From: Spirochaeta thermophila DSM 6578
Lineage (GTDB): Bacteria > Spirochaetota > Spirochaetia > Winmispirales > Winmispiraceae
Assembly: GCF_000184345.1 (NCBI RefSeq)
Contig: NC_017583.1
Location: forward strand, 1,426,001 to 1,490,000
DNA: 64,000 nt
Direction: 5' to 3'
Within the stretch, counting starts at the first letter, position 1; every line of letters begins with the position of its first letter. The notes below the pieces were generated by a model. That model was given only the letters and a program-made list of their open reading frames with translations, did not search any database and was not told the origin of the DNA. Shown piece after piece: positions 1-64,000 of this stretch. The translations under genes and the position numbers were made by a program.

Positions 1-2118
1 CATCGCAGAGGCCTGGATCTCTCTGAAATCGAGGATCCCTTCCTTGGTCTGGAAGCCCACCGTGGACTCGCGGGTGATCTCCCTGGCACCCGCGTTCGAG
101 GTCATGATGAGTACGGCGTTCCGGAAGGAGACCCTGTGTCCCAGGTTGTCCTGCAGTTCCCCCTCTTCGAGGATCTGAAGGAGGATGTTGAAGACATCCG
201 GATGAGCCTTCTCTATCTCGTCGAAGAGTATCACCGAGTAGGGCCTGTGACGCACCTTCTCCGTGAGGAGGCCGCCCTCCTCGTAGCCCACATACCCTGG
301 AGGGGCCCCCACGAGCCTCGAGACGTTGTGTTTCTCCATGAAGTCCGACATGTCGAGCCGGATGAGCGCGGAGGTGTCGCCGAAGAGATATTCGGCCAGG
401 GTCTTCGCGAGAAGGGTCTTACCCACACCGGTCGGCCCGAGGAAGACGAACGACCCCATGGGACGGTTTGGAGAGCTCAGCCCCGTCCGCGCCCTGCGGA
501 TGGCAGATGCCACCACTTTTATGGCCTCGTCCTGGCTTATCACTTTCCGGTGGAGCTCTTCCTCGATATGGAGGAGACGCTCCGATTCACTCTGCGCGAT
601 CCTCACGAGCGGGATGCCGGTGATGTCGGAGACGACCTCCTGGATATCCTCCTGATCCACGATGTTCTGCGTCCGTTTGATCTCGAGCTTCCAGGCGGTC
701 TTCAGCCTCTCGAGCTCCATCTTGAGCCGGTTCACCTGGTCCCTCACCGCAGCCGCCCGCTCGTAGTTCTGCGTGTTCACGAGCATGATCTTCTCGGAAT
801 TGAGCTGGTCTATCTTTTTCTCAAGCTCCTCTATCTCCTGAGGCCGGTTGAGCACCTGCACGTGGGTCCGCGATCCCGCCTCGTCGAGCAGATCGATGGC
901 CTTGTCGGGCAGGTGGCGTTCGGTGATGTAGCGAGCAGAGAGGACCACCGCCGCCTCCACGGCCTTGCGCGTATAGGTGACGTTGTGGAAATCCTCGTAC
1001 CTCGTCTTTATCCCTTCGAGGATCTGGATCGTCTCCTCGATGGTCGGCTCGCGAACGTACACGGGCTGGAACCTGCGCTCCAGTGCCGCATCCTTTTCGA
1101 TGTACTTCCGGTACTCGTCCAGGGTGGTGGCGCCGATGCACTGGATCTCCCCCCGTGAGAGCGCAGGCTTGAGCATGTTGGAGGCGTCGATGGCACCCTC
1201 GGCACCGCCCGCGCCAATGATGGTGTGGAGCTCGTCGATGAAGAGGACCACGTTCTTCACCGAGACGATCTCCCGCATCACCCGCTTGAGCCGTTCCTCG
1301 AACTCGCCCCGGTACTTGGTCCCCGCCACCAGGGCCGCAAGATCGAGGACGAGTATGCGCTTGCCCTCGAGCATCTCGGGCACCTCGCCGCGCACGATCC
1401 GCTGGGCGAGAGCCTCCACGATCGCCGTCTTCCCCACCCCCGGGTCACCGATGAGCACGGGGTTGTTCTTGGTGCGTCGGGCCAGGATCTGGACGATACG
1501 ACGAAGCTCACGCTCCCTCCCGATGACCGGATCGAGCTTACCCGTCCGGGCGAGCTCGGTGAGATCCCTGGAGAACTCGTCGAGCAATGGGGTATTCTTT
1601 CTGTAGGCAGCCGACTGGAAAGCCCCCCTCCGTTTCTCCTGTTCCTCCTTCCCCCCCCACGAGCTGTTGTACACCGATTCACTCCCCTTCACCTCGAGGA
1701 TGGCCTCCCTCAAGACTTCCAGGTCGATGCCCTTCTGGGCCAGGAACCGGGTGAACACCCCCTCGCCGTCGCGGGCACATCCCAGCATGAGATGCTCGGT
1801 CCCAATGTATTCGTCGTCCAAATGGCGGGCCTCCTCGGCTGCATACTCGAGAACCCTCCTGCTCCTGGAGGAAAGGGGTACATCCCCGAGGATGAAACTC
1901 CCCCTCTGTTTGGAGAGATTCTTCTCTACGAAGACCTGGATCTCCTCCGGCGCGATCTTGAGACGTTTTATCGCTCTATAGGCAACGCCCGCCCCTTCGC
2001 GGATGATGGCGAGGATGATATGCTCCGGCTCCAGTTCTTCCGCATGAAACCGCTTCGCCTCATCCTGGGCGAGCACCGTGAGTATCTTCTGGGCGCGCTG
2101 CGTCAAATCCTTAAACAT
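1..2118 (-). CDS. clpC: ClpC-type AAA+ unfoldase (3' end outside window)
   Basis: ATP-driven unfoldase that feeds proteins to the ClpP protease in the cytoplasm. The first 706 codons are visible and the C-terminus lies beyond base 1. In order there is a double Clp_N domain (about residues 1-145), a first AAA+ module with Walker A GDPGVGKT near 224 and Walker B LFIDELH, a coiled-coil middle domain with a UVR-like stretch around 410-465, and a second AAA+ module with GPTGVGKT near 561. The middle domain between the modules marks it as ClpC/ClpB-like, and the neighbouring mcsA and mcsB genes favour ClpC. The ATG at 2118 follows a GGGGAG ribosome site and lies 17 bases after the mcsB stop, so it is the last visible gene of an mcsA-mcsB-clpC operon as in Firmicutes. 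Confidence 0.95.
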
Positions 2119-2135
2119 AGACTCCCCTCTTGTAT

Positions 2136-3194
2136 CTACCCATGGTCAGAGAGCATCTCCCTGAGCCATGCCGCACGGGCTTCCTCCTCTCCCTCACGCG
2201 AGAGAGAAACTCCCTCTGCCTCCATCCTGCTCCTCATGTGTCCCGGCTGGGAGGCGAAGTACAGGTATGGGAAACGCCCCAGATCCATGCGGGGTCCCAC
2301 CCCCCACACCGCCGCCGTCCTCAGGAGGAGCAAGGCCTCACTGGCAGCCTTCGAGGACACCTTCCGGGAGCTCGTGAGGATCTTCCACGCGGTGTCGATC
2401 CTCTCCCGAACCTCTTCTCTCCTCGTCCTGCTGGAGAGAAGGGTTTCTCGCTTCTCCCTCTCATAATGTATTACCATAGTACAGGTATCTTCAAGCCTTT
2501 TTCGTACTTTTTCAGGGGGAAGGCCCTGGACTCCGTCCATCATCAGGAGGAACATGCCTTGCGAGTACAGATCCCTGCCGCTCTGGAAAGGGAGGAAGAC
2601 CGCATCGTGCTCGGAAAGGAGCTTCTTCAGCATCACCACGGCCCGCTCTGCAAAGGTGGCAGGGGTATGGAGGAGGAGCGAAACCCTGTACCCGGTTCCC
2701 ACATCCTGTACGTTGGCATTGAGATAGCCCAATTCGAGCGAGAAGGCAAACGGGAGCTTCTCGTCCAGCTTCTCCGCCAGCTGACGCACGCTGTCCATAC
2801 CCTGCTGCACGTTGTAGCCGGGATCGTATCGCACCAGCCGGAGATGATCGGAGAAACAGACGAGACCGAGAGGGTCGGTATCGGGAGACAGCAGGAGAGA
2901 CCCGCCCGGGAAGGCCATGAGATCCTGTCGGGTCAGGACCTGCGATTCTATGAGCTGTTTCTTCGCCGTGGCGGGGAGGCTCTTGAGATCCACCCAGCGG
3001 GTTCCGGGGAGATAGTGAGACCAGGCGCTCACGATCCTCTCCACGAGCTCCTGCTGGACCCGTGTGCCGAGCATACCGGGAAACGGATACCCCGCCACGT
3101 TCCGCGAGAGACGCACCCGGGTGGACACCACCACCTCGTGCGGCTCGGGTGTCCTGTCGAACCATGAGAGCGATGGAATGGTGTAAGGATTCAT
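2136..3194 (-). CDS. mcsB: McsB-like protein, apparently catalytically dead guanido kinase
   Basis: 352 residues, the normal McsB length. It belongs to the ATP:guanido phosphotransferase fold: STRVRLSRN (24-32) matches the McsB arginine-rich ATP-binding motif, and DVGTG (164-168) sits in the active-site loop. Known McsB arginine kinases carry an INEEDH acid pair, an SCPTN cysteine and a YGEGSEA glutamate. Here the corresponding places read VCFSDH (112-117), ANVQD (160-164) and SGRDLYSQG (205-213), so the catalytic base, the cysteine and the substrate-binding glutamate all seem lost. The start overlaps the mcsA stop (ATGA) and clpC follows after 17 bases, so the gene remains in its usual operon. 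The likely role is a non-enzymatic adaptor or regulator of ClpC; that is inference. Family assignment is firm, loss of activity is read from alignment by eye. Confidence 0.85.
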
Positions 3195-3709
3195 GAACCC
3201 TGTTCTGCCCTGTCTTCTTCCAGTTCTCGGAGCCTGTCACGGATCCGCGCTGCGCGTTCGTAGTCCTCGTTGCGGATGGCGTGTTCGAGGCTCCGCTTGA
3301 GCCGCATCCTGTCCATGAGAATGCGCTTCACGGTGTTGAACCTCCGAGGGACACTCCCCCTGTACCTGTACCCCTGCGGGAGGAACTGATAGGCCTCTTT
3401 CCTGAAGACATAGTAGCAGTCGGGGCACCCCGCCCGCTGTCTGGCCCTGAACTCCTCCATCGACATACCGCATCCCGGACAGAGAACGTCGTCTTCCTCC
3501 TCGTCCTCGGCATCGTCCAGGCCATCCTCCTCGGGAACGAAGAGGGCCTGCAGGAACTCCTCTATATTGAAGCTCAGATCCCCCCCGAAGTGTTCTATTT
3601 CCACACTCTCGGCACACTGGGCGCAGAGCTCTATCTCCTTCACCTCGCCATTGGCGATATGCTGTATCTTGAGGACCACATCCTCCTCACCGCAGATCGT
3701 GCATGCCAT
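3191..3709 (-). CDS. mcsA: McsA-like zinc-finger protein with UVR motif
   Basis: 172 residues. Two CxxC pairs near the N-terminus (C3/C6 and C29/C32) and two more (C77/C80 and C95/C98) are separated by an acidic linker, followed by a basic region and a C-terminal UVR motif (about 130-165). This is the architecture of McsA, the activator that binds McsB and ClpC. The ATG at 3709 was chosen over an upstream in-frame start because it begins directly with the first zinc pair MACTIC and lies downstream of a -10-like sequence. Its stop overlaps the mcsB start. All four cysteine pairs are intact although its partner McsB looks inactive. Confidence 0.9.
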   Translation of the reverse strand: MACTICGEEDVVLKIQHIANGEVKEIELCAQCAESVEIEHFGGDLSFNIEEFLQALFVPEEDGLDDAEDEEEDDVLCPGCGMSMEEFRARQRAGCPDCYYVFRKEAYQFLPQGYRYRGSVPRRFNTVKRILMDRMRLKRSLEHAIRNEDYERAARIRDRLRELEEDRAEQGS

Positions 3710-3736
3710 CGCCGATCTCCCCTCATTCGTGGCGTT

Positions 3737-3763
3737 ACTATATTGTACTAGGAAATCGGGCAA
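3737..3763 (-). promoter_or_regulatory. possible promoter of mcsA-mcsB-clpC
   Basis: On the minus strand TTGCCC (3763-3758) and TATAGT (3742-3737) are separated by 15 bases in an AT-rich island just upstream of mcsA. The spacing is short, so this is a weak candidate. No CtsR-like direct repeat was recognised. Confidence 0.3.
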
Positions 3764-3785
3764 AAGGAAATATCCCCCTCCGGGA

Positions 3786-5060
3786 TCACCCCTCCCTCCG
3801 CAGGACCTCCACGGGTGAGATCCGAAGCACATACCGAGCCGGACCCCAGGAAGCGAGGAAGGCGATCAGCGAGGCCCCCACGAAGATGAGCCACAAGACG
3901 AACGGGGAGGGGTGGACGGGGATGTGTTCCACGTAGAAATCCGACGAGAGTATGCGCACCGGCTCGTAGGATCCACCCCGAAGCCCGGCGGCAAGGCGGA
4001 GCCAGAGGTTCACGACGTGTTCCAGGAATGCGAACAACTCGTTGATGTAGAGCGAGATGAGGAGTCCACAGGCCATTCCCGCGAGGGATCCCGCCATACC
4101 CACGAGCATCCCCGTCCACAGGTAGGCCCTGCTCACCAGACGTGGTGGCACCCCGATGCTCTTGAGCATGGCGATCTCCTCGGCCCGCTCCAGCACGAGC
4201 ATCACCAGTGACGAGGAGATACTCAAGGCCGCAATGAGGACGAGAAGGCCCATGATGGCGAGGAGGAGTGCTCTGCTCGTGGAGAACGAGAGAAACTGCG
4301 CACGCCCCAGATCCTTCCACGAAAGGACGACCCATCCCGCGCCAAGACAAGCCGCGATCCTGGAACGCAAGGCCTCCATGTCGTGGAAGGGATCATCCAC
4401 CTTGATCCCGAGAAAGGCACGTGACGATCGCCTGTCGAAGACCCGATCCCCCCACTCGAAGGGGACGTAGACCCACAGCTTGTCCACATCCTGATAGCCC
4501 GTGGACGTCACTCCGGTGACCTCGAAGGTGGCGATACGCGGGAGGATGGTTCCGCCTCCGAAGCTCCGAAGCACGAGGAGCTTCACCTTGTCCCCCACCG
4601 AGATGCCCAGTGTACGGGCCACCTCCACCCCCACCACCATGTGCCTGGGAGAGGAGAGATCGAAGCGCCCTTTCTCTATGCTGAGGGAGGAGCGAAGGCC
4701 CTCGTCCTTCTCCCACCACCAGGAAGGCACGGCCCGTATCGTGACCCCCTCCCGCCTCACCCCGTTCACCAGGAGGCCCATCCCCTGGATTTCGGGAACA
4801 GCGAGGAAACCCTCGGCCGCCAGACGTTCCACGCCCTCCTCCATCGAGAGATCGGGGGCGTACGCGAAGGCCTGGAAGTGGTAGGTGGTGGTCTCGAGAA
4901 AACGGCGGGTGATGGCCTCTATCATCCCGTCGGAGACGTGGAGCACCACCACGAAGGGCACGAGGCCGAGGGCCACGGCCAGGAGCGAGGACCGGATACG
5001 GGGTGCGAGGGAAGGGCCGTCGAAGAGGTTCTTCCATGCGAGATAGATGAGGCGCTTCAT
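3786..5060 (-). CDS. lolE: LolE/LolC-type lipoprotein-releasing ABC permease
   Basis: 424 residues of the FtsX/MacB permease family: one membrane segment near residues 23-45, a large periplasmic domain (about 46-270), then three C-terminal membrane segments with the conserved MLKSIGV-type stretch after the second helix. Together with the adjacent LolD ATPase and a second permease it would form a LolCDE-like machine that extracts lipoproteins from the inner membrane. Its start overlaps the lolD stop by ATGA. Which of the two permeases is LolC and which is LolE cannot be decided from sequence; the names here simply follow position. It is the last gene of the chain beginning at prfB. Confidence 0.85.
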   Translation of the reverse strand: MKRLIYLAWKNLFDGPSLAPRIRSSLLAVALGLVPFVVVLHVSDGMIEAITRRFLETTTYHFQAFAYAPDLSMEEGVERLAAEGFLAVPEIQGMGLLVNGVRREGVTIRAVPSWWWEKDEGLRSSLSIEKGRFDLSSPRHMVVGVEVARTLGISVGDKVKLLVLRSFGGGTILPRIATFEVTGVTSTGYQDVDKLWVYVPFEWGDRVFDRRSSRAFLGIKVDDPFHDMEALRSRIAACLGAGWVVLSWKDLGRAQFLSFSTSRALLLAIMGLLVLIAALSISSSLVMLVLERAEEIAMLKSIGVPPRLVSRAYLWTGMLVGMAGSLAGMACGLLISLYINELFAFLEHVVNLWLRLAAGLRGGSYEPVRILSSDFYVEHIPVHPSPFVLWLIFVGASLIAFLASWGPARYVLRISPVEVLRREG

Positions 5061-5737
5061 GACCGATGGAGCCTCCCCCCCTCAAGGCGGTAGACGGTGT
5101 CGGCCCGAGAGGCGAGGGCGGCATCGTGGGTCACGAGGATGAGCGTGGCCCCCTCTTCCCGGACGAGGGAGAAGAACACATCCTCCACCATGCGGGACGT
5201 GCGCTCGTCCAGGTTGCCGGTGGGCTCGTCGGCGAGGACGATACGTGGGCCGTTCACCAGGGCCCGTGCAATGGCCACCCTCTGTCGTTCCCCGCCGGAA
5301 AGCTGGGAGGGGTAGTGGTGCATCCTGTCTCCGAGCCCCACCCTCACGAGGAGATCCCGAGCCTTCGCAGCCGCCTCAGAAAAGGAGAGCCCGGCCATAT
5401 ATGCGGGGAGGAGGACGTTCTCCAGGGAGGTACACTCCCGGAGGAGGTAGTGCATCTGGAAGACGAACCCCATGTCTCGCTGCCGGAAGGCCGCGAGCGC
5501 CTCCTCGTCGAGGGCGCCCATGTCCTGACCTTCAAGAAGTACGCGCCCCGATGTGGGGGTGTCGAGCCCCCCTATGAGGTGGAGGAGGGTGCTCTTCCCC
5601 GATCCACTCTCACCCATGATCACATGGACCTTCCCCCTCTCGAAACCGCCCGAGACCCCGTCCAGCACACGGAGGGATGTCTCTCCGGAGGGATACTCCT
5701 TCACCACTTCCTCAAGGACGATGATCGGATCACTCAT
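5057..5737 (-). CDS. lolD: LolD-type ABC transporter ATPase
   Basis: 226 residues, typical of LolD/MacB ATPases. Walker [10 protein letters not shown], signature [15 protein letters not shown], and Walker [12 protein letters not shown] are all present, followed by a switch histidine in LVTHD. The start at 5737 ([11 protein letters not shown]) is chosen because the preceding in-frame extension only overlaps the upstream permease gene. It overlaps the lolC stop by 8 bases and the lolE start by 4, indicating translational coupling between ATPase and permeases. Function: powers lipoprotein release from the cytoplasmic membrane. Confidence 0.93.
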
Positions 5738-7028
5738 TGCGTAACACCTCGGTGACGGAGAACGTCCGCAACATGCGGGTGGCCAGATACGCCGCCCCCC
5801 CTGAGACGAGGACAGCATAGAGGACGATCCCCAGGACTTCAACCGGATACACCCTGAAGGGAATCTCCAGGAGATAGAACGATTGCGGCGAGAAGATGCG
5901 GACGGATCCCAATCGGAACCGCCCCCCCCAGAACCTGCCGAGGGCGTTCCAGAGGTGAATACCGGCGTTGAGCATCGACTCCACCCAGGAGAAGACCCTG
6001 TTGATGTTGATGGAGAGGAGATACCCCCACATCGTGCCGAGGAATGCGCCCGTAGCACCGAGAACGATACCCTCGAGGAGGAAGACGCGCCTCACCTCCT
6101 CCACACGGGCCCCCACCGCCACCAGGAGGGCGAGCTCACCCCTTCGTTCGAAGATCGACCTCCTGAAGCCGTGGACGAGGTTGAGTCCGAGGACGAGGAA
6201 GATGAGACCGACGAGAAAGACGAGGAAGAGCTTCTCCATACGAAGGGCGTCGAAGAGGGCCCTGTTGTATTCCTCCCACGTGACCGCTTCGTAGCCCGCG
6301 CGGACGAGCCGTCGCTTCACCTCCTGTGCCCGTGAGGGGCGCGGGAGTTTCACGGCGAGAAAGGAGCCGTCGTCTCCACCGGCGACCAGGCGGGCATCCT
6401 CGAGGCCCATGAAGAGCATGGAACGGTCGATCTGATAGTTTCCGGTTCGGAAGACTGCGGAAACCACGAACCCCCGGCGCACCGGGACCAGGATCCCCGT
6501 CTCTCCCACGCTCAACCCGGTGAGGACGAGGGAATCACCCACCCCCACCCCCAGCTCATAGGCCAACTCCTGCCCCACCACCACCCTCCCCTCCCCCACC
6601 CGGAAGACACCCTCCCTCACCTCCACCACCCTCGCGAACCCCGGATCCCGCTCCCTCATCCCCTCCGGTACCCCCCGTACCTCCACGAACTCCACCTCAC
6701 CCCCCAGATCCCCCGCCAAGACCCGCACCTCCACCTGCGGCACCACCACCCCCTCACCCACCACTCTCTCCACCTCCGCCGCATCCACCGCTCCGTACAC
6801 CCTCACATGGAAGGACGCGACCTCCACCAGGGAGTCGATCGTGAGACTCTGGAAACCGTTCATCACCGAGAGCACCGTGACGAGAGTGGCCACCCCGAGC
6901 ACCACTCCGAGCCACGTGAGCAGGGAGGCTGCGGCCGTCTTCTTCCGTCTTCCCCTCAGAAGGTAGATCACCGCGAGCCGCCCCACCCACCGCCACACTC
7001 TCCATCTCGAGCGGAGCCACGCCTTCAC
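5730..7028 (-). CDS. lolC: LolC/LolE-type lipoprotein-releasing ABC permease
   Basis: 432 residues, FtsX-type permease with a membrane segment near residues 25-48 (WLGVVLGVATLVTVLSV), the signature MNGFQ just after it, a periplasmic domain, and three C-terminal membrane segments. The GTG start at 7028 overlaps the previous stop (GTGA); a longer open frame upstream only reads through the neighbouring gene and is rejected. The first half of the periplasmic domain (bases about 6530-7000) uses very G-rich codons (GTG, GAG, GGG), unlike the rest of the gene. Confidence 0.88.
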   Translation of the reverse strand: MKAWLRSRWRVWRWVGRLAVIYLLRGRRKKTAAASLLTWLGVVLGVATLVTVLSVMNGFQSLTIDSLVEVASFHVRVYGAVDAAEVERVVGEGVVVPQVEVRVLAGDLGGEVEFVEVRGVPEGMRERDPGFARVVEVREGVFRVGEGRVVVGQELAYELGVGVGDSLVLTGLSVGETGILVPVRRGFVVSAVFRTGNYQIDRSMLFMGLEDARLVAGGDDGSFLAVKLPRPSRAQEVKRRLVRAGYEAVTWEEYNRALFDALRMEKLFLVFLVGLIFLVLGLNLVHGFRRSIFERRGELALLVAVGARVEEVRRVFLLEGIVLGATGAFLGTMWGYLLSININRVFSWVESMLNAGIHLWNALGRFWGGRFRLGSVRIFSPQSFYLLEIPFRVYPVEVLGIVLYAVLVSGGAAYLATRMLRTFSVTEVLRNE

Positions 7029-8089
7029 TTCGCCTCCCGCACCGACACGAGCTCGCCGTCCAGGAAGAACTCCTCCCGCACGAGCCGTCCATCCGCCCCG
7101 TAGACCCGGCGCACCGAGGCACCCTCGCCCAGGTCCACCACCTCCGCCGACACCGCCCCCCCCTCCCCGAACTCCCGCCTCATCACGCGCACGCCATTCT
7201 CCCACACCTCCTCCCAGACCACCCGATCCCCCTCGTATCCGTACCGAGACTCCCTCACGAGCCCTTCCGTCACCTCCCGCTCCCACACCACCCTACCCCC
7301 CTCGTACCCGTACACCACCCGCCGCACCGACACCCCCTCACGCCGCCACACCTCCTCCACCGGCCGCCCCTCCCCATCGCAACGGACCTCCACTACCGCC
7401 CCCTCCGCCGGCCGCTCCTCCACCCACCCCTCACACACCCCGCCTTCGCCGTACCGGTACGTGCGCACCCACACGAGTCTCCCCCCCTCCCACTCCTCGC
7501 GCTCCACCACCTCGCCGGAACGGCCGTACCGGACGAGAAACCCCGAACCCCCATCCCCGTGCCACTCCTCCACGAGCCGGCCTCCCACCTGCACGTACCG
7601 GTCCACCCCCTTCTCGGGGACCGCCCGCACCTCCCTGAGCCGACCCTCCCGATCGTAGCGGAACTCCTCGGTACTCGTCCCTCCATCCACCCCCTCCCAC
7701 ACCCTCCGCACCACCCGCGCACCCTCATACTCGTACCGCACCCGCTCGGAGAACTCCCCCTCTCGATAGAATTCCTCCACGAGGAGGCGCCCCCCCTCGT
7801 CGTACCGAGAGACCCGGGAAAGCACCCCGTCCCCCCACACCTTCACCACCGAAGGCACACCCTCCCTGTGCCACACGATCTCCCAGCGCCGCACCTCCTC
7901 CCCCTCCCGGAAGAGCACCCGTACCTGCCGTCCCTCCCCATCCTCCACCATCAGCACGTACTCGTAACGACCTCGGTCGAACTCCTCGATGGGGACGAGC
8001 GCCTGCCCCATCTCGTTCGAAGAGAACCACAGAGGCGAAGCGAGCAACGACCATCCCACACCCCACAGGAGCCATCGGTACGCACGCAT
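7025..8089 (-). CDS. secreted repeat protein (YD/MORN-variant-like), unknown function
   Basis: 354 residues with a hydrophobic N-terminal signal sequence (about 1-22) and then a series of roughly 20-25-residue repeats of the pattern G-R-L-V-x-E-E-aromatic-hydrophobic-x-G followed by R-Y-x-Y-E-G-x-R-V-V. They resemble YD/Rhs-type or YwqK-type beta-hairpin repeats and predict an elongated beta structure in the periplasm or cell envelope. No catalytic motif is visible. It lies between ftsY and lolC and its stop overlaps the lolC start, so it is made with the lipoprotein-export machinery. It may help lipoprotein transit or be a surface protein; neither is shown. Coding strand is extremely G-rich (Val, Glu, Gly, Arg codons). 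Confidence 0.75.
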   Translation of the reverse strand: MRAYRWLLWGVGWSLLASPLWFSSNEMGQALVPIEEFDRGRYEYVLMVEDGEGRQVRVLFREGEEVRRWEIVWHREGVPSVVKVWGDGVLSRVSRYDEGGRLLVEEFYREGEFSERVRYEYEGARVVRRVWEGVDGGTSTEEFRYDREGRLREVRAVPEKGVDRYVQVGGRLVEEWHGDGGSGFLVRYGRSGEVVEREEWEGGRLVWVRTYRYGEGGVCEGWVEERPAEGAVVEVRCDGEGRPVEEVWRREGVSVRRVVYGYEGGRVVWEREVTEGLVRESRYGYEGDRVVWEEVWENGVRVMRREFGEGGAVSAEVVDLGEGASVRRVYGADGRLVREEFFLDGELVSVREAK

Positions 8090-8091
8090 CC

Positions 8092-8961
8092 CTACCCCTC
8101 CACCAGCCGGGAGAGATACTCCTCGACGTCGAAGGGCCTGAGATCCTCCAGCCCCTCACCCGTTCCCACGAACAGGGCGGGGATCTCCAGCCTTCGGGAG
8201 ATCGGGACGAGCACTCCACCCTTCGCCGCGCCGTCGTACTTGGCGAGCACCAGCCCGTCCAGACCCACCGTCTCCTGGAACACCTCCGCCTGTCTGAAGG
8301 CATTCTGACCGGTGGAGGCATCGATCACCAGGAGCCGCCGGTAGTCGGCATGCACCGCTTTGGTACGGATCACCCGATCCACCTTCGCCAGCTCATCCAT
8401 GAGCGACGCCCGGTTGTGGAACCGCCCGGCCGTATCGGCCAACACCACCCCTCCCCCCCTCCGCTCCACACTCTGAATCGCATCGAAGATCACCGCAGCC
8501 GGATCCGCCCCCGGCTGCTGGGCCACCACCCGGACCCCCAGACGCTCGCCCCACACCCTGAGCTGATCGATGGCCCCCGCCCTGAACGTATCCCCCGCCG
8601 CAAGCACCACATCATCCCTCCCCCACGTGGAGCGTATGAAATGGGCGCACTTCGCGATCGTCGTCGTCTTACCCACCCCGTTGACACCCACGAAGAGAAG
8701 CACCACCGTACCCGAATCGGGAAGGGAGAAGCCCCCGGCCCTCACATACCGCCGGAGCACGTCCTTTATCACCTCGCGGACCCCCTCCACATCCACCACC
8801 CCTTCCTTCTTCACCCTCCTCTGCACTTCCTCCACCACCTCAAAGGCGGTCTCGGCTCCGAGATCGGCCTCGATGAGAAGGTCCTCGAACTCCTCCCAGA
8901 AGGCCTCATCGAAACGGGCCCCTCCCCACAACGATCTGAGACGATCCATGAGCCATGCCAT
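8092..8961 (-). CDS. ftsY: signal recognition particle receptor FtsY
   Basis: 289 residues: a short form without the acidic N-terminal extension of the E. coli protein. The NG domain is complete: G1 GVNGVGKTTT, DTFRAGA, G3 DTAGR, and the closing motif DGAAKGG. The usual G4 TKxD reads AKYD, so the threonine is replaced while lysine and aspartate remain. It docks ribosome-SRP complexes at the membrane. It sits between the PEGA gene and the repeat-protein gene, with a two-base gap to the latter. Confidence 0.95.
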   Translation of the reverse strand: MAWLMDRLRSLWGGARFDEAFWEEFEDLLIEADLGAETAFEVVEEVQRRVKKEGVVDVEGVREVIKDVLRRYVRAGGFSLPDSGTVVLLFVGVNGVGKTTTIAKCAHFIRSTWGRDDVVLAAGDTFRAGAIDQLRVWGERLGVRVVAQQPGADPAAVIFDAIQSVERRGGGVVLADTAGRFHNRASLMDELAKVDRVIRTKAVHADYRRLLVIDASTGQNAFRQAEVFQETVGLDGLVLAKYDGAAKGGVLVPISRRLEIPALFVGTGEGLEDLRPFDVEEYLSRLVEG

Positions 8962-8974
8962 AGCTACTCCTTCC

Positions 8975-10381
8975 TCATTCAGGCACCCTCTCGAGGGCGC
9001 GGAGATAGTCGCCGAATGTCAGTACGGCCTGGACGAACAGGGACACGTTCAGCACGACCCCTGCATAGTAGCACCCCGCCGCCACGTCCATGCGCTCGAG
9101 GTAGTCGTCGGCATTCGCCGCCCCCCTCGAGAGGGCAAGCTCGGCCGCCTCGTAGGAATCCGCCCACCACCCGTAGCTCAAGACGGTGAGAGGCACCGAC
9201 ATGAAAAACAGACCGAACCAGGTGTAGAATCGCTCCCGTTTCACCCGCACACGCTCCTTGAGATCGATACCCACCGGAGAAAGGACCCACTCCACCGCAT
9301 CACCCTCAATGGAAGCCACGGGCGCCCTCACCGGCAGGTACCCTTCCTTCCTCACCTCGAGGACACCCACCTCACCCCTCATCCGCACCTCACACGGCGA
9401 AGCGCCCTGATACACCCCGTCCAGATAGACCGAAGCCCCTGCGGGCACGGTGGAGACCTGAACGAGACGCTCCGGCACCTCCCTGATCGGAACCTCGACG
9501 ACGCGCTCCTCTCCCTCCCCGATCGTGACCGTCGCCTCCCGGGGCTCCACCTCCCTCCCGCGCACCTCCACGCGGTGCTCCCCCGGGAGCAAGCGACCGA
9601 CTTCCACACGACCCATACCCACCACCTCCCCGTCCACGAACACCTGGACCCCCTCCGGCACCTCCACCACGAGGCGTGCGGGGCGCACACCCAGAAGGTG
9701 CGGCGCCAGATCGTCCGCCGCCTTCCGCACCACGTCCACGAGCTCGTCCACGCCCCCCACATACCTCCCCTCCCACAGGACATCCGGACCGTACCGCCAC
9801 TTCAACACGAGGTGCACGACCAGATACCCCTCCGCCACCCATCCTTCCCCACCCACCACCAGATCCACACCCGCCTTCTCCATCCGTTCCTCGAGCGTCC
9901 TCCCCTCCGGAAGGAACGGAAGCCCCGCGTCATCCTGATAGACCTCCATCGGCACCCGATCCACCGCGACATCCGGAAGTCGACCTATCCGTGCGATGCG
10001 CCGGTCCAGCTCGCGGATCTCCTTCTTCTTCGAAGCGAGCGTCTCCCACCGCACGAGAGGATCGGGATCGAAAAGGATCTCGTCCCGCTCGGCCACCTTC
10101 TTCACCCGTTCCGCGAGGAGCCTCCGTATGAGCAGGTCCCTCTGATACGCGCTGTAGGCCCGGAGCTCGGCCGGTGAGAACAGGTGCGCCTTCACCCCCT
10201 CCAGCTCCTGCGCGAGGAGCTCCGGGATCACGGTACCCAAGGTCCCGGTGTCTCCCTCCACCTCGAGGGGGAGGAAGCCGAGGACCCATGATTCGGGGAG
10301 GGGAATGACGTCCTCGGCCACGAGGCCCGAAGCCACCCCGCCGGCCAGGAGCACACCTACCAGCAGGACCCGTGCCTTCAT
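8975..10381 (-). CDS. PEGA-domain envelope protein
   Basis: 468 residues with a cleavable-looking signal peptide (1-22, ending before EDVIPLP). The N-terminal half (about 25-220) resembles a small secreted domain with a coiled-coil stretch near 90-130. The middle carries two PEGA-type repeats (about 225-290 and 300-370: VEVPEGVQVFVDGE and VSTVPAGASVYLDG). Two hydrophobic segments near the C-terminus suggest membrane anchoring. PEGA repeats are common in spirochaetal and archaeal surface proteins; exact function unknown. It starts 8 bases after the prfB stop, within the prfB-to-lolE chain. Confidence 0.8.
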   Translation of the reverse strand: MKARVLLVGVLLAGGVASGLVAEDVIPLPESWVLGFLPLEVEGDTGTLGTVIPELLAQELEGVKAHLFSPAELRAYSAYQRDLLIRRLLAERVKKVAERDEILFDPDPLVRWETLASKKKEIRELDRRIARIGRLPDVAVDRVPMEVYQDDAGLPFLPEGRTLEERMEKAGVDLVVGGEGWVAEGYLVVHLVLKWRYGPDVLWEGRYVGGVDELVDVVRKAADDLAPHLLGVRPARLVVEVPEGVQVFVDGEVVGMGRVEVGRLLPGEHRVEVRGREVEPREATVTIGEGEERVVEVPIREVPERLVQVSTVPAGASVYLDGVYQGASPCEVRMRGEVGVLEVRKEGYLPVRAPVASIEGDAVEWVLSPVGIDLKERVRVKRERFYTWFGLFFMSVPLTVLSYGWWADSYEAAELALSRGAANADDYLERMDVAAGCYYAGVVLNVSLFVQAVLTFGDYLRALERVPE

Positions 10382-10388
10382 ACCCGCC

Positions 10389-11517
10389 TCACGTCTGTAC
10401 CGCCTCCTGACGCTCCTTCCACTGCTGGAGGAGGTAGGCCTCTATGAACATATCGAGATCGCCGTCCATCACCGCCTGGATGTTTCCTGTCTCCACCCTC
10501 GTCCTGAGATCCTTCACCATGGTATAGGGCTGGAAGACATAGGAGCGGATCTGGTTCCCCCAGGAGATGTCCTTCTTCTCTATGGCCTTCTTCTCCTGCT
10601 CCTCCTCTCGAAGCTGCTGATAGTACTCGTAGAGCCGGGAACGGAGCATCCGCATCGCGATCTCGCGGTTCTTGTGCTGACTCCGCTCGTTCTGACACTG
10701 CACCACGATTCCGGTGGGCAGGTGGGTGATGCGCACGGCGGACTCGGTCTTGTTCACGTGCTGACCGCCGGCCCCCTGTGAACGATAGGTATCGATCCTC
10801 AGGTCTTCGGGGCGTATGTCCACCTCTATGTCGTCTTCGATGATGGGCGACACATACACCGAAGCGAACGAGGTATGGCGCCTCCCGCTCGCATCGAACG
10901 GGGAGATCCTCACGAGGCGGTGGACCCCCGCCTCGCCCTTGAGGTAGCCGAAGGCGTAGTCCCCCTTCACCTCCACGGTCACCGACTTGATCCCCCCCTC
11001 GTCCTCCACCATGTCGACGATCTGGGTGGAGAAACCCTTCCGCTCGAGCCACCGGAGGTACATCCGAAGGAGCATGGAGGCCCAGTCGCATGCCTCCATC
11101 CCCCCGGCTCCTGCATGGATGGTGAGGTACGCATCCTTCTGATCGTACTCCTCGTTCAAGAGCTCCCTGAGCCTGAGCTCCCGAAACTTCCGCTCGGCCT
11201 CGGCGAGCTGCTGCCTCAACTCCTCCTCCTCCTCCTCCTGCGAGGGATCGTTCTCCTCGGCGGCGAGGTCGTAGAGGGTATGGATGTCCTCCACCTCCTG
11301 CACGAGCGAGGCCCACCCCTCATAGCGGACCTTCAGCCGTCGGAGACGGGAGAGCACCTCTTCGGCGTGTTTCCTGTCGTTCCACAAATCGGGACGCCCG
11401 GTCTCCTCTTCGAGCCGGGAGATCTGCTCCTTTATGCTCGAGTTCTCAAAGATACCTCCAGGTTTCTTTGACTTTCGCCTCAAGATCCTCGATCGCAGGC
11501 CTGAGTTCTTCCAGCAT
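10389..11517 (-). CDS. prfB: peptide chain release factor 2 with programmed +1 frameshift
   Basis: RF2 ends translation at UGA and UAA. Frame 0 starts at ATG 11517 after an AAGGAGAGG ribosome site, encodes 23 residues and stops at an in-frame TGA (11448-11446); the remaining 352 residues are in the +1 frame. The join has the classic autoregulatory layout: an internal GGAGG just before TAT CTT TGA. The full product is about 375 residues, normal for RF2. The SPF anticodon-like motif (RISPFDAS) and the catalytic [10 protein letters not shown] loop are both present. A simple gene call beginning inside the second frame would lose the true N-terminus. First gene of the chain running to lolE. Confidence 0.95.
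11446..11460 (-). promoter_or_regulatory. prfB: RF2 +1 programmed frameshift site
   Basis: The minus strand reads TGGAGGTATCTTTGA followed by G. The GGAGG acts as an internal SD three bases before the CTT slip codon, and TGA is the stop that RF2 itself recognises. When RF2 is scarce the ribosome pauses and slips, making more RF2. Most known sites have C after TGA; here it is G. Confidence 0.9.
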
Positions 11518-11547
11518 ATGCACCTCTCCTTCGTGTGATCGTCCCAC

Positions 11548-11576
11548 AGTATACCTGTTCACCGAATGGGTTTCAA
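11548..11576 (-). promoter_or_regulatory. sigma70-type promoter of the prfB operon
   Basis: TTGAAA (11576-11571), a 17-base spacer and TATACT (11553-11548) on the minus strand, predicting a start about 25 bases before the prfB ATG. One of the best promoter matches in the window. Confidence 0.7.
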
Positions 11577-11609
11577 TAAAAGGAATCCCGTCCGGGTCAC
11601 ACAGAAACA

Positions 11610-11629
11610 GGGCCGCCGGAAGGCGGCCC
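11610..11629 (-). terminator. intrinsic terminator of the GH5-CBM64 gene
   Basis: Perfect 8-bp GGGCCGCC/GGCGGCCC stem with a four-base loop, followed on the minus strand by TGTTTCTG. It lies about 30 bases after the glycanase stop and upstream of the prfB promoter. Confidence 0.7.
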
Positions 11630-11661
11630 CGTCGTTCCTCTTCGATCCACGGCATCGAAGC

Positions 11662-12957
11662 TCACCTGATCTCCACATGCCCCCATGGGACCGAACTCCG
11701 GTAGTGGATGTACCAGTAGCCGTCGGCTGCAGCCGGGATCTGATGCTGTGCCACCCACACGTTGGTATAGTCACTCCCGTTGATCTCGAGGAGGTCCAGG
11801 TTCCAGGAGTTCACGTACCTGCTCCAATTGGTGGTGGTGGAGAAGTCGTTCGTCTTCCAGTAGTACTCACCCGCCCCGTCATAGGTGAAGGGCAGACTGA
11901 TCTCGGTATACTCGCCCGAACCAGGAGTAGCGGTGGGTGTGGGGCTGGATGTGGGCGTAGACGTCGGTGTGGGAGTCGGAGTCGGTGTGGACGTGGGCGT
12001 GGGAGAGGATCCTCCCCCGGAGAGTGCGGTGGTCCTGAACCACTCGCCCCACGAGGTGGGGTCGGCCGGATCCCAGTTGTACACCATGTCGAGGTATTCG
12101 ACCCCACCGCCGTTGCCGCACCACGACCAGCCCCAGTAGCCTATGCCATACTGGCGGGCATAGCTCACGATGGCCTCCTCGTTCGGATCCCCATCGGAAT
12201 GCATGTAGCCGAACTCTCCCACGATGAGCGGCAGCCCCATATCGGCGAAGGCCTGGAAATAGTCCTGCACCTCCTGGGCGGTGTCGTATACGCCGTACAT
12301 GTGCACGGAGAAGACGAGGTTCTGTTGTGGATCGGCCGCGTACACCTGAGGGGCGTTGTCCCTCATGGTGAAGGACCAGTCCTGACCCCAGTTGGGTGCA
12401 TCCACCACGATGGTGTGCTGGAACCCCGCATTCCGCAAGGCCTGGACGGCATCGATGGTGTCCTGCACCCAGTTCTGGTAGTTGTTATTCCCATATGGTT
12501 CGTTCCCTATGTTGAGGAGCACGAAGTCCTCCTCTCCCGTGAGCACGGCCTGTATCTCCCGCCAGTAGGAGACCGCCTGTGCGAGCGAACAGGCGGCCCC
12601 ATCCTCGCCGTATCCGGTGGTGTCGTGGACCTCCAGCATGATGGCGGAGAACCCGAGACGCTTCGCGGTCTCGATGATCGTCGCGACACTCGCGGCGTCG
12701 TCCTTGGTCCATCTGTACCCGTTGCTGAGGACCACCCGTACGGAATCCGCCCCCCATGATCGAATCCCGGTGAGCGCACTCTCGAGTCTGTCCTTGTACC
12801 AGGTATGCGCGTGGTTGATCCCCCGGAGCGTACCGGTGCTCACCGAGCGGGGAGCCGCCCTGGAGGAGACTTCGGCGGAGGGTGTCGAGAGCGAGCACCC
12901 CACCGTGAAGAGGAGCACGGCGGGCAGCAGGGTGAGAAATCGGTTTAATCGTTTCAT
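11662..12957 (-). CDS. secreted GH5 glycanase with C-terminal CBM64
   Basis: 431 residues. A lipoprotein-type signal (LLFTVGC, cysteine near 21) is followed by a GH5 barrel (about 40-315). The opening LRGINHAHTWY resembles GH5 subfamily 8 beta-mannanases, the acid/base glutamate is in LNIGNEPYG and the nucleophile in VGEFGYM. A Pro-Thr/Ser linker (about 318-345) leads to a C-terminal module of about 85 residues rich in exposed Trp and Tyr, ending in WGHVEIR, which matches CBM64, a crystalline-cellulose-binding family described from Spirochaeta thermophila. Likely an endo-mannanase or endoglucanase tethered to the cell surface while bound to plant wall; subfamily 8 favours mannan. It has its own promoter and terminator. 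Confidence 0.9.
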   Translation of the reverse strand: MKRLNRFLTLLPAVLLFTVGCSLSTPSAEVSSRAAPRSVSTGTLRGINHAHTWYKDRLESALTGIRSWGADSVRVVLSNGYRWTKDDAASVATIIETAKRLGFSAIMLEVHDTTGYGEDGAACSLAQAVSYWREIQAVLTGEEDFVLLNIGNEPYGNNNYQNWVQDTIDAVQALRNAGFQHTIVVDAPNWGQDWSFTMRDNAPQVYAADPQQNLVFSVHMYGVYDTAQEVQDYFQAFADMGLPLIVGEFGYMHSDGDPNEEAIVSYARQYGIGYWGWSWCGNGGGVEYLDMVYNWDPADPTSWGEWFRTTALSGGGSSPTPTSTPTPTPTPTSTPTSSPTPTATPGSGEYTEISLPFTYDGAGEYYWKTNDFSTTTNWSRYVNSWNLDLLEINGSDYTNVWVAQHQIPAAADGYWYIHYRSSVPWGHVEIR

Positions 12958-12983
12958 AGAAACCTCCCGGAAAGAAAGTCATG

Positions 12984-12999
12984 ACATCCCAAAGGATGT
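12984..12999 (-). promoter_or_regulatory. small perfect hairpin in the glycanase 5' leader
   Basis: ACATCC and GGATGT flank a CAAA loop, about 5 bases downstream of the predicted transcription start and 27 bases before the glycanase ATG. It could be an operator half-site pair or an mRNA hairpin; nothing more can be said. Confidence 0.35.
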
Positions 13000-13010
13000 T
13001 TCGACGTATA

Positions 13011-13039
13011 ATCTTACATCCTCCACCATCCCCTGTCAA
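13011..13039 (-). promoter_or_regulatory. promoter of the GH5-CBM64 gene
   Basis: Perfect TTGACA (13039-13034), 17-base spacer, and TAAGAT (13016-13011) on the minus strand. Predicted start near 13004 gives a leader of about 47 bases with a GGGAGG ribosome site. Confidence 0.6.
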
Positions 13040-13178
13040 ATTCATTCGTCTTTTGAAAGTCGGAATGAAATCGGTATCGGTATCCGGGGTGGATCCCACC
13101 ACCGTGGAGTCCCCCTCCCATGGGAACGGGGCCGGCACATCAGAGGACAGGTCCTACAGATTACGGAGGATTCTTCCG

Positions 13179-14384
13179 ATGGGACTAGAGAAGATGCGAA
13201 ACCTGGTCCACGTACTGTGTGCGGTTCTGATCCTCGTCCCCGTCTCCGCACAGGAGAGACTCCTGTATCCCTCGTTCCTAAAAGTGGCGGTGAAGGAGAA
13301 CGAGGTGAAACTCACGTGGCGGGATGTCGACGAGATATCGGGAGAAAGATACCGCATCTACCGGCACGGTTACCAGATAAACGACCAGACCTTCGAAGGG
13401 GCCGTACTCGCGGGAGAGGTGGACGAAGGGGTACAATTCTTCCTCGACACGCCTCGGCCGGGAGGGGACTACTACTATGCCGTCCTGGCGGTCGATCGAG
13501 AGGGGAGAGAGCACAGGGTGTTCATTCCCTTCCGGAACACCACCGTCTCACCCGTCTCCATCAGCGCCGAGGCACTCCCCTCAACGGCCGAAGTCCTCTC
13601 CCTCTCCGGACGGGTGGAGGGATCGACTATCGTACTCACGTTCAGGGCCTCACGTGAGGACCGCACCCTCGTCATCTACCGCCATACCCGCCCCTTCACC
13701 TCCCCTGCGGATCTGCGGGAAGCCGTTCCGGTCGATCGTGTGCCGAGCTCGGAGACCTCGTACCTCGACCAACCCGTCCCGGGGATCCCGTACTACTATG
13801 CGGTGGTGGACTCCCTGGAGCTGGAGCGAGGAGCGACGGCCTTCGTCGCAGGGAAGAACACCACAGGGAGCCCGCTGGAGATCCCCCTGGAAAAGGCCGT
13901 CATGAGCCTGCCTGAGGCACCATCCAGGTCACTCAGGGAGGCGCCCCTTCCCTATCTTGCACCCGCCACGGGCTCATCGGCTCGGAGCGTGCTCCCTCAG
14001 AGGCGGGTCCCCCTCACCCTCTCCACGCGGAAGTCGCTGGAGCAGATGCTCTCCTCGCTCCCACCCCCGGCTCGAGTTCCCCCATCACCGGAGCTGCTCC
14101 CGGAGGAGGAGGGCGGATCACCCGAGACAGCCATCGAGGCCGCGCTCAAGTCCATCGCGGCAGACCTCTCCTCCCCACAGACATGGGCCGCATCCGAACA
14201 GGCGCTCCTCAACCTCCTCTCCCTCACCGAGTCATCGGAGTTGGAAGCCCGGATCTTCTTCTATCTCGGACAGGTGCTCTTCTTCCAGGGAAAGAAGGAA
14301 CAGGCGGTCTTGAGCTTTCTCATGGCCCGCGATACCTACTACGTCGAAACCACGAGATGGCTCAGGAGGATACTCAGCCCTTGA
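13179..14384 (+). CDS. secreted FN3-like protein of unknown function
   Basis: 401 residues. ATG 13179 is preceded by GGAGGA at an 8-base spacing and leads into a signal peptide ending near VSAQE. Two immunoglobulin/FN3-like segments follow (about 30-125 and 150-240), each with the pattern KLTWxxxx...YRIYRHG or VLTFRASREDRTLVIYRH and a YYYAV strand. A Pro/Ser-rich linker and a helical C-terminal part (about 325-401) with one TPR-like pair complete it. No catalytic motif. It is divergent from the glycanase gene and its last 11 bases overlap the 3' end of the GH57-like gene. Probably a periplasmic or envelope protein. Confidence 0.7.
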   Translation: MGLEKMRNLVHVLCAVLILVPVSAQERLLYPSFLKVAVKENEVKLTWRDVDEISGERYRIYRHGYQINDQTFEGAVLAGEVDEGVQFFLDTPRPGGDYYYAVLAVDREGREHRVFIPFRNTTVSPVSISAEALPSTAEVLSLSGRVEGSTIVLTFRASREDRTLVIYRHTRPFTSPADLREAVPVDRVPSSETSYLDQPVPGIPYYYAVVDSLELERGATAFVAGKNTTGSPLEIPLEKAVMSLPEAPSRSLREAPLPYLAPATGSSARSVLPQRRVPLTLSTRKSLEQMLSSLPPPARVPPSPELLPEEEGGSPETAIEAALKSIAADLSSPQTWAASEQALLNLLSLTESSELEARIFFYLGQVLFFQGKKEQAVLSFLMARDTYYVETTRWLRRILSP

Positions 14385-16314
14385 CCGCAGGAGAGATGGC
14401 TATCTCGAGGGTGTATTCGGAAGTGTGAGGGAAGATGTCCACGAGGGGAAGGAGGGCGATCCCCTGAAGGGCGGTCTCCCCCGCCTTCTTCCCTGCGGTG
14501 AGTACCGGATAGTGCCAGAGCGGCACCTCCTTGTCGAACGAGACCAGACACGTCGAGCCGTTCTTCCCTTCCGGGAGGAAGAGCACCTTCTCGGCGCGCT
14601 CCTTCCCCGCTTCGAGGAACGAGGCGTCGCGGGGCCCACCCGCTCCCTCCTTCATATAGCGCATCTTACGGGGCACCTGTGGGGGGAAGGAGAGGTTGAT
14701 CTCGGGGACGAACCTCAGAGGATGGGAAGGTTGCCCCTCGAGTACGAGGTGGTAACGCACCCGCAGGGTGTCGGGTCCGAAGAGATAGCGCTTCGATATA
14801 TGGATGCCGGTCTGACGTCTCCCCTGACGGACGACCCCTTCGTGCGAGAGGGTGATGTCGAGGACGTCCCTGCTGTAGTGGTCCACGGTGTAGTGCGCTC
14901 CCGAGAAATCGGCGACCACGAGGGCGGTCCCCCGTATGCAGTGCTCCAGGGTCACCCCTTCCTCATAGAACCGGTCGACGAACAGGAGCCGTGGCTCCTT
15001 GTCCTCACCGGAAAGGGAACTCCCCTCCAGCTTGAGAAAGGGATACCGACCGCACGTGGCCAGGAGGTTCCACTCCTCTTCCAGGATGTCGAGCTCGAAG
15101 ACCGCCCCCCCCTTGGTGGAGAGGTACGCGTTGTACCGTTCCCCCTGGAAGAGGTACTCGGGATATCCATCGAAGGTGAAGTCGGTCTTCACCACGGAGG
15201 GATAGAAGATACCCTTCTCCCTGGTGTTCTTCTCGGCCTGGATGAGGGCCCTGTAGGCGGCATGCCGCAACCAGGGACAGGCCACCCCACCGTCTCCGGA
15301 GACGATACTGTACGCCGCCCCGGTCTGTCCCCGGTAGAGGTCCTCGCGGGCGGTCTTCTTCCTCGACCTGTCACCCCTCAGTTGACGCACCAGACTCTGG
15401 ACGTACTGCATCTTCGCATAGAGGAGATGGGGTTCTTCGATCCTCGAAACCTCCTGACGCACGTAGAAATGTTCGGAGTTCCCCTCCGGAGAAAGGATGA
15501 GCGGAGGGAGGTGTATCCTCCGGGTCGGCACGATCTCCCGCACCACGTCGCGGGGAAGTCGGAGATCGAGCTCGCCGTAACGTGTCTTCAGAAGCGAAAA
15601 CAGTTCGGTCCACCATGCGAGCACCGCCTCCTGACGTGAAGGAGAGAGGGTGCTCCACGAGGCGAAATCCTCCATGAGGACAAGCACCCCCTGATCCCGA
15701 AGCGGAAGATCCAGGAGACCCTCCAAGAACTCCCGCGGGGACCCCTGGTAGAGGGTACTCTTGAGACGGGTACTCACAGGGAGGAGACAGAGGGTCTTGC
15801 CGTCGTGTTCGGTGATGTAGTGCTGGAAGGCGGCCTGGGTGCCCATGCGGATGCCCGCATGGGAGAGGTGGACGTCCGGGAGGAGGACGTACTCCATTCC
15901 CGCCGTGGCCAGGGTGGAGGCGAGATCCGGAGACCAGATGCCGAAGGGCAAATAGCACCCACGCGGGCGTTTGCCGAACTCCTGACGCAGGTAGGTGGTG
16001 AGGAGCTCCACTTGGCCTATGCGATCGGGTTTCGAGATGAGGGGGAAGAGGGGCTCGTAGAACCCTCCTCCCAAGATCTCCACCTGTTTCCTCTCACAGA
16101 GTTCCTTCATGACATCGAAGAAGGCACCATTGTGACTCCTCAGCATCTCGAGGAGGGCGCCCCCCATGTAGATAGAGACCGGGATCTGCGGTGTATGATA
16201 GATGAGAGAGACGAGAGGTTTTATAAGGGACTTGTAGAACGAGGCAACTTCCCTGCTGTCCTTCCCATAGGGGAGAGACAGCACAAATCCTATACTGCAT
16301 TGCACATTTTTCAT
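14374..16314 (-). CDS. GH57-fold protein lacking key catalytic residues
   Basis: 646 residues, the size of GH57 4-alpha-glucanotransferases with their DUF1925/DUF1926-type C-terminal beta domains. The fold is recognisable from ILGGGFYEPLFPLISKPDR (about 79-97) and IWSPDLASTLATAGMEYVLLPD. However, the N-terminal HQP motif is replaced by SLPYG, and the nucleophile motif WLTERVW of active enzymes reads YLPFGIW, putting phenylalanine where the glutamate should be. The second carboxylate region reads VLMEDFASW instead of HDDGEKFG. GH57-like proteins without catalytic residues are known. It may bind or regulate alpha-glucan metabolism rather than act as transferase; that is inference. Transcribed from its own promoter. 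Confidence 0.8.
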   Translation of the reverse strand: MKNVQCSIGFVLSLPYGKDSREVASFYKSLIKPLVSLIYHTPQIPVSIYMGGALLEMLRSHNGAFFDVMKELCERKQVEILGGGFYEPLFPLISKPDRIGQVELLTTYLRQEFGKRPRGCYLPFGIWSPDLASTLATAGMEYVLLPDVHLSHAGIRMGTQAAFQHYITEHDGKTLCLLPVSTRLKSTLYQGSPREFLEGLLDLPLRDQGVLVLMEDFASWSTLSPSRQEAVLAWWTELFSLLKTRYGELDLRLPRDVVREIVPTRRIHLPPLILSPEGNSEHFYVRQEVSRIEEPHLLYAKMQYVQSLVRQLRGDRSRKKTAREDLYRGQTGAAYSIVSGDGGVACPWLRHAAYRALIQAEKNTREKGIFYPSVVKTDFTFDGYPEYLFQGERYNAYLSTKGGAVFELDILEEEWNLLATCGRYPFLKLEGSSLSGEDKEPRLLFVDRFYEEGVTLEHCIRGTALVVADFSGAHYTVDHYSRDVLDITLSHEGVVRQGRRQTGIHISKRYLFGPDTLRVRYHLVLEGQPSHPLRFVPEINLSFPPQVPRKMRYMKEGAGGPRDASFLEAGKERAEKVLFLPEGKNGSTCLVSFDKEVPLWHYPVLTAGKKAGETALQGIALLPLVDIFPHTSEYTLEIAISPAVKG

Positions 16315-16378
16315 TACGAGAGCGTACTCCTTTTACGCACGACTTCCCTCCCCTGATATACCACTTTTCCTTTGTCCC

Positions 16379-16407
16379 AGTATAGCGCACCTCGGCGACA
16401 TTGAAAA
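16379..16407 (-). promoter_or_regulatory. promoter of the GH57-like gene
   Basis: TTTTCA (16407-16402), 17-base spacer, TATACT (16384-16379) on the minus strand; predicted leader of about 58 bases containing AAGGAG. Confidence 0.55.
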
Positions 16408-16440
16408 GCTTTTATTCGAAGCGGAGGAGGCATCCTAATA

Positions 16441-16473
16441 GGGAGGTCCCTCCATGGTCAATGGAGCCCTCCC
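16441..16473 (+). other. imperfect hairpin upstream of the purL promoter
   Basis: GGGAGGTCCCTCCAT and ATGGAGCCCTCCC can pair around a GGTCA loop with a small bulge, ending 7 bases before the purL -35 box. It may be a protein-binding site for purine control or a terminator for transcription entering from the left; its position upstream of -35 argues against attenuation. Confidence 0.4.
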
Positions 16474-16480
16474 CCTTCCT

Positions 16481-16509
16481 TTGACAAAACCGGGCAAATC
16501 TGAAATGAT
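16481..16509 (+). promoter_or_regulatory. promoter of the purine operon
   Basis: Perfect TTGACA (16481-16486), 17-base spacer and AATGAT (16504-16509). The expected start falls at 16515-16517, on the purL ATG itself, and no ribosome site precedes that ATG, so the mRNA may be leaderless. Confidence 0.5.
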
Positions 16510-16514
16510 GCGGT

Positions 16515-19500
16515 ATGCCGCAGAATCGAGTGGAGCGCGTCTTCGTCGAAAAGAGACCGGAGTACGATGTGAGGGCCCGTCACCTCTTCGAGGACCTGGT
16601 CACCACCCTCCACATTCGATCCCTCACAGGGCTCAGGGTGATCCATCGATACGACGTAGAGGGAGTCTCGCCCGAGACCTTCGAGCGGGCGCTCACCGGT
16701 ATCTTCGCCGAGCCTCCGGTGGATCTCGTCTACCGTGAGGAACTCCCCGTCACGGGAGGATGGACGCTCCCGGTGGAACTCCTTCCGGGACAGTACGATC
16801 AACGGGCCGATTCCGCGGTGCAATGTCTCAGACTCCTCGAGCCGGAGGCAACACCGACGGTGAGGTACGCCACGGTCTACGTCTTCGAAGGGGATCTCAC
16901 ACAGGCAGAAAAGGAAAGGATCCGCTCATACCTCATCAACCCCACCGATTCCCGGGAGGCGCGGCTGGAGAAGCCCTCCCACCTCTTCGAGCCCGTTCCG
17001 GATCCACCGGCACACATCCCGACGATAGAGGGGTTCATCTCGGCGAACGAGGAAGACCTCCTCCACCTCAGGGAAGTGATGGGTCTTGCCATGGATCTCG
17101 CCGATCTCCTCCACTGTCAGCGCTTCTTCAAGGAGACCGCCGAGCGGAACCCCACCGAGACCGAGATCCGGCTCCTCGACACCTACTGGTCCGACCACTG
17201 TCGTCACACCACGTTTCTCACGGAGATCGCCCATCTCGAGATACCTCAGGGGCCCTATGCCCCCCTCTATCAGGCGAGTTACAGGACCTACCATGCCCTC
17301 AGGAGCGAGGTCTACGGGAGCTCCCTCCCTCCCGAGACCCTCATGGATATGGCAACCATAGGGATGAAGTATCTGAGGAAGACAGGTGCCCTCGCCGATC
17401 TGGACGAATCGCCCGAGGTGAACGCATGCAGCATCAGGATAAAGGTGTCCACGGATGGGGGTGAGGAGGACTGGCTCCTCATGTTCAAGAACGAGACCCA
17501 CAACCACCCCACCGAGATAGAACCGTTCGGAGGGGCCGCCACCTGCCTCGGCGGTGCGATAAGGGACCCGCTCTCGGGCCGCGCCTATGTATACCAGGCC
17601 ATGCGGGTCACGGGGAGCGGGGATCCCCATACACCGATCGAGGAGACCCTCCCGGGAAAGCTGCCTCAGATCAAGATCACCAGGGAAGCGGCGAGGGGCT
17701 ACAGTTCCTACGGGAACCAGGTGGGGCTCGCCACGGGTCAGGTGGTCGAACTCTACCATCCCGGGTATGTGGCGAAACGCATGGAGATCGGCGCGGTGCT
17801 GGGAGCGGTGAAGGCGGAACATGTGCGGCGTGAGGAGCCCGTTCCGGGAGACGTGGTGATCCTCGTGGGAGGAAGGACAGGGCGCGATGGGATAGGGGGT
17901 GCGACCGGTTCTTCCAAGGCCCACGATGAGAAGGCCATAGAGAAGGCGGGTACCGAGGTCCAGAAGGGGAATCCGCCTGTGGAGCGTCACCTCCAGCGTC
18001 TTTTCCGTCGGCCCGAGGCGCTGCGGCTCATCAAGCGATGCAATGACATGGGAGCAGGAGGCGTGAGCGTTTCCATCGGGGAGATCGCCCCGAGCGTGGA
18101 CATCTTCCTCGACAGGGTGCCCAAGAAATACGCAGGGCTCACCGCCACGGAGCTGGCCTTGAGCGAGTCCCAAGAGCGGATGGCGGTGGTCACCTCCCGG
18201 GAGGACGCAGAGGCCTTCATCCGTTATGCCGACGAGGAGAACCTGGAGGCGACGGTGGTGGCGGAGGTCACCGATTCGGGGCGGCTCCGCATGTTCTGGA
18301 AGGGGCTCACCGCCGTGGACCTTCCCCGCTCCTTTCTCGCCACCAACGGTGCCCGCCGCAACACCATGGTGGAGCTCCCCGATCCACGACCCGAGTCCTC
18401 TCCCCTCACGTTCACCTGTACCGAAGGAGAGGAGGGTTCCATCCTCGAGGCGTGGAAGCTCCGCATGGGACGCCTCCAGAGCGCTTCCCAGAAGGGGCTC
18501 CAGATCCTCTTCGACAGCTCGATCGGCGCCGGCACCGTGCTCTCGCCGTACGGGGGGGCGCACGAAGATACGCCCGTGGACGCCATGGTGAGCCTCATCC
18601 CGGTGCCGGGACGGGACGTGCGCACCGCGAGCATCATGGCCTTCGGGTTCAACCCCGAGATCGGATCCTGGAGCCCCTACCACGGCGCCTTCTATGCCGT
18701 GGTGGAGTCGGTCTGCAAGGTGGCGGCCACGGGCGGCTACTGGCGGAACGTGCGGCTCTCCTTCCAGGAGTACTTCCCCAGGCCGGGAAGCGATCCGACC
18801 CGATGGGGACTGCCGGCGGCAGCCCTCCTCGGCGCTCTCCATGCACAGATGAGCCTGGGGATCCCCTCCATTGGGGGGAAAGATAGCATGTCCGGCACCT
18901 ACAAGGACCTGGACGTACCCCCCACACTCGTCTCCTTTGCGGTGACCACGGCCCCGGTGGACCGCGTGATCTCCCCCGAGCTCAAACGGGAGGGGAGCAA
19001 GATCTACCTCATCCACACCCCCACGGGCGACTACGACCTTCCCGACATCACGGCACTGATGGAAAACCTGGAGTTCCTCGCACAGCGGATAGGGGAAGGG
19101 GTGGTCATCTCGGCCACTGCGCTCCGTGCCGACGGGATCGCGGGGGGGCTCACCCGCATGACAGTGGGCAACAGGTTGGGATGCGTATTCGTCTCCGAGC
19201 CTCGACGGGAGGACCTCTTCTGCCCGCGCTATGGAAGTTTCCTCGTTGAAGTACCGGTCGACGTGCCCCACGCGCCCTTCGAGCGGCATCCCCATGCCTC
19301 ATGCATCGCGGTCACGGGCGGGGATGCCGTAGTGATAGGCCGGGAATGGATCTCCCTCGAGGAGCTCCTCGCCGTGTGGACGAGGCCCCTGGAGGATGTC
19401 TTCCCTTCTCACGAGAGGGAAAAGGGCCGAAGCTTCCCCTTCCACACCGTGGAGAAGGAAACCACCCGGAGGCGGGCCTCCCACCCGAAGGTCGCCCGTC

Positions 19501-20294
19501 CGAGGGTGTGCATACCGGTATTCCCCGGGACCAACTGCGAGTACGATTCGGCCGAGGCCTTCAGGCGCGCGGGCGCCGAGGTGGACGTGCTCGTCTTCAG
19601 GAATCTGACGCCCACCCACATCCACGAATCGCTCGAGGCCCTCGCCCGGAGCATCAGGAACGCCCAGATCCTCATGATCCCTGGCGGCTTCAGTGCAGGG
19701 GACGAACCGGAAGGCTCCGGGAAGTACATCGCCACGGTCTTCAGAAACGCCGTGGTGCGCCACGCCCTCGAGGATCTCATCCATCACCGGGACGGCCTCG
19801 TCCTGGGTATCTGCAACGGGTTCCAGGCCCTCATCAAGCTGGGACTGGTCCCCTACGGTGAGATCCGCGACCTTGAGGAGGATTCCTCCATCCTCACCTA
19901 CAACACCTCCGGCCACCATGTAGCCCGATACGTCCGCACGCGTCTCGTCTCCCGCCTCTCCCCGTGGTTCCTCAAGGAGGAGCCGGGAGCCGTCCACGTG
20001 CTCCCGGTCTCCCATACCGAAGGAAGGTTCGTCGCGCGCGAAGAGGAGGCACGCCGTCTCCTCGATCAAGGCCAGGTGGCGACCCAGTACGTGGATCCGG
20101 AGGGGAATCCCACCATGGACCCTCGATACAATCCCAATGGATCCGTCCTCGCCGTGGAGGGCCTCACGAGCCCCGACGGTCGCATCCTCGGCAAGATGGC
20201 CCACTCCGAACGAATACGGCCCGGAGTGGGGAAGAACATACCCGGCCACAAGGAAGAGCGCATCTTCGAGAGCGGGGTGGCCTATTTCCTGTGA
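16515..20294 (+). CDS. purL: phosphoribosylformylglycinamidine synthase, single-chain PurL
   Basis: 1259 residues. Converts FGAR, glutamine and ATP to FGAM in purine synthesis. The N-terminal segment (VFVEKRPEYDV... RVIHRYDVEG) matches the clostridial-type large PurL; the synthetase core has WSDHCRHTTF, FKNETHNHPTEIEPFGGAATC and IGGKDSMSG. The C-terminal glutaminase domain (about 995-1259) carries PGTNCEYD and the nucleophile in GICNGFQ, and ends with the usual FESGVAYFL-type tail. Both halves are fused, unlike PurL/PurQ/PurS systems. First gene of purL-purE-purF-purM-purN-purD, all co-directional with overlaps or short gaps. Confidence 0.97.
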   Translation: MPQNRVERVFVEKRPEYDVRARHLFEDLVTTLHIRSLTGLRVIHRYDVEGVSPETFERALTGIFAEPPVDLVYREELPVTGGWTLPVELLPGQYDQRADSAVQCLRLLEPEATPTVRYATVYVFEGDLTQAEKERIRSYLINPTDSREARLEKPSHLFEPVPDPPAHIPTIEGFISANEEDLLHLREVMGLAMDLADLLHCQRFFKETAERNPTETEIRLLDTYWSDHCRHTTFLTEIAHLEIPQGPYAPLYQASYRTYHALRSEVYGSSLPPETLMDMATIGMKYLRKTGALADLDESPEVNACSIRIKVSTDGGEEDWLLMFKNETHNHPTEIEPFGGAATCLGGAIRDPLSGRAYVYQAMRVTGSGDPHTPIEETLPGKLPQIKITREAARGYSSYGNQVGLATGQVVELYHPGYVAKRMEIGAVLGAVKAEHVRREEPVPGDVVILVGGRTGRDGIGGATGSSKAHDEKAIEKAGTEVQKGNPPVERHLQRLFRRPEALRLIKRCNDMGAGGVSVSIGEIAPSVDIFLDRVPKKYAGLTATELALSESQERMAVVTSREDAEAFIRYADEENLEATVVAEVTDSGRLRMFWKGLTAVDLPRSFLATNGARRNTMVELPDPRPESSPLTFTCTEGEEGSILEAWKLRMGRLQSASQKGLQILFDSSIGAGTVLSPYGGAHEDTPVDAMVSLIPVPGRDVRTASIMAFGFNPEIGSWSPYHGAFYAVVESVCKVAATGGYWRNVRLSFQEYFPRPGSDPTRWGLPAAALLGALHAQMSLGIPSIGGKDSMSGTYKDLDVPPTLVSFAVTTAPVDRVISPELKREGSKIYLIHTPTGDYDLPDITALMENLEFLAQRIGEGVVISATALRADGIAGGLTRMTVGNRLGCVFVSEPRREDLFCPRYGSFLVEVPVDVPHAPFERHPHASCIAVTGGDAVVIGREWISLEELLAVWTRPLEDVFPSHEREKGRSFPFHTVEKETTRRRASHPKVARPRVCIPVFPGTNCEYDSAEAFRRAGAEVDVLVFRNLTPTHIHESLEALARSIRNAQILMIPGGFSAGDEPEGSGKYIATVFRNAVVRHALEDLIHHRDGLVLGICNGFQALIKLGLVPYGEIRDLEEDSSILTYNTSGHHVARYVRTRLVSRLSPWFLKEEPGAVHVLPVSHTEGRFVAREEEARRLLDQGQVATQYVDPEGNPTMDPRYNPNGSVLAVEGLTSPDGRILGKMAHSERIRPGVGKNIPGHKEERIFESGVAYFL

Positions 20295-20329
20295 TCCCCG
20301 CCAAAAACCCACCCCAGGAGGAGAGACGG

Positions 20330-20818
20330 ATGAAAGTCGCGATTCTCATGGGAAGCGCCTCCGACAAGGAGAAGATGAGAGGGGCGGCGAAGGCCCTCAG
20401 CCTCTTCGGTGTGCCCTATGAGGCCAGGATCATCTCGGCCCACCGGGCGCCGGAGCTGTTGGAACGGGAGGCGGCCCGTCTCGAACGGGAAGGAGTGGAA
20501 TGCTTCATCGCCGGGGCGGGACTCGCCGCCCATCTTCCGGGGGTGCTCGCATCGAAGACCGTCGTCCCGGTGATCGGCGTCCCCCTGAACGGCGCCCTGG
20601 GCGGGCTCGACGCCCTCCTCTCCATCGTGCAGATGCCCAAGAACGTGCCGGTGGCCACCGTGGCCATCGACAACGCCTTCAACGCGGGGATCCTGGCGGT
20701 ACAGATACTCGCCCTCAAGTATCCGGAGCTCAGGGAACGCCTTATTGACTACCGGACGAAAATGAAGGCAGAATTCGAGGAGCAGAACTCGCCCGTCGAC
20801 CTGGAGGCCCAGGAGTGA
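20330..20818 (+). CDS. purE: PurE-type AIR carboxylase / N5-CAIR mutase
   Basis: 162 residues; the start follows AGGAGG at a proper distance. LMGSASDKEKM, ISAHRAPELL and the GLAAHLPGVLASKT loop identify PurE. No purK lies in the window. The sequence lacks the GGAAHLPG and GKAGAANA motifs of E. coli class I PurE and instead has GLAAHLPG and AIDNAFNAG, as in some enzymes from organisms without PurK. It is also unlike the class II PurE of Treponema denticola. Whether it uses N5-CAIR or CO2 directly is therefore open. Confidence 0.92.
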   Translation: MKVAILMGSASDKEKMRGAAKALSLFGVPYEARIISAHRAPELLEREAARLEREGVECFIAGAGLAAHLPGVLASKTVVPVIGVPLNGALGGLDALLSIVQMPKNVPVATVAIDNAFNAGILAVQILALKYPELRERLIDYRTKMKAEFEEQNSPVDLEAQE

Positions 20819-22245
20819 ACCCGAGGGACGATCACCCGCATGAGGAATGCGGGGTATTCGGGATCCGCATGGAAGAGGGGGCGGCCGCCCCACGACTCGC
20901 TTACTACGGGATCTACGCCCTCCAGCATCGGGGGCAGGAGAGTGCGGGGATCGCCATGGTCCGTCCCGACGGGAGCATCGGGCTCCACAAGGGCATGGGA
21001 CTGGTGGCCGAGGTCTTCAGTGAACAAACCCTCGCGGGGCTCGAAGGCCACGCGGCGATAGCTCACACCCGGTACTCCACCACCGGCTCCAGCACCCTGG
21101 AGAACGCCCAACCCCTCCTCGCCCAGTCCAAACTGGGCACCCTCGCCATCGCCCACAACGGGAACCTGGTGAACGCCGGTGTACTGCGTGACCTGCTCGA
21201 GGAGACCGGTACGGTCTTCCACACCACCAATGATTCCGAGGTCATCCTCAACCTCATCTCACGACGGGCGCGGAAGGGCCTCGAGACGGCCCTCACCGAG
21301 ACCCTCCAGGTGATCCAGGGATCCTATGCCATGGTCCTCCTCACGCCCGAGTACCTCATAGGGGTGCGGGATCCCCGGGGGATACGGCCTCTCTGTCTCG
21401 GCGAGATCGAGGGAGGATACGTGCTCGCCTCCGAGAGCTGCTCCCTCGATGCAGTGGGGGCACGCCTCGTGAGGGACGTGGAACCGGGGGAGATCCTCAT
21501 CATAGGGAAGGAGGGCGTGCGGAGTATCATGAGTACGGAGCGCACCTTCCTCTCCACCTGTTCGTTCGAATACATCTACTTCTCACGCCCCGATTCCATA
21601 CTGGACGGCACGAGCGTATACCTCGCCCGCAAACAGGCGGGCCGCATCCTCTTCAGGGAGAGTCCGGTGGATGCGGACCTGGTGAGCGGTGTCCCTGACT
21701 CCGGTATCGTGGCGGCCGAGGGATGGTCCGAAGCCTCGGGGATGCCGTACGCGCAGACCCTCATCAAGAACAAGTACGTGGGAAGATCGTTCATCGCCCC
21801 GGCCCAGGAACTGAGGGAACGCACCGTACACGTGAAGCTCAACGTACTCAGGCCCAATGTGGCGGGCAAGAGGATCGTGCTCATCGACGACTCCATCGTG
21901 AGAGGCACCACGAGCAGTCGACTCGTCCAGATGCTCAGGGAGGCGGGGGCCCGCGAGGTGCACTTCCGCATCGCCTCCCCCCCGGTGCGGTACCCGTGCT
22001 ACTTCGGGATCGACATCCCCACACGGGCGGAACTGGTGGCGGCCAACAAAGATCTCGAGGAGATACGGAAGATGTTGGGCGTCGATTCCCTCGCGTACCT
22101 GAGCGTGGAGGGCCTCATCGAGGCGATCGGGGGGAGGCACGACTACTGTACCGGCTGCTTCACCGGAATGTACCCCCTCTCGGCGGCCATAGAACGAGGC
22201 AAGTACGTGATGGAGGAGTCCCCCCGCACCCCGCAGGGACGGTGA
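20815..22245 (+). CDS. purF: amidophosphoribosyltransferase
   Basis: 476 residues. Commits PRPP and glutamine to purine synthesis. The GTG start overlaps the purE stop (GTGA). An 11-residue propeptide precedes the catalytic Cys12 (HEECGVFG), as in self-processing Bacillus-type PurF. The PRPP-binding loop reads VLIDDSIVRGTTS. Cysteines in STCSFEYIYFSRPDS, RYPCYFGID and CTGC match the ligands of the regulatory [4Fe-4S] cluster in the Bacillus enzyme, suggesting oxygen-sensitive stability. Confidence 0.96.
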   Translation: MNPRDDHPHEECGVFGIRMEEGAAAPRLAYYGIYALQHRGQESAGIAMVRPDGSIGLHKGMGLVAEVFSEQTLAGLEGHAAIAHTRYSTTGSSTLENAQPLLAQSKLGTLAIAHNGNLVNAGVLRDLLEETGTVFHTTNDSEVILNLISRRARKGLETALTETLQVIQGSYAMVLLTPEYLIGVRDPRGIRPLCLGEIEGGYVLASESCSLDAVGARLVRDVEPGEILIIGKEGVRSIMSTERTFLSTCSFEYIYFSRPDSILDGTSVYLARKQAGRILFRESPVDADLVSGVPDSGIVAAEGWSEASGMPYAQTLIKNKYVGRSFIAPAQELRERTVHVKLNVLRPNVAGKRIVLIDDSIVRGTTSSRLVQMLREAGAREVHFRIASPPVRYPCYFGIDIPTRAELVAANKDLEEIRKMLGVDSLAYLSVEGLIEAIGGRHDYCTGCFTGMYPLSAAIERGKYVMEESPRTPQGR

Positions 22246-22295
22246 CCCCCCGTCGGGAGGCCACACGAGACCACGAGAAAGGAGTCCCACGCGCC

Positions 22296-23312
22296 ATGGA
22301 TGCGAACAAGCCCGTGACCTACAGGGATGCAGGGGTCGACACAGAGGCTGCCCAGCACGCGGTACGACGGTACGCCGACTCGGCGAAGACCACCTTCGGG
22401 CCGGAGGTCCTCGAAGGGATCGGCAGCTTCGCGGGGTTCTTCCACCTCCGGGGCTACCGCGACCCTGTCCTCGTGGCGGGGACCGACGGGGTGGGGACCA
22501 AGCTGGAGATCGCCTTCGCCATGGATCGCTACGAGGCGGCGGGCGTGGATTGCGTGGCCATGTGTGTGAACGACATCCTGTGTCACGGCGCGCGCCCCCT
22601 CTTCTTCCTGGACTACCTCGCCTGCGGGAAACTCGAGCCTGAAAAGGCCGCCCGCCTCGTGGAGGGGGTGGCGGCGGGGTGCAGGGAGGCGGGGTGCGCG
22701 CTCATAGGCGGGGAGACGGCCGAGATGCCGGGATTCTACCCGCCTGGGGTATACGACATCGCGGGTTTCGCCGTGGGCGTGGTGGAGCGCGACCGCGTGC
22801 TCGATGGGAAGGCCGTACGGGAAGGCGACGCGCTCGTGGGGCTCGCCTCCAGCGGACTCCACAGCAACGGATTCTCGCTGGTACGGAAGCTCATCCCCGA
22901 CTGGGAGGCGGCCTTCGAGGGACGGCCCATCGGTGAGGTGCTCACGGAGCCTACGAGGATCTACGTGAGACCCGTCCTGGAGGTGCTGGAGGAACGACCG
23001 GGTGTGATCCACGGTATGGCGCACATCACCGGCGGGGGATTTCCCGAGAACATACCACGCATGTTCAAAGACGACCTCACCGCCGTGATCGAGGAGGGGA
23101 GCTGGCCCGTTCCCCCGATCTTCCGCCACCTCGAATCGCTCGGCGTAGCGCACGAAGAGATGTTCCGCACCTTCAACATGGGAATCGGATTCGTCCTCGC
23201 GGTCGCCCCCGGCGAAGCCGAAACGATCATCGAGGTCTTCGGCGCAAAGGGGGTGCCGGCATGGAGGATCGGGCGGGTACGGAAGGGAGCCAAGGGCGTA
23301 TGTTTCGAGTAG
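22296..23312 (+). CDS. purM: phosphoribosylformylglycinamidine cyclo-ligase
   Basis: 338 residues, normal for AIR synthetase. Hallmarks are GTDGVGTKLEIA, MCVNDILCHGARPLFFLDY, ALIGGETAEMPGFY, GLASSGLHSNGFSLVR and HITGGGFPENIPR. The ATG at 22296 lies behind an AAAGGAG site; the long upstream frame is rejected because it overlaps purF. It closes the imidazole ring to give AIR. Its last 13 bases overlap purN. Confidence 0.97.
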   Translation: MDANKPVTYRDAGVDTEAAQHAVRRYADSAKTTFGPEVLEGIGSFAGFFHLRGYRDPVLVAGTDGVGTKLEIAFAMDRYEAAGVDCVAMCVNDILCHGARPLFFLDYLACGKLEPEKAARLVEGVAAGCREAGCALIGGETAEMPGFYPPGVYDIAGFAVGVVERDRVLDGKAVREGDALVGLASSGLHSNGFSLVRKLIPDWEAAFEGRPIGEVLTEPTRIYVRPVLEVLEERPGVIHGMAHITGGGFPENIPRMFKDDLTAVIEEGSWPVPPIFRHLESLGVAHEEMFRTFNMGIGFVLAVAPGEAETIIEVFGAKGVPAWRIGRVRKGAKGVCFE

Positions 23313-23905
23313 CAGTCCTCGTCTCAGGAAACGGCACCAACCTCCAACACCTCATCGATGCCTCAGGAGAAGGGAGACTCCCCATACGCATAGAGAAGGT
23401 GATCGCCGACAGACCCGCCTATGCGCTGGAGAGGGCGCAAAAAGCCGGTATCCCGGCCGTACTCGTATCCCGGAGCACACACAGGGGGAGGCTCTCCGAC
23501 GCCATCCTCGAGGAACTCGGCGAAGATCTCGACCTCGTCGTACTCGCGGGCTTCCTCTCGATCCTGAAGGGGCGCATCCTGGAGGTCTATCGGAACCGCA
23601 TCATCAACCTCCACCCCGCCCTCGTCCCCGCCTTCTGCGGGCCCGGCATGTACGGGCTCAAGGTCCACAAGGCGGTCATAGACTACGGGGTGAAGGTCTC
23701 CGGCTGCACGGTGCACATCGTGGACGAGGGCACCGACACCGGGCCCATCGTCCTCCAGCGGGTGGTCCCGGTCTATCCCGACGACACGCCGGAGACCCTT
23801 CAGGAGCGCATCCACCAGGAGGAGTACAAGGCCCTCGAGGAGGCGGTGCGCCTCTTCGCCGAAGGAAGGATAAAAGTGGAAGGAAGGAAGGTGTACCTGC
23901 TATGA
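23300..23905 (+). CDS. purN: phosphoribosylglycinamide formyltransferase (folate-dependent)
   Basis: 201 residues. VLVSGNGTNLQHLIDA (N-terminus), VLAGFLSIL, and the catalytic INLHPALVPAFCGPGMYG with downstream VSGCTVHIVDEGTDTGPIV are diagnostic of PurN. Uses 10-formyl-THF to formylate GAR. Start inside the purM end and ATGA overlap with purD show tight coupling. Confidence 0.96.
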   Translation: MFRVAVLVSGNGTNLQHLIDASGEGRLPIRIEKVIADRPAYALERAQKAGIPAVLVSRSTHRGRLSDAILEELGEDLDLVVLAGFLSILKGRILEVYRNRIINLHPALVPAFCGPGMYGLKVHKAVIDYGVKVSGCTVHIVDEGTDTGPIVLQRVVPVYPDDTPETLQERIHQEEYKALEEAVRLFAEGRIKVEGRKVYLL

Positions 23906-25146
23906 AGGTGATGGTGATAGGAAGCGGAGGACGGGAACACGCCCTCGCATGGAAGTTCGCACGGTCGAACCAGGTGGAAGAGGTGCTCTGCGTCCCGGGA
24001 AACGGGGGAACGGCCCGCATGGAGAAGGCCCGCAATCTTTCCCTGCTCACCTTCGAGGAGATGGTCGCAAAGGCGGAGGAGGAAGGGGTGGGACTGGTGA
24101 TGGTGGGACCCGAGACCCCGCTCGTGGAGGGAGTGGCAGACCGGTTCCAGAAGGCCGGTATCCCTGTGATAGGGCCACCGGCCTCGAGTGCACGACTCGA
24201 GGGGAGCAAGGCCTTTGCGAAAGAGTTCATGCGGAGGTACGGGGTGGCCACCGCCGATTACCTCATCACCGATTCCCTCCCCGAGGCCCTTAAGTTCGCC
24301 CAAAGGAGCGACTACCCCCTCGTGATAAAGGCAGACGGTCTCGCGGCCGGCAAGGGGGTGACCATCGTGCAAAACAGGGAGGAGGCGGAGAGGATCCTAC
24401 GCGCCTACATGGAGGAGCGGATCTTCGGCGAGGCCGGCACCACGGTGGTGCTCGAGGAATTCCTCGAAGGAGTGGAGGCATCCATCCTCTCCATCACCGA
24501 CGGCACCACCATCATACCCTTCCTGTCGGCGAAGGATCACAAACCCATCGGCGAGGGGAACACCGGCCCCAACACCGGCGGCATGGGAGTGATCGCCCCC
24601 AACCCCGCCGTCACGGAGGAGATCTTCGAAGATTTCAAGCGTTCAGTCATGCACCCCACCCTCGAGGGAATTCAGAAAGAGGGATGGGACTTCAGGGGTA
24701 TCATCTTCTTCGGGCTCATGATCACCTCGAAGGGGGTGAAACTACTGGAATACAATGTGCGCTTCGGCGACCCCGAGACCCAGGCCCTCCTTCCCATGCT
24801 CACCACCGATCTCGTCGACCTCTCCCTGGCCTGCTGGGAACGGGCGCTCACCCACGTACGACTCTCGTGGGAAGCCGCCTGTTCGTGCTGCGTGGTGGCC
24901 GCCTCGGACGGATATCCCGGACCCTACGAGAAAGGCTACCCCATCCACGGCCTCGATCACGTGGAGCACACGGTCTTCATCGCAGGGGCCGAGGAACGGG
25001 AGGGAGTACTGTACACCTCGGGGGGAAGGGTCCTCGCGGTCACCGCCACGGGTGCCACACTCGGAGAGGCCAGGGAGAAGGCCTACCGGGATATGGAAAA
25101 GATCTCCTTCACCGGCATGTACTACCGGAGGGACATAGGCATATAG
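23902..25146 (+). CDS. purD: phosphoribosylamine-glycine ligase
   Basis: 414 residues, ATP-grasp enzyme making GAR. N-terminal VIGSGGREHALAWKF, ATP-grasp PLVIKADGLAAGKGV, and KDHKPIGEGNTGPNTGGMG are characteristic. Begins within the purN stop (ATGA). Last gene of the purine operon; a symmetrical terminator follows 33 bases after its stop. purB, purH and purC are not in the window. Confidence 0.97.
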   Translation: MKVMVIGSGGREHALAWKFARSNQVEEVLCVPGNGGTARMEKARNLSLLTFEEMVAKAEEEGVGLVMVGPETPLVEGVADRFQKAGIPVIGPPASSARLEGSKAFAKEFMRRYGVATADYLITDSLPEALKFAQRSDYPLVIKADGLAAGKGVTIVQNREEAERILRAYMEERIFGEAGTTVVLEEFLEGVEASILSITDGTTIIPFLSAKDHKPIGEGNTGPNTGGMGVIAPNPAVTEEIFEDFKRSVMHPTLEGIQKEGWDFRGIIFFGLMITSKGVKLLEYNVRFGDPETQALLPMLTTDLVDLSLACWERALTHVRLSWEAACSCCVVAASDGYPGPYEKGYPIHGLDHVEHTVFIAGAEEREGVLYTSGGRVLAVTATGATLGEAREKAYRDMEKISFTGMYYRRDIGI

Positions 25147-25179
25147 GGCCGCTCCCGGCCTGCCCCATCGGGACCGAAA

Positions 25180-25207
25180 GAGAAGAGGGCCTTCCGACCC
25201 TCTTCTC
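25180..25207. terminator. bidirectional terminator between purD and nfnB
   Basis: Perfect 10-bp GAGAAGAGGG/CCCTCTTCTC stem with an 8-base loop, between the two converging genes. The tails are only moderately T-rich on either strand. Confidence 0.6.
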
Positions 25208-25214
25208 CAACTAT

Positions 25215-26756
25215 TCACGAGGTTCCTGCCTCTTTCGGGGGCGGTAGTTCCCCGGTGAGGAGAAGGTGGATACTCCTCGCCGCCTTCCTTCCGGCTCCCA
25301 TGGCCTCGATCACCGTAGCCGCACCGGTGACCACGTCGCCTCCCGCAAAGATGCGGGGATGACTGGTACGGAGGTGCTCGTCCACTACGATGGTCCCCCG
25401 CTCGCTCACCGCGACCTCGGGCATGGTCTTCCGTATGAGGGGATGCGGTACGCTCCCGAGGGCGAAGATCACGGTATCCACCTCTATGGAGTGCTCGCTC
25501 CCCTCTATGGGTACCGGTCGGGGACGGCCGGATGCATCCGGTTCCCCCAGTCGGTAGGAAAGACACTCGACGGCCCGCACCTTCCCTTCCCCGTCTCCCA
25601 TGATACGCTTCACGTTGGTGAGGAATCTGAACTCCACACCCTCTTCCATGGCATGGATCACCTCCTCCCGCCGTGCAGGCATCTCCTTCTCGGTCCGCCT
25701 GTAGATCACGATCACCTCTTCGGCCCCTACCCGAAGGGCCATCCTCGCCGCATCCATGGCCACATTCCCGCCACCGATCACGGCCACCCGCCTCGAAAGC
25801 AAGATGGGGGTATCAGCGCGTTCCCTGTCGTAGGCCTTCATGAGGTTGGTCCGGGTCAGATACTCGTTGGCCGAGTAGACACCCACGAGGTCCTCCCCCT
25901 CTATGCCCATAAACTTGGGAAGCCCCGCCCCTGCGGAGATGAACACGGCATCGAACCCGTCTTCCTCGAGGAGCTGGGTGAGCGTACGCGCCTTACCCAC
26001 GAGGAAGTCGTAGACGAACTCCACGCCGAGATCTTCGAGATGACGTATCTCGTCCTCCACGAGGCGCTTGGGCAACCTGAACTCCGGGATACCGTAGACC
26101 ATCACCCCCCCCGCCTTGGGGAAGGCCTCGAAGATCACCACCGTGTGTCCCTCTCTCCGCAGGTCCACCGCTGCGGTCAGTCCCGCAGGCCCGCTCCCTA
26201 TGATCGCCACTTTCTTTCCCGAATCGGGCTTTACGGGCGGAAGGGTGTAGAGGCCATGTTCCCTCTCCCAGTCGGCGACAAACCGCTCGAGCCTCCCGAT
26301 GGAGACCGCCTTGAGCGGGTCCTTCAGCGCCTTGCCCACCGTGCAGGCCTCCTGGCACTGTTTTTCCTGAGGGCACACCCTCCCGCAGATGGAGGGAAGG
26401 AGGTTCGTCTCCTTGATGATGTCGACGCTCTCTTTGTACTCCCCTTCCACGATCTTCTGGATGAAAGCGGGAATGTTGATGGACACCGGACATCCCGCTA
26501 TGCAGGGCGCGTTCTTGCACTGGAGGCACCGAAGGGCCTCCACCTTGGCCTGGGTCTCGGTGTATCCGAGGGTCACCTCGTCCACACGACGACTGCGTAT
26601 CACCGGATCGAGCTCGGGCATGGGCTGGGGTGGAATCGCGAGCCGCTCCTTGTTCCGGAGGGTCCTCCCCTCGAGGTCGGAGAGAAGCTCCCTCGCCCTC
26701 CGGTCGAGTTCTTCCTTCGAGTAGAGGACATCGTCGGAGATATGCCTGTGTTCCAT
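25215..26756 (-). CDS. nfnB: NfnB-type flavoprotein of electron-bifurcating transhydrogenase (GltD family)
   Basis: 513 residues. N-terminal iron-sulfur region with CLQCKNAPCIAGCP and ICGRVCPQEKQCQEAC (two [4Fe-4S] sites), then an FAD domain (IIGSGPAGLTAAVDL) and an NADPH domain (VIGGGNVAMDAARMALR), ending with IFAGGDVVTGAATVIEAMGAGRKAA. This is the GltD/NfnB architecture. The adjacent NfnA homologue and lack of a glutamate synthase large subunit favour NfnB, which couples NADH, NADPH and ferredoxin by bifurcation. The ATG overlaps the nfnA stop (TGATG). It could be named SudA or GltD in older annotations. Confidence 0.9.
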   Translation of the reverse strand: MEHRHISDDVLYSKEELDRRARELLSDLEGRTLRNKERLAIPPQPMPELDPVIRSRRVDEVTLGYTETQAKVEALRCLQCKNAPCIAGCPVSINIPAFIQKIVEGEYKESVDIIKETNLLPSICGRVCPQEKQCQEACTVGKALKDPLKAVSIGRLERFVADWEREHGLYTLPPVKPDSGKKVAIIGSGPAGLTAAVDLRREGHTVVIFEAFPKAGGVMVYGIPEFRLPKRLVEDEIRHLEDLGVEFVYDFLVGKARTLTQLLEEDGFDAVFISAGAGLPKFMGIEGEDLVGVYSANEYLTRTNLMKAYDRERADTPILLSRRVAVIGGGNVAMDAARMALRVGAEEVIVIYRRTEKEMPARREEVIHAMEEGVEFRFLTNVKRIMGDGEGKVRAVECLSYRLGEPDASGRPRPVPIEGSEHSIEVDTVIFALGSVPHPLIRKTMPEVAVSERGTIVVDEHLRTSHPRIFAGGDVVTGAATVIEAMGAGRKAARSIHLLLTGELPPPKEAGTS

Positions 26757-27607
26757 CACTCCCCTCTCCTTTCGTTTCCCACGAGCTCGAGCTTGCAGCG
26801 GTGGTCCTTCTCCTGCTCCATGGGGCGATAGGCGGCAAGGCGCCTCATCATGCCATCGAAGTCCACGAGGTGACCGTCGAACTCGGGGCCGTCCACACAC
26901 ACGAACTTGATCTCGTCTCCCACCTTCACCCTGCACCCGCCACACATCCCTGTGCCGTCCACCATTATGGTATTGAGCGACACCACGGTCTTTATACCGA
27001 ACGGTCTCGTGGTCTCGGCACAGAACTTCATCATGATGGGAGGCCCTATCGCCACCACCTCGTTCACATCTCCCTGTTCACAGAGCTCCTTGAGCGGTTC
27101 CGTGACCAGGGCTTTCCTCCCATATGAACCGTCATCCGTGCACACGATGAGCTCATCCGAGACGCTCCGCATCTCGTCTTCCAGTATGATGAGATCCTTC
27201 GTGCGGGCTCCGATGATGGAGATGACCCTGTTTCCCTTCCGCCGGAAGGCCCTCGCGATGGGATGGAGCGGTGCCGTTCCGATCCCTCCTCCCACACAGA
27301 CCACGGTGCCCACCTTCTCTATGTCCGTGGGGTTACCCAGCGGTCCGAGCACGTGGGCGATCCCCTCACCCTCCCGTCTCAGAGAGAGCATCCGAGTGGT
27401 CTTCCCCACCACCTGAACGATGAGGGTGATGGTACCGGCCTCCGGATCCCAGTCCGCCACGCTCAAGGGAATCCGTTCCGAAAACTCGTCCTCGAGTTGG
27501 ATGACCACGAACTGTCCGGGTCTGTGGGCCTTCGCCACGTGGGGGGCCTCCACCACGAACTGAAACACGTTCTCGGAAAGTTGCCGCTTGCGAACGATTC
27601 TCCTCAT
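26756..27607 (-). CDS. nfnA: NfnA-type subunit, FAD/NAD and [2Fe-2S] protein
   Basis: 283 residues. FNR-like FAD domain (GQFVVIQL, IPLSVADWD), NAD-binding domain (VCVGGGIGTAPLHPIARAF) and a C-terminal [2Fe-2S] cysteine set GMCGGCRVKVGDEIKFVCVDGPEFDGH near residues 220-245, split here by motif: CGGC plus the later VCVDG. Matches NfnA/SudB. With NfnB it links ferredoxin and NADH to NADPH, fitting a fermentative anaerobe. Its promoter is intact although an IS sits directly upstream; the transposase frame overlaps its first four bases. Confidence 0.9.
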   Translation of the reverse strand: MRRIVRKRQLSENVFQFVVEAPHVAKAHRPGQFVVIQLEDEFSERIPLSVADWDPEAGTITLIVQVVGKTTRMLSLRREGEGIAHVLGPLGNPTDIEKVGTVVCVGGGIGTAPLHPIARAFRRKGNRVISIIGARTKDLIILEDEMRSVSDELIVCTDDGSYGRKALVTEPLKELCEQGDVNEVVAIGPPIMMKFCAETTRPFGIKTVVSLNTIMVDGTGMCGGCRVKVGDEIKFVCVDGPEFDGHLVDFDGMMRRLAAYRPMEQEKDHRCKLELVGNERRGE

Positions 27608-28929
27608 CCACTACTCCTGCGGAGGTGATATATCAGTATAATCAAAATAACAAAAAAGACAAGCATCGTCTCTTTCCCGGCACTGTCAAGGAGGAGTGTT
27701 GAAATTGAGTTGGAGCCCGTAGGGGTGCGTCTCCCCACCTCTTGTATCACCTGCATGCCCACCACGTAGAGGCCTACCACCTCATCTGCATGAGCATGGC
27801 TCATATACCCAGGATACCTCCGTAGAAAGCTTCTCATGTGCCGAAACATGTTCTCCGCAAGGTTGCTCGTCCTCACCTTCTCCTTCCACTCATAGGGTAA
27901 CTCCAGATAGGAGAAAAGCCGGTCCTTCCGCCACAGGAGGGAGGCCGTCATCCGGGGAGCCTTCGGCGCCCACTTCTTCACGAATGCCTCACACGCACCC
28001 TCTGCCTCCTCCTTCCCTCCTGCCTCAAAGAGCTTCCAGTACTCCGCTCGAAAAGCTCGCCTCTCCTTCTGGAGGTCTGCGTTCTTCCCCTTCCGTTCCC
28101 CCATGTCCTGCAGGAGCTTCTGCTCAAGCGTACCCTGCAGGTGCCAGAGGCATACCTGCTTCTTCGCCTCAGGATACACCGTCTCCACGGCCTGCCGGAT
28201 CCCCTCAGCCTCATCGGCCACCACCAGCTCCACCTCATGAAGCCCTCGCTCATAGAGCCTGGTAAGGAGTCGCTCGTAGCTCGCCTGGTCCTCCTGCTCC
28301 GCAACGACCCAGTCGAGGAGCTCATGAGATCCGTCCTCCTTCACCCCCACGGCACTCAGGACAACCAGCTTCTTCTGACCCCTCCCACGCCTCTTTGCCC
28401 ACACTCCATCCAGCACAAGGGCCTTCACTCCTCTAAGGGACCTCCTCCGCCACTGCTCCTTCTCCTCACGAAGACGCTTTATGAGCCTAAGGAGTGTCTG
28501 CGGGTGAGCCTCGCCTATCCCCAGCTCCCGTAACAGGATGGCCCACGTCCGCGCGCTCATCCCTCCCACATACCCGAGAAGGAGCTGCTCGGCGAGGGCC
28601 ACGAGCCTCTGCTCATAGGCGACCAGCTTCACCTCCTTCCCCCCGCCGGTGCGGATGCGGGGCACGCGTACATCCTCGATCGGCCCCCAGGGGGTCTGCA
28701 CGGTCTTCCATTTCCTGTAGCCGTACCGGTAGTACGGTGCCTTCTCAGCCTCCCCTCGTGCATATCGTGGTCGTCCTACTGCCTCCTCTCTCAGCGTCTC
28801 AAGGAGGTGTTCCAGGTACGTCTTGTAGGTGTGGCGCACCTCCTCCCGTAGCTGGTCTTCCACTTGTTTCATCAGATCAGAGAGGGTATACTGTGTCTCA
28901 ATCAGTGTGCGTGTGTTACCACGCTTCAT
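27604..28929 (-). CDS. IS256-family (mutator-type) transposase
   Basis: 441 residues. N-terminal DNA-binding part with YYRYGYRKWKTVQTPWGPIEDVRVPR, then the DDE catalytic core: VLDGVW, VVADEAEGI, a CLWHLQGTL element (C/D-x2-H type of this family) and the glutamate in TSNLAENMFR. All catalytic residues are present and the frame is open, so it may be active. The ATG is preceded by an excellent AAGGAGGAG site that lies in a hairpin. The last 30 or so residues (from about 412) are encoded outside the element's left end and form a hydrophobic tail through the nfnA promoter; the frame stops only inside nfnA. Confidence 0.93.
   Translation of the reverse strand: MKRGNTRTLIETQYTLSDLMKQVEDQLREEVRHTYKTYLEHLLETLREEAVGRPRYARGEAEKAPYYRYGYRKWKTVQTPWGPIEDVRVPRIRTGGGKEVKLVAYEQRLVALAEQLLLGYVGGMSARTWAILLRELGIGEAHPQTLLRLIKRLREEKEQWRRRSLRGVKALVLDGVWAKRRGRGQKKLVVLSAVGVKEDGSHELLDWVVAEQEDQASYERLLTRLYERGLHEVELVVADEAEGIRQAVETVYPEAKKQVCLWHLQGTLEQKLLQDMGERKGKNADLQKERRAFRAEYWKLFEAGGKEEAEGACEAFVKKWAPKAPRMTASLLWRKDRLFSYLELPYEWKEKVRTSNLAENMFRHMRSFLRRYPGYMSHAHADEVVGLYVVGMQVIQEVGRRTPTGSNSISTLLLDSAGKETMLVFFVILIILIYHLRRSSG
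27635..27662 (-). promoter_or_regulatory. promoter of nfnA-nfnB
   Basis: TTGTCT (27662-27657), 16-base spacer and TATACT (27640-27635) on the minus strand, predicting a start about 20 bases before nfnA. It lies between the IS end and the gene, inside the run-out part of the transposase frame. Confidence 0.5.
27694..27704 (+). repeat. left terminal inverted repeat of the IS
   Basis: GAGTGTTGAAA, perfect 11-base match to the reverse complement of 28998-29008; similarity fades further in. Confidence 0.75.
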
Positions 28930-28977
28930 GGGGTATCTCCTCCTTGAAAAAAGGATTAGTGTGGTGGGAGATACCCC
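28930..28977 (-). promoter_or_regulatory. hairpin masking the transposase ribosome site
   Basis: On the transposase mRNA strand, GGGGTATCTCC (28977-28967) pairs perfectly over 11 bases with GGAGATACCCC (28940-28930), which includes most of the SD (GGAG) and touches the ATG. A long read-in transcript would fold and hide the start, whereas a transcript starting inside the element near the upstream arm would not. Such protection from outside transcription is known for IS10 and IS50. Confidence 0.65.
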
Positions 28978-28997
28978 TTATCTTTTTTCCCCGCCTT

Positions 28998-29008
28998 TTT
29001 CAACACTC
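28998..29008 (-). repeat. right terminal inverted repeat of the IS
   Basis: TTTCAACACTC on the plus strand, the reverse complement of the left repeat. On the transposase strand it supplies a TTGAAA that could be the -35 of an internal promoter (with GATAAG 15 bases downstream). Confidence 0.75.
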
Positions 29009-29029
29009 GATGTTACAGTCCCCCCCTCC

Positions 29030-30196
29030 TTACGGGAGGCCGAGTCTCACTCCCAGCGAAATACCCGAAAGGGAAAGGCTGTCCCTCTCTCCGGATTCAC
29101 GAAGCGGGAACCCTGTGCCGAGATCCACCTCGAACACCCCCATGTCCAGGCCCAGACCCCCGGAGAGGGCCCCCGATCCGTAACCGGCACTCAGTGTAAA
29201 GGTGCGAAGGATCGTCACCTCGGCACCTACGCGGACCGCATCGGGCAGACCCTCCCAGTCGCCGGAGAAGGGTCCCACGGAAACGAAGAGACGGGGAGCC
29301 CACGCCTCGTCGGTGTCCGGAGCCCATCGGAGCCCCGCCGAGACACCCATGGGAATCGTGTACTCGTCTCCCACGCCTTCTCCTCCCTCCGGGACTCCCA
29401 TGCGGAGAAAGGCGTCTTTCGCCCTATCGAACGAGGTCCTGGTATAGGAGATCCGGGTCCCTCCCACGTCCCTCACCACCAAGGCCAGGGCGAAGGGGCC
29501 CGGGAGGGCCAGCACGATCCCCACGTCCCAGGCCACACCGTACCCGGCGAGGGTGTTCGCCGCATCGCCGAAGGTCCCCGACGAGGGGAGATCGAGGAGC
29601 GAGGCGAAGAGCGCGCCGGCCTCCTCCTCGTCGAGCGGGGCATATGCCCGCATGAAGGGCCTCACGTCCGTACCCATCCGCACCTGCATGGTCCCGAGAT
29701 CGAAGGAGAAGGCGCCACCCAGGAAGAAGGAGTACTCGCCCAGGATCACCCCATGGACATGGGAGGGGATCGACGTCCCCCAGAAGAAGGAGTCAGTGGT
29801 CACGGAGAGGCCCAGGCCGAGGCCTCCTCCTGCATATCCCAACCCGAGATGAGAACCTGCGCCGAGGCCCGTCACTTCGAGCTGTTCCTCCAGGGATGGG
29901 AGGAGCGCCTCCCCCTCATCCGCGAGGAGAAGGGCCGCGAGGGTGTCCACGGTGTGCAGAGGGTCTTCATGGAGCCAGACCGAAGCGTCGAGGAGGGTCA
30001 GGTCGGAACCGTCCTCGGGCAGCATTGCGGGATTGGCGAAGAAAGAGGCGTATCCTTCATCGAAGAGCCATCCCGCCCCGGCGGTGCTCACCGTGTGAGG
30101 CCGAAGGGGGATGAGGAGCGGGTCCTGCTCTGCGAAGACACCCGGTACCGTGAGAACACACAGGAGGAACACCATTGCCGGGGGACATAATCGCAT
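29030..30196 (-). CDS. outer-membrane beta-barrel-like protein
   Basis: 388 residues from the ATG at 30196, which leads into a signal peptide (VFLLCVLTVPGVFA) and has GGAG nine bases upstream. The mature part has alternating hydrophobic/glycine strands (GLGYAGGGLGLGLSV, FFLGGAFSFDLGTMQV) and ends in SGISLGVRLGLP, as in barrel proteins. An early HTVSTAGAGWLFDEGYASFFANPAML resembles the start of spirochaetal UPF0164-type and FadL-like barrel proteins, quoted here by segments AGAGWLF and FANPAML. Function unknown; probably an outer-membrane channel. It has its own promoter inside the end of mtaB. Confidence 0.75.
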   Translation of the reverse strand: MRLCPPAMVFLLCVLTVPGVFAEQDPLLIPLRPHTVSTAGAGWLFDEGYASFFANPAMLPEDGSDLTLLDASVWLHEDPLHTVDTLAALLLADEGEALLPSLEEQLEVTGLGAGSHLGLGYAGGGLGLGLSVTTDSFFWGTSIPSHVHGVILGEYSFFLGGAFSFDLGTMQVRMGTDVRPFMRAYAPLDEEEAGALFASLLDLPSSGTFGDAANTLAGYGVAWDVGIVLALPGPFALALVVRDVGGTRISYTRTSFDRAKDAFLRMGVPEGGEGVGDEYTIPMGVSAGLRWAPDTDEAWAPRLFVSVGPFSGDWEGLPDAVRVGAEVTILRTFTLSAGYGSGALSGGLGLDMGVFEVDLGTGFPLRESGERDSLSLSGISLGVRLGLP

Positions 30197-30240
30197 CTCT
30201 ATTGTCTCCAGAATCTCTAAAACCTCAAAAATCTCCAAAA
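30197..30240 (-). repeat. degenerate GAG-T4 direct repeat in the leader of the barrel gene
   Basis: The minus strand reads a tandem of GGAGATTTTT, GAGGTTTTAG, AGATTCTGGAG units just upstream of the ATG. It contains several GGAG/GAGG sites and an in-frame alternative ATG at 30238. Confidence 0.4.
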
Positions 30241-30266
30241 GTTACAGGAGGACTCCCCACTTCTTC

Positions 30267-30295
30267 AATATAGACCGATCACCCCCGGTTTTCAA
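30267..30295 (-). promoter_or_regulatory. promoter of the barrel-protein gene
   Basis: TTGAAA (30295-30290), 17-base spacer and TATATT (30272-30267) on the minus strand, overlapping the mtaB stop region; predicted leader about 64 bases. Confidence 0.65.
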
Positions 30296-31629
30296 ATCGA
30301 AACAGGATATCCATAGACCGAACGTCCTTCTCCCTCCACCACATCCCCCACCTCGACTCGGACCGTCTCCCCCTCCAGGGGAACCGGGACCCACACGAGA
30401 AGGTAGTTCTCCGAGGTCCCCACCGCATACCTCTGTCCGGCCTTCACCCTCTCCTGCTCGGGGATCACCTCCACCACCCTCCCCTTCTGGCGTGCGAGAT
30501 AGGCCGAGGCGTGCACCTCCACACAGGCATGCAGGGCTTCCTCCCGTTCCTTTGCCACCCGCTCGGGCACGTGCGCTTTGGAAGCATAGGCCGCAGTCCC
30601 CGGTCTGGGGGAGTAGCGGAAGAGGTGGGCCCCGGAGAAAGCGTTCTCATCCAGGAAGGCACGGGTGGCCTCGAAGTCTTCCCGGGTCTCCCCGGGGAAC
30701 CCCACGATGAAGTCCCCCGAGATGAAGGGATCCGTGGAGACATCCCTGAGCCTCGCGATGAGGGCCGAGATCTCTTCCGCCGTGTACCACCTCCCCATCT
30801 TCCTGAGGACACGGTTCGATCCGGACTGGACAGGGAGGTGGAAGTGAGGACAGATCCTTGGGGAGGAGAGGGCGTCCCAGAGTGCCTCCGAGAAGCCCTC
30901 CGGTTCCAGCGACGAGATGCGGAACCGGAGGCGCGAAGTATGCGAAAGGAGACGGAGGAGGAGCCCTCCAAGGTCGAGGGATTCCCACCGGTACTGGGCG
31001 AGGTTGACGCCGGTGAGCACGATCTCGCTCACACCACGTCCCTCGAGCTCCTGTACCCGCTGCAGGATCCGCGCTGGGTCGTCGCTCACCGCCCTTCCCC
31101 GCGCGAGCGGGACCCGACAGTAGGTGCACCGTCGATCGCACCCATCCTGTATCTTGAGGAAGGAGCGGGCGTGGAAGGCAGGACGGTCCACCCGGTAGAG
31201 GAATCGTCCGGCCGTCCTGTCGAGGGGAAACTGTGTCCGGATCTCCTGGAGGAGACGCTCCACGCGTGAGGGATCCAGATCCTCGTCCGGAAGCCGGGAA
31301 GGCAGGTGCAGGAGGAGGGGCTTCTCCTCCAACGGGAGGGCGATGACACGGTCCGAGAGGGCCTGCACCTCGTCCCTTTCGAGCTGTGGATAACAGCCCG
31401 TCACCACGACGAGAGCCTCCGGATGCTCCCGCGCGATCTTCCTGATGATCCTGCGCGCCTTCTGCTCGCTCTTGCTCGTGACCGTACAGGTGTTGACGAT
31501 GTAGAGGTCTCCAGACTGAGGGAACTCCCCTATCCGGAATCCCGCCTCCCGGAAGGCAGCGGCTATACCTTCGGTCTCGTATTGGTTGAGTTTGCACCCG
31601 AGGGTGTAGAAAATCACCACCGGCTTCAT
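30292..31629 (-). CDS. mtaB: tRNA (t6A37) methylthiotransferase MtaB
   Basis: 445 residues, a radical-SAM methylthiotransferase. N-terminal UPF0004 cysteines lie in YTLGCKLNQYE, NTCTVT and TGCYPQ; the radical-SAM cluster is CDRRCTYC; a C-terminal TRAM-like domain follows. The GCKLNQYE signature is that of MtaB rather than MiaB or RimO. It makes ms2t6A in tRNAs reading A-starting codons. Start overlaps the TPR gene stop (TGATG). Confidence 0.93.
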   Translation of the reverse strand: MKPVVIFYTLGCKLNQYETEGIAAAFREAGFRIGEFPQSGDLYIVNTCTVTSKSEQKARRIIRKIAREHPEALVVVTGCYPQLERDEVQALSDRVIALPLEEKPLLLHLPSRLPDEDLDPSRVERLLQEIRTQFPLDRTAGRFLYRVDRPAFHARSFLKIQDGCDRRCTYCRVPLARGRAVSDDPARILQRVQELEGRGVSEIVLTGVNLAQYRWESLDLGGLLLRLLSHTSRLRFRISSLEPEGFSEALWDALSSPRICPHFHLPVQSGSNRVLRKMGRWYTAEEISALIARLRDVSTDPFISGDFIVGFPGETREDFEATRAFLDENAFSGAHLFRYSPRPGTAAYASKAHVPERVAKEREEALHACVEVHASAYLARQKGRVVEVIPEQERVKAGQRYAVGTSENYLLVWVPVPLEGETVRVEVGDVVEGEGRSVYGYPVSI

Positions 31630-32261
31630 CAGGGTGTGCTACGGGCGAGGGCCTCACGTACGCGCTCGACCCCGGCGGTCGCCTCCTGGTTCGAGGGGGC
31701 GAGCTTCACCGCCTCCTCGTAGGCCGCGAGAGCGAGACGGAGCTGTCTCGACTGCTCCCGTGCGTATCCCAACCGTATCCACCAGGTGGGCACATCCTTC
31801 CTGTGGTAGACAGCAGTGCTGAAGGCGATGTCGGCGTGATAGAACTCTCCCCACCTGAGGTAGATTTCGCCCATGTAGGCGTAGACTTCGGGGATGTGAC
31901 GGCCCGTGGGCGCCACGGCCACGTACTGCTGGAAGTATGAGAGGGACTTCTCGTATGCGCCCAGGAAATAGGCGCTCTCCCCTGCGTTCATGAGGAGCCT
32001 GTAGTCGTACGGTGCGAATGCGAGGGCCCGCTCGCTGTAGTCGAGGGCCTCCTGATAGCGGTCGAGGGCGAGGAGCGACCAGCCGAGCACCACGTAGGAA
32101 TCCACCCGACGCGGTGTCTCCTGGATTTCCTGGAGACACACGGCCACCGCTTCGCTGTATCGTCGCTCTCTGTAGAGGCCGAGTGCATCGGGCTTCTCCT
32201 GGGCATAGAGGCTCAAGGCCATACCGCCGATGAAGAATGCCAGCAGGAACGCACGTCTCAT
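31629..32261 (-). CDS. secreted TPR protein
   Basis: 210 residues from the ATG at 32261, with signal peptide (FLLAFFIGGMALSLYAQ) and four or five TPR repeats (for example YVVLGWSLLALDRYQEALDY, YRLLMNAGESAYFLGAYEKS, and a final LALAAYEEAVKLAPSNQEA). A periplasmic scaffold or assembly factor is likely. It overlaps the bactofilin stop (ATGA) and mtaB start. Confidence 0.85.
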   Translation of the reverse strand: MRRAFLLAFFIGGMALSLYAQEKPDALGLYRERRYSEAVAVCLQEIQETPRRVDSYVVLGWSLLALDRYQEALDYSERALAFAPYDYRLLMNAGESAYFLGAYEKSLSYFQQYVAVAPTGRHIPEVYAYMGEIYLRWGEFYHADIAFSTAVYHRKDVPTWWIRLGYAREQSRQLRLALAAYEEAVKLAPSNQEATAGVERVREALARSTP

Positions 32262-32665
32262 ACTCCCTCCATCCTGCATTCCCCGGAGAATCGGGCACCC
32301 CTTTGGATCACGAGCTCCTTGGTATCGATCTCCCCCCCTACCTTCCCCGAGGGAAAGAGCTCCACGAGTCCTCCGCATGAGACCTTTCCTTGGACGGTCC
32401 CCCTCACCTGGACGGCCCGGGCCTCCACCTCTCCCTCGAGGGCCCCTTCCTCGGAGATCACCACCTCCCCGGAGGAAGCGACCTCACCTTTCACCCTGCC
32501 CCTGATCCACAGGGCCTCCGGGACCTCGATCTTGCCCTCGAACTCTGCATCCTCTCCGAGGACCATGTGGAACTGCGAAAACTCGAGATGTCGTTCGAGA
32601 AAACGTGGCACGTACACCCTCCTTCCGGAAAGGCTATCGTACAGAGGGGTCCGCTCCTCCGTCAA
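32258..32665 (-). CDS. bactofilin
   Basis: 135 residues, the size of a bactofilin (DUF583): a short unstructured N-terminus then regular beta-helix rungs (DAEFEGKIEVPEALWIRGRV, GEVVISEEGALEGEV, VQVRGTVQGKV, IVI-type VIQRGARFSGEC). Bactofilins polymerise without nucleotide and help shape cells, including spirochaetes such as Leptospira. The start lies 32 bases inside the tyrA end. Confidence 0.9.
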   Translation of the reverse strand: MTEERTPLYDSLSGRRVYVPRFLERHLEFSQFHMVLGEDAEFEGKIEVPEALWIRGRVKGEVASSGEVVISEEGALEGEVEARAVQVRGTVQGKVSCGGLVELFPSGKVGGEIDTKELVIQRGARFSGECRMEGV

Positions 32666-33389
32666 GCGTCCTGTCGAGCACGGCGAGTATGCGGGTAAAG
32701 GCCTGGGCGAGATCCTCCCGCATCCGGCGCGTGTAGGGGTTGTAGTGCTGCAGATCCAGGAAGAGCTGCCAGGGATCGTTGCAGGTCTGTTCCCGGATCT
32801 CCAGGAGCTTCCTGTACCCGACGGTGGCGATCGGGCTGTCCTCGAGGTGGAGCTCCCCGAGGACTCTCCCCACGAAGTGGGTGATACCCTGTGTGTAGGC
32901 CGCCTCCCTGTCGTGTTCCTCTGCCGTCATCCGATGGACGCTGAGCCCCATCTCCCGGAAGGTCTCCTCCCAGAAGGAACTCACTTCCTCCGTGACCCTG
33001 CAGGGGGTGAGGACGATGGGGAGACCGGCGATACCTTCTCTCGCAGAGTCGGGACCGAACATGGGGTGTGTCCCCAGGATGTCGATCCCGTCGGGGAGGG
33101 TCCTGGAGAGCACCTCGAGGGGATAGGTCTTCACGCTGCAGGTATCCATCACCAGGGTGGAAGGGGAAAGGTCCCGGGCGAGAGATCGGGCCACCTCCTC
33201 GACCGCGGAGATGGAGACGCACAGGATGATGACGTCACACGAGAGGAGCCCTTCGTAGGTGGTCAGCGTGAAATGCCGGGAGGCGATGGCCTTGGGAGTC
33301 CTACTGTATCCGTATACCTCGAAACGGGTCCCGAGGGTCTCCGCCCAGAACCGACCGAACCGGCCGAGCCCGTAGACACCGACGCGCAT
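32634..33389 (-). CDS. tyrA: prephenate/arogenate dehydrogenase family protein
   Basis: 251 residues. Rossmann motif VGVYGLGRFGRFWAE at the N-terminus, then ILCVSISAVEE, MDTCSVKTYPLEV, and the TyrA signature LGTHPMFGPDSA, plus a helical dimer domain. It likely makes a tyrosine precursor from prephenate or arogenate; no fused chorismate mutase or ACT domain. The upstream in-frame extension has no ribosome site and would overlap the pta promoter. Confidence 0.88.
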   Translation of the reverse strand: MRVGVYGLGRFGRFWAETLGTRFEVYGYSRTPKAIASRHFTLTTYEGLLSCDVIILCVSISAVEEVARSLARDLSPSTLVMDTCSVKTYPLEVLSRTLPDGIDILGTHPMFGPDSAREGIAGLPIVLTPCRVTEEVSSFWEETFREMGLSVHRMTAEEHDREAAYTQGITHFVGRVLGELHLEDSPIATVGYRKLLEIREQTCNDPWQLFLDLQHYNPYTRRMREDLAQAFTRILAVLDRTLDGGADPSVR

Positions 33390-33456
33390 GGGAGCATCAT
33401 AGAAAGTTTGCACACCTTTCACAATCCCCGGTATTTCAATTTCACGGGATCTCATC

Positions 33457-33462
33457 TATAAT
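33457..33462 (+). promoter_or_regulatory. -10 element upstream of pta
   Basis: Perfect TATAAT; the -35 candidate TTTCAA (33434-33439, 17-base spacer) is weak. Predicted transcript starts about 50 bases before the chosen pta ATG. Confidence 0.45.
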
Positions 33463-33518
33463 AGCTCGTGAGGGACATGATCGCCCTTGAATCACCGATG
33501 CGTAAGGAGCAGAAGGAC

Positions 33519-34511
33519 ATGGATTTCGTAGCCGAGATGTGGAAGAAGGCCAAGGATCGCCAGCGAAGGCTCGTGCTCCCCGAAGGAACGGAAGAACGAA
33601 CCCTAAAGGCCGCACAGATCATCCGGAAACAGGGACTCGCTTCCCAGGTGGTCCTCCTGGGGGATCCCGGAGAGGTGGAGGCGAAGGCGCGCGAGGCAGG
33701 GGTCTCGCTCGAGGGCATCAGCGTGATGCAGCCGGGTGTGCCCGACGACCTCGAGGCCTTCGCGGAGGAATACCACCGGCTGAGGAAACACAAGGGGATG
33801 ACCAAGGAGACCGCCTACAAGGAGATCTGTGATCCCCTCCGATGGGGGGCCATGATGGTGCGTCTCGGCAAGGCAGACGCCATGGTGGCGGGGGCGGAGA
33901 ACTCCACGGGAAACGTCCTCAGGGCCGCCCTCACCATCATAAAGACGCGCGAGGGCATCAAGTACGCTTCGTCCTGCTTCGTGATGAAGATGAGGGACAC
34001 TTCCTGGGGGGTGGAGGGCCATCTCATCTTCGCGGACTGCGCCACCATTCCCGATCCCAGTCCGGAGCAACTCGCGGAGATCACCATCGCCTCTGCCGAA
34101 TCGTGCAGGAACTTCCTCAACGCCGAACCGGTGGTGGCCATGCTCTCGTTTTCCACCAAAGGATCCGCCCAGCATCCCCTGGTCGACAAGGTGGTGGAGG
34201 CCCTCACGCTCGTGCAGGCGAAGCGGCCCGACCTCGTGGTGGACGGAGAGCTCCAGGCCGACGCCGCACTGGTCCCGGAAGTGGGCAAGAAGAAGGCACC
34301 CGGTTCCCAGGTGGCGGGTCGCGCGAACGTGCTCATCTTCCCGGACCTCAATGCAGGGAACATTGGGTACAAGCTGGTCCAGCGGCTCGCAGGGGCAGAG
34401 GCCTACGGGCCGTTCCTCCAGGGGTTCGCGAAACCGGTGAGCGACCTGTCGCGCGGGTGCTCGGTGGACGACATCGTGAACACCGCGGCGGCCACACTCG
34501 CCCAGGACTAG
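33519..34511 (+). CDS. pta: phosphate acetyltransferase
   Basis: 330 residues, usual short Pta. Interconverts acetyl-CoA and acetyl phosphate in acetate fermentation. Features: [17 protein letters not shown], the [20 protein letters not shown] substrate loop and [12 protein letters not shown]. In-frame starts exist at 33468 (GTG), 33477 and 33498; ATG 33519 is preferred because AAGGAG and AAGG lie just upstream and the family usually begins close to this point. dapB follows after 10 bases. Confidence 0.93.
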
Positions 34512-34521
34512 GGAGAAGACC

Positions 34522-35277
34522 ATGAAGGTGGTGCTGGTAGGCTACGGCCGGATGGGACGAGAGGTGGAACAGGTACTCAGGGAACGCGGGCACGAGGTCA
34601 CCTACCGGGTGGACCCCTCGGGCAGCGGCGACGCTCCCACCCTCACGCCTTCCCTCCTCTCCGGTGCCGACATGGCGATCGAGTTCTCACATGCCTCGAG
34701 CGTAGTCGCCAACTGTGGCATCTACGTGGAAACAGGAGTGCCGGCCGTGGTGGGGACCACGGGATGGACGGATCGTATCGAGGAAGTCAGGCGGATGGTG
34801 GGCGAAAAGATAGGATACCTCTGGGGGGCCAACTTCTCCATAGGAGCGCACCTCTTCTTCGCCCTCGCAGTCCATGCGACAAGGCTGACACACGCATTCC
34901 CCGAGTACGACGCCCTGGCGTATGAGATACACCACAGACGCAAGAAGGACTCACCCTCCGGCACGGCCCTCACGCTGGCGCAGAAGATCATAGAGGCAAG
35001 CAAGACCAAGAAGCGGGTGGTGATCGACCGACTCTCCCGGGCTCCGGAGCCCGATGAGCTCCACGTGGCCTCGGTACGCGGTGGTGAGGTGCCCGGAACC
35101 CACACCTTCATGCTCGACAGCGAGGCCGACACCGTGGAGATCACCCACCGGGCCCGGAGTCGGAGGGGGTTCGCCGTGGGGGCGGTGAGGGCCGCCGAAT
35201 GGCTCCTGGGACGAAAGGGGTTCTTCACGGTGGAGACGTTCATCGACGATATCTTCGGGGAGGTAGCCAATGTTTAG
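34522..35277 (+). CDS. dapB: 4-hydroxy-tetrahydrodipicolinate reductase
   Basis: 251 residues. NAD(P)-binding VVLVGYGRMGREV, AIEFSHASSV, VVGTTGWT, catalytic EIHHRRKKDSPSGTAL and the C-terminal DDIFGEV. Second step of lysine/diaminopimelate synthesis after DapA. Ends 8 bases inside dapA. Confidence 0.95.
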   Translation: MKVVLVGYGRMGREVEQVLRERGHEVTYRVDPSGSGDAPTLTPSLLSGADMAIEFSHASSVVANCGIYVETGVPAVVGTTGWTDRIEEVRRMVGEKIGYLWGANFSIGAHLFFALAVHATRLTHAFPEYDALAYEIHHRRKKDSPSGTALTLAQKIIEASKTKKRVVIDRLSRAPEPDELHVASVRGGEVPGTHTFMLDSEADTVEITHRARSRRGFAVGAVRAAEWLLGRKGFFTVETFIDDIFGEVANV

Positions 35278-36151
35278 AGGCGTGTTCACCGCACTCATCA
35301 CACCGTTCAACAAGGACGGTTCCGTGGACTACGGCGCCCTCAGGGACCTGGTGGAGATCCAGATCGCCGGAGGGGTGAACGGACTCGTTCCTGTGGGTAC
35401 CACGGGGGAAAGTCCCACGGTGACCCATGAGGAGAACGTGAAGATCGTGGAGGTGGTGGTCGATCAGGCGAAGGGAAGGGTCCCTGTGATCGCAGGGACG
35501 GGATCCAACTGCACCGACGAGGCCATCCAGATGACGAAACGGGCCAAGGAGATAGGAGCAGATGCGACGCTCCAAGTGGCTCCCTACTACAACAAGCCGA
35601 ACCAGGAAGGCTTCTACCGTCACTTCGTGACGATTGCCGAGACGTGTGAGCTCCCCGTGATCGTCTACAACATCCCCGGCCGCACGGGCAAGAACGTGGA
35701 ACCCGAAACCATCCTCCGTCTCGCCGGACATCCGCTCATCGCAGGGGTGAAGGAGGCGAGCGGGAGTATGGCCCAGGTCATGGAGATCATCGCCAAACGG
35801 CCGGACGGGTTCGCGGTGCTCTCAGGTGACGACAACCTCACCCTTCCCATCGTGGCACTGGGAGGAGACGGCGTGGTCTCGGTGGCGAGCAATCTCGTCC
35901 CCGGGAGGATGAGCGCCTTCGTGAAGGCCCTGCTCGAGGGGCGCATGGAGGAAGCCCGGCGCAGACACTACGAACTGCTGCCTCTCTTCAAGGCGATCTT
36001 CATAGATACCAACCCCATCCCCGTCAAGTACGCCATGACCCTCCTCTCCTCCCTCTCCATCCAGGAGGTCTACCGTCTTCCGCTCTGTCCCCTGGCCGAG
36101 GACAAGAAACGACTTGTCAAAACCGTGCTCGAGGACCTGGGTATCATCTAG
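35270..36151 (+). CDS. dapA: 4-hydroxy-tetrahydrodipicolinate synthase
   Basis: 293 residues. FRGVFTALITPFNKDGSVD, LVPVGTTGESPTV, Tyr in PYYNKPNQEGFYRHF and Schiff-base Lys in IAGVKEASGSM identify DapA, which condenses pyruvate with aspartate semialdehyde. pta-dapB-dapA are co-directional. Its 3' end overlaps the rsmA 3' end by 8 bases, so no separate terminator lies between them. Confidence 0.95.
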   Translation: MFRGVFTALITPFNKDGSVDYGALRDLVEIQIAGGVNGLVPVGTTGESPTVTHEENVKIVEVVVDQAKGRVPVIAGTGSNCTDEAIQMTKRAKEIGADATLQVAPYYNKPNQEGFYRHFVTIAETCELPVIVYNIPGRTGKNVEPETILRLAGHPLIAGVKEASGSMAQVMEIIAKRPDGFAVLSGDDNLTLPIVALGGDGVVSVASNLVPGRMSAFVKALLEGRMEEARRRHYELLPLFKAIFIDTNPIPVKYAMTLLSSLSIQEVYRLPLCPLAEDKKRLVKTVLEDLGII

Positions 36152-36986
36152 TCCCCTGCTCCTTCCACAGCGCGTGGATGCGATCGAGGGGGAGCTGCTC
36201 CGCCCTGAGGGTAGGGTCTATCCCTACCCTCTCGAGGAGCGAACCCACCTCCTCCACTCCCTCTGCCCCCAACGGTGACCGAAGGAGTACGTTCTTCAGC
36301 ATCTTCCTGCGGTATCTGAAGAGGTTCCAGACGAACGAGAGGAACGAGGGAATGTCTTCCTGCGACACCGGAGAGGTGACGGGATGGAGGCGGAGGACGG
36401 AGGACCAGACTTTCGGCCGGGGATAGAAGGCCGTAGGAGGCACGTGGAAGAGCAGTTCACAACGATAGAAGGTACCCACGATCACGGAGAGGGCTCCGTA
36501 TGCCGGGCTCCCCACCGAGGCGGCCATGCGTTCCGCCACCTCTCTCTGGACCATGAAGACCTGGGGGACCACGAGTCCACCTTCGAGAAAGTCGAGGATG
36601 ATGCTCGTGGCGACGTTGTAGGGGAGGTTCCCCACCACCCGGTGTGGGACACGTCTCTGGTACACGGTGCGCCATGTGTCCCGCACATCGCCTTCCACGA
36701 TGGTGAGCGGCGCCTCGCCGAACTCCTCTCTGAGGATCGAGACGAATCCCCTGTCGATCTCGAAGCCCACCACCTCCACTCCCTCGTCGAGGAGATGGGC
36801 GGTGAGGGCGCCTATCCCCGGCCCGATCTCCCAGACCTGCTCCCCGGGATGGAGATCGAGGGCCCGCACGATCCTCCTGAGCACGTCGTCCCGCACGAGG
36901 AAGTGCTGGCCGAACCGCTTCAAGGCGCGGAGCCCGTGGCGTGCCATGAGCTCCCTCATCCGGATGGGGTACGAGGTCTCACCCAC
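36144..36986 (-). CDS. rsmA: 16S rRNA dimethyladenosine transferase
   Basis: 280 residues. FGQHFL near the N-terminus, VWEIGPGIGALTAHLL SAM motif, and the catalytic NLPYNVATSI are typical of KsgA/RsmA, which dimethylates two adenines at the 3' end of 16S rRNA. The GTG start (36986) has GGGGAGGGG 8 bases upstream and overlaps the comEC stop by 8 bases; ATG 36959 is an alternative. Confidence 0.93.
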   Translation of the reverse strand: MGETSYPIRMRELMARHGLRALKRFGQHFLVRDDVLRRIVRALDLHPGEQVWEIGPGIGALTAHLLDEGVEVVGFEIDRGFVSILREEFGEAPLTIVEGDVRDTWRTVYQRRVPHRVVGNLPYNVATSIILDFLEGGLVVPQVFMVQREVAERMAASVGSPAYGALSVIVGTFYRCELLFHVPPTAFYPRPKVWSSVLRLHPVTSPVSQEDIPSFLSFVWNLFRYRRKMLKNVLLRSPLGAEGVEEVGSLLERVGIDPTLRAEQLPLDRIHALWKEQGTR

Positions 36987-38397
36987 GAGCCGCCCCTCCC
37001 CATGGGATGGATCTGCATACGAAGGGCATCGCCACTGCTCCCATGAGAAGCAGTATACCCGGGAAAGGCCCCGGAAGTGAAGGAAGACCGCCCCAGGCCT
37101 CCACCACCCACAGGAACACGGAGAGCAGGGTCCTATGGGCCCCGGCGAGGAGCGTGCCTCCCAGGGCCTCGAGAGCGACTCTCGCAATACCCAGGAGGAG
37201 GAATCCTGCCGCGCAGGGTACGATGAAGAGACCCGAGAGGAGGCCCTGGAGGGGGAGGGAGGAGAAGACGAGCGAGACCACGGGTGCCGTACCGAGGAAG
37301 GCTCCTGCGCCCACCGAAAGGGGCACGGCGAGGAGGTCCGGCAGGAACCGGATCACCACGGTCCGAAGGAGGGGAGCGAGAAAGACGATGCCCGCAAAGG
37401 CCGTCATGGAGAGCATCCCGCTGAGGGAGAAGAGTGCACGAGGGAGGAAGAGCACCATGAAGAGGAGCAGAGTCCCCAGGAGGGAGGGAGCGGGGATCTT
37501 CCGGGGGAGGAGGAACAGCGAGAGGCCCACCAGCAGGGATGCGCGGAGGAGCGAGGGATAGGGGCCTACGAACCACACGTAGATCCAGAGCCCGGCCGCC
37601 GCCGCGAAGGGCTTCCAGGACGATCCGGGGAGGGGGCGCAGGAGCAGGGCGAGAAGGCCGACGATGATCCCCGCGTGGAGGCCGGAGAGGGCGAGCACGT
37701 GGAGTGCCCCGGCCTCCCTGAACCGCTCGTAGAGGGGTGTGGGGATGAGGTGCCTGTCACCGAGAAAGAGGGCGGTGAAGAGGGCAGCGCACTCGGGTTC
37801 CCAGCGGGAGAGGAGGCGCCGGACCCTCTCCTGCGCCTCCGCCCTGAGCCGTGCGACCGGCGATGTCCAGCCCTGGAACTCGAGACGTCCCCTCAGAGCC
37901 CCGTCGTCGGCATATCCTTCCAGGCCCCCCTCCACCTCCATCCCCCTCCAAAACGGCCCCTCGGGACTCCTGAAGAGACATCGGAGTCGTGCCGCAGTCC
38001 GGCTGGTGTCTCTCCCCTCCACCCCATGCACCGAGAGCTCCGTCTCCCACCAACGACCCCGCCATCGTGAGTCCTCCACCACCACCCCCTGTACACGTGT
38101 GATACGATCCCTCGGAAGGCCCAGATATCCATTCCCCTCCGCCACACGCCACCCCAATCCCCCGAAAATGCCGATCGCGAGGAATACGGTGACGAGAAAA
38201 ATGCGCCTGTCCATGAGGGAAGAGGCGAGGCCATACGAAGCCAGCACGATCCCTGCCATGAAGGATCCCGGAACACCGAGGAGGGGGAACGTGACCCACA
38301 GAAAGAGCCAGCCCCCTGTGACGAGGAGGCCGGCCCACAGTGTCCCGTATGCTGCAACCTCAATCGTTGAGGGCCTGCATGGCTTCCCGTGCTGCAT
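36979..38397 (-). CDS. comEC: ComEC/Rec2-type DNA channel protein without MBL domain
   Basis: 472 residues. N-terminal membrane segments, a beta-rich DUF4131/OB-like part (about 70-180), then the competence domain with ALFLGDRHLIP, ALHVLALSGLHAGIIVGLL and GPYPSLLRAS and many membrane helices. The C-terminal metallo-beta-lactamase nuclease domain of full ComEC is absent; the protein stops after the helices. It would let single-stranded DNA cross the inner membrane. The ATG lies 38 bases inside the upstream gene. Confidence 0.88.
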   Translation of the reverse strand: MQHGKPCRPSTIEVAAYGTLWAGLLVTGGWLFLWVTFPLLGVPGSFMAGIVLASYGLASSLMDRRIFLVTVFLAIGIFGGLGWRVAEGNGYLGLPRDRITRVQGVVVEDSRWRGRWWETELSVHGVEGRDTSRTAARLRCLFRSPEGPFWRGMEVEGGLEGYADDGALRGRLEFQGWTSPVARLRAEAQERVRRLLSRWEPECAALFTALFLGDRHLIPTPLYERFREAGALHVLALSGLHAGIIVGLLALLLRPLPGSSWKPFAAAAGLWIYVWFVGPYPSLLRASLLVGLSLFLLPRKIPAPSLLGTLLLFMVLFLPRALFSLSGMLSMTAFAGIVFLAPLLRTVVIRFLPDLLAVPLSVGAGAFLGTAPVVSLVFSSLPLQGLLSGLFIVPCAAGFLLLGIARVALEALGGTLLAGAHRTLLSVFLWVVEAWGGLPSLPGPFPGILLLMGAVAMPFVCRSIPWGGAARG

Positions 38398-39562
38398 TCT
38401 TTATCCGGGCGGGATAGTTGAGGAAGGTGGTGTAGAGGAGGCTGTTGTAGGCGACCTTCCTCCCCAGGTTCTTGAGATTTTCGATCACCGCAAGGGTGAT
38501 CTGGATGTCGTAGTGGAGACTCCGCTCGGTGTAGGTATTGATGAGGTCGAGGTAGGCGGTGAGCCGTTCCGCGGCCTCGTCGGTATCCATGGCACCGAGG
38601 AGAGCCACGGCTTCGGCCACGGCACTCCGCGGCGCGATCCCTCTGTCGTACTCGAGGAGGGTGAGGTTGAAGTGATCGATGGCCACCGGAGTGAAGCTCC
38701 CTTCAGGAGGGTTCTCCACCAGGAAAGAGGCGATGCGGTACCGCCACATGCTCACCTGCTTGAGGGGCGCGGGAAGGGCCTTTATGACCTCGATAGCCAC
38801 TTCGAGGGCCTTCTCCGCCACCCTCCTGTGCTGTTCCTCGGTGAGGGCAGGGGCCGTGGTGAAGACCTCGTAGATCTTCTCCCGGACTTCCTGTTGTTCC
38901 CTCTCCATCATCCGCCCGAGACCGTCGACCACATCGACGTCCCCGAGTGAGAGGAGGGCCTGGAACGCCTTCTGGGTGATGGTCTGCGAGTACTGGACCA
39001 GGATCGTATGGACAAGGGGATCGAAGGACGCAGGATCACCTATGACCGCGAGTGCGTCCATGCAGGCCTCGAGCACCTGCCTGTCGCGCTGGACCCCTGA
39101 GACGAGGGCGCCCGCGTTCTGTTCCTGCAACCACCTATGGACTCCCTCCATGACCGGATCGCCCGGCCGTACGATCTTCTGGAGGGCCTTAAAGATGGAG
39201 ACTCGGAGGGTGGTCTCTTCGTCGGCCTCGAAGAGGGTCCACAGGTCGAGGGCGGCCGGGGCATAGGCGGTCTCGTCGACCCCCCGGACTGCGAGAGCGG
39301 CGAGTTCCCGGAGGGCAGGATCGCCTTTGAGCTTGTCCCTCTGGTTGACCACATAGGTGAGGGCGTCCTTGTAGAGGGGGCCGAAGTCGGTCCTCCCCAG
39401 TTCGAGGGCGTCGGTGACGATCTGGACCTTCACCGGAAGGGAGGCGTTCTGGAACTGCTCCCGGTAGGTCGCGAGCTCCCCGCTCTCGGCGGCTTCCTGG
39501 GCACCTGCCGACCCTGTGACAAAGAGAAAAAGCCCTGTCGCAAAGGCGAGTATCTTTTTCAT
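38360..39562 (-). CDS. secreted HEAT-like helical repeat protein
   Basis: 400 residues with a signal peptide (ILAFATGLFLFVTGSAGAQ) and an all-helical body of HEAT/ARM-like pairs, for example LRELAALAVRGVDETAYAPA, VLEACMDALAVIGDPASFDP and KAFQALLSLGDVDVVDGLG. Start has AAGGAG upstream. Unknown function in the periplasm or envelope; similar proteins are common in spirochaetes. Confidence 0.75.
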   Translation of the reverse strand: MKKILAFATGLFLFVTGSAGAQEAAESGELATYREQFQNASLPVKVQIVTDALELGRTDFGPLYKDALTYVVNQRDKLKGDPALRELAALAVRGVDETAYAPAALDLWTLFEADEETTLRVSIFKALQKIVRPGDPVMEGVHRWLQEQNAGALVSGVQRDRQVLEACMDALAVIGDPASFDPLVHTILVQYSQTITQKAFQALLSLGDVDVVDGLGRMMEREQQEVREKIYEVFTTAPALTEEQHRRVAEKALEVAIEVIKALPAPLKQVSMWRYRIASFLVENPPEGSFTPVAIDHFNLTLLEYDRGIAPRSAVAEAVALLGAMDTDEAAERLTAYLDLINTYTERSLHYDIQITLAVIENLKNLGRKVAYNSLLYTTFLNYPARIKNAAREAMQALND

Positions 39563-39582
39563 CGTCCTGCTCCTTACTAGAG

Positions 39583-39611
39583 AGAGTAATGGGAAAAGTG
39601 TGGAATTTCAA
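39583..39611 (-). promoter_or_regulatory. possible promoter of the HEAT-like gene
   Basis: TTGAAA (39611-39606), 17-base spacer and a weak TACTCT (39588-39583) on the minus strand. Confidence 0.25.
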
Positions 39612-40681
39612 CCGTTTTTTCGAGATACGTCCGTTCCGGGAGCGGGAGAGACCGGAGGTCTGCCCTTCCCCCCTTCCTCTACATCGAAGACTTTGTAGAC
39701 GTGGGTGAGTATGGTGTTCTTCATCTTCCGTGAGAGCGGTACGCTCTGGATGTGGAGGATGGACTGGTGGGTCTTCTTCTTGTACGAGACCCCCTTCACC
39801 ATGCCGCACATGACGATCAGGTCCTCCCCGAGGCGGAACTGGATCTTCACGGGGATACCGGGCTTCGCGCGCCCTCCCACCAGGACCGCGGCCCCGTCTT
39901 CGGAGACGTCCACCATACGACACTTGAAGCCTCCCATCTTCTCCGGTTCCTCGCTCGCCTGATGGATGTCCTTGAGAGGGAAGATGAGAGCCGGAACGGC
40001 TATGGGGAGGCGTATCGACTTGCGCTTCTGGGTTCGGACGAGTTCCTCGGCGTGATCGATGTGGAGGATCTCGAACTTCCTCTCCTTGAAGTCGCCGAGC
40101 ACCCTGCTCGTGAAGAAATACCCGGCATCGTCCTTTCGCCAGAAATAGACGTGTATCTCCCTTCCCATCCAGGAGAAATCGGGAGGAATCGGGTGAGGAC
40201 TCTGGGGATAGCTTATGGCGATGTACTTTCTCATGTTCTCCACCACGGAACTGGTGAAGATGCGCCCTCTCATCTCGGGGAGGATGATCCTGAGAATCTG
40301 TCCCGCCTCTATCTCTCGTGTGCTCCTCAATCCCAGGCGGTACTTGGGGAGGCTGAACTCCACCCGCTTTCGGTAGTCGAAGAGCCGGCCTATGTACTCT
40401 ATGGAGTGCGGATCGTGCTCCCGCCCCTGGTTCCTGAACTTGACGATGGTGTTCCGTATACAGAGGTTGAGGGTCTTCTCCGACCAGAAGAGGGCCGTGG
40501 GATCCTTGAGGTGGTTGTCCACGGCAAGACGCCTGAGGAGATTGAGGTCACTGAAGGAGAATCCCGCCTCTTTCCCTTCCACGTAGAACTTGATCCAGGG
40601 AAAGGTGAACCCGCCCATCCTCTGGAACCCGATGAGGAAGGCGAAGAGGGAGATGCCCATGATGATGAAGAACACGGTCAT
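39608..40681 (-). CDS. membrane-anchored PilZ-domain c-di-GMP receptor
   Basis: 357 residues. One N-terminal membrane helix (1-18), a central domain of unknown type, a YcgR-like segment (about 125-210) and a C-terminal PilZ domain with RKSIR (the RxxxR c-di-GMP loop) and DVSEDGAAVLVGG (DxSxxG). Likely links c-di-GMP to motility or envelope functions. Divergent from the CPBP gene. Confidence 0.88.
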   Translation of the reverse strand: MTVFFIIMGISLFAFLIGFQRMGGFTFPWIKFYVEGKEAGFSFSDLNLLRRLAVDNHLKDPTALFWSEKTLNLCIRNTIVKFRNQGREHDPHSIEYIGRLFDYRKRVEFSLPKYRLGLRSTREIEAGQILRIILPEMRGRIFTSSVVENMRKYIAISYPQSPHPIPPDFSWMGREIHVYFWRKDDAGYFFTSRVLGDFKERKFEILHIDHAEELVRTQKRKSIRLPIAVPALIFPLKDIHQASEEPEKMGGFKCRMVDVSEDGAAVLVGGRAKPGIPVKIQFRLGEDLIVMCGMVKGVSYKKKTHQSILHIQSVPLSRKMKNTILTHVYKVFDVEEGGKGRPPVSPAPGTDVSRKNG

Positions 40682-40749
40682 ACATTACCCTTTTCGACGT
40701 ATCGCGTGGTATCCTTGATGCTTACGAGAATTCCTGTTATGACCTTCAC

Positions 40750-41418
40750 GTGGGACGCCTACAGCGCCTGGTCCTCGCGGAGATGGGGGTCCTCCTCCTT
40801 CTCCTCGTCCCGGGGTATGCATCGCAGTATGCGGTGGGCCCCGATCCTATCAGTGTAACACTTTCTCCCGATTTTGTCCTGGTCTACGGGCTGGGAGCGC
40901 TCCCATTGATGACCCTGGTGCTCTTCCTCAGGAAGGTCATGGTCCGCTGGGGCGTGCCTCCCTTTCCCGTTGGGGGGGTGAGGGAAGTGCGTCCCGGCCG
41001 GGTCCTGGTCACCCTCCTGGGGATGGGAGTGCTGGTGGGATCGTGGGCACTCGTCTTCCAGGATATCCGGCCGGACGAGGTGCTCCCTTTCCGGATGACG
41101 TCGTCCTTCTTTCCCCTCTGGGCCTTCCTCTTCTCGCTGATCACGGGGTACTGGGAGGAGGTGGTCTTCCGTGGGTATGTCATGGGTCGTCTCACGGTAC
41201 TGGGTGCGCCGGGCTGGGTGGCGACGGGTCTTTCCGCACTCCTGTTCGCCATGGGACACCTCTACGAGGGAGGGTGGTACGGCGGGGGGTTCACCTTCCT
41301 CCTGGGTCTCTTCCTGGGGGTTCGGTACGCCCGAGGCGGCAACATACACGAGGTGGCGTGGGCCCATGCCCTCTACAACATGGGCGTGCTCGCGCTCCTG
41401 TGGCTCGGGGGTCGGTGA
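40750..41418 (+). CDS. CPBP-family intramembrane metalloprotease
   Basis: 222 residues, several membrane segments. Active-site motifs of the CAAX-protease/bacteriocin-processing family: WEEVVFRGYVMGR, FAMGHLY and AWAHALYNMG. Substrate unknown. The start is uncertain: GTG 40750 gives the full frame, ATG 40783 is possible; neither has a good ribosome site. Confidence 0.8.
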   Translation: MGRLQRLVLAEMGVLLLLLVPGYASQYAVGPDPISVTLSPDFVLVYGLGALPLMTLVLFLRKVMVRWGVPPFPVGGVREVRPGRVLVTLLGMGVLVGSWALVFQDIRPDEVLPFRMTSSFFPLWAFLFSLITGYWEEVVFRGYVMGRLTVLGAPGWVATGLSALLFAMGHLYEGGWYGGGFTFLLGLFLGVRYARGGNIHEVAWAHALYNMGVLALLWLGGR

Positions 41419-41447
41419 GAGGATGTGCGGTCCGGAAAGGCTTGATT

Positions 41448-41494
41448 TTTTTAGTCATAAATATAATATTTTTCCTATATTTATCACGAGGAGG
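41448..41494 (+). promoter_or_regulatory. AT-rich promoter region and ribosome site of the thioredoxin gene
   Basis: A 40-base AT-rich island contains TATAAT (41462-41467) but no well-spaced -35; TTGATT at 41442 is only 14 bases away. GAGGAGG (41488-41494) sits 5 bases before the ATG. Confidence 0.45.
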
Positions 41495-41499
41495 TCTTC

Positions 41500-42102
41500 A
41501 TGAGGTGGTGGGCGATGGTGTTGGTGCTCTCCCTTGCGACGATGGGGTGCAGTGAGCAGCAGTCGGAATCCCAGAAGCAGGCGACCGGGGTGGGGCAGAA
41601 GGCTCTCGAACGGGTGAGCGTCTCGATGGAGGAGTCGTTGGAGGGGTATCTCGCACGGGCGGGGTTCAGTACGCCGTCCACCCCGGTACCCGCGCCGGAG
41701 TTCATGCTCCCCCTGCTCGAGGGGGGACAGGTCTCGCTCTCGGATTACAGGGGTAAGGTGGTGCTCCTCAACTTCTGGGCCACGTGGTGCCCGCCGTGCC
41801 GTATGGAGATGCCGTCGATCGAAACCATGGTGAGGGCGCTTAAGGGAGAGGATGTGGTCTTCCTCGCGGTGGATGTGCAGGAACAGAGGAGCCAGGTGAG
41901 CTCGTTCATCAAGGAGAACGGGTACACCTTCCCCGTGCTTCTCGATGCCACGGGTCAGGTGGCGCGCATGTACGCGGTGTCGGGGATCCCCACCACCTAC
42001 TTCATCGATAAAGAGGGGAACGTGAGGGGGAAGCTCGTGGGGGCGCGTAACTGGGATGCCCAGGTGGTCTACGAGGCGATCAAGAGGGTCCTCGCGGAAT
42101 GA
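41500..42102 (+). CDS. TlpA-like thioredoxin lipoprotein
   Basis: 200 residues. Lipobox SLATMGC (Cys about 17) followed by a Gln/Ser-rich spacer, then a thioredoxin fold with FWATWCPPCRMEMPS and the cis-proline loop SGIPTTYFID. Extracytoplasmic disulfide reductase. Overlaps ccdA by ATGA, so CcdA most likely supplies its electrons. Confidence 0.92.
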   Translation: MRWWAMVLVLSLATMGCSEQQSESQKQATGVGQKALERVSVSMEESLEGYLARAGFSTPSTPVPAPEFMLPLLEGGQVSLSDYRGKVVLLNFWATWCPPCRMEMPSIETMVRALKGEDVVFLAVDVQEQRSQVSSFIKENGYTFPVLLDATGQVARMYAVSGIPTTYFIDKEGNVRGKLVGARNWDAQVVYEAIKRVLAE

Positions 42103-43043
42103 GCGGGATCGCGGTGCTCCCTCTGGCCCTCCTTGGAGGGGTGCTCTCCTTCCTCTCACCGTGTGTGCTCCCGATGGTGCCGGTGTACCTCTCCCTCGTC
42201 TCGGGGGTGTCGGTACGGTCGATCGGTGAGGAACGGGGGGCGGTGCTCCGTGCGGCGCTGGGGTTCGTGCTGGGGTTCTCGATCGTGTTCGCGGTGCTGG
42301 GGTTCGTGACCTCCCGGCTGGTGGGGTTCTTCTCCCTGGACTGGGTGCGCTGGGTCTCGGGTGGGCTCGTCATCCTGTTCGGGATCCACACGGCGTTCGA
42401 TCTGGTCCCGGGGTTGAACGTGGAGCGAAGGGTACACGTGAGGGCCCGGGCGGGGTTCATCCAGGCGGTGGTCCTGGGGCTGGCCTTCGGGGCGGGGTGG
42501 AGTCCGTGCGTGGGGCCGATCCTGGCGGGGATCCTGGTGCTCGCGGGTCAGGCGCAGGGGGCGGGGACGGCGATCGGAGCACTCCTCCTCTACGCGGTCG
42601 GCCTGGGGGTGCCGTTCCTCCTGGTGGCGGTGTTCTTCGAGCGGCTCGAGGGGGTGCTCTCGTTCTTCAAGCGCCACGCCACGGGGGTGAGGCTGGTCTC
42701 GGGGGGGTTCCTGGTGGGGGTAGGGGTGCTCATCGTGACGAACCGGGTGTTCGTGCTCAACGCCGCGCTCTCGGGATGGGCCCTCGGGCTCTACGACGCG
42801 GCCCGGTCGTTCCGGGAGGCGCACCCGGTGATCGCCCGGCTCGGGGCGGGTGGGGTGCTGGTGCTGCTGGGGGGGATGGGGGTCTGGCGCGGGCTCGTGC
42901 GGAGGAGCCGAGGACGAGGCGGATGGGTGTGGGGCGTGGCCGTGGGTGGGGTGCTGGGGGTGCTGGGCGCGTTGGGGATGGGGGGCGTGTGGGATCCGGG
43001 TGCGACGGTGGTGTGGGTGCTGGGGGGAGGCGCCACGTTCTGA
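42099..43043 (+). CDS. ccdA: CcdA-type transmembrane electron carrier
   Basis: 314 residues with six core membrane helices and an extra C-terminal pair. The two redox cysteines are in LSFLSPCVLP and AFGAGWSPCVGP, as in CcdA/DsbD. It moves electrons from cytoplasmic thioredoxin to the lipoprotein encoded just upstream. The gene is extremely G-rich on the coding strand. The C-terminal helices after about residue 225 are not part of the core family. Confidence 0.9.
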   Translation: MSGIAVLPLALLGGVLSFLSPCVLPMVPVYLSLVSGVSVRSIGEERGAVLRAALGFVLGFSIVFAVLGFVTSRLVGFFSLDWVRWVSGGLVILFGIHTAFDLVPGLNVERRVHVRARAGFIQAVVLGLAFGAGWSPCVGPILAGILVLAGQAQGAGTAIGALLLYAVGLGVPFLLVAVFFERLEGVLSFFKRHATGVRLVSGGFLVGVGVLIVTNRVFVLNAALSGWALGLYDAARSFREAHPVIARLGAGGVLVLLGGMGVWRGLVRRSRGRGGWVWGVAVGGVLGVLGALGMGGVWDPGATVVWVLGGGATF

Positions 43044-43145
43044 ACGGTCGCCCCCCGGAAGGCGGGATTCCTGAGGGTGGTGAGGCGAGGCCGGGAGGTG
43101 TCCCGCCCGCCGGTAGGAAGAGGAGTGAGGAGGGTGGCGGTCCGG

Positions 43146-44123
43146 TCAGGCACCGGTCTGCTGGCCGAAGAGGCGGCGGAGAAGCGAGGAACCTTCCTCC
43201 CCTCCCTCCTCGAACACACCGATGGAGAAGTATTTCTGGCTCCGTTCCTTCACGAGCTGCCCGGGTTTCTTCTGCCTGAGCCGCTTGAGCGCATCCCGGA
43301 TGGTCTTCTTGATTTCCCCTGCGGTAAAGTCTGGATCAATGTGCGCCCCTCCCGGCGGTTCCGGGACGATCCCGTCGATGATCCCAAAGGCGAGCAAATC
43401 CTGAGCCGTGAGCTTCATGAGCTCTGCAGCTTCCTTGGCCTTGGAAGCGTCCCGCAGGAGGATGGAGGCACATCCCTCGGGTGAGATCACCGAATAGATG
43501 GCGTTCTCCAGCATGTAGATCTCGTCCCCCACACCTATCCCGAGGGCTCCTCCTGAACCGCCCTCTCCTATCACCACGCAGACTACCGGTACCTCGAGCA
43601 CACTAAACTCCTTGAGATTGCGGGCGATGGCCTCTCCGATCCCCCGTTCCTCCGCGGTCATGCCGGGATAGGCCCCTGAGGTGTCGATGAAGGTGATCAC
43701 AGGTCGCGAGAACTTCTCGGCCTGTTTGGCGAGTCTGAGGGCCTTGCGGTACCCCTCAGGATGGGCCATGCCATAGTTGCGCATGAGGTTCTCCTTCATG
43801 TTCCGGCCCTTCTGGTGACCTATCACCGTGACCGGGAATCCCTCGAAGAGGGCGATCCCTCCCACGATCGCGGGGTCGTCCCCACACCCACGATCGCCGT
43901 GGAGTTCCATGAAGGAGTCGAAGATGCGCTGGATGTAATCGAGCGTGGTGGGCCGCTGGATGTGTCTGGCGAGCTCCACCCTGTGCCATGCCGAGACCCG
44001 CTGTTCCTCCTTCGTCTTCTCTTCCCACTTCTTTATGAGGAGGTCGAGGTCGGGCAGGAGGTCGGGACGTGTGCGTTCTATCGAGGCCTTTAGTTTCTCC
44101 AGGTGGATCCTTATCTCGTCCAT
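43146..44123 (-). CDS. accA: acetyl-CoA carboxylase carboxyltransferase alpha
   Basis: 325 residues. ELHGDRGCGDDPAIVGG, HQKGRNMKENLMRNYGM and IGEGGSGGALGIGVGD are diagnostic. Directly follows accD with the ATG next to its TAG. Last gene of accBCDA; the convergent ccdA ends 102 bases away with no clear terminator. Confidence 0.96.
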   Translation of the reverse strand: MDEIRIHLEKLKASIERTRPDLLPDLDLLIKKWEEKTKEEQRVSAWHRVELARHIQRPTTLDYIQRIFDSFMELHGDRGCGDDPAIVGGIALFEGFPVTVIGHQKGRNMKENLMRNYGMAHPEGYRKALRLAKQAEKFSRPVITFIDTSGAYPGMTAEERGIGEAIARNLKEFSVLEVPVVCVVIGEGGSGGALGIGVGDEIYMLENAIYSVISPEGCASILLRDASKAKEAAELMKLTAQDLLAFGIIDGIVPEPPGGAHIDPDFTAGEIKKTIRDALKRLRQKKPGQLVKERSQKYFSIGVFEEGGEEGSSLLRRLFGQQTGA

Positions 44124-45026
44124 CTACGCCCCCTTTGTGCCGAGCCATCCCCGCTGGGGGATCTTGTGGGTATCCACGAGGAAGGCGATGGTCTTCCTCA
44201 GATCTCTACGATGCACCACTGCATCGACGAAGCCTTTCTCCTGCTGGAAGGCCGCACGCTGGAACCCCTCTGGGAGCTTCTGCCGGATGGTCCCCTCGAT
44301 CACGCGCGGACCTGCAAACCCGATGAGGGCTCCGGGCTCGGCGAGGATTACATCACCCAGCATGGCGAACGAGGCGGTGACCCCTCCCGTGGTGGGGTCG
44401 GTGAGGAGGATGAAGAGAGGGATACGCTCCTTCTCCATGAGGGCCGCTGCGTGGGAGGTCTTGGCCATCTGCATGAGGGAGAAGATGCCCTCCTGCATAC
44501 GGGCCCCTCCCGAAGCCGTGCAGATCAGGAGCGGGAGCCGCATGTCGATGGCGCGGAGCATGGCCCGCATCACCTTCTCACCCACGACAGAGCCCATGCT
44601 TCCCCCGATGAAGAAGAAGCTCATCACCGAGAGGAGGAGTTCCCTCCCCTCTACGGCGCCCTTGCCGTTTACCACCGCCTCGTTGAGTCCGGTCTTCACC
44701 ATGGCCGACTGGAGCTTCTCTCTGTACTCCGGGAAGCCGAGGGGATCATCGCTCCTGAGGTGGGCGTCATATTCCTCGAAAGAGCCCTCGTCCACCAGGA
44801 GCTCAATCCGCTCCCATGCGTCGAGTCTGAAGTGATAATCACATGAGGGGCATACATAGAGGTGTTCCTTGAGATCCCAGGAATCCACATGGGTCTGGCA
44901 CACGGGGCATTGGTGTTTCTTTTCCACGAACCGTCGGGGGTCGAGGCCGAGCACGGGCTTGAGTCCTGGACGCTGAGGCGCCCCCACCCCGCCGAAGACC
45001 TTCCGGAAGACGTCTCCGAGTTTCAT
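44124..45026 (-). CDS. accD: acetyl-CoA carboxylase carboxyltransferase beta
   Basis: 300 residues. N-terminal zinc ribbon CPVC...CPSC (about 40-63), then the crotonase-fold carboxyltransferase with TASGGARMQEGIFSLMQMAK and LTDPTTGGVTASFA. ATGA overlap with accC. Confidence 0.96.
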   Translation of the reverse strand: MKLGDVFRKVFGGVGAPQRPGLKPVLGLDPRRFVEKKHQCPVCQTHVDSWDLKEHLYVCPSCDYHFRLDAWERIELLVDEGSFEEYDAHLRSDDPLGFPEYREKLQSAMVKTGLNEAVVNGKGAVEGRELLLSVMSFFFIGGSMGSVVGEKVMRAMLRAIDMRLPLLICTASGGARMQEGIFSLMQMAKTSHAAALMEKERIPLFILLTDPTTGGVTASFAMLGDVILAEPGALIGFAGPRVIEGTIRQKLPEGFQRAAFQQEKGFVDAVVHRRDLRKTIAFLVDTHKIPQRGWLGTKGA

Positions 45027-46351
45027 TCCTGGCCTCCTTCCTCGAGGATCTTCTCGAGCACGTCGGTACCGAACCGACCGCTCCGGAAGATGGGATGGGA
45101 GACGATGCGCTTCTGGAGGTCGGTGTTCACCGTGATCCCCTCCACCACGAGCTCGTCGAGGGCGCGGAGCATCCGGGCGATCCCTTCTTCCCTCGTGGAG
45201 GCACCTACGATCACCTTGGCCACCAGGGAGTCGTAGAAGGCCGGGACCTCGGCACCGGTGTAGAGGTAGCTGTCGATCCTGGTCTTGAAGCCTGCAGGGG
45301 CGTGGAAGGCCGTCACCTTTCCGGGCGAGAGGGCGTTGATCCTGCACTCGAGGGCGTATCCGTCGAGACGCACCTCATCCTGGGTGAGGGAGAGCCGCTC
45401 ACCTCCCGCTGCCCGAATCTGCTCCCGCACGATGTCCACGCCGGTGATCATCTCGGTCACCGGGTGCTCCACCTGGATGCGGGCGTTCACCTCCATGAAG
45501 TAGAACCGACCGTCGGCCACGAGGAACTCAACCGTGCCGGCTCCCACATACCCTATGCCCTTGAAGAGTCGCACCGCTGCCTCACCCATGGCCTTGCGCA
45601 TCTCGGGAGTGACGACCGGCGAGGGGCTCTCTTCCACCAGCTTCTGGTGGTTCTTCTGCACGGAACAGTCCCGCTCCCCGAGGTGGACCACGTTGCCGTG
45701 GGCATCGCCGAGGAGCTGGACCTCCACGTGTCGAGGATTCTGGAGGAACTTCTCGATATAGAGGGTGCCGTCGGAGAAGGCCTTCTCGGCCTCCTGCGAG
45801 GCGATGCGGAGCGTACGCTCGAGGTCCTCCTCCTTCCACACGATCCGCATCCCCTTCCCTCCGCCACCTGCCGCGGCCTTGACGATCACGGGAAAGCCCA
45901 TCTCCCTCACGAGGGCCCTGGCCTGCGCCACGTCTTCCACCGCGCCGTCGCTCCCCGGAATCACCGGTACGCCGTACTTCCGAGCGGTCTCCTTGGCCTG
46001 GACCTTGTCCCCCAGAAGGTGGATCACCTCGGGCGAGGGGCCGATGAAGACGAGGCCCTCCTCCCTCACCCTGCGGGCGAAGTCCGCCCGTTCCGAGAGG
46101 AAGCCGAATCCGGGGTGCACGGCGTCACACCCTTTGAGGACCGCTGCGGCGATGAGGTTGCTCTGATTGAGGTAGCTCTCGGATGCGGGCGGAGGTCCCA
46201 CGCACACCGCCTCGTCGGCCATCCGCACGGCGAGCGAGGTGCGATCCGCCTCCGAGCAGGCCACCACGGTACGGATCCCCATCTCCTTGCATGTTCGGAT
46301 GATACGGACCGCGATCTCACCCCTGTTCGCGATGAAGACCGATCGGATCAT
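45023..46351 (-). CDS. accC: biotin carboxylase
   Basis: 442 residues. [19 protein letters not shown] at the start, ATP-grasp [13 protein letters not shown], and [20 protein letters not shown] are hallmarks. Carboxylates biotin on AccB. Overlaps accB and accD by ATGA. Confidence 0.97.
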
Positions 46352-46824
46352 AGACGCCTCACCTCGAAGAGCGGGGTACCGTACTCCACCATCTGCCCGT
46401 TCTCTGCCAGGACGCGCACGATTTCCATGGGGAACTCGGCCTCGAGCTCGTTCATGATCTTCATGGCTTCGATGATGCACAACGTCTGCCCCCGCTCGAC
46501 CCTCTGCCCTTCCTCCACGAAGGGAGGCGCATCGGGGGAGGGGGCCCGGTAGAAGGTGCCCACGATGGGCGAGGTGATGACCTCGAGGTCGGGGGCTCCC
46601 GGTGCCGCAGCAGAGATGCCCTCTGCACCCTCCTGGGTGGTGGGGGCAGCCACCGGCGCCGCCTGCGGAGTTGCGGGGTGCGACGCGATCATGACCGGCT
46701 GTGATGCAGGGACAGCCGGGTGTTTCTTCAAGACGATGGTGAAATCCTCCTGTTCTATCTTGAGGACGTCGAGGCCGCTCTTCTCGAACCGGTCCATGAG
46801 GGCGAAGATCTCTTCCAGATTCAT
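46348..46824 (-). CDS. accB: biotin carboxyl carrier protein
   Basis: 158 residues: helical N-terminus, Ala/Pro-rich linker (about 36-75) and a biotinyl domain with [12 protein letters not shown] (biotinylated Lys). First gene of accB-accC-accD-accA, which makes malonyl-CoA for fatty acid synthesis. Confidence 0.96.
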
Positions 46825-46856
46825 TCTTTCCTCCGCGTGCAGTCTCCTTCAGGAAG

Positions 46857-46885
46857 ACGCTAGCACGTGGCGGAGGCTTCGTCAA
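46857..46885 (-). promoter_or_regulatory. promoter of accBCDA
   Basis: TTGACG (46885-46880), 17-base spacer, TAGCGT (46862-46857) on the minus strand. -35 is good, -10 weak. Confidence 0.5.
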
Positions 46886-46892
46886 TGGTTTT

Positions 46893-46907
46893 TCGGCCAT
46901 CGGCCGA
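46893..46907. promoter_or_regulatory. palindromic operator candidate between acc and fabZ
   Basis: TCGGCC-ATC-GGCCGA, perfect 6-base arms, flanked on both sides by runs of T. Its centre (46900) is 15 bases from each of the two divergent -35 boxes, so one bound protein could control both. Confidence 0.55.
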
Positions 46908-46914
46908 TTTTTAC

Positions 46915-46943
46915 TTGTGTCTTTCCGGATTTCCATATATACT
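46915..46943 (+). promoter_or_regulatory. promoter of fabZ
   Basis: TTGTGT (46915-46920), 17-base spacer and TATACT (46938-46943). Confidence 0.5.
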
Positions 46944-46999
46944 ATCATGGACAGTTATGGTGGATTATTTCGAGACGATGCAAGGAAAGGAGCTGTGAC

Positions 47000-47434
47000 A
47001 TGCAGGACATCACCGCACTTCTTCCCCACAGGGAACCATTCCTTTTCGTGGAAGAGCTGGAGAAGGTCAGCGACGAGGAGATCGTCGGGTACAGGACGTT
47101 CACGGAGAAGGACTTCTTCTTCAAGGGACACTTCCCCGGATACCCGGTCGTTCCCGGAGTGATCCTGGTGGAAACCATGGCCCAGTGCGGCGGGGCCGGT
47201 GTGCGGGAGAAGGGGCTCATCGCCGACGACAAGCTCTTCTTCCTGGCCACCATAGAGAAGGCGAAGTTCAGACGCCAGGTGAGACCGGGTGACAGGGTGA
47301 AGCTGGTGATCACCAACCAGCGGATCTCGAGCCGCATGATAAAACAGAGCGGCAAGGCCTATGTGGGCGACGAGCTCGCCGCCGAGGCCGAATGGCTCTG
47401 CCTGGTGGGGGATGTCCCAGCAGAGGTGAAATGA
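47000..47434 (+). CDS. fabZ: 3-hydroxyacyl-ACP dehydratase
   Basis: 144 residues, hot-dog fold. LLPHREPFLFVEEL, the catalytic His in FFKGHFPGYPVVPGVILVETMAQCGG. Dehydrates 3-hydroxyacyl-ACP in chain elongation. ATG 47000 has AGGAG upstream; the long upstream frame overlaps the acc promoter. Followed by a terminator hairpin. Confidence 0.93.
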   Translation: MQDITALLPHREPFLFVEELEKVSDEEIVGYRTFTEKDFFFKGHFPGYPVVPGVILVETMAQCGGAGVREKGLIADDKLFFLATIEKAKFRRQVRPGDRVKLVITNQRISSRMIKQSGKAYVGDELAAEAEWLCLVGDVPAEVK

Positions 47435-47437
47435 TGG

Positions 47438-47463
47438 AGAGGAGGGGCCGTCGCCCCTCCTCT
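47438..47463 (+). terminator. intrinsic terminator after fabZ
   Basis: Perfect 11-bp AGAGGAGGGGC/GCCCCTCCTCT stem with CGTC loop, 4 bases after the fabZ stop, then TTGATTCT. Short T-tract, so read-through into the acyl-CoA synthetase gene is possible; no separate promoter is visible there. Confidence 0.6.
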
Positions 47464-47487
47464 TTGATTCTATCGAGAGGAGCGTTT

Positions 47488-49398
47488 ATGAGTACGGTAT
47501 ACGAGACCCTGCCTCAACGTATGAGGCGAAAGATCCTCGAAGAGTTCCCCGAGGCAGTCGCCCTCTATGTGAAAGACTCCCAGGGGGTCTTCCAGCCCAC
47601 ACCGTACAGGGAGTGGTGGTCCACGGTGAAGGAGACGGCGGCCGGGCTCAAGGACATGGGAATCGAGCGGGGCGAACACGTGGGGCTCATAAGCGACAAC
47701 AGGTGGGAGTGGATCACCTTGGACATGGCGCTACTCTCCCTGGGCGCGGTGGACGTGCCGCGGGGAAGCGATTCTACGGCGGAGGAGATCGCCTACATCC
47801 TCTCGCACGCAGAGTGCACGCGGGTCATCATAGAAAAACCAGATCTGGTGAAAAAAGTCTTCTCCCGAAAGGAGCAACTTGGAGGACTCTCCCAGGTGAT
47901 CCTCATTGAAGGCACCCCGGAAGAGTGTGAGCTCCCTGAGGGTGTTGCGTGCACCACGTTCGGTGAATTAAGAGAGAAGGGAAAGGCCCTCCTCTCCCAG
48001 GACCCCCAGCTCATCGATCGAGAGATAGATCAGGGAACGGGCGACGACCTCGCCACCATCATCTACACCTCCGGTACGACGGGAGAGCCCAAAGGAGTGA
48101 TGCTCCCCCACCGCAGCTTCATCTTTCAGATCGACAAACTCAAGAAACCTCTCGACGTCGAGGTGGGAGACATCTTTCTCTCCATCCTCCCGATATGGCA
48201 TTCCTTCGAACGTGCCGTGGACTATGTTCTCATGGAACGCGGAGGCGCCGTGGCCTATTCGAAACCGGTGGGGAAGATCCTTCTCGAGGATATGGCCAAG
48301 GTGAGCCCGCAGTGGCTCGCTGCGGTTCCCCGGGTCTTCGAAGGGATACGGAACGCGGTCTACCGCAACGTGAACAAGGGCCCGGCCGTCTCCAGGGTCC
48401 TCTTCCACTTCTTCGTGGGGGTGGGACAGCTCTATGCCTATTTCTCCAACATGTTCCGCGGACTTCTGCCCGACTTCCTCCCCCGGAACCGCATCCTCGA
48501 CAAGGTGGTGGCCTTCCTCCCCCTCGTGCTCCTCGCCCCCTTCCGTGGCCTCGGAGAGGTACTCGTCTTTCGAAAGCTCAAGGCAAAACTCGGCGGCAGG
48601 TTCAAGACGGGCGTTTCGGGTGGTGGTGCCCTCCCCCCCCATGTGGACACTTTTTTCCAGGCCGTGGGCATCCAGGTCCTCGAGGGCTACGGCCTCACCG
48701 AGACAGGGCCTGTGCTCGCCGTGCGGAACCAAAAGGCCCCCATGGTGGGTACGGTGGGGCCCCTCCTCGACGAGGTGGAGTACAAGGTGGTCGGGGAACA
48801 CGGAGATCCCTTGCCTCCTGGACACAAGGGGGTGCTCTGGGTGAAGAGTCCCCAGGTGATGCTCGGCTACTACAAGCGCCCCGAGGCCACGGCCGAGGTG
48901 CTCAAGGACGGATGGCTCAACACGGGGGATCTGGTACGATTCACCCATGGTCGGGAGTTCGCCATAGTCGGCCGCGCAAAGGACACCATCGTGCTCCGGG
49001 GCGGAGAGAACGTGGAGCCAGGTCCCATCGAGGAGAAGCTCAAGGAGTCAGAGTTCATCGAGAACGCGATGGTGGTGGGACAGGACCAGAAGTTCCTGGG
49101 CGCCCTCATCGTCCCCAACAGGGAGCGGATAGAGGAATACGCGAGGGAGAAAGGCCTCACCTACATGGAGTACGAGGACCTGGTGGAACAGGCAGAGGTC
49201 CAGGAGGCGATCAACGACGAGATCCAGCGACTCATCAGCCCGGCCCAGGGTTTCAAACCTTTCGAGAGGATCTTCCGCTTCGAGGTCATCGCGAAACCCT
49301 TCGAAGTGGGCGTGGAGCTCACACCCTCGCTCAAGGTGAAACGCCACGTGATAAGCGAGATGTATCGCGAGAAGATAGAGAGGATGTTCTCCCGCTGA
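47488..49398 (+). CDS. long-chain acyl-CoA synthetase
   Basis: 636 residues, AMP-forming ANL enzyme of the long-chain FAA/FadD15 type. IIYTSGTTGEPKGVMLPH (AMP loop), EGYGLTETGPVLAVR, and GRAKDTIVLRGGENVEPGPIEE are present. ATG 47488 follows GAGAGGAG. Activates fatty acids, consistent with the fatty acid genes next door. Confidence 0.93.
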   Translation: MSTVYETLPQRMRRKILEEFPEAVALYVKDSQGVFQPTPYREWWSTVKETAAGLKDMGIERGEHVGLISDNRWEWITLDMALLSLGAVDVPRGSDSTAEEIAYILSHAECTRVIIEKPDLVKKVFSRKEQLGGLSQVILIEGTPEECELPEGVACTTFGELREKGKALLSQDPQLIDREIDQGTGDDLATIIYTSGTTGEPKGVMLPHRSFIFQIDKLKKPLDVEVGDIFLSILPIWHSFERAVDYVLMERGGAVAYSKPVGKILLEDMAKVSPQWLAAVPRVFEGIRNAVYRNVNKGPAVSRVLFHFFVGVGQLYAYFSNMFRGLLPDFLPRNRILDKVVAFLPLVLLAPFRGLGEVLVFRKLKAKLGGRFKTGVSGGGALPPHVDTFFQAVGIQVLEGYGLTETGPVLAVRNQKAPMVGTVGPLLDEVEYKVVGEHGDPLPPGHKGVLWVKSPQVMLGYYKRPEATAEVLKDGWLNTGDLVRFTHGREFAIVGRAKDTIVLRGGENVEPGPIEEKLKESEFIENAMVVGQDQKFLGALIVPNRERIEEYAREKGLTYMEYEDLVEQAEVQEAINDEIQRLISPAQGFKPFERIFRFEVIAKPFEVGVELTPSLKVKRHVISEMYREKIERMFSR

Positions 49399-49444
49399 CG
49401 GTCAGTTGAATCACCTCCTCAAAATCATCTCGAGAGACAAAGGA

Positions 49445-49474
49445 AGAGGGGCAGGCCAACGGCACTGCCCCTCT
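49445..49474. terminator. bidirectional terminator between acyl-CoA synthetase and xylanase genes
   Basis: AGAGGGGCAG/CTGCCCCTCT 10-bp stem with a 10-base loop, followed on plus by CTTGTAAGG and on minus by TCCTTTGTC-like sequence. Confidence 0.6.
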
Positions 49475-49503
49475 CTTGTAAGGAGAAAACCCCTTACCGT
49501 GGT

Positions 49504-50619
49504 CTACCAGTTGATGATCGAAAAAAAGGCCTTCTTGGGATCACCCTTTCCGTCGAAGAGGAGTGGATAGTTCTCCCTCCGCTCCTTAAGAAAGCGTCCG
49601 CCTGAGAACCCGTTGAGCCACGAATCGGGATCCGTGAGACCCCAGAACGTGACCGATGTGACCTCACCCTTGTGTTGCCGGAAGACCTCGAATATCTCCG
49701 CGTAGCGACGGGAGAGGCGCTCCTCGAGTTCAGGCGTATACTCCATCTGAGGAGTAGATGGATTGCCATCGTAGCAATCGATGTCGAGTTCGGTGATGTG
49801 GACCTCAAGCCCCATGGAGGCGAAGGTCTCGATCGTCCTCGAGATCTCGTCGACGGAGGGCCACACGAGGTTCCAGTGAGCCTGGATCCCTATGCCGTCG
49901 AGACCGGCCTCCACGAGATCGAGCTCCTCGAGCATGCGCACGATCCTCTCCCTCTTGCCGGGCTGGACCACGTTGTAGTCGTTGTAGAAGAGCTTGGCAT
50001 CGGGATCCGCCATCCGCGCATACTCGAAGGCCTCCCTGATGTACTCAGGCCCTCCGTACGACTGATACCAGGGAGAAGAGGTGCGCCACTGCGATCCGTC
50101 ACCCACCGCCTCGTTCACCACGTCCCAGGCATGGATCTCTCCTCGGAAGTGGCCCGCCACCGTGCTGATGTACTCCTTGAGGAGCCGCTTCGCCTCTTCC
50201 TTGGGAATTTTCCCGGGTATGAGGGAGGAGGTCTGGTTGTGCCACACGAGGGTGTGGCCTCTCACCACGGCCCCATGCTCCCGGGCGTATCGAACGAGTC
50301 GGTCTCCATAGGTGAAGTCATACGTCCCATCACGATAGATGTTCTCCGGCTTCATCCCGTTCTCTGCCGTGAACGAGTTGAAGTGCTCGAGCAACCTCTC
50401 TCCATAGGCCTGATAGAAGGGCGTGCTGTTGTACTCGCCCAGCTTCACCGCAGCACCGATGTAAAAATAGTCCTTATATACCTCTTTGAGAGGGGCATAC
50501 GCCATGGAACGCTCCTTCATACCCGCGGGATAGAGGCCTCCCAGCCCCACCAGGAAGGCCATGATGAGGAGGGCACCTCTTGGTATAGGATGTGTACTTT
50601 CCGTACTTGTCTTCATCAT
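49504..50619 (-). CDS. GH10 endo-xylanase
   Basis: 371 residues. N-terminal hydrophobic segment (about 16-30), probably a signal or anchor without clear cleavage site, then one GH10 barrel: FNSFTAENGMKPE, VRGHTLVWHNQ, acid/base Glu in AWDVVNEAVGDG, and nucleophile Glu in VHITELDIDCYD, ending in FWGLTDPDSWL. Cuts beta-1,4-xylan outside the cytoplasm. No binding module. ATG 50619 and 50616 are both possible; the promoter predicts a start on the ATG itself. Confidence 0.94.
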   Translation of the reverse strand: MMKTSTESTHPIPRGALLIMAFLVGLGGLYPAGMKERSMAYAPLKEVYKDYFYIGAAVKLGEYNSTPFYQAYGERLLEHFNSFTAENGMKPENIYRDGTYDFTYGDRLVRYAREHGAVVRGHTLVWHNQTSSLIPGKIPKEEAKRLLKEYISTVAGHFRGEIHAWDVVNEAVGDGSQWRTSSPWYQSYGGPEYIREAFEYARMADPDAKLFYNDYNVVQPGKRERIVRMLEELDLVEAGLDGIGIQAHWNLVWPSVDEISRTIETFASMGLEVHITELDIDCYDGNPSTPQMEYTPELEERLSRRYAEIFEVFRQHKGEVTSVTFWGLTDPDSWLNGFSGGRFLKERRENYPLLFDGKGDPKKAFFSIINW

Positions 50620-50626
50620 GGGGACA

Positions 50627-50655
50627 AGTATACCCTGGAATCAGGATTATAGCAA
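50627..50655 (-). promoter_or_regulatory. promoter of the xylanase gene
   Basis: TTGCTA (50655-50650), 17-base spacer, TATACT (50632-50627) on the minus strand. Expected start at 50620-50619, the first ATG base, with no ribosome site upstream. A second TATAAT (50653-50648) overlaps the -35 and would give a leader of about 20 bases. Confidence 0.5.
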
Positions 50656-50661
50656 GGATTT

Positions 50662-52713
50662 TTAAAATTCTCTTATAAAAGGCACGCCCGGGAGGTGTTC
50701 CACCTCGAGCATCCAGCCTTTCGAAGACGGGAAACCCCTCGTCTCGCCTGCTCCGTCCTTCCCCGACATGAGGGCCACGGCCCACAGGAGCGCGCCGTTA
50801 CCGGGAAGATACACGGGAAGGTCGGGGCCCTGGTAGTTGTGACCGTTGGGGAGATAGGTGTTCTTGGGCGACTCCATGAGGAGGAGGTCCGGTACCCGTT
50901 CCACCTCCCCCACCCTGGCCGCTACGAGAGCCAACAAAGGAAAGTCCCATCCCCACATGCTGGGGAAGTCCCAGGAGGAAAGCACCATGCCGAGGGTCCG
51001 ACGCACCACCTCTCTGTCCAACGGTGGATCCGGCAGAAGGGCAAGGGGGAAGAGCATGGAGGGATGATCCCGGTTGTGTTCGGTCCACGTGGTACTACAC
51101 CGTTCGTGAGCAGGAAAGATTCCTCCACTCACGGGAAGCGGGGCGAGGAGAGACAACACTCGCTCCCATTCGGGAGGAGTCTCTCCTCCCGACATGCGCA
51201 TCCATTCACGGGCTGTCTCCAGCGCCCACCGCCAGTAAGCGAGTTCGAACACCGGATTGAGGGTCTCGAGGGGGTGATGCGTCTCCTGGACCGGGATGAG
51301 GGGTGGTCCGAGGTTGTAGTGCCGCCCATCCCACTGCAGAAAGTCCACCATGAACCTGGCGGTCTGGAAGACGATCTCGGCGTATTCGTCCACCACAGGC
51401 CTGGAGGGAAAGGCCCTCCGGAGGAGTTCCGCGTACATGATGGGATGGGGTTGCTGCCAGCAGAGGTACACACCGATGGGAGAGGGGCTCTCTTTCCCCG
51501 AAGGATCGGTCATCTTCGGCCACCTCGCCCCTTCGTATCCCTGGGAGGCGGCGTGTGCCACGGCCTCGGGGAGGATGCGCCGGTACCACCAGAGGCTCCT
51601 CTCCAGGAGGTTCGGATGACCCCAGAGGACGAAGTGCCCGGCATGGAGCAGATGCATCTCGAGGTGGAACTTCCCGTACCAACTGTTGCAGGTGAGACCG
51701 GTCTCTTGGGGGGGGAGCGAGCCCGCGCACTGGACGGTCGTGAGGTACCGGGAGAGGACGACCCTTCGCTCGAGTTCCTGAGCGCCGGGGTGGGTGCTTC
51801 GGGAGAAGTCGATCATCCCCCCGGTGGTCCAGAACTCCTCCCAGAAGGCAGAAGCACCTTCAGCACATTCGGTCCACCCCGGACATGGGGTTCGGGGGGG
51901 AACAGGAGTGAACTCCACACTCATCTCGAGGGGCGAGGATTCACCCTCCAGCACGTAGAGATGGGGACGCATCCGGAAGAGGCGTCCACCCCCCTTCCAC
52001 CTGAGGTGTACGAAGTACACGGTCTCGTCGACATGGCGAAGGAGAAGGGCATTCCCCGCCCCGGAACGGACCACCTCCGTCCGGTGTCGATCCTCCGAAT
52101 CCCAATGAGCCCCCTCCATCTCATGTGAAGGATAGGGGAAGGCGAGCCTGAGGGCGATCTTCCTCCTCTCGAGGAGTCGGGGAGCCTCCACCCTCACCGC
52201 CACGAGGTCCCGTGAAGGGTGTACCACTGTGAACACCTCCACCGGAGACCCCTCCAGCAGGAAGAAGCTGTGGAGGGAGCCGGTCCACAAGTCGAGCTCC
52301 TGTCGAGGCGAGCGCAAGAGAGAGCACCCATCCTCTCCCATCGATCCAGCGCGCAGACCCTTTCCGAAGAGGAATCCCAGCGTCCCCAGGTGGAACCGAT
52401 GTGGATTGATCCTCAGTGCCGTGTAGACATCCTCCTGTCCTGTGGCCTCGCTCATGTAGCCCACCGTTCTCGAGCCGCTCCGGTGGTACGTGAGCCGGAG
52501 GTCCTCATGGGGATGATCGGGATACGAGTGGAAGGCCCACTGGGCCATGGTGCAGAGGGGTATGCCCCCCTTCGGAACGGGGAAGGTCTGGAGCCCGGTG
52601 ATATCGGCGGTGAAGGCGAACTCGCCATTTCCCACCGTGAGGGGCGAGAGAGGATCCGGCCGATACAGCACCGGATTGTGCCTGCGGACCACGTCCTTTC
52701 GCCGTATGGCCAT
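50662..52713 (-). CDS. (alpha/alpha)6-barrel glycosidase-like protein, family not recognised
   Basis: 683 residues, no signal peptide, so cytoplasmic. N-terminal beta-sandwich-like domain (about 1-290, with YRPDPLSPLTVGNGEFAF), then helical barrel segments rich in Trp (CNSWYGKFHLEMHLLHAGH, WWYRRILPEAVAHAA, GARWPKMTDPSGKESPSPIG, WQQPHPIMYAELL, WTEHNRDHPSMLF). The plan resembles GH65/GH95/GH127-type six-hairpin glycosidases, and an acid such as the Glu in FHLEMH or in TEHNRD could be catalytic. Co-transcribed with the GH43 gene (stop and start adjacent). Probably trims oligosaccharide side chains after import; exact activity unknown. Confidence 0.7.
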   Translation of the reverse strand: MAIRRKDVVRRHNPVLYRPDPLSPLTVGNGEFAFTADITGLQTFPVPKGGIPLCTMAQWAFHSYPDHPHEDLRLTYHRSGSRTVGYMSEATGQEDVYTALRINPHRFHLGTLGFLFGKGLRAGSMGEDGCSLLRSPRQELDLWTGSLHSFFLLEGSPVEVFTVVHPSRDLVAVRVEAPRLLERRKIALRLAFPYPSHEMEGAHWDSEDRHRTEVVRSGAGNALLLRHVDETVYFVHLRWKGGGRLFRMRPHLYVLEGESSPLEMSVEFTPVPPRTPCPGWTECAEGASAFWEEFWTTGGMIDFSRSTHPGAQELERRVVLSRYLTTVQCAGSLPPQETGLTCNSWYGKFHLEMHLLHAGHFVLWGHPNLLERSLWWYRRILPEAVAHAASQGYEGARWPKMTDPSGKESPSPIGVYLCWQQPHPIMYAELLRRAFPSRPVVDEYAEIVFQTARFMVDFLQWDGRHYNLGPPLIPVQETHHPLETLNPVFELAYWRWALETAREWMRMSGGETPPEWERVLSLLAPLPVSGGIFPAHERCSTTWTEHNRDHPSMLFPLALLPDPPLDREVVRRTLGMVLSSWDFPSMWGWDFPLLALVAARVGEVERVPDLLLMESPKNTYLPNGHNYQGPDLPVYLPGNGALLWAVALMSGKDGAGETRGFPSSKGWMLEVEHLPGVPFIREF

Positions 52714-53601
52714 CTAGTGTTCCTCCCCCTTCAGCCGGAGCCCCTCCTCGCTCTCCTCGACCTCGACGTAGTGGAACCGCTCCTCCGGTGTCCTGTTGGG
52801 GTGATGGTAGGCGAGAGACCACCTTCCATCCAAGGTCCGGAAGATCATGGCGTGCCCGCGATCCCCGACGAGGAGCGGTTCGGGCTCATGGATCCACGGG
52901 CCTTCGACCTTCCCTGTCCTGGAGACGGCCACCCCCATCTCGTAGCCGGTGCTGCCCAGACTCGACCAGAGGAGGTAGAGCCTACCGCTCGGCCCCCTCC
53001 AGAGGAAGGGGCCGTCGGTCACCCTCGCGTCGTGCCTTCCCGAGCCGTCCCTCCGTTCCAGCGGAGCGGGCCATGACGCCGAGGAGGCGCGGAAGAGGAG
53101 CACCGGGGCGCCCACCGCGGTGAGAAGGTCCTCCGAGAGTCGAACCGCCCAGATCTCGCCGTCGTGCACCTGCACCCATTCCCGGCAGAAGACCATCCAG
53201 GTCTGCTCCCCTTCCACGTAGAGCGTGCCGTCGAGGCACTCCCACCCTCGGGGAGTGAGCGGATCGGGAGAGTGGGGGCGGAACGGCCCGAGCGGTGAGG
53301 TGGCGCGGAATACCTGGGTGGCCCTGCAGTGCCCTTCCGCCTTGAACGACGCGAAGAGGTAGTAGGCCCCACCGTACACGTGCACCTCGGGGGCCCAGAA
53401 GTTGAAGCGACCCCAGAACCGTCCGGGCGGCCGGAACGCAGGATGAGGCCCTTCCCATTCCTCGAGGTCCCGGCTCACATAGACATCGAATCCGACCCCC
53501 TCCCCTCTCCAGGGATCGGGATCCGTGGTCCCGTAGAGATAGTAGAGCCCGTCCTCACAGAGGATATAGGGGTCTCGTATCTGGATATCGTCACGTTTCA
53601 T
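52714..53601 (-). CDS. GH43-family glycosidase
   Basis: 295 residues, five-bladed propeller. N-terminal IQIRDPYIL supplies the base Asp, LYGTTDPDPW follows, then NFWAPEVHVYGGAYYLF, LDGTLYVEGEQTWMVFCREW and VTDGPFLWR. No signal peptide, so it acts on imported oligosaccharides, perhaps as xylosidase or arabinofuranosidase. Start at 53601 lies 10 bases after the regulator stop region. Confidence 0.85.
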   Translation of the reverse strand: MKRDDIQIRDPYILCEDGLYYLYGTTDPDPWRGEGVGFDVYVSRDLEEWEGPHPAFRPPGRFWGRFNFWAPEVHVYGGAYYLFASFKAEGHCRATQVFRATSPLGPFRPHSPDPLTPRGWECLDGTLYVEGEQTWMVFCREWVQVHDGEIWAVRLSEDLLTAVGAPVLLFRASSASWPAPLERRDGSGRHDARVTDGPFLWRGPSGRLYLLWSSLGSTGYEMGVAVSRTGKVEGPWIHEPEPLLVGDRGHAMIFRTLDGRWSLAYHHPNRTPEERFHYVEVEESEEGLRLKGEEH

Positions 53602-53611
53602 CGACACTCCT

Positions 53612-55894
53612 TCACTGCGAGATGGAAGACCCTGCATGTTCGTCCCGATAACGATGGGGTGAGACGCCGAACATACGCTTGAAGGCCCTCCTGAACGAAG
53701 AGACATTGGTATATCCACAGCGACGGGCCACCTCCTCCACCGGCATCCTGGTGGACACCAGGAGGTCCACCGCCCGCTCCATCCTGAGTCTGAGCAGGTA
53801 GCCGGAGAGATACTCGCCGCGCTGCTCCCGGAAGAAAGAGGAGAGGTAGCTCTCCGAGAGGTGGAACCTCTCTGCAATCGAGGAAAGGCAGAGCGAAGGG
53901 TCGTCGAAATGATCCCGGAGATACCCCTCGATCTGGAGGGCGAGGGTCTCGTTGTGGCTCCTCTTCTCACGATTCCTCATCTCCAGGATCCTGGTGAAGA
54001 CATCGGTGACCCAGCGGATCCCCTCCTCCTCGTCCCCTCCCCTGGGAGGGGCTTCGAGCAGTGCGAGGATCTCAGGAGAGGGCGGCCCGTTCTCGTTGAC
54101 CACCCTGAGCATCGTACCCCGCAGTGCGAGAAAGAAGTTCTGGAGTTCGAGCCCCACCAGGGTCCGCTCCTGGAAGTTCTCCCTCCAGAGATCCGAGAGC
54201 AGTGAGACGAGGAGGTCCCTGTTCCCCCCCCTCGCCGCCCGAATGAGGGCCTCCTCCACATCGAGGGGATACCAGTAGCCCAAAGGGGCGGGGTGGAGAT
54301 CCTCGTAGAACTGGATCGAGGTCCTCCCTTCGGGTGGAATGGCCTCCAGCGCCGCTTTCGCTTCCCCGAAAGAGAGGGGCAGGAGGAAGGGATCCTCCAC
54401 CGGGGAACCCACACCGAAGAGGAGGAGTCGAGAGAGGCGCTCCGGCAGCCCCTCCAGGGAGGTGCGCACCCACTCCTCCACCTCCCGCCTGCACTCTCCC
54501 CCTCCTGGCAGGTGTTTCACCACCGCCAGGATCCCCGAAGGCATCCGGAGGCAGTGCTCCCCCTCTCCCGACCGCTGTTCCAGGAACACTTCCACCTGAT
54601 CCAGGGCCTCGGCACCCATACCCCCGAACTCGAGCGGACTCGTTCCCACCGCGATCACGAGATATCTGCCGGTAAGGAACTCGATGCCGAACCTCTCCGC
54701 ATCCTTCCTCCAGATTTCTCGGTCCTCGTATCCCCCTCTGAGGAGGATCTGGAAGAAATAATCCCGGAAGAGACGACTCTTCCGGTCACTCTCCACTTCG
54801 AGTTCGTGCGTCCGCTCGGAGAGGTGTACGAGGGCCTCCTCAACCTCCTGGTAGACGCTGGTCAGACCGTGGAACGATCCTCCCATCCCCTCGGGGATGC
54901 GACGGACTATCCTGGACAAGGGCCTCGAATTGGAGAAGGCCACTCCATAGGCGAAGCTCACTCCACCCACACAGCCGAGGAGCACGAGAAGGAGCCAGAC
55001 CCCCCTCGCCGAAGAGAGCGGAGCGTTCACCTTCTTGGTGTTCACCACGGCGATGTAGTGCCAGTCCATGAAGCCTGAGCGATGGGAATATATCTTGAAT
55101 TCCTCTCCTCCGACGCGGATCTCTTTCCGTCCCTCCCTCATGGCCCCTCTCACCTCATCCACGGGGAGGGGGACTCCGGTGGAGACCACCACCGTTCCCC
55201 TCCCATCGACCACCATCACCCCGCCGCCGTAACTCGCGGGGAGAGGGGACAAACGTCGCGCGAGAAGCTCTTTGTTGAAGATCGCCACGAGGACGCCCCT
55301 CTTGTAGGTACCCGTACCAAGAGGCCTGATGAAGAACAGGACCGGCACGTAGTGGCCGCCGCTCACCTTGTAGGACCCAGGGAAGAAGGAAGGCAATTCT
55401 TTGCTGTTCACATCTTCCATCAAAGAGAGCCACATCTCGGCCGAATAGCCTTCCACTTCGAAGAGCGTGGTGTAGAAAAGGTCGTAGGGAGCGAACCCGT
55501 TCTCATAGACGACGAGATCACTCCTCTCGAGGTAGATGAAGATCCTCTCGAGGAACTCCATCCCAAGGTGCAGGGATGCGAGCCGACGAGAGACACGTCT
55601 CGTGTGGTAGAGTTCCGAGCCGGTGAAATCACCGGGATGGTTGAGGTACCAGTTCACTTCGTAGTCGCTGCTCAAGGCCGTGACCGCCTTCTCGAAATCC
55701 TGGAACCTGAGATCGAGATCGGCGGCGGTGCGCTCGAGCTGGATCCGGGCGATATTGTCGGCCACCTCGAACATGGTCCTCGACGCGAGCACATACGCCG
55801 CCACGCTCCCCACCAAGGCGGGGAAGAGGATCATGAGATTGCTCACGATGAACCGCAGGAAGATGTTCCACGAAAGTCGTTCGTTGTCGCGCAT
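53612..55894 (-). CDS. membrane-bound AraC-family regulator with extracellular sensor
   Basis: 760 residues. Membrane helix near 15-38, extracytoplasmic Cache-like sensor (about 40-295), second membrane helix near 300-322, a cytoplasmic linker region with coiled coil (about 345-375), and a C-terminal AraC HTH pair (about 655-750: LSSIAERFHLSESYLSSFFRE and PVEEVARRCGYTNVSSFRRAFKRMFGVSPHRYR). Such one-component regulators occur next to LplABC-type sugar importers. It likely senses a sugar outside and turns on the importer and GH genes. A hairpin separates it from the upstream binding-protein gene. Confidence 0.9.
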   Translation of the reverse strand: MRDNERLSWNIFLRFIVSNLMILFPALVGSVAAYVLASRTMFEVADNIARIQLERTAADLDLRFQDFEKAVTALSSDYEVNWYLNHPGDFTGSELYHTRRVSRRLASLHLGMEFLERIFIYLERSDLVVYENGFAPYDLFYTTLFEVEGYSAEMWLSLMEDVNSKELPSFFPGSYKVSGGHYVPVLFFIRPLGTGTYKRGVLVAIFNKELLARRLSPLPASYGGGVMVVDGRGTVVVSTGVPLPVDEVRGAMREGRKEIRVGGEEFKIYSHRSGFMDWHYIAVVNTKKVNAPLSSARGVWLLLVLLGCVGGVSFAYGVAFSNSRPLSRIVRRIPEGMGGSFHGLTSVYQEVEEALVHLSERTHELEVESDRKSRLFRDYFFQILLRGGYEDREIWRKDAERFGIEFLTGRYLVIAVGTSPLEFGGMGAEALDQVEVFLEQRSGEGEHCLRMPSGILAVVKHLPGGGECRREVEEWVRTSLEGLPERLSRLLLFGVGSPVEDPFLLPLSFGEAKAALEAIPPEGRTSIQFYEDLHPAPLGYWYPLDVEEALIRAARGGNRDLLVSLLSDLWRENFQERTLVGLELQNFFLALRGTMLRVVNENGPPSPEILALLEAPPRGGDEEEGIRWVTDVFTRILEMRNREKRSHNETLALQIEGYLRDHFDDPSLCLSSIAERFHLSESYLSSFFREQRGEYLSGYLLRLRMERAVDLLVSTRMPVEEVARRCGYTNVSSFRRAFKRMFGVSPHRYRDEHAGSSISQ

Positions 55895-55924
55895 CGTCCC
55901 CCTTGTGAGGATTCAAAAGATAGT

Positions 55925-55953
55925 GGGCAAGGGGACCACGAGTCCCCTTGCCC
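55925..55953 (-). terminator. hairpin between solute-binding protein and AraC regulator genes
   Basis: Perfect 11-bp GGGCAAGGGGA/TCCCCTTGCCC stem, loop of 7, followed on the minus strand by ACTATCTTTTG. Likely partial terminator or mRNA-stabilising hairpin that lowers regulator and GH expression relative to the binding protein. Confidence 0.6.
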
Positions 55954-55965
55954 AGGAAGCATGGT

Positions 55966-57627
55966 TCATTTCGAAGTGTAATACCCTTCTTCAAGGATTT
56001 CCATGAACCGGGGGAGACCCAGGCTCTCGAGCTCCTTGAGATAGGCGTCCCAGTCCTTCTCCACGTCGAGATCACCCACGATGAATCTGTCGATGGCCTC
56101 ACCCACATAGGTATGGATGGTTCTCCTCAGGTCGATGAACTCGGTGAGGTTCTCCTCTGCGATCGAAGCGGTGGCGTAGGGATACCGCCTCACCTTGTAG
56201 GGTTCGTAGAGCAGGGTGGCGTTGTAGAGGAGTTCCTCGTAGGAGAAGCCCTCTGACTTCGCGAACTCGTTCTTCAGGTTCCGCGTCCAGCCCGGCCCCA
56301 TGTTGATCTGGGCGTTGTCGTCCGGAGTGAGGGGCTTGAGGTACTTGTACTTGGCCGGCTCACCGTTGATCGCAATGAGGTTCTCCGAGGGATCGACCTT
56401 GGCCCAGTGGACTCCCTCGACCCCCTTGTCGTGGAGCGCGGTCTCCAGGCGGTAGAAGTGGTCCGCCCACCTGAATGCCACCTCCGGATACTCGCAGTTG
56501 TTGGTCATCACGAACTCCACGGGACGGATCACCGCATCGATGAACCAGGGTGTATGGGCCTTGCCCTGTGGCCCTTTGATGGGCGGGAGTGCGGTGAACT
56601 GGTGCATGGGCGCCGCAGGATCACCGGAGAGGCTGCACATGTTGGCCGGATGGTGGGAGGCATATCCTCCGATCCTGTTCACCTTCCCCTCGATCAAGGG
56701 TTTCACCTGCGAGCGGTCCTGGGTGAGCGCAGCCACGTCGAACAGGCCCTCCTGGTAGAGCTTCCTGAGGAAGCGGAGTCCTTCCCTGAACTCGGGCTTG
56801 TTCGCGGTGAAGACCACCTTGCCATCGATGATGAACTCGTAGCAGTTCAGGAGGGCATCCCCCGAGTCGTCCTGGCCTCCGGCCGGAATGAAGGCGTTCA
56901 TGATCCACATGGCGAGGTCCTCCAAGTGGCGCTTGGCCCCGGTCATCGGGATCTCGTCGTTCGGATCGCCGTTCCCGTTCGCATCCTTTTCCTTGAAGGC
57001 CTTCATGACCGCGTAGAACTCATCGATCGTGGTGGGCATCTTGAGCCCGAGTCTGTCGAGCCAGGCCTTGTTGATCCAGAACTTCTGGCGCATGGTCATG
57101 TGGTAGTCGTCCGTGAACACGGCCGGGAGGCTGTAGATCTCGCCGTCGGGATAGGTGATGGCGTCCTTCACCCACGGCTCGGCCTCGAAGAGTTCCTTGA
57201 TGAAGTACCCCTGGCTCTCGATGAGATCGGTGAGGGGGAGGAAGAGCCCTTGCCTCGCATACCGATAGACATCCTGCTTACTGAGGGCCGAATCGGTACA
57301 TCCGAATATGATGTCCGGATAGTCACCCGAAGCGAGGATCACCGAGAGCTTGGTGCGCGCATCCACCTTGCTCGTCTCGATCCACTCGATCTTGACGTTG
57401 GTCTCCTGCTCCACCCACTGGGCCATCGGATTCGTCTTCATGTCCTGAATGAATCCCACGCTCGGGATGAAGACGCTGAGCGTCACCGGTTCCTCCACGA
57501 TGGGAAGCTCACCCGGAGGGGTGATCTTCACCTTCTGGGCGGTCTGTTGCTCCCCCTGTCCTGCAGCGGGAAGCACCACCGCCGCCAGGAGCAACAGGAG
57601 AGCGATACTCACGATGCGATCTCGCAT
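55966..57627 (-). CDS. ABC sugar importer, solute-binding protein (LplA-like)
   Basis: 553 residues, large binding protein. Signal peptide (ALLLLLAAVVLPAAGQG) without lipobox cysteine, then two-lobed fold with NPMAQWVEQETNVKIEW, SGDYPDIIFGCTDS, and DANGNGDPNDEIPMTG. Typical of oligosaccharide-binding proteins paired with LplB/LplC permeases. Downstream of both permeases. Confidence 0.9.
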   Translation of the reverse strand: MRDRIVSIALLLLLAAVVLPAAGQGEQQTAQKVKITPPGELPIVEEPVTLSVFIPSVGFIQDMKTNPMAQWVEQETNVKIEWIETSKVDARTKLSVILASGDYPDIIFGCTDSALSKQDVYRYARQGLFLPLTDLIESQGYFIKELFEAEPWVKDAITYPDGEIYSLPAVFTDDYHMTMRQKFWINKAWLDRLGLKMPTTIDEFYAVMKAFKEKDANGNGDPNDEIPMTGAKRHLEDLAMWIMNAFIPAGGQDDSGDALLNCYEFIIDGKVVFTANKPEFREGLRFLRKLYQEGLFDVAALTQDRSQVKPLIEGKVNRIGGYASHHPANMCSLSGDPAAPMHQFTALPPIKGPQGKAHTPWFIDAVIRPVEFVMTNNCEYPEVAFRWADHFYRLETALHDKGVEGVHWAKVDPSENLIAINGEPAKYKYLKPLTPDDNAQINMGPGWTRNLKNEFAKSEGFSYEELLYNATLLYEPYKVRRYPYATASIAEENLTEFIDLRRTIHTYVGEAIDRFIVGDLDVEKDWDAYLKELESLGLPRFMEILEEGYYTSK

Positions 57628-57676
57628 GATAGACCTCCTGCATCTCGATTTCTATTTCCATGTCAACGACATGGGC

Positions 57677-58585
57677 CTAACCCTTTATCGATCCGATCAT
57701 GATTCCTTTCACGAAGTAGCGTTGCACGAAGGGGTAGATGACCAGCACCGGCAGGCTCGCCACCACGATGAGCGAGAACTTGAGCAGGTCGTTCAGGCCC
57801 GCCACCCGCGCCGCGTACTCCACGTTCTGGTACGAGTCCACCCCCATCTCGTTCATGAGCACGATGTTTCGCAGCACGATCTGAAGCGGAAACAATTCCT
57901 TCGAAGAGAGGAAGATGAACGGATAGAAGAACGAGTTCCAGTGTCCCACCGCATAGAGCACGGTGAGTACGCCGATGATCGGGGCGGAAAGAGGCAGGGC
58001 TATCTTGAAGAAGAAGTAGAAATCGTCGCTCCCATCGATACGGGCCGCCTCCCTGAGGTCCGAAGGGAGATTTTGCTGGATGAAGGTACGGGCGATGATG
58101 AGATTGGCCACCGACATGGCGTTGGGGATCACCATGTCGAGCCTGTTGTTCAGGCCGATGGTGTTCTTCACCACGAGGTAGAAGGGAATGATCCCCCCGG
58201 AGAACAGGAGCGTGAAGGTGAACAGCACCATGATGGCGGTCCTCCCGGGGAGCTCCTTCTGGGCGAGGGCATAGGCTGCGGTCATGGTGACCGCGAGGTT
58301 GATGAAGGTGCCCACCCCCATGTAGAAGAGGGAATTGAGGTATCCCGTGATCACGGTGTCGTACTTGAATACGGCCTTGTATCCTTCCAGAGAGGGTTCC
58401 ACGGGCCAGAGCACCACCGCCCCCCTCGAGACCGCGCCCGGAGAGCTGAAGGAGGCGCTCAGTACGTACACCAGAGGATAGATCACCACCACGGCGATCA
58501 CCGTGAGGAAGAGACCGTTCACCACATCGAAGACCTTGTCCGCCCCGGTGGACCTGAGCGCGGGATGAGATGTCTGATTCACCAT
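57677..58585 (-). CDS. ABC sugar importer permease (LplC-like)
   Basis: 302 residues, six membrane helices, MalG-type. The ATPase-contact EAA loop reads LREAARIDGSDDFYFFFKIA. Starts inside the end of the first permease gene (7-base overlap). A separate ATPase must be encoded elsewhere. Confidence 0.92.
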   Translation of the reverse strand: MVNQTSHPALRSTGADKVFDVVNGLFLTVIAVVVIYPLVYVLSASFSSPGAVSRGAVVLWPVEPSLEGYKAVFKYDTVITGYLNSLFYMGVGTFINLAVTMTAAYALAQKELPGRTAIMVLFTFTLLFSGGIIPFYLVVKNTIGLNNRLDMVIPNAMSVANLIIARTFIQQNLPSDLREAARIDGSDDFYFFFKIALPLSAPIIGVLTVLYAVGHWNSFFYPFIFLSSKELFPLQIVLRNIVLMNEMGVDSYQNVEYAARVAGLNDLLKFSLIVVASLPVLVIYPFVQRYFVKGIMIGSIKG

Positions 58586-59517
58586 AGGCTAGATTCTCCC
58601 CATTTTCGGGCTACGGTATTCATGGTCACCACGAGGACCAGATTGATGAGTGAGTTGAAGAGGCCGATGGCCGTGGCAAAGTCGAAATAACCTTCGAGGA
58701 TTCCCACTTTGTACACATAGGTGGTGAGCACCTCGGAGACTCGGAGATTGAGCGGGGTCTGGAGAAGGATGACCTTCTCGAACGATATGTCCATGACACG
58801 ACTCACTTCCAGTATGAAGAGGACGGTGGCGGTAGGAAGGAGCGAAGGGATATCGATGTGGAGAAGGCGCTGGAATTTCGAAGCCCCGTCGATGGCGGCC
58901 GCCTCGTAGAGTTCCGGAGGTACTGCGGAGAGGGCAGCGAGATAGAGGATCGCCTGGTATCCCATGAGCTGCCACACATCGGTCCAGACGAACACGTGGC
59001 GGAAGGCCTCCGGGGTGCCCATGATGTTGAGAGTCTTACCGGTGAGACTCCTTATGAGACCTGAGAGGATTCCATAGTGGGGCGAGAAGAGCTGGTATAC
59101 GATCCCCACAACCACCACCACCGAGAGGAAATAAGGGGCATAGGTCACCGTCTGGAGGAAACGCTTTATTCTTGGGGAACGCACTTCGTTGATCGAGAGG
59201 GCGAGGAGGATGGGGATGGGGAATCCTACCGCCAGCTTGTAGAGCCCAAGGATGATGGTGTTCGAGAAGATCTCACCGAAGCGGTAATACGAGAGGAACC
59301 TGCGGAAGTGTTCCAGTCCCACGAAGGGGCTTCCCGTGATACCGAGCCGCACGTTGTACGACTTGAAGGCGAGCTGCAAACCGTACATGGGTCCGTACCT
59401 GAAGATGAGGATGTACAGGAAGGCAGGCAGGATGAGCACATAGAGCTGCCACGAGCCTGCGACACGCCTCAGGAGGGTACGGAACGATGTCTCACGTCTC
59501 ATGTTGTGTACATGCAT
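58579..59517 (-). CDS. ABC sugar importer permease (LplB-like)
   Basis: 312 residues, six membrane helices, MalF/UgpA-type, with EAA loop ELYEAAAIDGASKFQRLLHID. CAGGAGG sits 5 bases before the ATG at 59517. First gene of the importer-binding protein-regulator-GH43-glycosidase operon; a confident promoter was not found in the 120 bases upstream. Confidence 0.92.
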   Translation of the reverse strand: MHVHNMRRETSFRTLLRRVAGSWQLYVLILPAFLYILIFRYGPMYGLQLAFKSYNVRLGITGSPFVGLEHFRRFLSYYRFGEIFSNTIILGLYKLAVGFPIPILLALSINEVRSPRIKRFLQTVTYAPYFLSVVVVVGIVYQLFSPHYGILSGLIRSLTGKTLNIMGTPEAFRHVFVWTDVWQLMGYQAILYLAALSAVPPELYEAAAIDGASKFQRLLHIDIPSLLPTATVLFILEVSRVMDISFEKVILLQTPLNLRVSEVLTTYVYKVGILEGYFDFATAIGLFNSLINLVLVVTMNTVARKWGESSLW

Positions 59518-59635
59518 ACCTCCTGAATATCACAGATACGGCTCCCGTCAAGGATACGTTTCTTTGGAAAAGCGTGCTTTTTTTTGCATACCGGGTGATA
59601 GTGAGGAGAAGTCCGGACATTTGTTCTCACAGGAC

Positions 59636-59671
59636 AAAGAAGGAGAGGGGCCGAAACCCCTCTCCTTCTTT
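59636..59671. terminator. strong symmetrical terminator after the rhamnosidase operon
   Basis: Perfect 15-bp AAAGAAGGAGAGGGG/CCCCTCTCCTTCTTT stem with CCGAAA loop. The stem itself gives A and T runs on each side, so it can work in both directions. Lies 28 bases after the GH78 stop. Confidence 0.8.
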
Positions 59672-59698
59672 CATACTCACGGCTTGGAGTTACATGGA

Positions 59699-62383
59699 TC
59701 ACGATCTGGGTCTTCTCTCCGGTACCGGAGAAACGAGTCGATAGCACCCCGAGCCTAGTACTGTAGTGGCACAAGGAATCCCCCCCACCATACGATCCTG
59801 GAATCCAAGGCCTTCACCCTCTCGAACTGATGCGCTTCTCACCCCCCAGAGACGCACCGTAGCCTTTGTATTGGGAGGAACCTCGAACTCCCAGTGCATG
59901 CTATCTCCTTCGATGCGCCATGCGGAAGTGATTACACCGTAGGGGCTCCTGTAACGGACCGAGTACTCCGGAATGTACCTGCTGGGAAGAGGTTCGAGCG
60001 AGAACGAGGAGAACCCCGGCCCTCCATCATCGACCCGGATACCCCCCATGACGGTATACATCCACTCTCCCACCGCTCCGTAAGCGTAGTGGTTGAAGGA
60101 ATTCATCTGCGGGCTCCACATGGTGCCGTCGGGCTTGATCCCGTCCCAGTGTTCCCAGATAGTGGTGGCACCCGCCTCCACCTCGTAGAGCCAGGACGGA
60201 TACTCGTCCCTGAGGAGAAGGGTATAGGCGAGGTCCGTATAGCCGTGATCGGAGAGTACGCGGAGGAGGAACGGGGTCCCGAGAAACCCTGTGGTGAGGT
60301 GGCCCTTCTCCCGCACGAGGTCCGCGAGACGCGCCGCTGCCTTCTCCCGGGCCGATTCCGGGACGAGGCCGAAGGCCAGGCCGAGGGTGTAGCCTGTCTG
60401 CGTCTCGAGCCGTAGTCGTCCCTCCCCGGTGAAGAACTCATGGTACCAGGCCTCAGCGATCTCCTTGTGGAGGCCCGTGTACCGGCGTTCGTCCTCTTCC
60501 AGGCCGAGCACTCTTGCGGCATGAGCGAGGATCTCCGTGGAGAGGGCGTAGAAGGCCGTGGCGATGAGCGGGAGGGGGGTGAGCCCTACGTAACTCCCCT
60601 CCTCGGCATCGAGGGCGACCCAGTCTCCGAAGTGGAAGCCACGCTCCCAGACGAGTCCGTCCCTCGCCTGTGCCCTCATGTACTCCACCCAGCGTTTCAT
60701 CGCAGGGTACAGGCGTTCGAGTACCCGCCTGTCACCGTATCGCCGGTAGAGGATCCAGGGGCAGATGGTGATCGCATCCCCCCATCCGGCAGAGCCGAAA
60801 GGCGGCTCCCGGAAGTTGGGATCCTGGTGCTCGAGAAGGGAGAGCACGTCAGGCACCACAAACGGAACCGCACCATCGCGCCGTTGATCGAGTGTCATGT
60901 CCACGAGCCATTGGAGAAGGAACGATCGCGCATCGGAGAGGTAGGTGGCCGTCCCCACGAACATGGCCGCATCACCGGTCCATCCCAGCCGCTCATCCCT
61001 CTGGGGGCAGTCCGTGGGAATCGCGAGGCTGTTCCCCTTCCAGCTCCACTGTATGTTGTGGTGGAGCCGGTTCAGGGGCTCGTGCGAGCACCTGAACTCG
61101 AGGAGGGGTTCCATGTCAGAGTGGAGCACCTCGGCCGTGAAGCTGGAGGGCTCGACCTCGTCCGGCCACTCATCCACACACACGTAGCGAAACCCCTGAA
61201 ACGAGAACCTCGGGGAGAACTCCTCCACGCCGTCCCCCTTCAGGACATACTCGATGGTGTTCCGAGCCTTCCTGAGGTTTTCGGTGTAGAAGTTGCCCTC
61301 CCTGTCGAGCACCTCGGCATGCCGGAGCTTCACCCGATCACCCCTCCGGCCCCTCACCCTGAACCGGACCCACCCGGTGAGGTTCTGCCCGAAGTCGAGC
61401 ACCTTCTCGCCGCGAGGCGTGGTCACGATGCGCACAGGGGCCAGTCGCTCATGGATACGAACGGGAGGGGCCTCCTGTGCCTCGACGGCACGCCCCGACA
61501 TCTCGAGAACCCGGCACTCCTCCCACTCCCCGTCGTCGAATCCCGGCAGGTCCCATCCCGGTACCTCGAGACGGGCGTCGTAGACCTCACCATGATAGAG
61601 TTCCGCATACACGAGCGGACCGTCTGAGGACCTCCACGTGGAGTCGGTCACGAGCCGCCCCTCACCGCCCTCCTCCTTCCACCTGAGGTCCACGGAGAGG
61701 GCGATCTCCCGGCCGTACAGGTTCCTCTCGAGGAACCAGGTGAGCTCCCCCCTGTACCAGCCGTTCGCCACTATCCCTGCTATCACGGTCTTTCCGGGCT
61801 GGAGGTAGTCCGTCACATCGTAGGTCTGGTAGAGCACCCTGTGGTGGTACGAGGTCCACCCTGGGGTGAAGTAGGAGTCCCCCACCCTCCGGCCGTTGAT
61901 GGAGAGCTCGTACAGTCCGAGCGCCGTGGCGTAGAGTCTTGCCCTCACAACGGGCGTATCGATCCAAAACTCCCGACGCAGATACCGCGGCCTGGAACTT
62001 TGTCCCATCCGCTCCACGGGTTCGGGACTCACGAACGGGGCCGACCACTCGGGAAGACCTGTCTCGAACCACACCGGTTCACTCCATGGAGAGCACGCTC
62101 CGCCCTCCACTTTCGTCCTCACCCGGACATAGTACCGTGTGCAGGGAGCCAGATCTGCTCCACCATACTCTACCCACTGGGACATCCCTCCCCGCACCAT
62201 CCCGCTGTCCCACACCGGGGAGGTGAATCCTTCATCCAGCGCCACCTGGATCTGGAAGGCCTCCTGCACTACATTGCGCAGTCCCTCGGCCACTCCTATC
62301 TTCCAGGAAAACCGAGGTCGAAGGACACGAAGAGCCAGAGGGAACCTCTGTCCCTCACACATGACATCGTACACATGGATCAT
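59699..62383 (-). CDS. alpha-L-rhamnosidase, GH78
   Basis: 894 residues. N-terminal FN3-like domain (about 20-100), beta-sandwich Bac_rhamnosid_N-type region (YLRREFWIDTPVVRARLYAT, LYELSINGRRVGDSYFTPGW), FGQNLTGWVRFRV, then the six-hairpin catalytic domain with TDCPQRDERLGWTGDAAMF and FHFGDW, WEHWDGIKPDGTMW, and a C-terminal beta domain. The acid Glu and Asp of the DERLGWTGD motif are present. ATG 62383 has AAGGAGG upstream. No signal peptide: acts on imported rhamnosides, as from pectin or hemicellulose. Confidence 0.94.
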   Translation of the reverse strand: MIHVYDVMCEGQRFPLALRVLRPRFSWKIGVAEGLRNVVQEAFQIQVALDEGFTSPVWDSGMVRGGMSQWVEYGGADLAPCTRYYVRVRTKVEGGACSPWSEPVWFETGLPEWSAPFVSPEPVERMGQSSRPRYLRREFWIDTPVVRARLYATALGLYELSINGRRVGDSYFTPGWTSYHHRVLYQTYDVTDYLQPGKTVIAGIVANGWYRGELTWFLERNLYGREIALSVDLRWKEEGGEGRLVTDSTWRSSDGPLVYAELYHGEVYDARLEVPGWDLPGFDDGEWEECRVLEMSGRAVEAQEAPPVRIHERLAPVRIVTTPRGEKVLDFGQNLTGWVRFRVRGRRGDRVKLRHAEVLDREGNFYTENLRKARNTIEYVLKGDGVEEFSPRFSFQGFRYVCVDEWPDEVEPSSFTAEVLHSDMEPLLEFRCSHEPLNRLHHNIQWSWKGNSLAIPTDCPQRDERLGWTGDAAMFVGTATYLSDARSFLLQWLVDMTLDQRRDGAVPFVVPDVLSLLEHQDPNFREPPFGSAGWGDAITICPWILYRRYGDRRVLERLYPAMKRWVEYMRAQARDGLVWERGFHFGDWVALDAEEGSYVGLTPLPLIATAFYALSTEILAHAARVLGLEEDERRYTGLHKEIAEAWYHEFFTGEGRLRLETQTGYTLGLAFGLVPESAREKAAARLADLVREKGHLTTGFLGTPFLLRVLSDHGYTDLAYTLLLRDEYPSWLYEVEAGATTIWEHWDGIKPDGTMWSPQMNSFNHYAYGAVGEWMYTVMGGIRVDDGGPGFSSFSLEPLPSRYIPEYSVRYRSPYGVITSAWRIEGDSMHWEFEVPPNTKATVRLWGVRSASVREGEGLGFQDRMVGGIPCATTVLGSGCYRLVSPVPERRPRS

Positions 62384-62394
62384 ACTTTCCTCCT

Positions 62395-63222
62395 TCATGC
62401 CTTTATGGCCCCGGCCACCATACCTTCCACTATCTGCCTCCTGAAGAAAAGGTAGAAGAGGAACGGGGGGACGGCGATCACCAGGACATCCGCGAACAGG
62501 AGATTCCACCTGGTGGTGAACTGTGTCTGGAAATTGTAGAGGCTCAGCTGTATCGTGACATTCTCCGCTCCGGGAAGGAAGTACAGGGGATTCACGAAAT
62601 CGTTGTACACGGTGATGGCCGTGAGGATGGTGATGGTGACGCTCACCGGCTTGAGGAGCGGAAAGATGATACGGAAAAAGAGGTAGAGCGGACCGCATCC
62701 ATCGATGAGGGCCGCCTCGTCGAGATCCCGGGGGATAGAGACCATGAAGGCCCTGTAGAGGAGCACGGCGAAGGGGAACCCCAGGGCCACCTCTATCATC
62801 ACCATGCTCAGGAGGGTCCGGTAGAGGCCCAGACCTTTGAGCACCCAGATGGTAGGTACTACCGCGGGAGGGAGCATGAGGCCCGTCATGACGAGGAACT
62901 GGATGAGAGAGCCTACCCGGTCCTGTCTCCGCTCCAGGACGAACCCTGTCATGGCGCTCACCACCGTGAGCACCAGTATGGTGAAGATCGTGAGCCGCGC
63001 ACTGTTGTAGAACCCCCGCAGAACCATCCCCCGTCCTGCCCTGAAGACCTCTCCGAGGTTCTCCAGGTACTGTGGGGACGAGGGGAGGGAAAAGGCCATG
63101 GAGGCCGCCTCGGCCGTACTCTTGCCCGCATTGAGAATCACGAAGAGAAACGGCACCCCGAATGCAACAGTGAGGATCCCTGCCGCCAAGAGCTCGAGCA
63201 TGCGTCTGTTCATCTTTCTCAT
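62395..63222 (-). CDS. ABC sugar importer permease (MalG-like)
   Basis: 275 residues, six membrane helices, EAA loop DLDEAALIDGCGPLYLFFRII, C-terminal QIVEGMVAGAIKA typical of the family. Overlaps the upstream permease stop by ATGA; GH78 follows after 11 bases, so import and rhamnosidase are coupled. Confidence 0.93.
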   Translation of the reverse strand: MRKMNRRMLELLAAGILTVAFGVPFLFVILNAGKSTAEAASMAFSLPSSPQYLENLGEVFRAGRGMVLRGFYNSARLTIFTILVLTVVSAMTGFVLERRQDRVGSLIQFLVMTGLMLPPAVVPTIWVLKGLGLYRTLLSMVMIEVALGFPFAVLLYRAFMVSIPRDLDEAALIDGCGPLYLFFRIIFPLLKPVSVTITILTAITVYNDFVNPLYFLPGAENVTIQLSLYNFQTQFTTRWNLLFADVLVIAVPPFLFYLFFRRQIVEGMVAGAIKA

Positions 63223-64000
63223 AGCGTGACCTCCGCCTTCGAGAGTAGTCTGTTGAGCGGTACTGCGAGGAGCGCGATGAAGATGAAGAGTATCACGTTT
63301 CCCGCGGTGGACAGGCCGTAGAACCCCGACTGGTACTGCTTGTAGATGATGGAGGCGATGAGATCCGAGGAGAATCCCGGACCTCCTCTCGTCATGGTCC
63401 AGACCAGGTCGAAGGTCCTGAGGCCCCCTATGAAGGAGAGCAGGATCACGGTATTCATGGCAGGCCGGGAGAGGGGAAGGGTGATGGAGAGAAGGCGCTG
63501 CCCTGAGGTCGCTCCATCGATCATGGCCGCCTCGTAGTAACTGCGTGGGATCGAGCGTATCCCGGCGATGTAGATCACGGTGGCCATTCCTACCCCTCGC
63601 CACACGTCGACCAGACTCACCGAGAGGAGGGCGAGGTGGGGATCCCCCAGCCAGTCGGGACCGGGGATACCGACGAACGCCAAGGCCTTGTTTATGATAC
63701 CAAAGGTGGGATGCATGAGGCTGCTGAAGGTCACACCCACGGCCACCGTACTTACGAGAGAAGGGAAGAAGATGATCGACTGGAGGAAGCCCGAGCCCAG
63801 GGGTCTTCCCACGAGATAGGCGGCGAAGAAGAACCCGAGTACGGTCTTGAGACCGCTCGTGAGCACGGCATAGAGGAGGGTGTTGGTGAACCCTATCCTG
63901 AGAGAAGGCTCCGAGAAGAACATCCTGAAATTGTCCAATCCGGTGAAATACCAGTCGGTGAGGGTCCACCGGGTGAAGCTGAAAGGAAAGGAAATGAGCA
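63219..64000 (-). CDS. ABC sugar importer permease (MalF-like), 5' end outside window
   Basis: About 260 codons visible. The frame is open to the right edge (SFTRWTLTDWYFTGLDNFRMFF precedes the visible helices, in segments FTRWTLTDW and FTGLDNF), so the N-terminus lies beyond base 64000; an internal TTG at 63938 is not the start. EAA loop SYYEAAMIDGATSGQRLLSI is present. First visible gene of the rhamnoside import operon. Confidence 0.9.
   Translation of the reverse strand, partial: LISFPFSFTRWTLTDWYFTGLDNFRMFFSEPSLRIGFTNTLLYAVLTSGLKTVLGFFFAAYLVGRPLGSGFLQSIIFFPSLVSTVAVGVTFSSLMHPTFGIINKALAFVGIPGPDWLGDPHLALLSVSLVDVWRGVGMATVIYIAGIRSIPRSYYEAAMIDGATSGQRLLSITLPLSRPAMNTVILLSFIGGLRTFDLVWTMTRGGPGFSSDLIASIIYKQYQSGFYGLSTAGNVILFIFIALLAVPLNRLLSKAEVTL

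Follow-up and report, generated by a model that had tools for sequence, protein, structure and literature searches.

The mcsB homologue of Spirochaeta thermophila DSM 6578 encodes a full-length protein in which the residues needed for catalysis have been replaced, and the sequence supports its reading as a pseudokinase kept between mcsA and clpC. McsB elsewhere marks damaged proteins by arginine phosphorylation. As the best explanation of our observations, to which we give a probability of roughly 0.6, the protein is a full-length McsB without kinase activity that is bound to McsA and serves as a non-catalytic adaptor or regulator of ClpC. Judged from the aligned homologues, loss of the catalytic cysteine is the class-wide state of the Spirochaetia, with repeated losses in the phylum, a pattern that was missed by an earlier note on this DNA.

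The three genes lie head to tail on the minus strand of the window, by which we mean the whole stretch of 64,000 nucleotides that was analysed. The mcsB open reading frame occupies positions 2136–3194 (minus strand, stop codon at 2136–2138) and specifies 352 amino acids, in agreement with the McsB length given in the earlier note, which had not stated the strand. It overlaps mcsA (3191–3709, minus strand; 172 amino acids, with four CxxC pairs and a UVR motif) by the ATGA at 3191–3194, the probable start of mcsA being 3709 and not 3832, and 17 bases separate its stop codon from the start of clpC, whose 5' part (1–2118, minus strand) has 706 of its 836 codons inside the window. ClpC is split by the window edge and is whole in the genome (836 amino acids), and all four of the CxxC pairs of McsA are present, so that two further statements, that ClpC is intact and that McsA keeps every cysteine pair, were borne out. 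A promoter and terminator scan of the locus gave no signal above chance. The genome is a single contig of 2,560,222 bases and holds one PF00217 match, which is mcsB itself and the sole phosphagen-kinase gene; the possibility that a second, canonical mcsB lies elsewhere in the genome, which would make the window gene only a paralogue, was rejected on this basis. Immediately upstream of mcsA, at 3786–7286 (minus strand), two MacB/FtsX-type permeases flank an ABC ATPase in a LolCDE-like arrangement, whereas this position is taken by ctsR in the Bacillota. We also note a 354-amino acid protein at 7025–8089 (minus strand) whose N-terminus resembles a signal sequence; it has repeated Y/E/G/R-rich motifs and matches nothing in Pfam.

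The window protein belongs to the McsB family by descent, as indicated by full-length homology, fold and gene order. It matches PF00217 (E 1.2e-17) and NF002194 (E 4.8e-35, residues 10–349), the latter with 121 bits against an equivalog cut-off of 385, and its top NCBIfam match, PRK01059 'protein arginine kinase', is under its cut-off. An AlphaFold2 model (26 sequences; mean pLDDT 81.4, pTM 0.79) falls below a pLDDT of 50 only at the N-terminal start and in the lid loop at residues 200–211, and it retains the whole McsB fold including the dimerisation domain. The closest solved structures are the McsB chains 8wtb, 6tv6 and 6fh1; the predicted fold superimposes on Bacillus subtilis McsB (6tv6) with a Z-score of 36.0 (340 residues aligned, 2.4 Å) and on the McsB of the McsA/McsB complex 8gqd with a Z-score of 27.7, and phosphagen kinases are matched at Z-scores of about 20, with the alignment confined to the catalytic domain (residues 15–252).

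The changes at the catalytic centre can be placed with B. subtilis numbering, which was transferred to the window protein by way of a close Bacillus sequence. The nucleotide-binding motif recognised earlier as STRVRLSRN is present, with STRVR at residues 24–28 (3111–3125, minus strand, as for all codons given here) supplying R26 and R28, the equivalents of R29 and R31. Independent alignments agree with the earlier assignment of F114-S115 (2850–2855) to the place of the catalytic E120/E121 pair, directly before the retained D116-H117, and of N161 (2712–2714) to that of the catalytic cysteine C167. The glutamate of the YGEG motif (E212) has also gone, as had been claimed, though its counterpart in FQSGRD is G206 or S205, according to where the gap is set, and not the following R or D as had been proposed; this part of the lid loop (LPFQSGRD, residues 201–208; 2571–2594) is disordered in the model, with a pLDDT of about 40. 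Two losses came in addition to those listed in the earlier note: R207 is replaced by L201, and the phosphoarginine receptor R337-D338 by E336-E337 (2184–2189). The residues kept are R29, R31, R34, D122, H123, R125, R176 and R341, among which R29, R31, R34, R125 and R176 correspond to R26, R28, R31, R119 (2838–2840) and R170 (2685–2687) of the window protein.

In B. subtilis McsB the substitutions R29K, R31K, R34K, R125K, R176K, R207K and R337K each leave the protein without activity, and C167S is its kinase-inactive form (PMC7235348), while R337A/D338A has been used as a receptor mutant (PMC8370763); a review of the Staphylococcus aureus structure describes the McsB cysteine as catalytically essential and oriented by McsA (PMC12467219). 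Of the seven arginines on which the B. subtilis reaction depends, the window protein has thus kept five, and in the active site itself four out of five; all three of the positions C167, R207 and R337, where one change suffices to inactivate the B. subtilis enzyme, have been replaced in it. On these residues it would fall outside the active arginine kinases, since the cysteine, the EE pair, R207 and the lid glutamate all fail. Misalignment of the cysteine column is unlikely, as it stands in a nearly ungapped GYLxxx-GTG block with cysteine in 77 of 77 sequences from outside the phylum, and a sequencing error or single-genome peculiarity was rejected because the sister genome G001 (2,472,645 bases) has identical residues and similar losses occur across the class.

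We extended the comparison to McsB homologues from the rest of the phylum and beyond. PF00217 was found in 204 of 395 Spirochaetia genomes, almost always as a single copy, leaving about half without McsB, and our sample of 102 Spirochaetia homologues was taken from about 100 of these 204; it was set beside 38 usable McsBs from other Spirochaetota classes (two partial, divergent, cysteine-bearing homologues from these classes, L157 and L159, were omitted from the counts) and 77 from outside the phylum, comprising 75 loci from one scan, retrieved with patterns that exclude the cysteine column, and two structures. The catalytic cysteine occurs in 0/102 Spirochaetia, 10/38 other Spirochaetota and 77/77 outside sequences, so that alignment with Bacillus, Geobacillus and spirochaetal McsBs, as the earlier note had proposed, upheld the losses. 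As the cysteine, the EE pair and the lid glutamate are each present in all 77 McsBs from outside the phylum, the changes are not due to chance. Receptor arginine shows the same division (0/102 in Spirochaetia compared with 96% outside the phylum), and among the 75 positions that are at least 95% conserved outside, only this residue and the cysteine drop to 0% in the Spirochaetia. The EE residues, the cysteine, R207, E212 and R337 are together kept in 15% of cases on average, compared with 61% over all 75 positions; random sets of six positions were equally low in 12 of 200,000 draws, a figure that treats sequences as independent and so is descriptive and not a proof. The two EE residues are retained in 37% and 25% of the 102 sequences.

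A maximum-likelihood tree of 130 McsBs, built with the catalytic columns omitted, grouped 75 of the 79 Spirochaetia genera together (SH-aLRT 98), in a clade whose members all lack the cysteine. Counting losses only, the best tree requires ten separate losses of the cysteine, or at least seven after branches with support below 80 were collapsed, though the tree was built quickly and has several long branches, which leaves the exact number uncertain. Outside the Spirochaetia and within the Spirochaetota, McsBs with canonical EE, cysteine and glutamate residues are found at L120, L122, L124, L125 and L129, and the phylum therefore formerly had a normal kinase. We consider the chances about even that McsB became, on seven or more occasions among the spirochaetes, including one at the base of the Spirochaetia, a partner of McsA and ClpC that has no catalysis of its own and may be switched by nucleotide. 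If this is true, McsA–McsB–ClpC works in these bacteria without arginine phosphorylation or CtsR, and the adaptor role has been split naturally from the kinase role.

The partners of McsB have been retained alongside it. In the Spirochaetia, mcsA is directly upstream of mcsB at nearly all loci and clpC directly downstream at most, some blanks in this survey being short contigs or missed N-terminal matches, and 92 of 104 Spirochaetia McsAs have all four CxxC pairs. A search of 198 Spirochaetota genomes, S. thermophila included, gave no CtsR; the control for this search matched Lactococcus lactis and missed B. subtilis, so that its sensitivity is only partly established. B. subtilis possesses both PF00217 (mcsB) and CtsR genes, and as its control gave neither, that control seems to be incomplete for the mcsB operon. 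The glutamates E32 and E106 of the phosphoarginine pocket in the ClpC N-domain are 100% kept in spirochaetes, and this motif is expected to be structural as well. The N-domain of Spirochaetota ClpC departs from that of the Bacillota at R5, H26, T31 and T82, and N-domain changes outside the two glutamates are present equally in lineages that keep the McsB cysteine.

We regard a pure ClpC adaptor as the leading and a plausible explanation, based on the operon and on precedent. McsA and the window McsB would form a structural complex, which would engage ClpC, probably through its N-terminal domain, and would deliver or gate ClpC substrates without phosphorylating them. This is reasonable because the ClpC N-terminal domain binds the McsA/McsB complex and governs the ClpC resting state (PMC12583610), and because C167S supports MgsR turnover in B. 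subtilis, where it stabilises MgsR less than an mcsB deletion does and was taken by the authors as a sign that McsB can act as an adaptor independently of its kinase (PMC7235348). McsB of B. subtilis has been reported to depend on kinase activity to stimulate ClpC (PMC5506225), and the mechanism of a spirochaete adaptor would therefore differ.

The least certain step is that nucleotide binding, which may survive because five of the seven essential arginines and four of the five in the active site are kept, acts as a conformational switch. Taken further, the protein may be a nucleotide-sensing subunit in which ATP or ADP, bound without phosphotransfer, switches the interaction with McsA or ClpC; this is a sub-case of the adaptor explanation that we offer tentatively, at well below even odds. 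It is consistent with the retention of the equivalents of R29, R31, R34, R125 and R176, and with nucleotide arginines being kept in 67% of cases across the class, compared with 61% for the average position. R207 has been lost, however, and both SxRxR arginines are intact in just 70 of the 102 Spirochaetia McsBs.

Rather unlikely in our view is that McsB has become a functionless, decaying vestige, kept only by translational coupling within the mcsA–clpC operon. McsB does evolve faster in the Spirochaetia than in active lineages: where ClpC N-domain identity is 0.5–0.8, median McsB identity is 0.27–0.34 in the Spirochaetia compared with 0.45–0.57 outside, and between the window genome and that of G002 identity is 39% for McsB, 58% for McsA and 66% for the ClpC N-domain. 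Absence from about half of the Spirochaetia genomes fits such decay, as do two degraded copies, a 118-amino acid McsB remnant with an in-frame TGA in G203 (L119) and an mcsB with an in-frame TAA in G043 (L012), each of which reflects either decay or an assembly error. Against this, intact full-length open reading frames are found in nearly all of about 80 Spirochaetia genera, retained since the origin of the class, the zinc-finger pairs of McsA are retained alongside, and the structural positions E245, R340, R31, N32, G156, G166 and H117 (window numbering) are kept in 95–100% of sequences. Between two genomes of the genus, mcsB differs by seven synonymous and four non-synonymous changes (dN/dS about 0.18, a weak point as it depends on only 11 changes), mcsA by three and none, and the clpC part by ten and three. 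The faster change therefore points to a constraint weaker than that on an enzyme, with the gene nonetheless retained, and the earlier proposal that the operon is under selection is supported by the class-wide mcsA–mcsB–clpC order together with this dN/dS value.

It is more doubtful still that the window protein is an arginine kinase that remains active through a rearranged catalytic centre, with other residues supplying the negative charge. An Asp or Glu stands at the cysteine position in 41 of the 102 Spirochaetia relatives, the arginines of the SxRxR, DHxR and GTGxR motifs are kept in the window protein, and, to judge from its title, an arginine-kinase paper cited in PMC12467219 concerns partially active cysteine mutants, so that loss of the cysteine is not necessarily fatal across the family. 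Seven of the 102, which do not include the window protein, retain the EE pair plus a Glu or Asp lid residue, and these few may be weakly active. The replacements at the cysteine position (E 21, D 20, S 18, R 14, N 10, A 5 and others including K, H and F) are nevertheless too varied for a new catalytic residue, five catalytic or regulatory sites have been replaced together in the window McsB, and C167S, R207K and R337K each abolish activity in B. subtilis, all of which makes kinase activity of the window protein very unlikely.

The suggestion in the earlier note of a phosphoarginine reader, here taken as an ex-kinase that would recognise phosphoarginine through its C-terminal receptor, can be set aside as highly improbable, because the receptor arginine has gone (R337/D338 being E336/E337 here, with arginine in 0/102 Spirochaetia) and the genome has no other phosphagen-type kinase to write the mark, even though the protein retains its C-terminal domain and R340 (R341 of B. 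subtilis) does not vary. The receptor arginine is also missing from all ten of the cysteine-bearing Spirochaetota and survives among the sampled Spirochaetota only at L134 and L136, two members of another Spirochaetota family (f81) that have lost the cysteine and kept the RD receptor after its loss. These residues make L134 and L136 the strongest candidates for a genuine reader of phosphoarginine.

Returning to the pseudokinase adaptor, what appears to be new is that kinase chemistry has been lost in nature, more than once and throughout a class, from an otherwise intact McsA–McsB–ClpC system; our literature search, which covered mostly open-access journals, found no paper on McsB from spirochaetes or on a pseudokinase of this family. 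In B. subtilis, what McsB does as a kinase and what it does as an adaptor have been described as difficult to dissect (PMC5506225), and spirochaetes, in which the kinase chemistry has been removed from many lineages with McsA and ClpC intact, offer a route to the role of McsA–McsB without phosphoarginine. It also follows that spirochaete mcsB should not be annotated as a protein arginine kinase, nor phosphoarginine tagging be assumed.

Compared with known systems, the window protein is closest to the McsB of the Bacillota (B. subtilis, Geobacillus stearothermophilus and S. aureus; 6tv6, 6fh1–6fh3 and 8gqd), with which it shares its length, whole fold, dimerisation domain, mcsA–mcsB–clpC gene order and the SxRxR, DHxR and GTGxR motifs. 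It differs from these proteins, to which it is about 21–28% identical, in having no EE pair, catalytic cysteine, R207, lid glutamate or phosphoarginine receptor, and CtsR was not found in the Spirochaetota sample. Arginine and creatine kinases have the catalytic-domain fold in common with it (Z about 20, residues 15–252) but act on metabolites, have intact catalytic residues and are without a McsB-type dimerisation and receptor domain. MecA and YpbH are not known to be related to McsB in sequence or fold. The likeness to these two non-kinase ClpC adaptors of B. subtilis would be one of role, with substrate delivery and ClpC activation proposed to take place without phosphorylation (PMC5506225). 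The nearest precedent is the B. subtilis C167S protein (PMC7235348), an inactive McsB that still promotes MgsR degradation and has been given an adaptor reading, but whereas C167S was made in the laboratory and keeps the other catalytic residues, the inactivation of the window McsB would be natural and more thorough.

Follow-up and report, generated by a model that had tools for sequence, protein, structure and literature searches.

The 15-bp palindrome between the divergent accB and fabZ genes of the window (the whole stretch of 64,000 nucleotides analysed here) is, with a probability of about 0.8 as judged from sequence comparison, the operator of a TetR-family homodimer controlling a type II fatty-acid synthesis (FASII) regulon that includes accBCDA and fabZ. 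Near-identical predicted sites precede most fatty-acid synthesis operons in the genome of the window and in several relatives. The sequence-only reading had proposed that malonyl-CoA production and chain elongation could be coordinated by one regulator; sister sites and conservation support this proposal and suggest a broader role, extending to most of the pathway. The analysis thus names a candidate regulator, its predicted operator of 15 bp and a list of targets, and it indicates how acetyl-CoA carboxylase and the elongation cycle could be linked through one site. The features of the region are as follows.

43146..44123, minus strand: accA, carboxyltransferase alpha (NF004344, 432.2 bits, cut-off 357)
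44124..45026, minus strand: accD, carboxyltransferase beta, putative (open frame with a start, resembling the accD of genome G002 by reading)
45023..46351, minus strand: accC, biotin carboxylase (NF006367, 642.7 bits, cut-off 597; TIGR00514, 621.9 bits, slightly under its cut-off of 626.5)
46348..46824, minus strand: accB, biotin carboxyl carrier protein (TIGR00531, 161.8 bits, cut-off 115.2)
46857..46862, minus strand: predicted accB -10 box, TAGCGT, 17-base spacer
46880..46885, minus strand: predicted accB -35 box, TTGACG, beginning at 46885; G002 has a comparable hexamer
46893..46907, no strand: predicted operator palindrome, TCGGCCATCGGCCGA (TCGGCC-ATC-GGCCGA); class consensus TCGGYCRNYGRCCGA
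46915..46920, plus strand: predicted fabZ -35 box, TTGTGT, beginning at 46915
46938..46943, plus strand: predicted fabZ -10 box, TATACT, 17-base spacer
47000..47434, plus strand: fabZ, 3-hydroxyacyl-ACP dehydratase (NF000582, 129 bits, cut-off 113; TIGR01750, 123.1 bits, under its cut-off of 155.15)
47488..49398, plus strand: fadD-like acyl-CoA ligase, downstream of fabZ (ligase family matches)

The palindrome stands exactly where it had been described, with its centre at 46900 and each predicted -35 box starting 15 bases away from it, and the T-rich flanks claimed for it were confirmed, TTTTT adjoining it on both sides. The interval 46857-46943 spans from one predicted -10 box to the other. 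The four promoter boxes were assigned by reading, with similar hexamers at the same positions in G002, and a strict consensus promoter scan of 46700-47100 returned no promoter; a search of the same segment against Rfam gave nothing at gathering scores. By itself, the palindrome is not significant, 6-bp palindromes being ordinary in the window: perfect ones with 6-bp arms and a 3-bp loop number 25 (10 shuffles averaged 20.8), and TCGGYCRNYGRCCGA with up to one mismatch occurs once, against 0.57 expected (window G+C, 62.1%). What lends it significance is the search of the whole genome and the comparison with other genomes.

Between fabZ and the fadD-like gene lies a perfect 10-bp hairpin (47439-47465, GAGGAGGGGC-CGTC-GCCCCTCCTC) followed by TTT; this hairpin is likely a terminator, so that the fabZ promoter may not serve fadD. 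The fadD-like protein matched ligase families, with none of the 25 matches listed reaching its NCBIfam cut-off. Downstream of this gene, at 49504-52713, a xylanase-like gene and another glycoside-hydrolase-like gene were seen by eye.

The whole 2.56-Mb genome of the window (G000; 2,560,222 bp in one contig) contains four sites of the pattern TCGGYCNNNGRCCGA, against one for the reversed control, and all four are located upstream of FASII genes. These sites are listed below by genome position, together with a variant palindrome.

1472893: between accB and fabZ (the palindrome of the window)
78692: upstream of fabH
1899288: upstream of fabV
2454139: upstream of fabD-fabG-fabF
1221725: variant palindrome TCGGCT-CTC-AGCCGA, three mismatches from the consensus, upstream of rpmF-acpP

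Exact TCGGYCRNYGRCCGA sites are expected in G000 at 0.42-0.49 for 60-62% G+C. NCBIfam models scored above cut-off for FabH, FabV, FabF, FabG (TIGR01830), FabD, AccA, AccC (NF006367) and acyl carrier protein. When one mismatch was allowed, the number of sites in G000 rose by 7 to 11 (control, 3); the four of these seven that were inspected all lie within long open frames. A two-mismatch scan of G000 with the stricter TCGGCC pattern was not enriched (133 matches against 158 for the reversed control), and the one-mismatch matches of the TCGGCC scan that were read all lie within long open frames, except for the fabH site at 78692.

These G000 sites bear on whether the palindrome is instead an intrinsic terminator placed between the divergent units, as its stem of 6, loop of 3 and following TTTTT on the plus strand would allow. 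However, it lies upstream of the fabZ promoter, where only antisense read-through would be there to stop, the fabH site (TATTCGGTCAATGGCCGAAAAA) has no such T run on that strand, and the other three G000 sites are upstream of gene starts. The terminator was rejected, and we regard it as very improbable.

The close relative G001 carries the same four sites, at the same genes, as G000. In G002, from another genus of the same family, the one-mismatch pattern gave seven sites against none in the control, located at accB/fabZ, fabDGF, fabH, fabV and rpmF-acpP, plus two others. One operator-like site of G002 with one mismatch is flanked by another TetR-like gene and a gene resembling MFS transporters (L288, G002:C1:547955). 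A decarboxylase-type set resembling OadG/OadA/OadB lies divergent to fabDGF in G000 as well as in G002, with the site in between (L084, L082), and the two gene sets may share control.

A search of 41 genomes, 37 of which had a match, yielded 30 fabZ loci, two of them ending at contig ends, and accB-accC is divergent to fabZ in 7 of the 30. The accB/fabZ palindrome is present in G000, G001 and G002 (TCGGTCAATGGCCGA); a version with one mismatch, TCGGCCGGCAACCGA, occurs in G028, which belongs to another family. Among the divergent loci, the site (0-1 mismatch) occurs in 4/4 genomes with the TetR protein considered below and is absent from 3/3 without it (G039, G038 and G013; best match with 3-5 mismatches). 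In G002, the intergenic flanks have diverged, yet the site persists, together with similar promoter hexamers and a spacing of -50/-51. Both the recurrence near other lipid genes and the conservation in relatives, whose joint absence would have refuted the sequence-only reading, were found, the first in the three other exact-class sites of G000 (before fabH, fabV and fabDGF) and the second in the accB/fabZ sites of G001, G002 and G028. A chance palindrome in an AT-rich gap is scarcely credible: the window does hold 25 comparable palindromes against 20.8 expected, but the exact-class sites of G000 are upstream of FASII genes in 4/4 cases, and the site persists where its flanks have diverged.

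The link to a protein comes from G028, where seven sites were found (against three in the control) and one of them immediately precedes the start codon of a gene of the TetR family. Further sites in this genome are located at fabH/fabDGF, upstream of acpP-rnc, at an FAS-like cluster and at a dehydrogenase-E1-like gene, and a tandem pair lies beside transporter-like and acyl-CoA-ligase-like genes; names of neighbours outside the profile-search matches were given by reading of the sequences. When the G028 TetR protein was compared with 60 genomes, G000 included, 16 long matches were obtained at E <=2e-34, followed by a gap to 1e-10. Matches to the forward and the reversed pattern stood at 58:18 in the 16 genomes with the protein and at 28:50 in the 44 genomes without it.

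The properties of the sites were compared between 57 of the 58 in genomes with the TetR protein (one G044 site being left out) and a control set of all 28 sites of the 44 genomes without it. An R-N-Y centre was found in 48/57 against 3/28 sites (Fisher p 5e-11), a position outside called ORFs in 46/57 against 3/28 (p 5e-10), and a FAS gene, fadD-like gene or tetR starting at most 450 bases away in 34/57 against 1/28 (p 3e-7; 8 of the 34 counted by a fadD-like gene only), p-values that overstate the differences, because related genomes (the sample includes the close relatives G000/G001, G007/G032 and G026/G046) were treated as independent and base composition differs. The flanks are 80% A+T in the first set and 39% in the control set. 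Eleven of the 57 sites lie inside called ORFs, a class drawn by a crude ORF picker that also calls some true upstream regions coding, such as that of the G000 fabV site. No adjacent reference gene was found for 23 of the 57; some of these are upstream of PlsC-, EtfB-, FabK-, FadL- or dehydrogenase-E1-like genes by reading, and others are inside unrelated frames.

Genes resembling the beta subunit of electron-transfer flavoprotein follow a site in each of G024, G023 and G043 (L150, L295, L300), which points to a possible connection with acyl-CoA redox. Sites also precede a long dehydrogenase-E1-like gene in G007, G032 and G028 (L146, L165, L080), those of G007 and G032 without the R-N-Y centre; this is possibly a gene for acetyl- or acyl-CoA supply.

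The candidate regulator gene in the genome of the window is the following.

G000:C1:1925717-1926253, minus strand: candidate tetR, encoding a protein of 183-187 amino acids (locus L090)

It is highly probable, from sequence similarity, that this matched TetR protein is the regulator in G000. It shares 41-44% identity with the G028 protein. For the TetR protein, the N-terminal TetR_N helix-turn-helix scored 58.6 bits against PF00440, above the cut-off of 24. The AlphaFold model (mean pLDDT 84.1, nine helices) shows the all-helical TetR fold, and in the fold comparison the 50 rows listed, with Z of 15.5-18.0, are TetR-type regulators by title. No subfamily was singled out in this comparison, many TetR proteins of varied function being tied. 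Similarly, no NCBIfam equivalog scored above cut-off for the TetR protein: the values were 44.5 bits for Bacillus FadR (NF053878, cut-off 200), 25.3 for mycobacterial FasR (NF053731, cut-off 330), 24.7 for Vibrio PsrA (NF053516, cut-off 300) and 53.9 for BetI (TIGR03384, cut-off 201.3). By its sequence, the putative regulator is a TetR-family member of none of the named subfamilies tested. In G000, G001 and G002, the tetR gene directly follows the apparent end of a histidine-phosphotransfer-domain gene, as seen by eye.

The motif TCGGYY-N3-RRCCGA, with at most one mismatch, was found upstream of tetR in 8 of the 16 genomes, with none for the reversed control; a ninth match, in G024, has a spacer of 4 and is doubtful. 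In the lineage of the window itself (G000, G001 and G002), no site was found upstream of tetR, so that the link to the protein there rests on orthology. The analysis was extended to 80 further loci of tetR relatives, several of which encode the same or nearly the same proteins as in the 16 genomes (identical or zero-length tree rows). Upstream of these genes, TCGGYC-Nn-GRCCGA with at most one mismatch matched 17 loci with n=3 and 27 with n=4 (controls, 0 and 2), giving 42 distinct loci of the 80; the remaining 38, Alkalispirochaeta alkalica included, have neither spacer. Matches were also obtained for spacer 0 at 16 loci (control, 1) and for spacer 8 at 10 (control, 0); all these loci match spacer 3 or 4 as well, mostly through overlapping CGGTC/GACCG repeats.

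Under a slightly looser rule, spacer 4 was assigned to 30 tree rows, 18 from Bacillota, 6 from spirochaetes and the others from Mycoplasmatota, Thermodesulfobacteriota, Chloroflexota and Myxococcota. The spirochaete rows fall into two groups in the tree of 96 TetR proteins, where long branches are flagged and the spacer label changes 20 times, against a least possible number of 3; we therefore make no claim on the direction of spacer change. Eight spacer-4 loci from outside the Spirochaetes were read, five of them with alcohol-dehydrogenase-like neighbours and none with a FASII gene by eye within about 2 kb on each side, and these proteins thus seem to be relatives with a different function. 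In Bacillota, Myxococcota and Thermodesulfobacteriota, TetR relatives near iron-alcohol-dehydrogenase-like genes, recognised by eye, have the same half-sites with a 4-base spacer (L242, L243, L245, L263, L271).

Family f22 (G023 and G043) has a half-site variant of its own, its tetR site being TCGGTT-ATA-AACCGA. The corresponding pattern TCGGTYNNNRACCGA gave three sites in G023 and six in G043 (controls, 0 and 1), located at tetR and at EtfB-like genes in both genomes, and further at fabH-fabD, fabD, coaD near acpP, a fadD-like gene and one porin-like gene. This bears on the alternative that the palindrome is recognised by some other transcription factor, the TetR protein merely co-occurring with it, for which one may adduce the missing tetR site in the lineage of the window and the one-mismatch G002 site beside another TetR-like gene (L288). 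We consider this alternative improbable in view of the sites upstream of tetR in 8/16 genomes and 42/80 loci of relatives, against 0 to 2 in controls, the genome-level co-occurrence of sites with the TetR protein, and the f22 half-site variants common to tetR and its putative targets.

With the TetR homodimer as the preferred reader of the palindrome, accBCDA and fabZ would be controlled from one shared predicted operator, and the sister sites would place fabH, fabD-fabG-fabF, fabV and probably rpmF-acpP under the same dimer. To judge the direction of control, promoter geometry was analysed for 34 site-gene pairs, in which the promoters are predicted and the starts of transcription are not mapped. 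Relative to the best predicted promoter, the site is centred at -35 or -36 at fabD of G000, G002, G003, G032 and G051 (in G024 only with the second-best one) and at -35 at fabH of G000, and in these fabD and fabH sites the right half-site holds the predicted -35 box, TTGACC. A centre near +5 was found at tetR (+5) and fabD (+5) of G028 and at fabH of G002 (+8), the G028 tetR site covering the predicted start of transcription. The third arrangement, with the centre at -50 or -51, comprises accB and fabZ in G000 and G002, and fabV in G000, G002 and G029. The divergent pair of G028, with distances of -47 for accB and -62 for fabZ, falls outside the three arrangements, as do, among others, acpP at about -90 (G000, G002), fabH of G023 at -120, fabD of G029 at -44, and the genes divergent from the targets at the sites in G000, for which the distances are -53 to -59. 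The three predicted geometries (-50, -35 and +5) form a natural series for one TetR regulator.

Net repression by the TetR protein is probable. A dimer bound over the -35 box of fabD and fabH, or over the start at G028 tetR, would shut out RNA polymerase, since the site covers these elements, and the predicted -35 and +5 arrangements suggest repression by exclusion at fabD, fabH and tetR. At accB, fabZ and fabV, a centre at -50 is not a classic repressor position; there, adjoining the -35 box, the bound protein could either block upstream contacts of the polymerase or activate. The dimer would most likely respond to long-chain acyl-CoA, acyl-ACP or a similar end product. The acyl-thioester ligand is a guess by analogy, made because FadR structures with acyl-CoA are among the Foldseek hits, and we give it slightly less than an even chance; it is weak because the solved structures nearest to the model are TetR proteins with a wide range of functions, and a second aligner placed the FadR structures level with TetR proteins that do other things. 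The best account would be end-product repression of the whole pathway, with a sign at accB/fabZ that may go either way.

It is rather unlikely, on the same geometry, that the TetR protein is an activator or a dual regulator, activating accB, fabZ and fabV from -50 and repressing fabD, fabH and itself. Its sites are centred at -50/-51 at the former genes and lie over the -35 box or the start elsewhere, and activators of lipid genes exist, the FasR site of S. coelicolor, near -67, being described as an activator position (PMC5541348). However, the promoters are predicted with unmapped starts, a site at -50 next to the -35 box can also repress, the accB -35 box (TTGACG) comes close to the consensus and does not require an activator, and the G028 distances of -47 and -62 do not keep a fixed -50. 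A bolder form, which we judge unlikely, is that of an undescribed FASII master TetR of the Spirochaetia, dual by geometry, with a half-site constant across phyla and a spacer varying by one base. Such a protein would repress itself and also fabD and fabH, at both of these with its own half-site used as the -35 box of the promoter, and would activate accB, fabZ and fabV from near -50; the spacer would be 3 in most spirochaete sites and 4 mostly in Bacillota relatives. If true, malonyl-CoA supply would be set against chain initiation. The distances in G028 depart from a fixed -50 and make this dual reading slightly less likely.

In open-access literature, as covered by titles and abstract openings, we found no transcriptional regulator of fatty-acid synthesis in spirochaetes and no RegPrecise-type literature on such a regulator, and a phrase search likewise found none. 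FapR belongs to a different protein family from TetR. According to PMC5052256, the global FASII regulators FapR and FabT have been described for Gram-positive bacteria, and FapR of Bacillus and Staphylococcus is a global repressor that binds inverted repeats at several fab promoters and its own. The likeness to the system proposed here lies in the mode of action, one repressor for several fab promoters, whereas FapR has a 17-bp repeat and senses malonyl-CoA. FabR and DesT are also lipid-gene regulators, DesT being called TetR-like, but they adjust unsaturated fatty acids and not the whole pathway, and are set apart here by this description (PMC5052256).

FasR and MabR have been described for mycobacterial FAS I and FAS II; in actinobacteria, their palindromes stand upstream of FAS promoters, and mycobacterial FasR responds to long-chain acyl-CoA, which resembles the present proposal. 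Different are the sites, given at -67, -87 and -147 as for activators (all from PMC5541348), and the score, which missed the NF053731 cut-off. Bacillus subtilis FadR shares the TetR fold and is among the top Foldseek hits (3whb and 3whc, the latter with stearoyl-CoA), but its PDB title names it a regulator of fatty-acid degradation, and the NF053878 cut-off was missed. FadR of Thermus thermophilus is, according to PMC5597230, a TetR protein with a 15-bp pseudopalindrome whose targets are fatty-acid synthesis, degradation and its own operon. The TetR fold, the 15-bp pseudopalindrome and the fatty-acid synthesis targets are like those proposed here, and this FadR was crystallised with acyl-CoA (3ang/3anp, by title); its consensus TTRNACYNRGTNYAA differs by eye from TCGGYCRNYGRCCGA at positions 2, 5 and 7 and their mirrors, and it shares 22-24% identity with the TetR protein in the structural alignment. 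The sequence-only reading held the site to be unlike known FapR and FabR sites; among known operators, the comparison made here covered the T. thermophilus FadR consensus. Altogether, the predicted system is, by analogy, one that would work like FapR or FadR.
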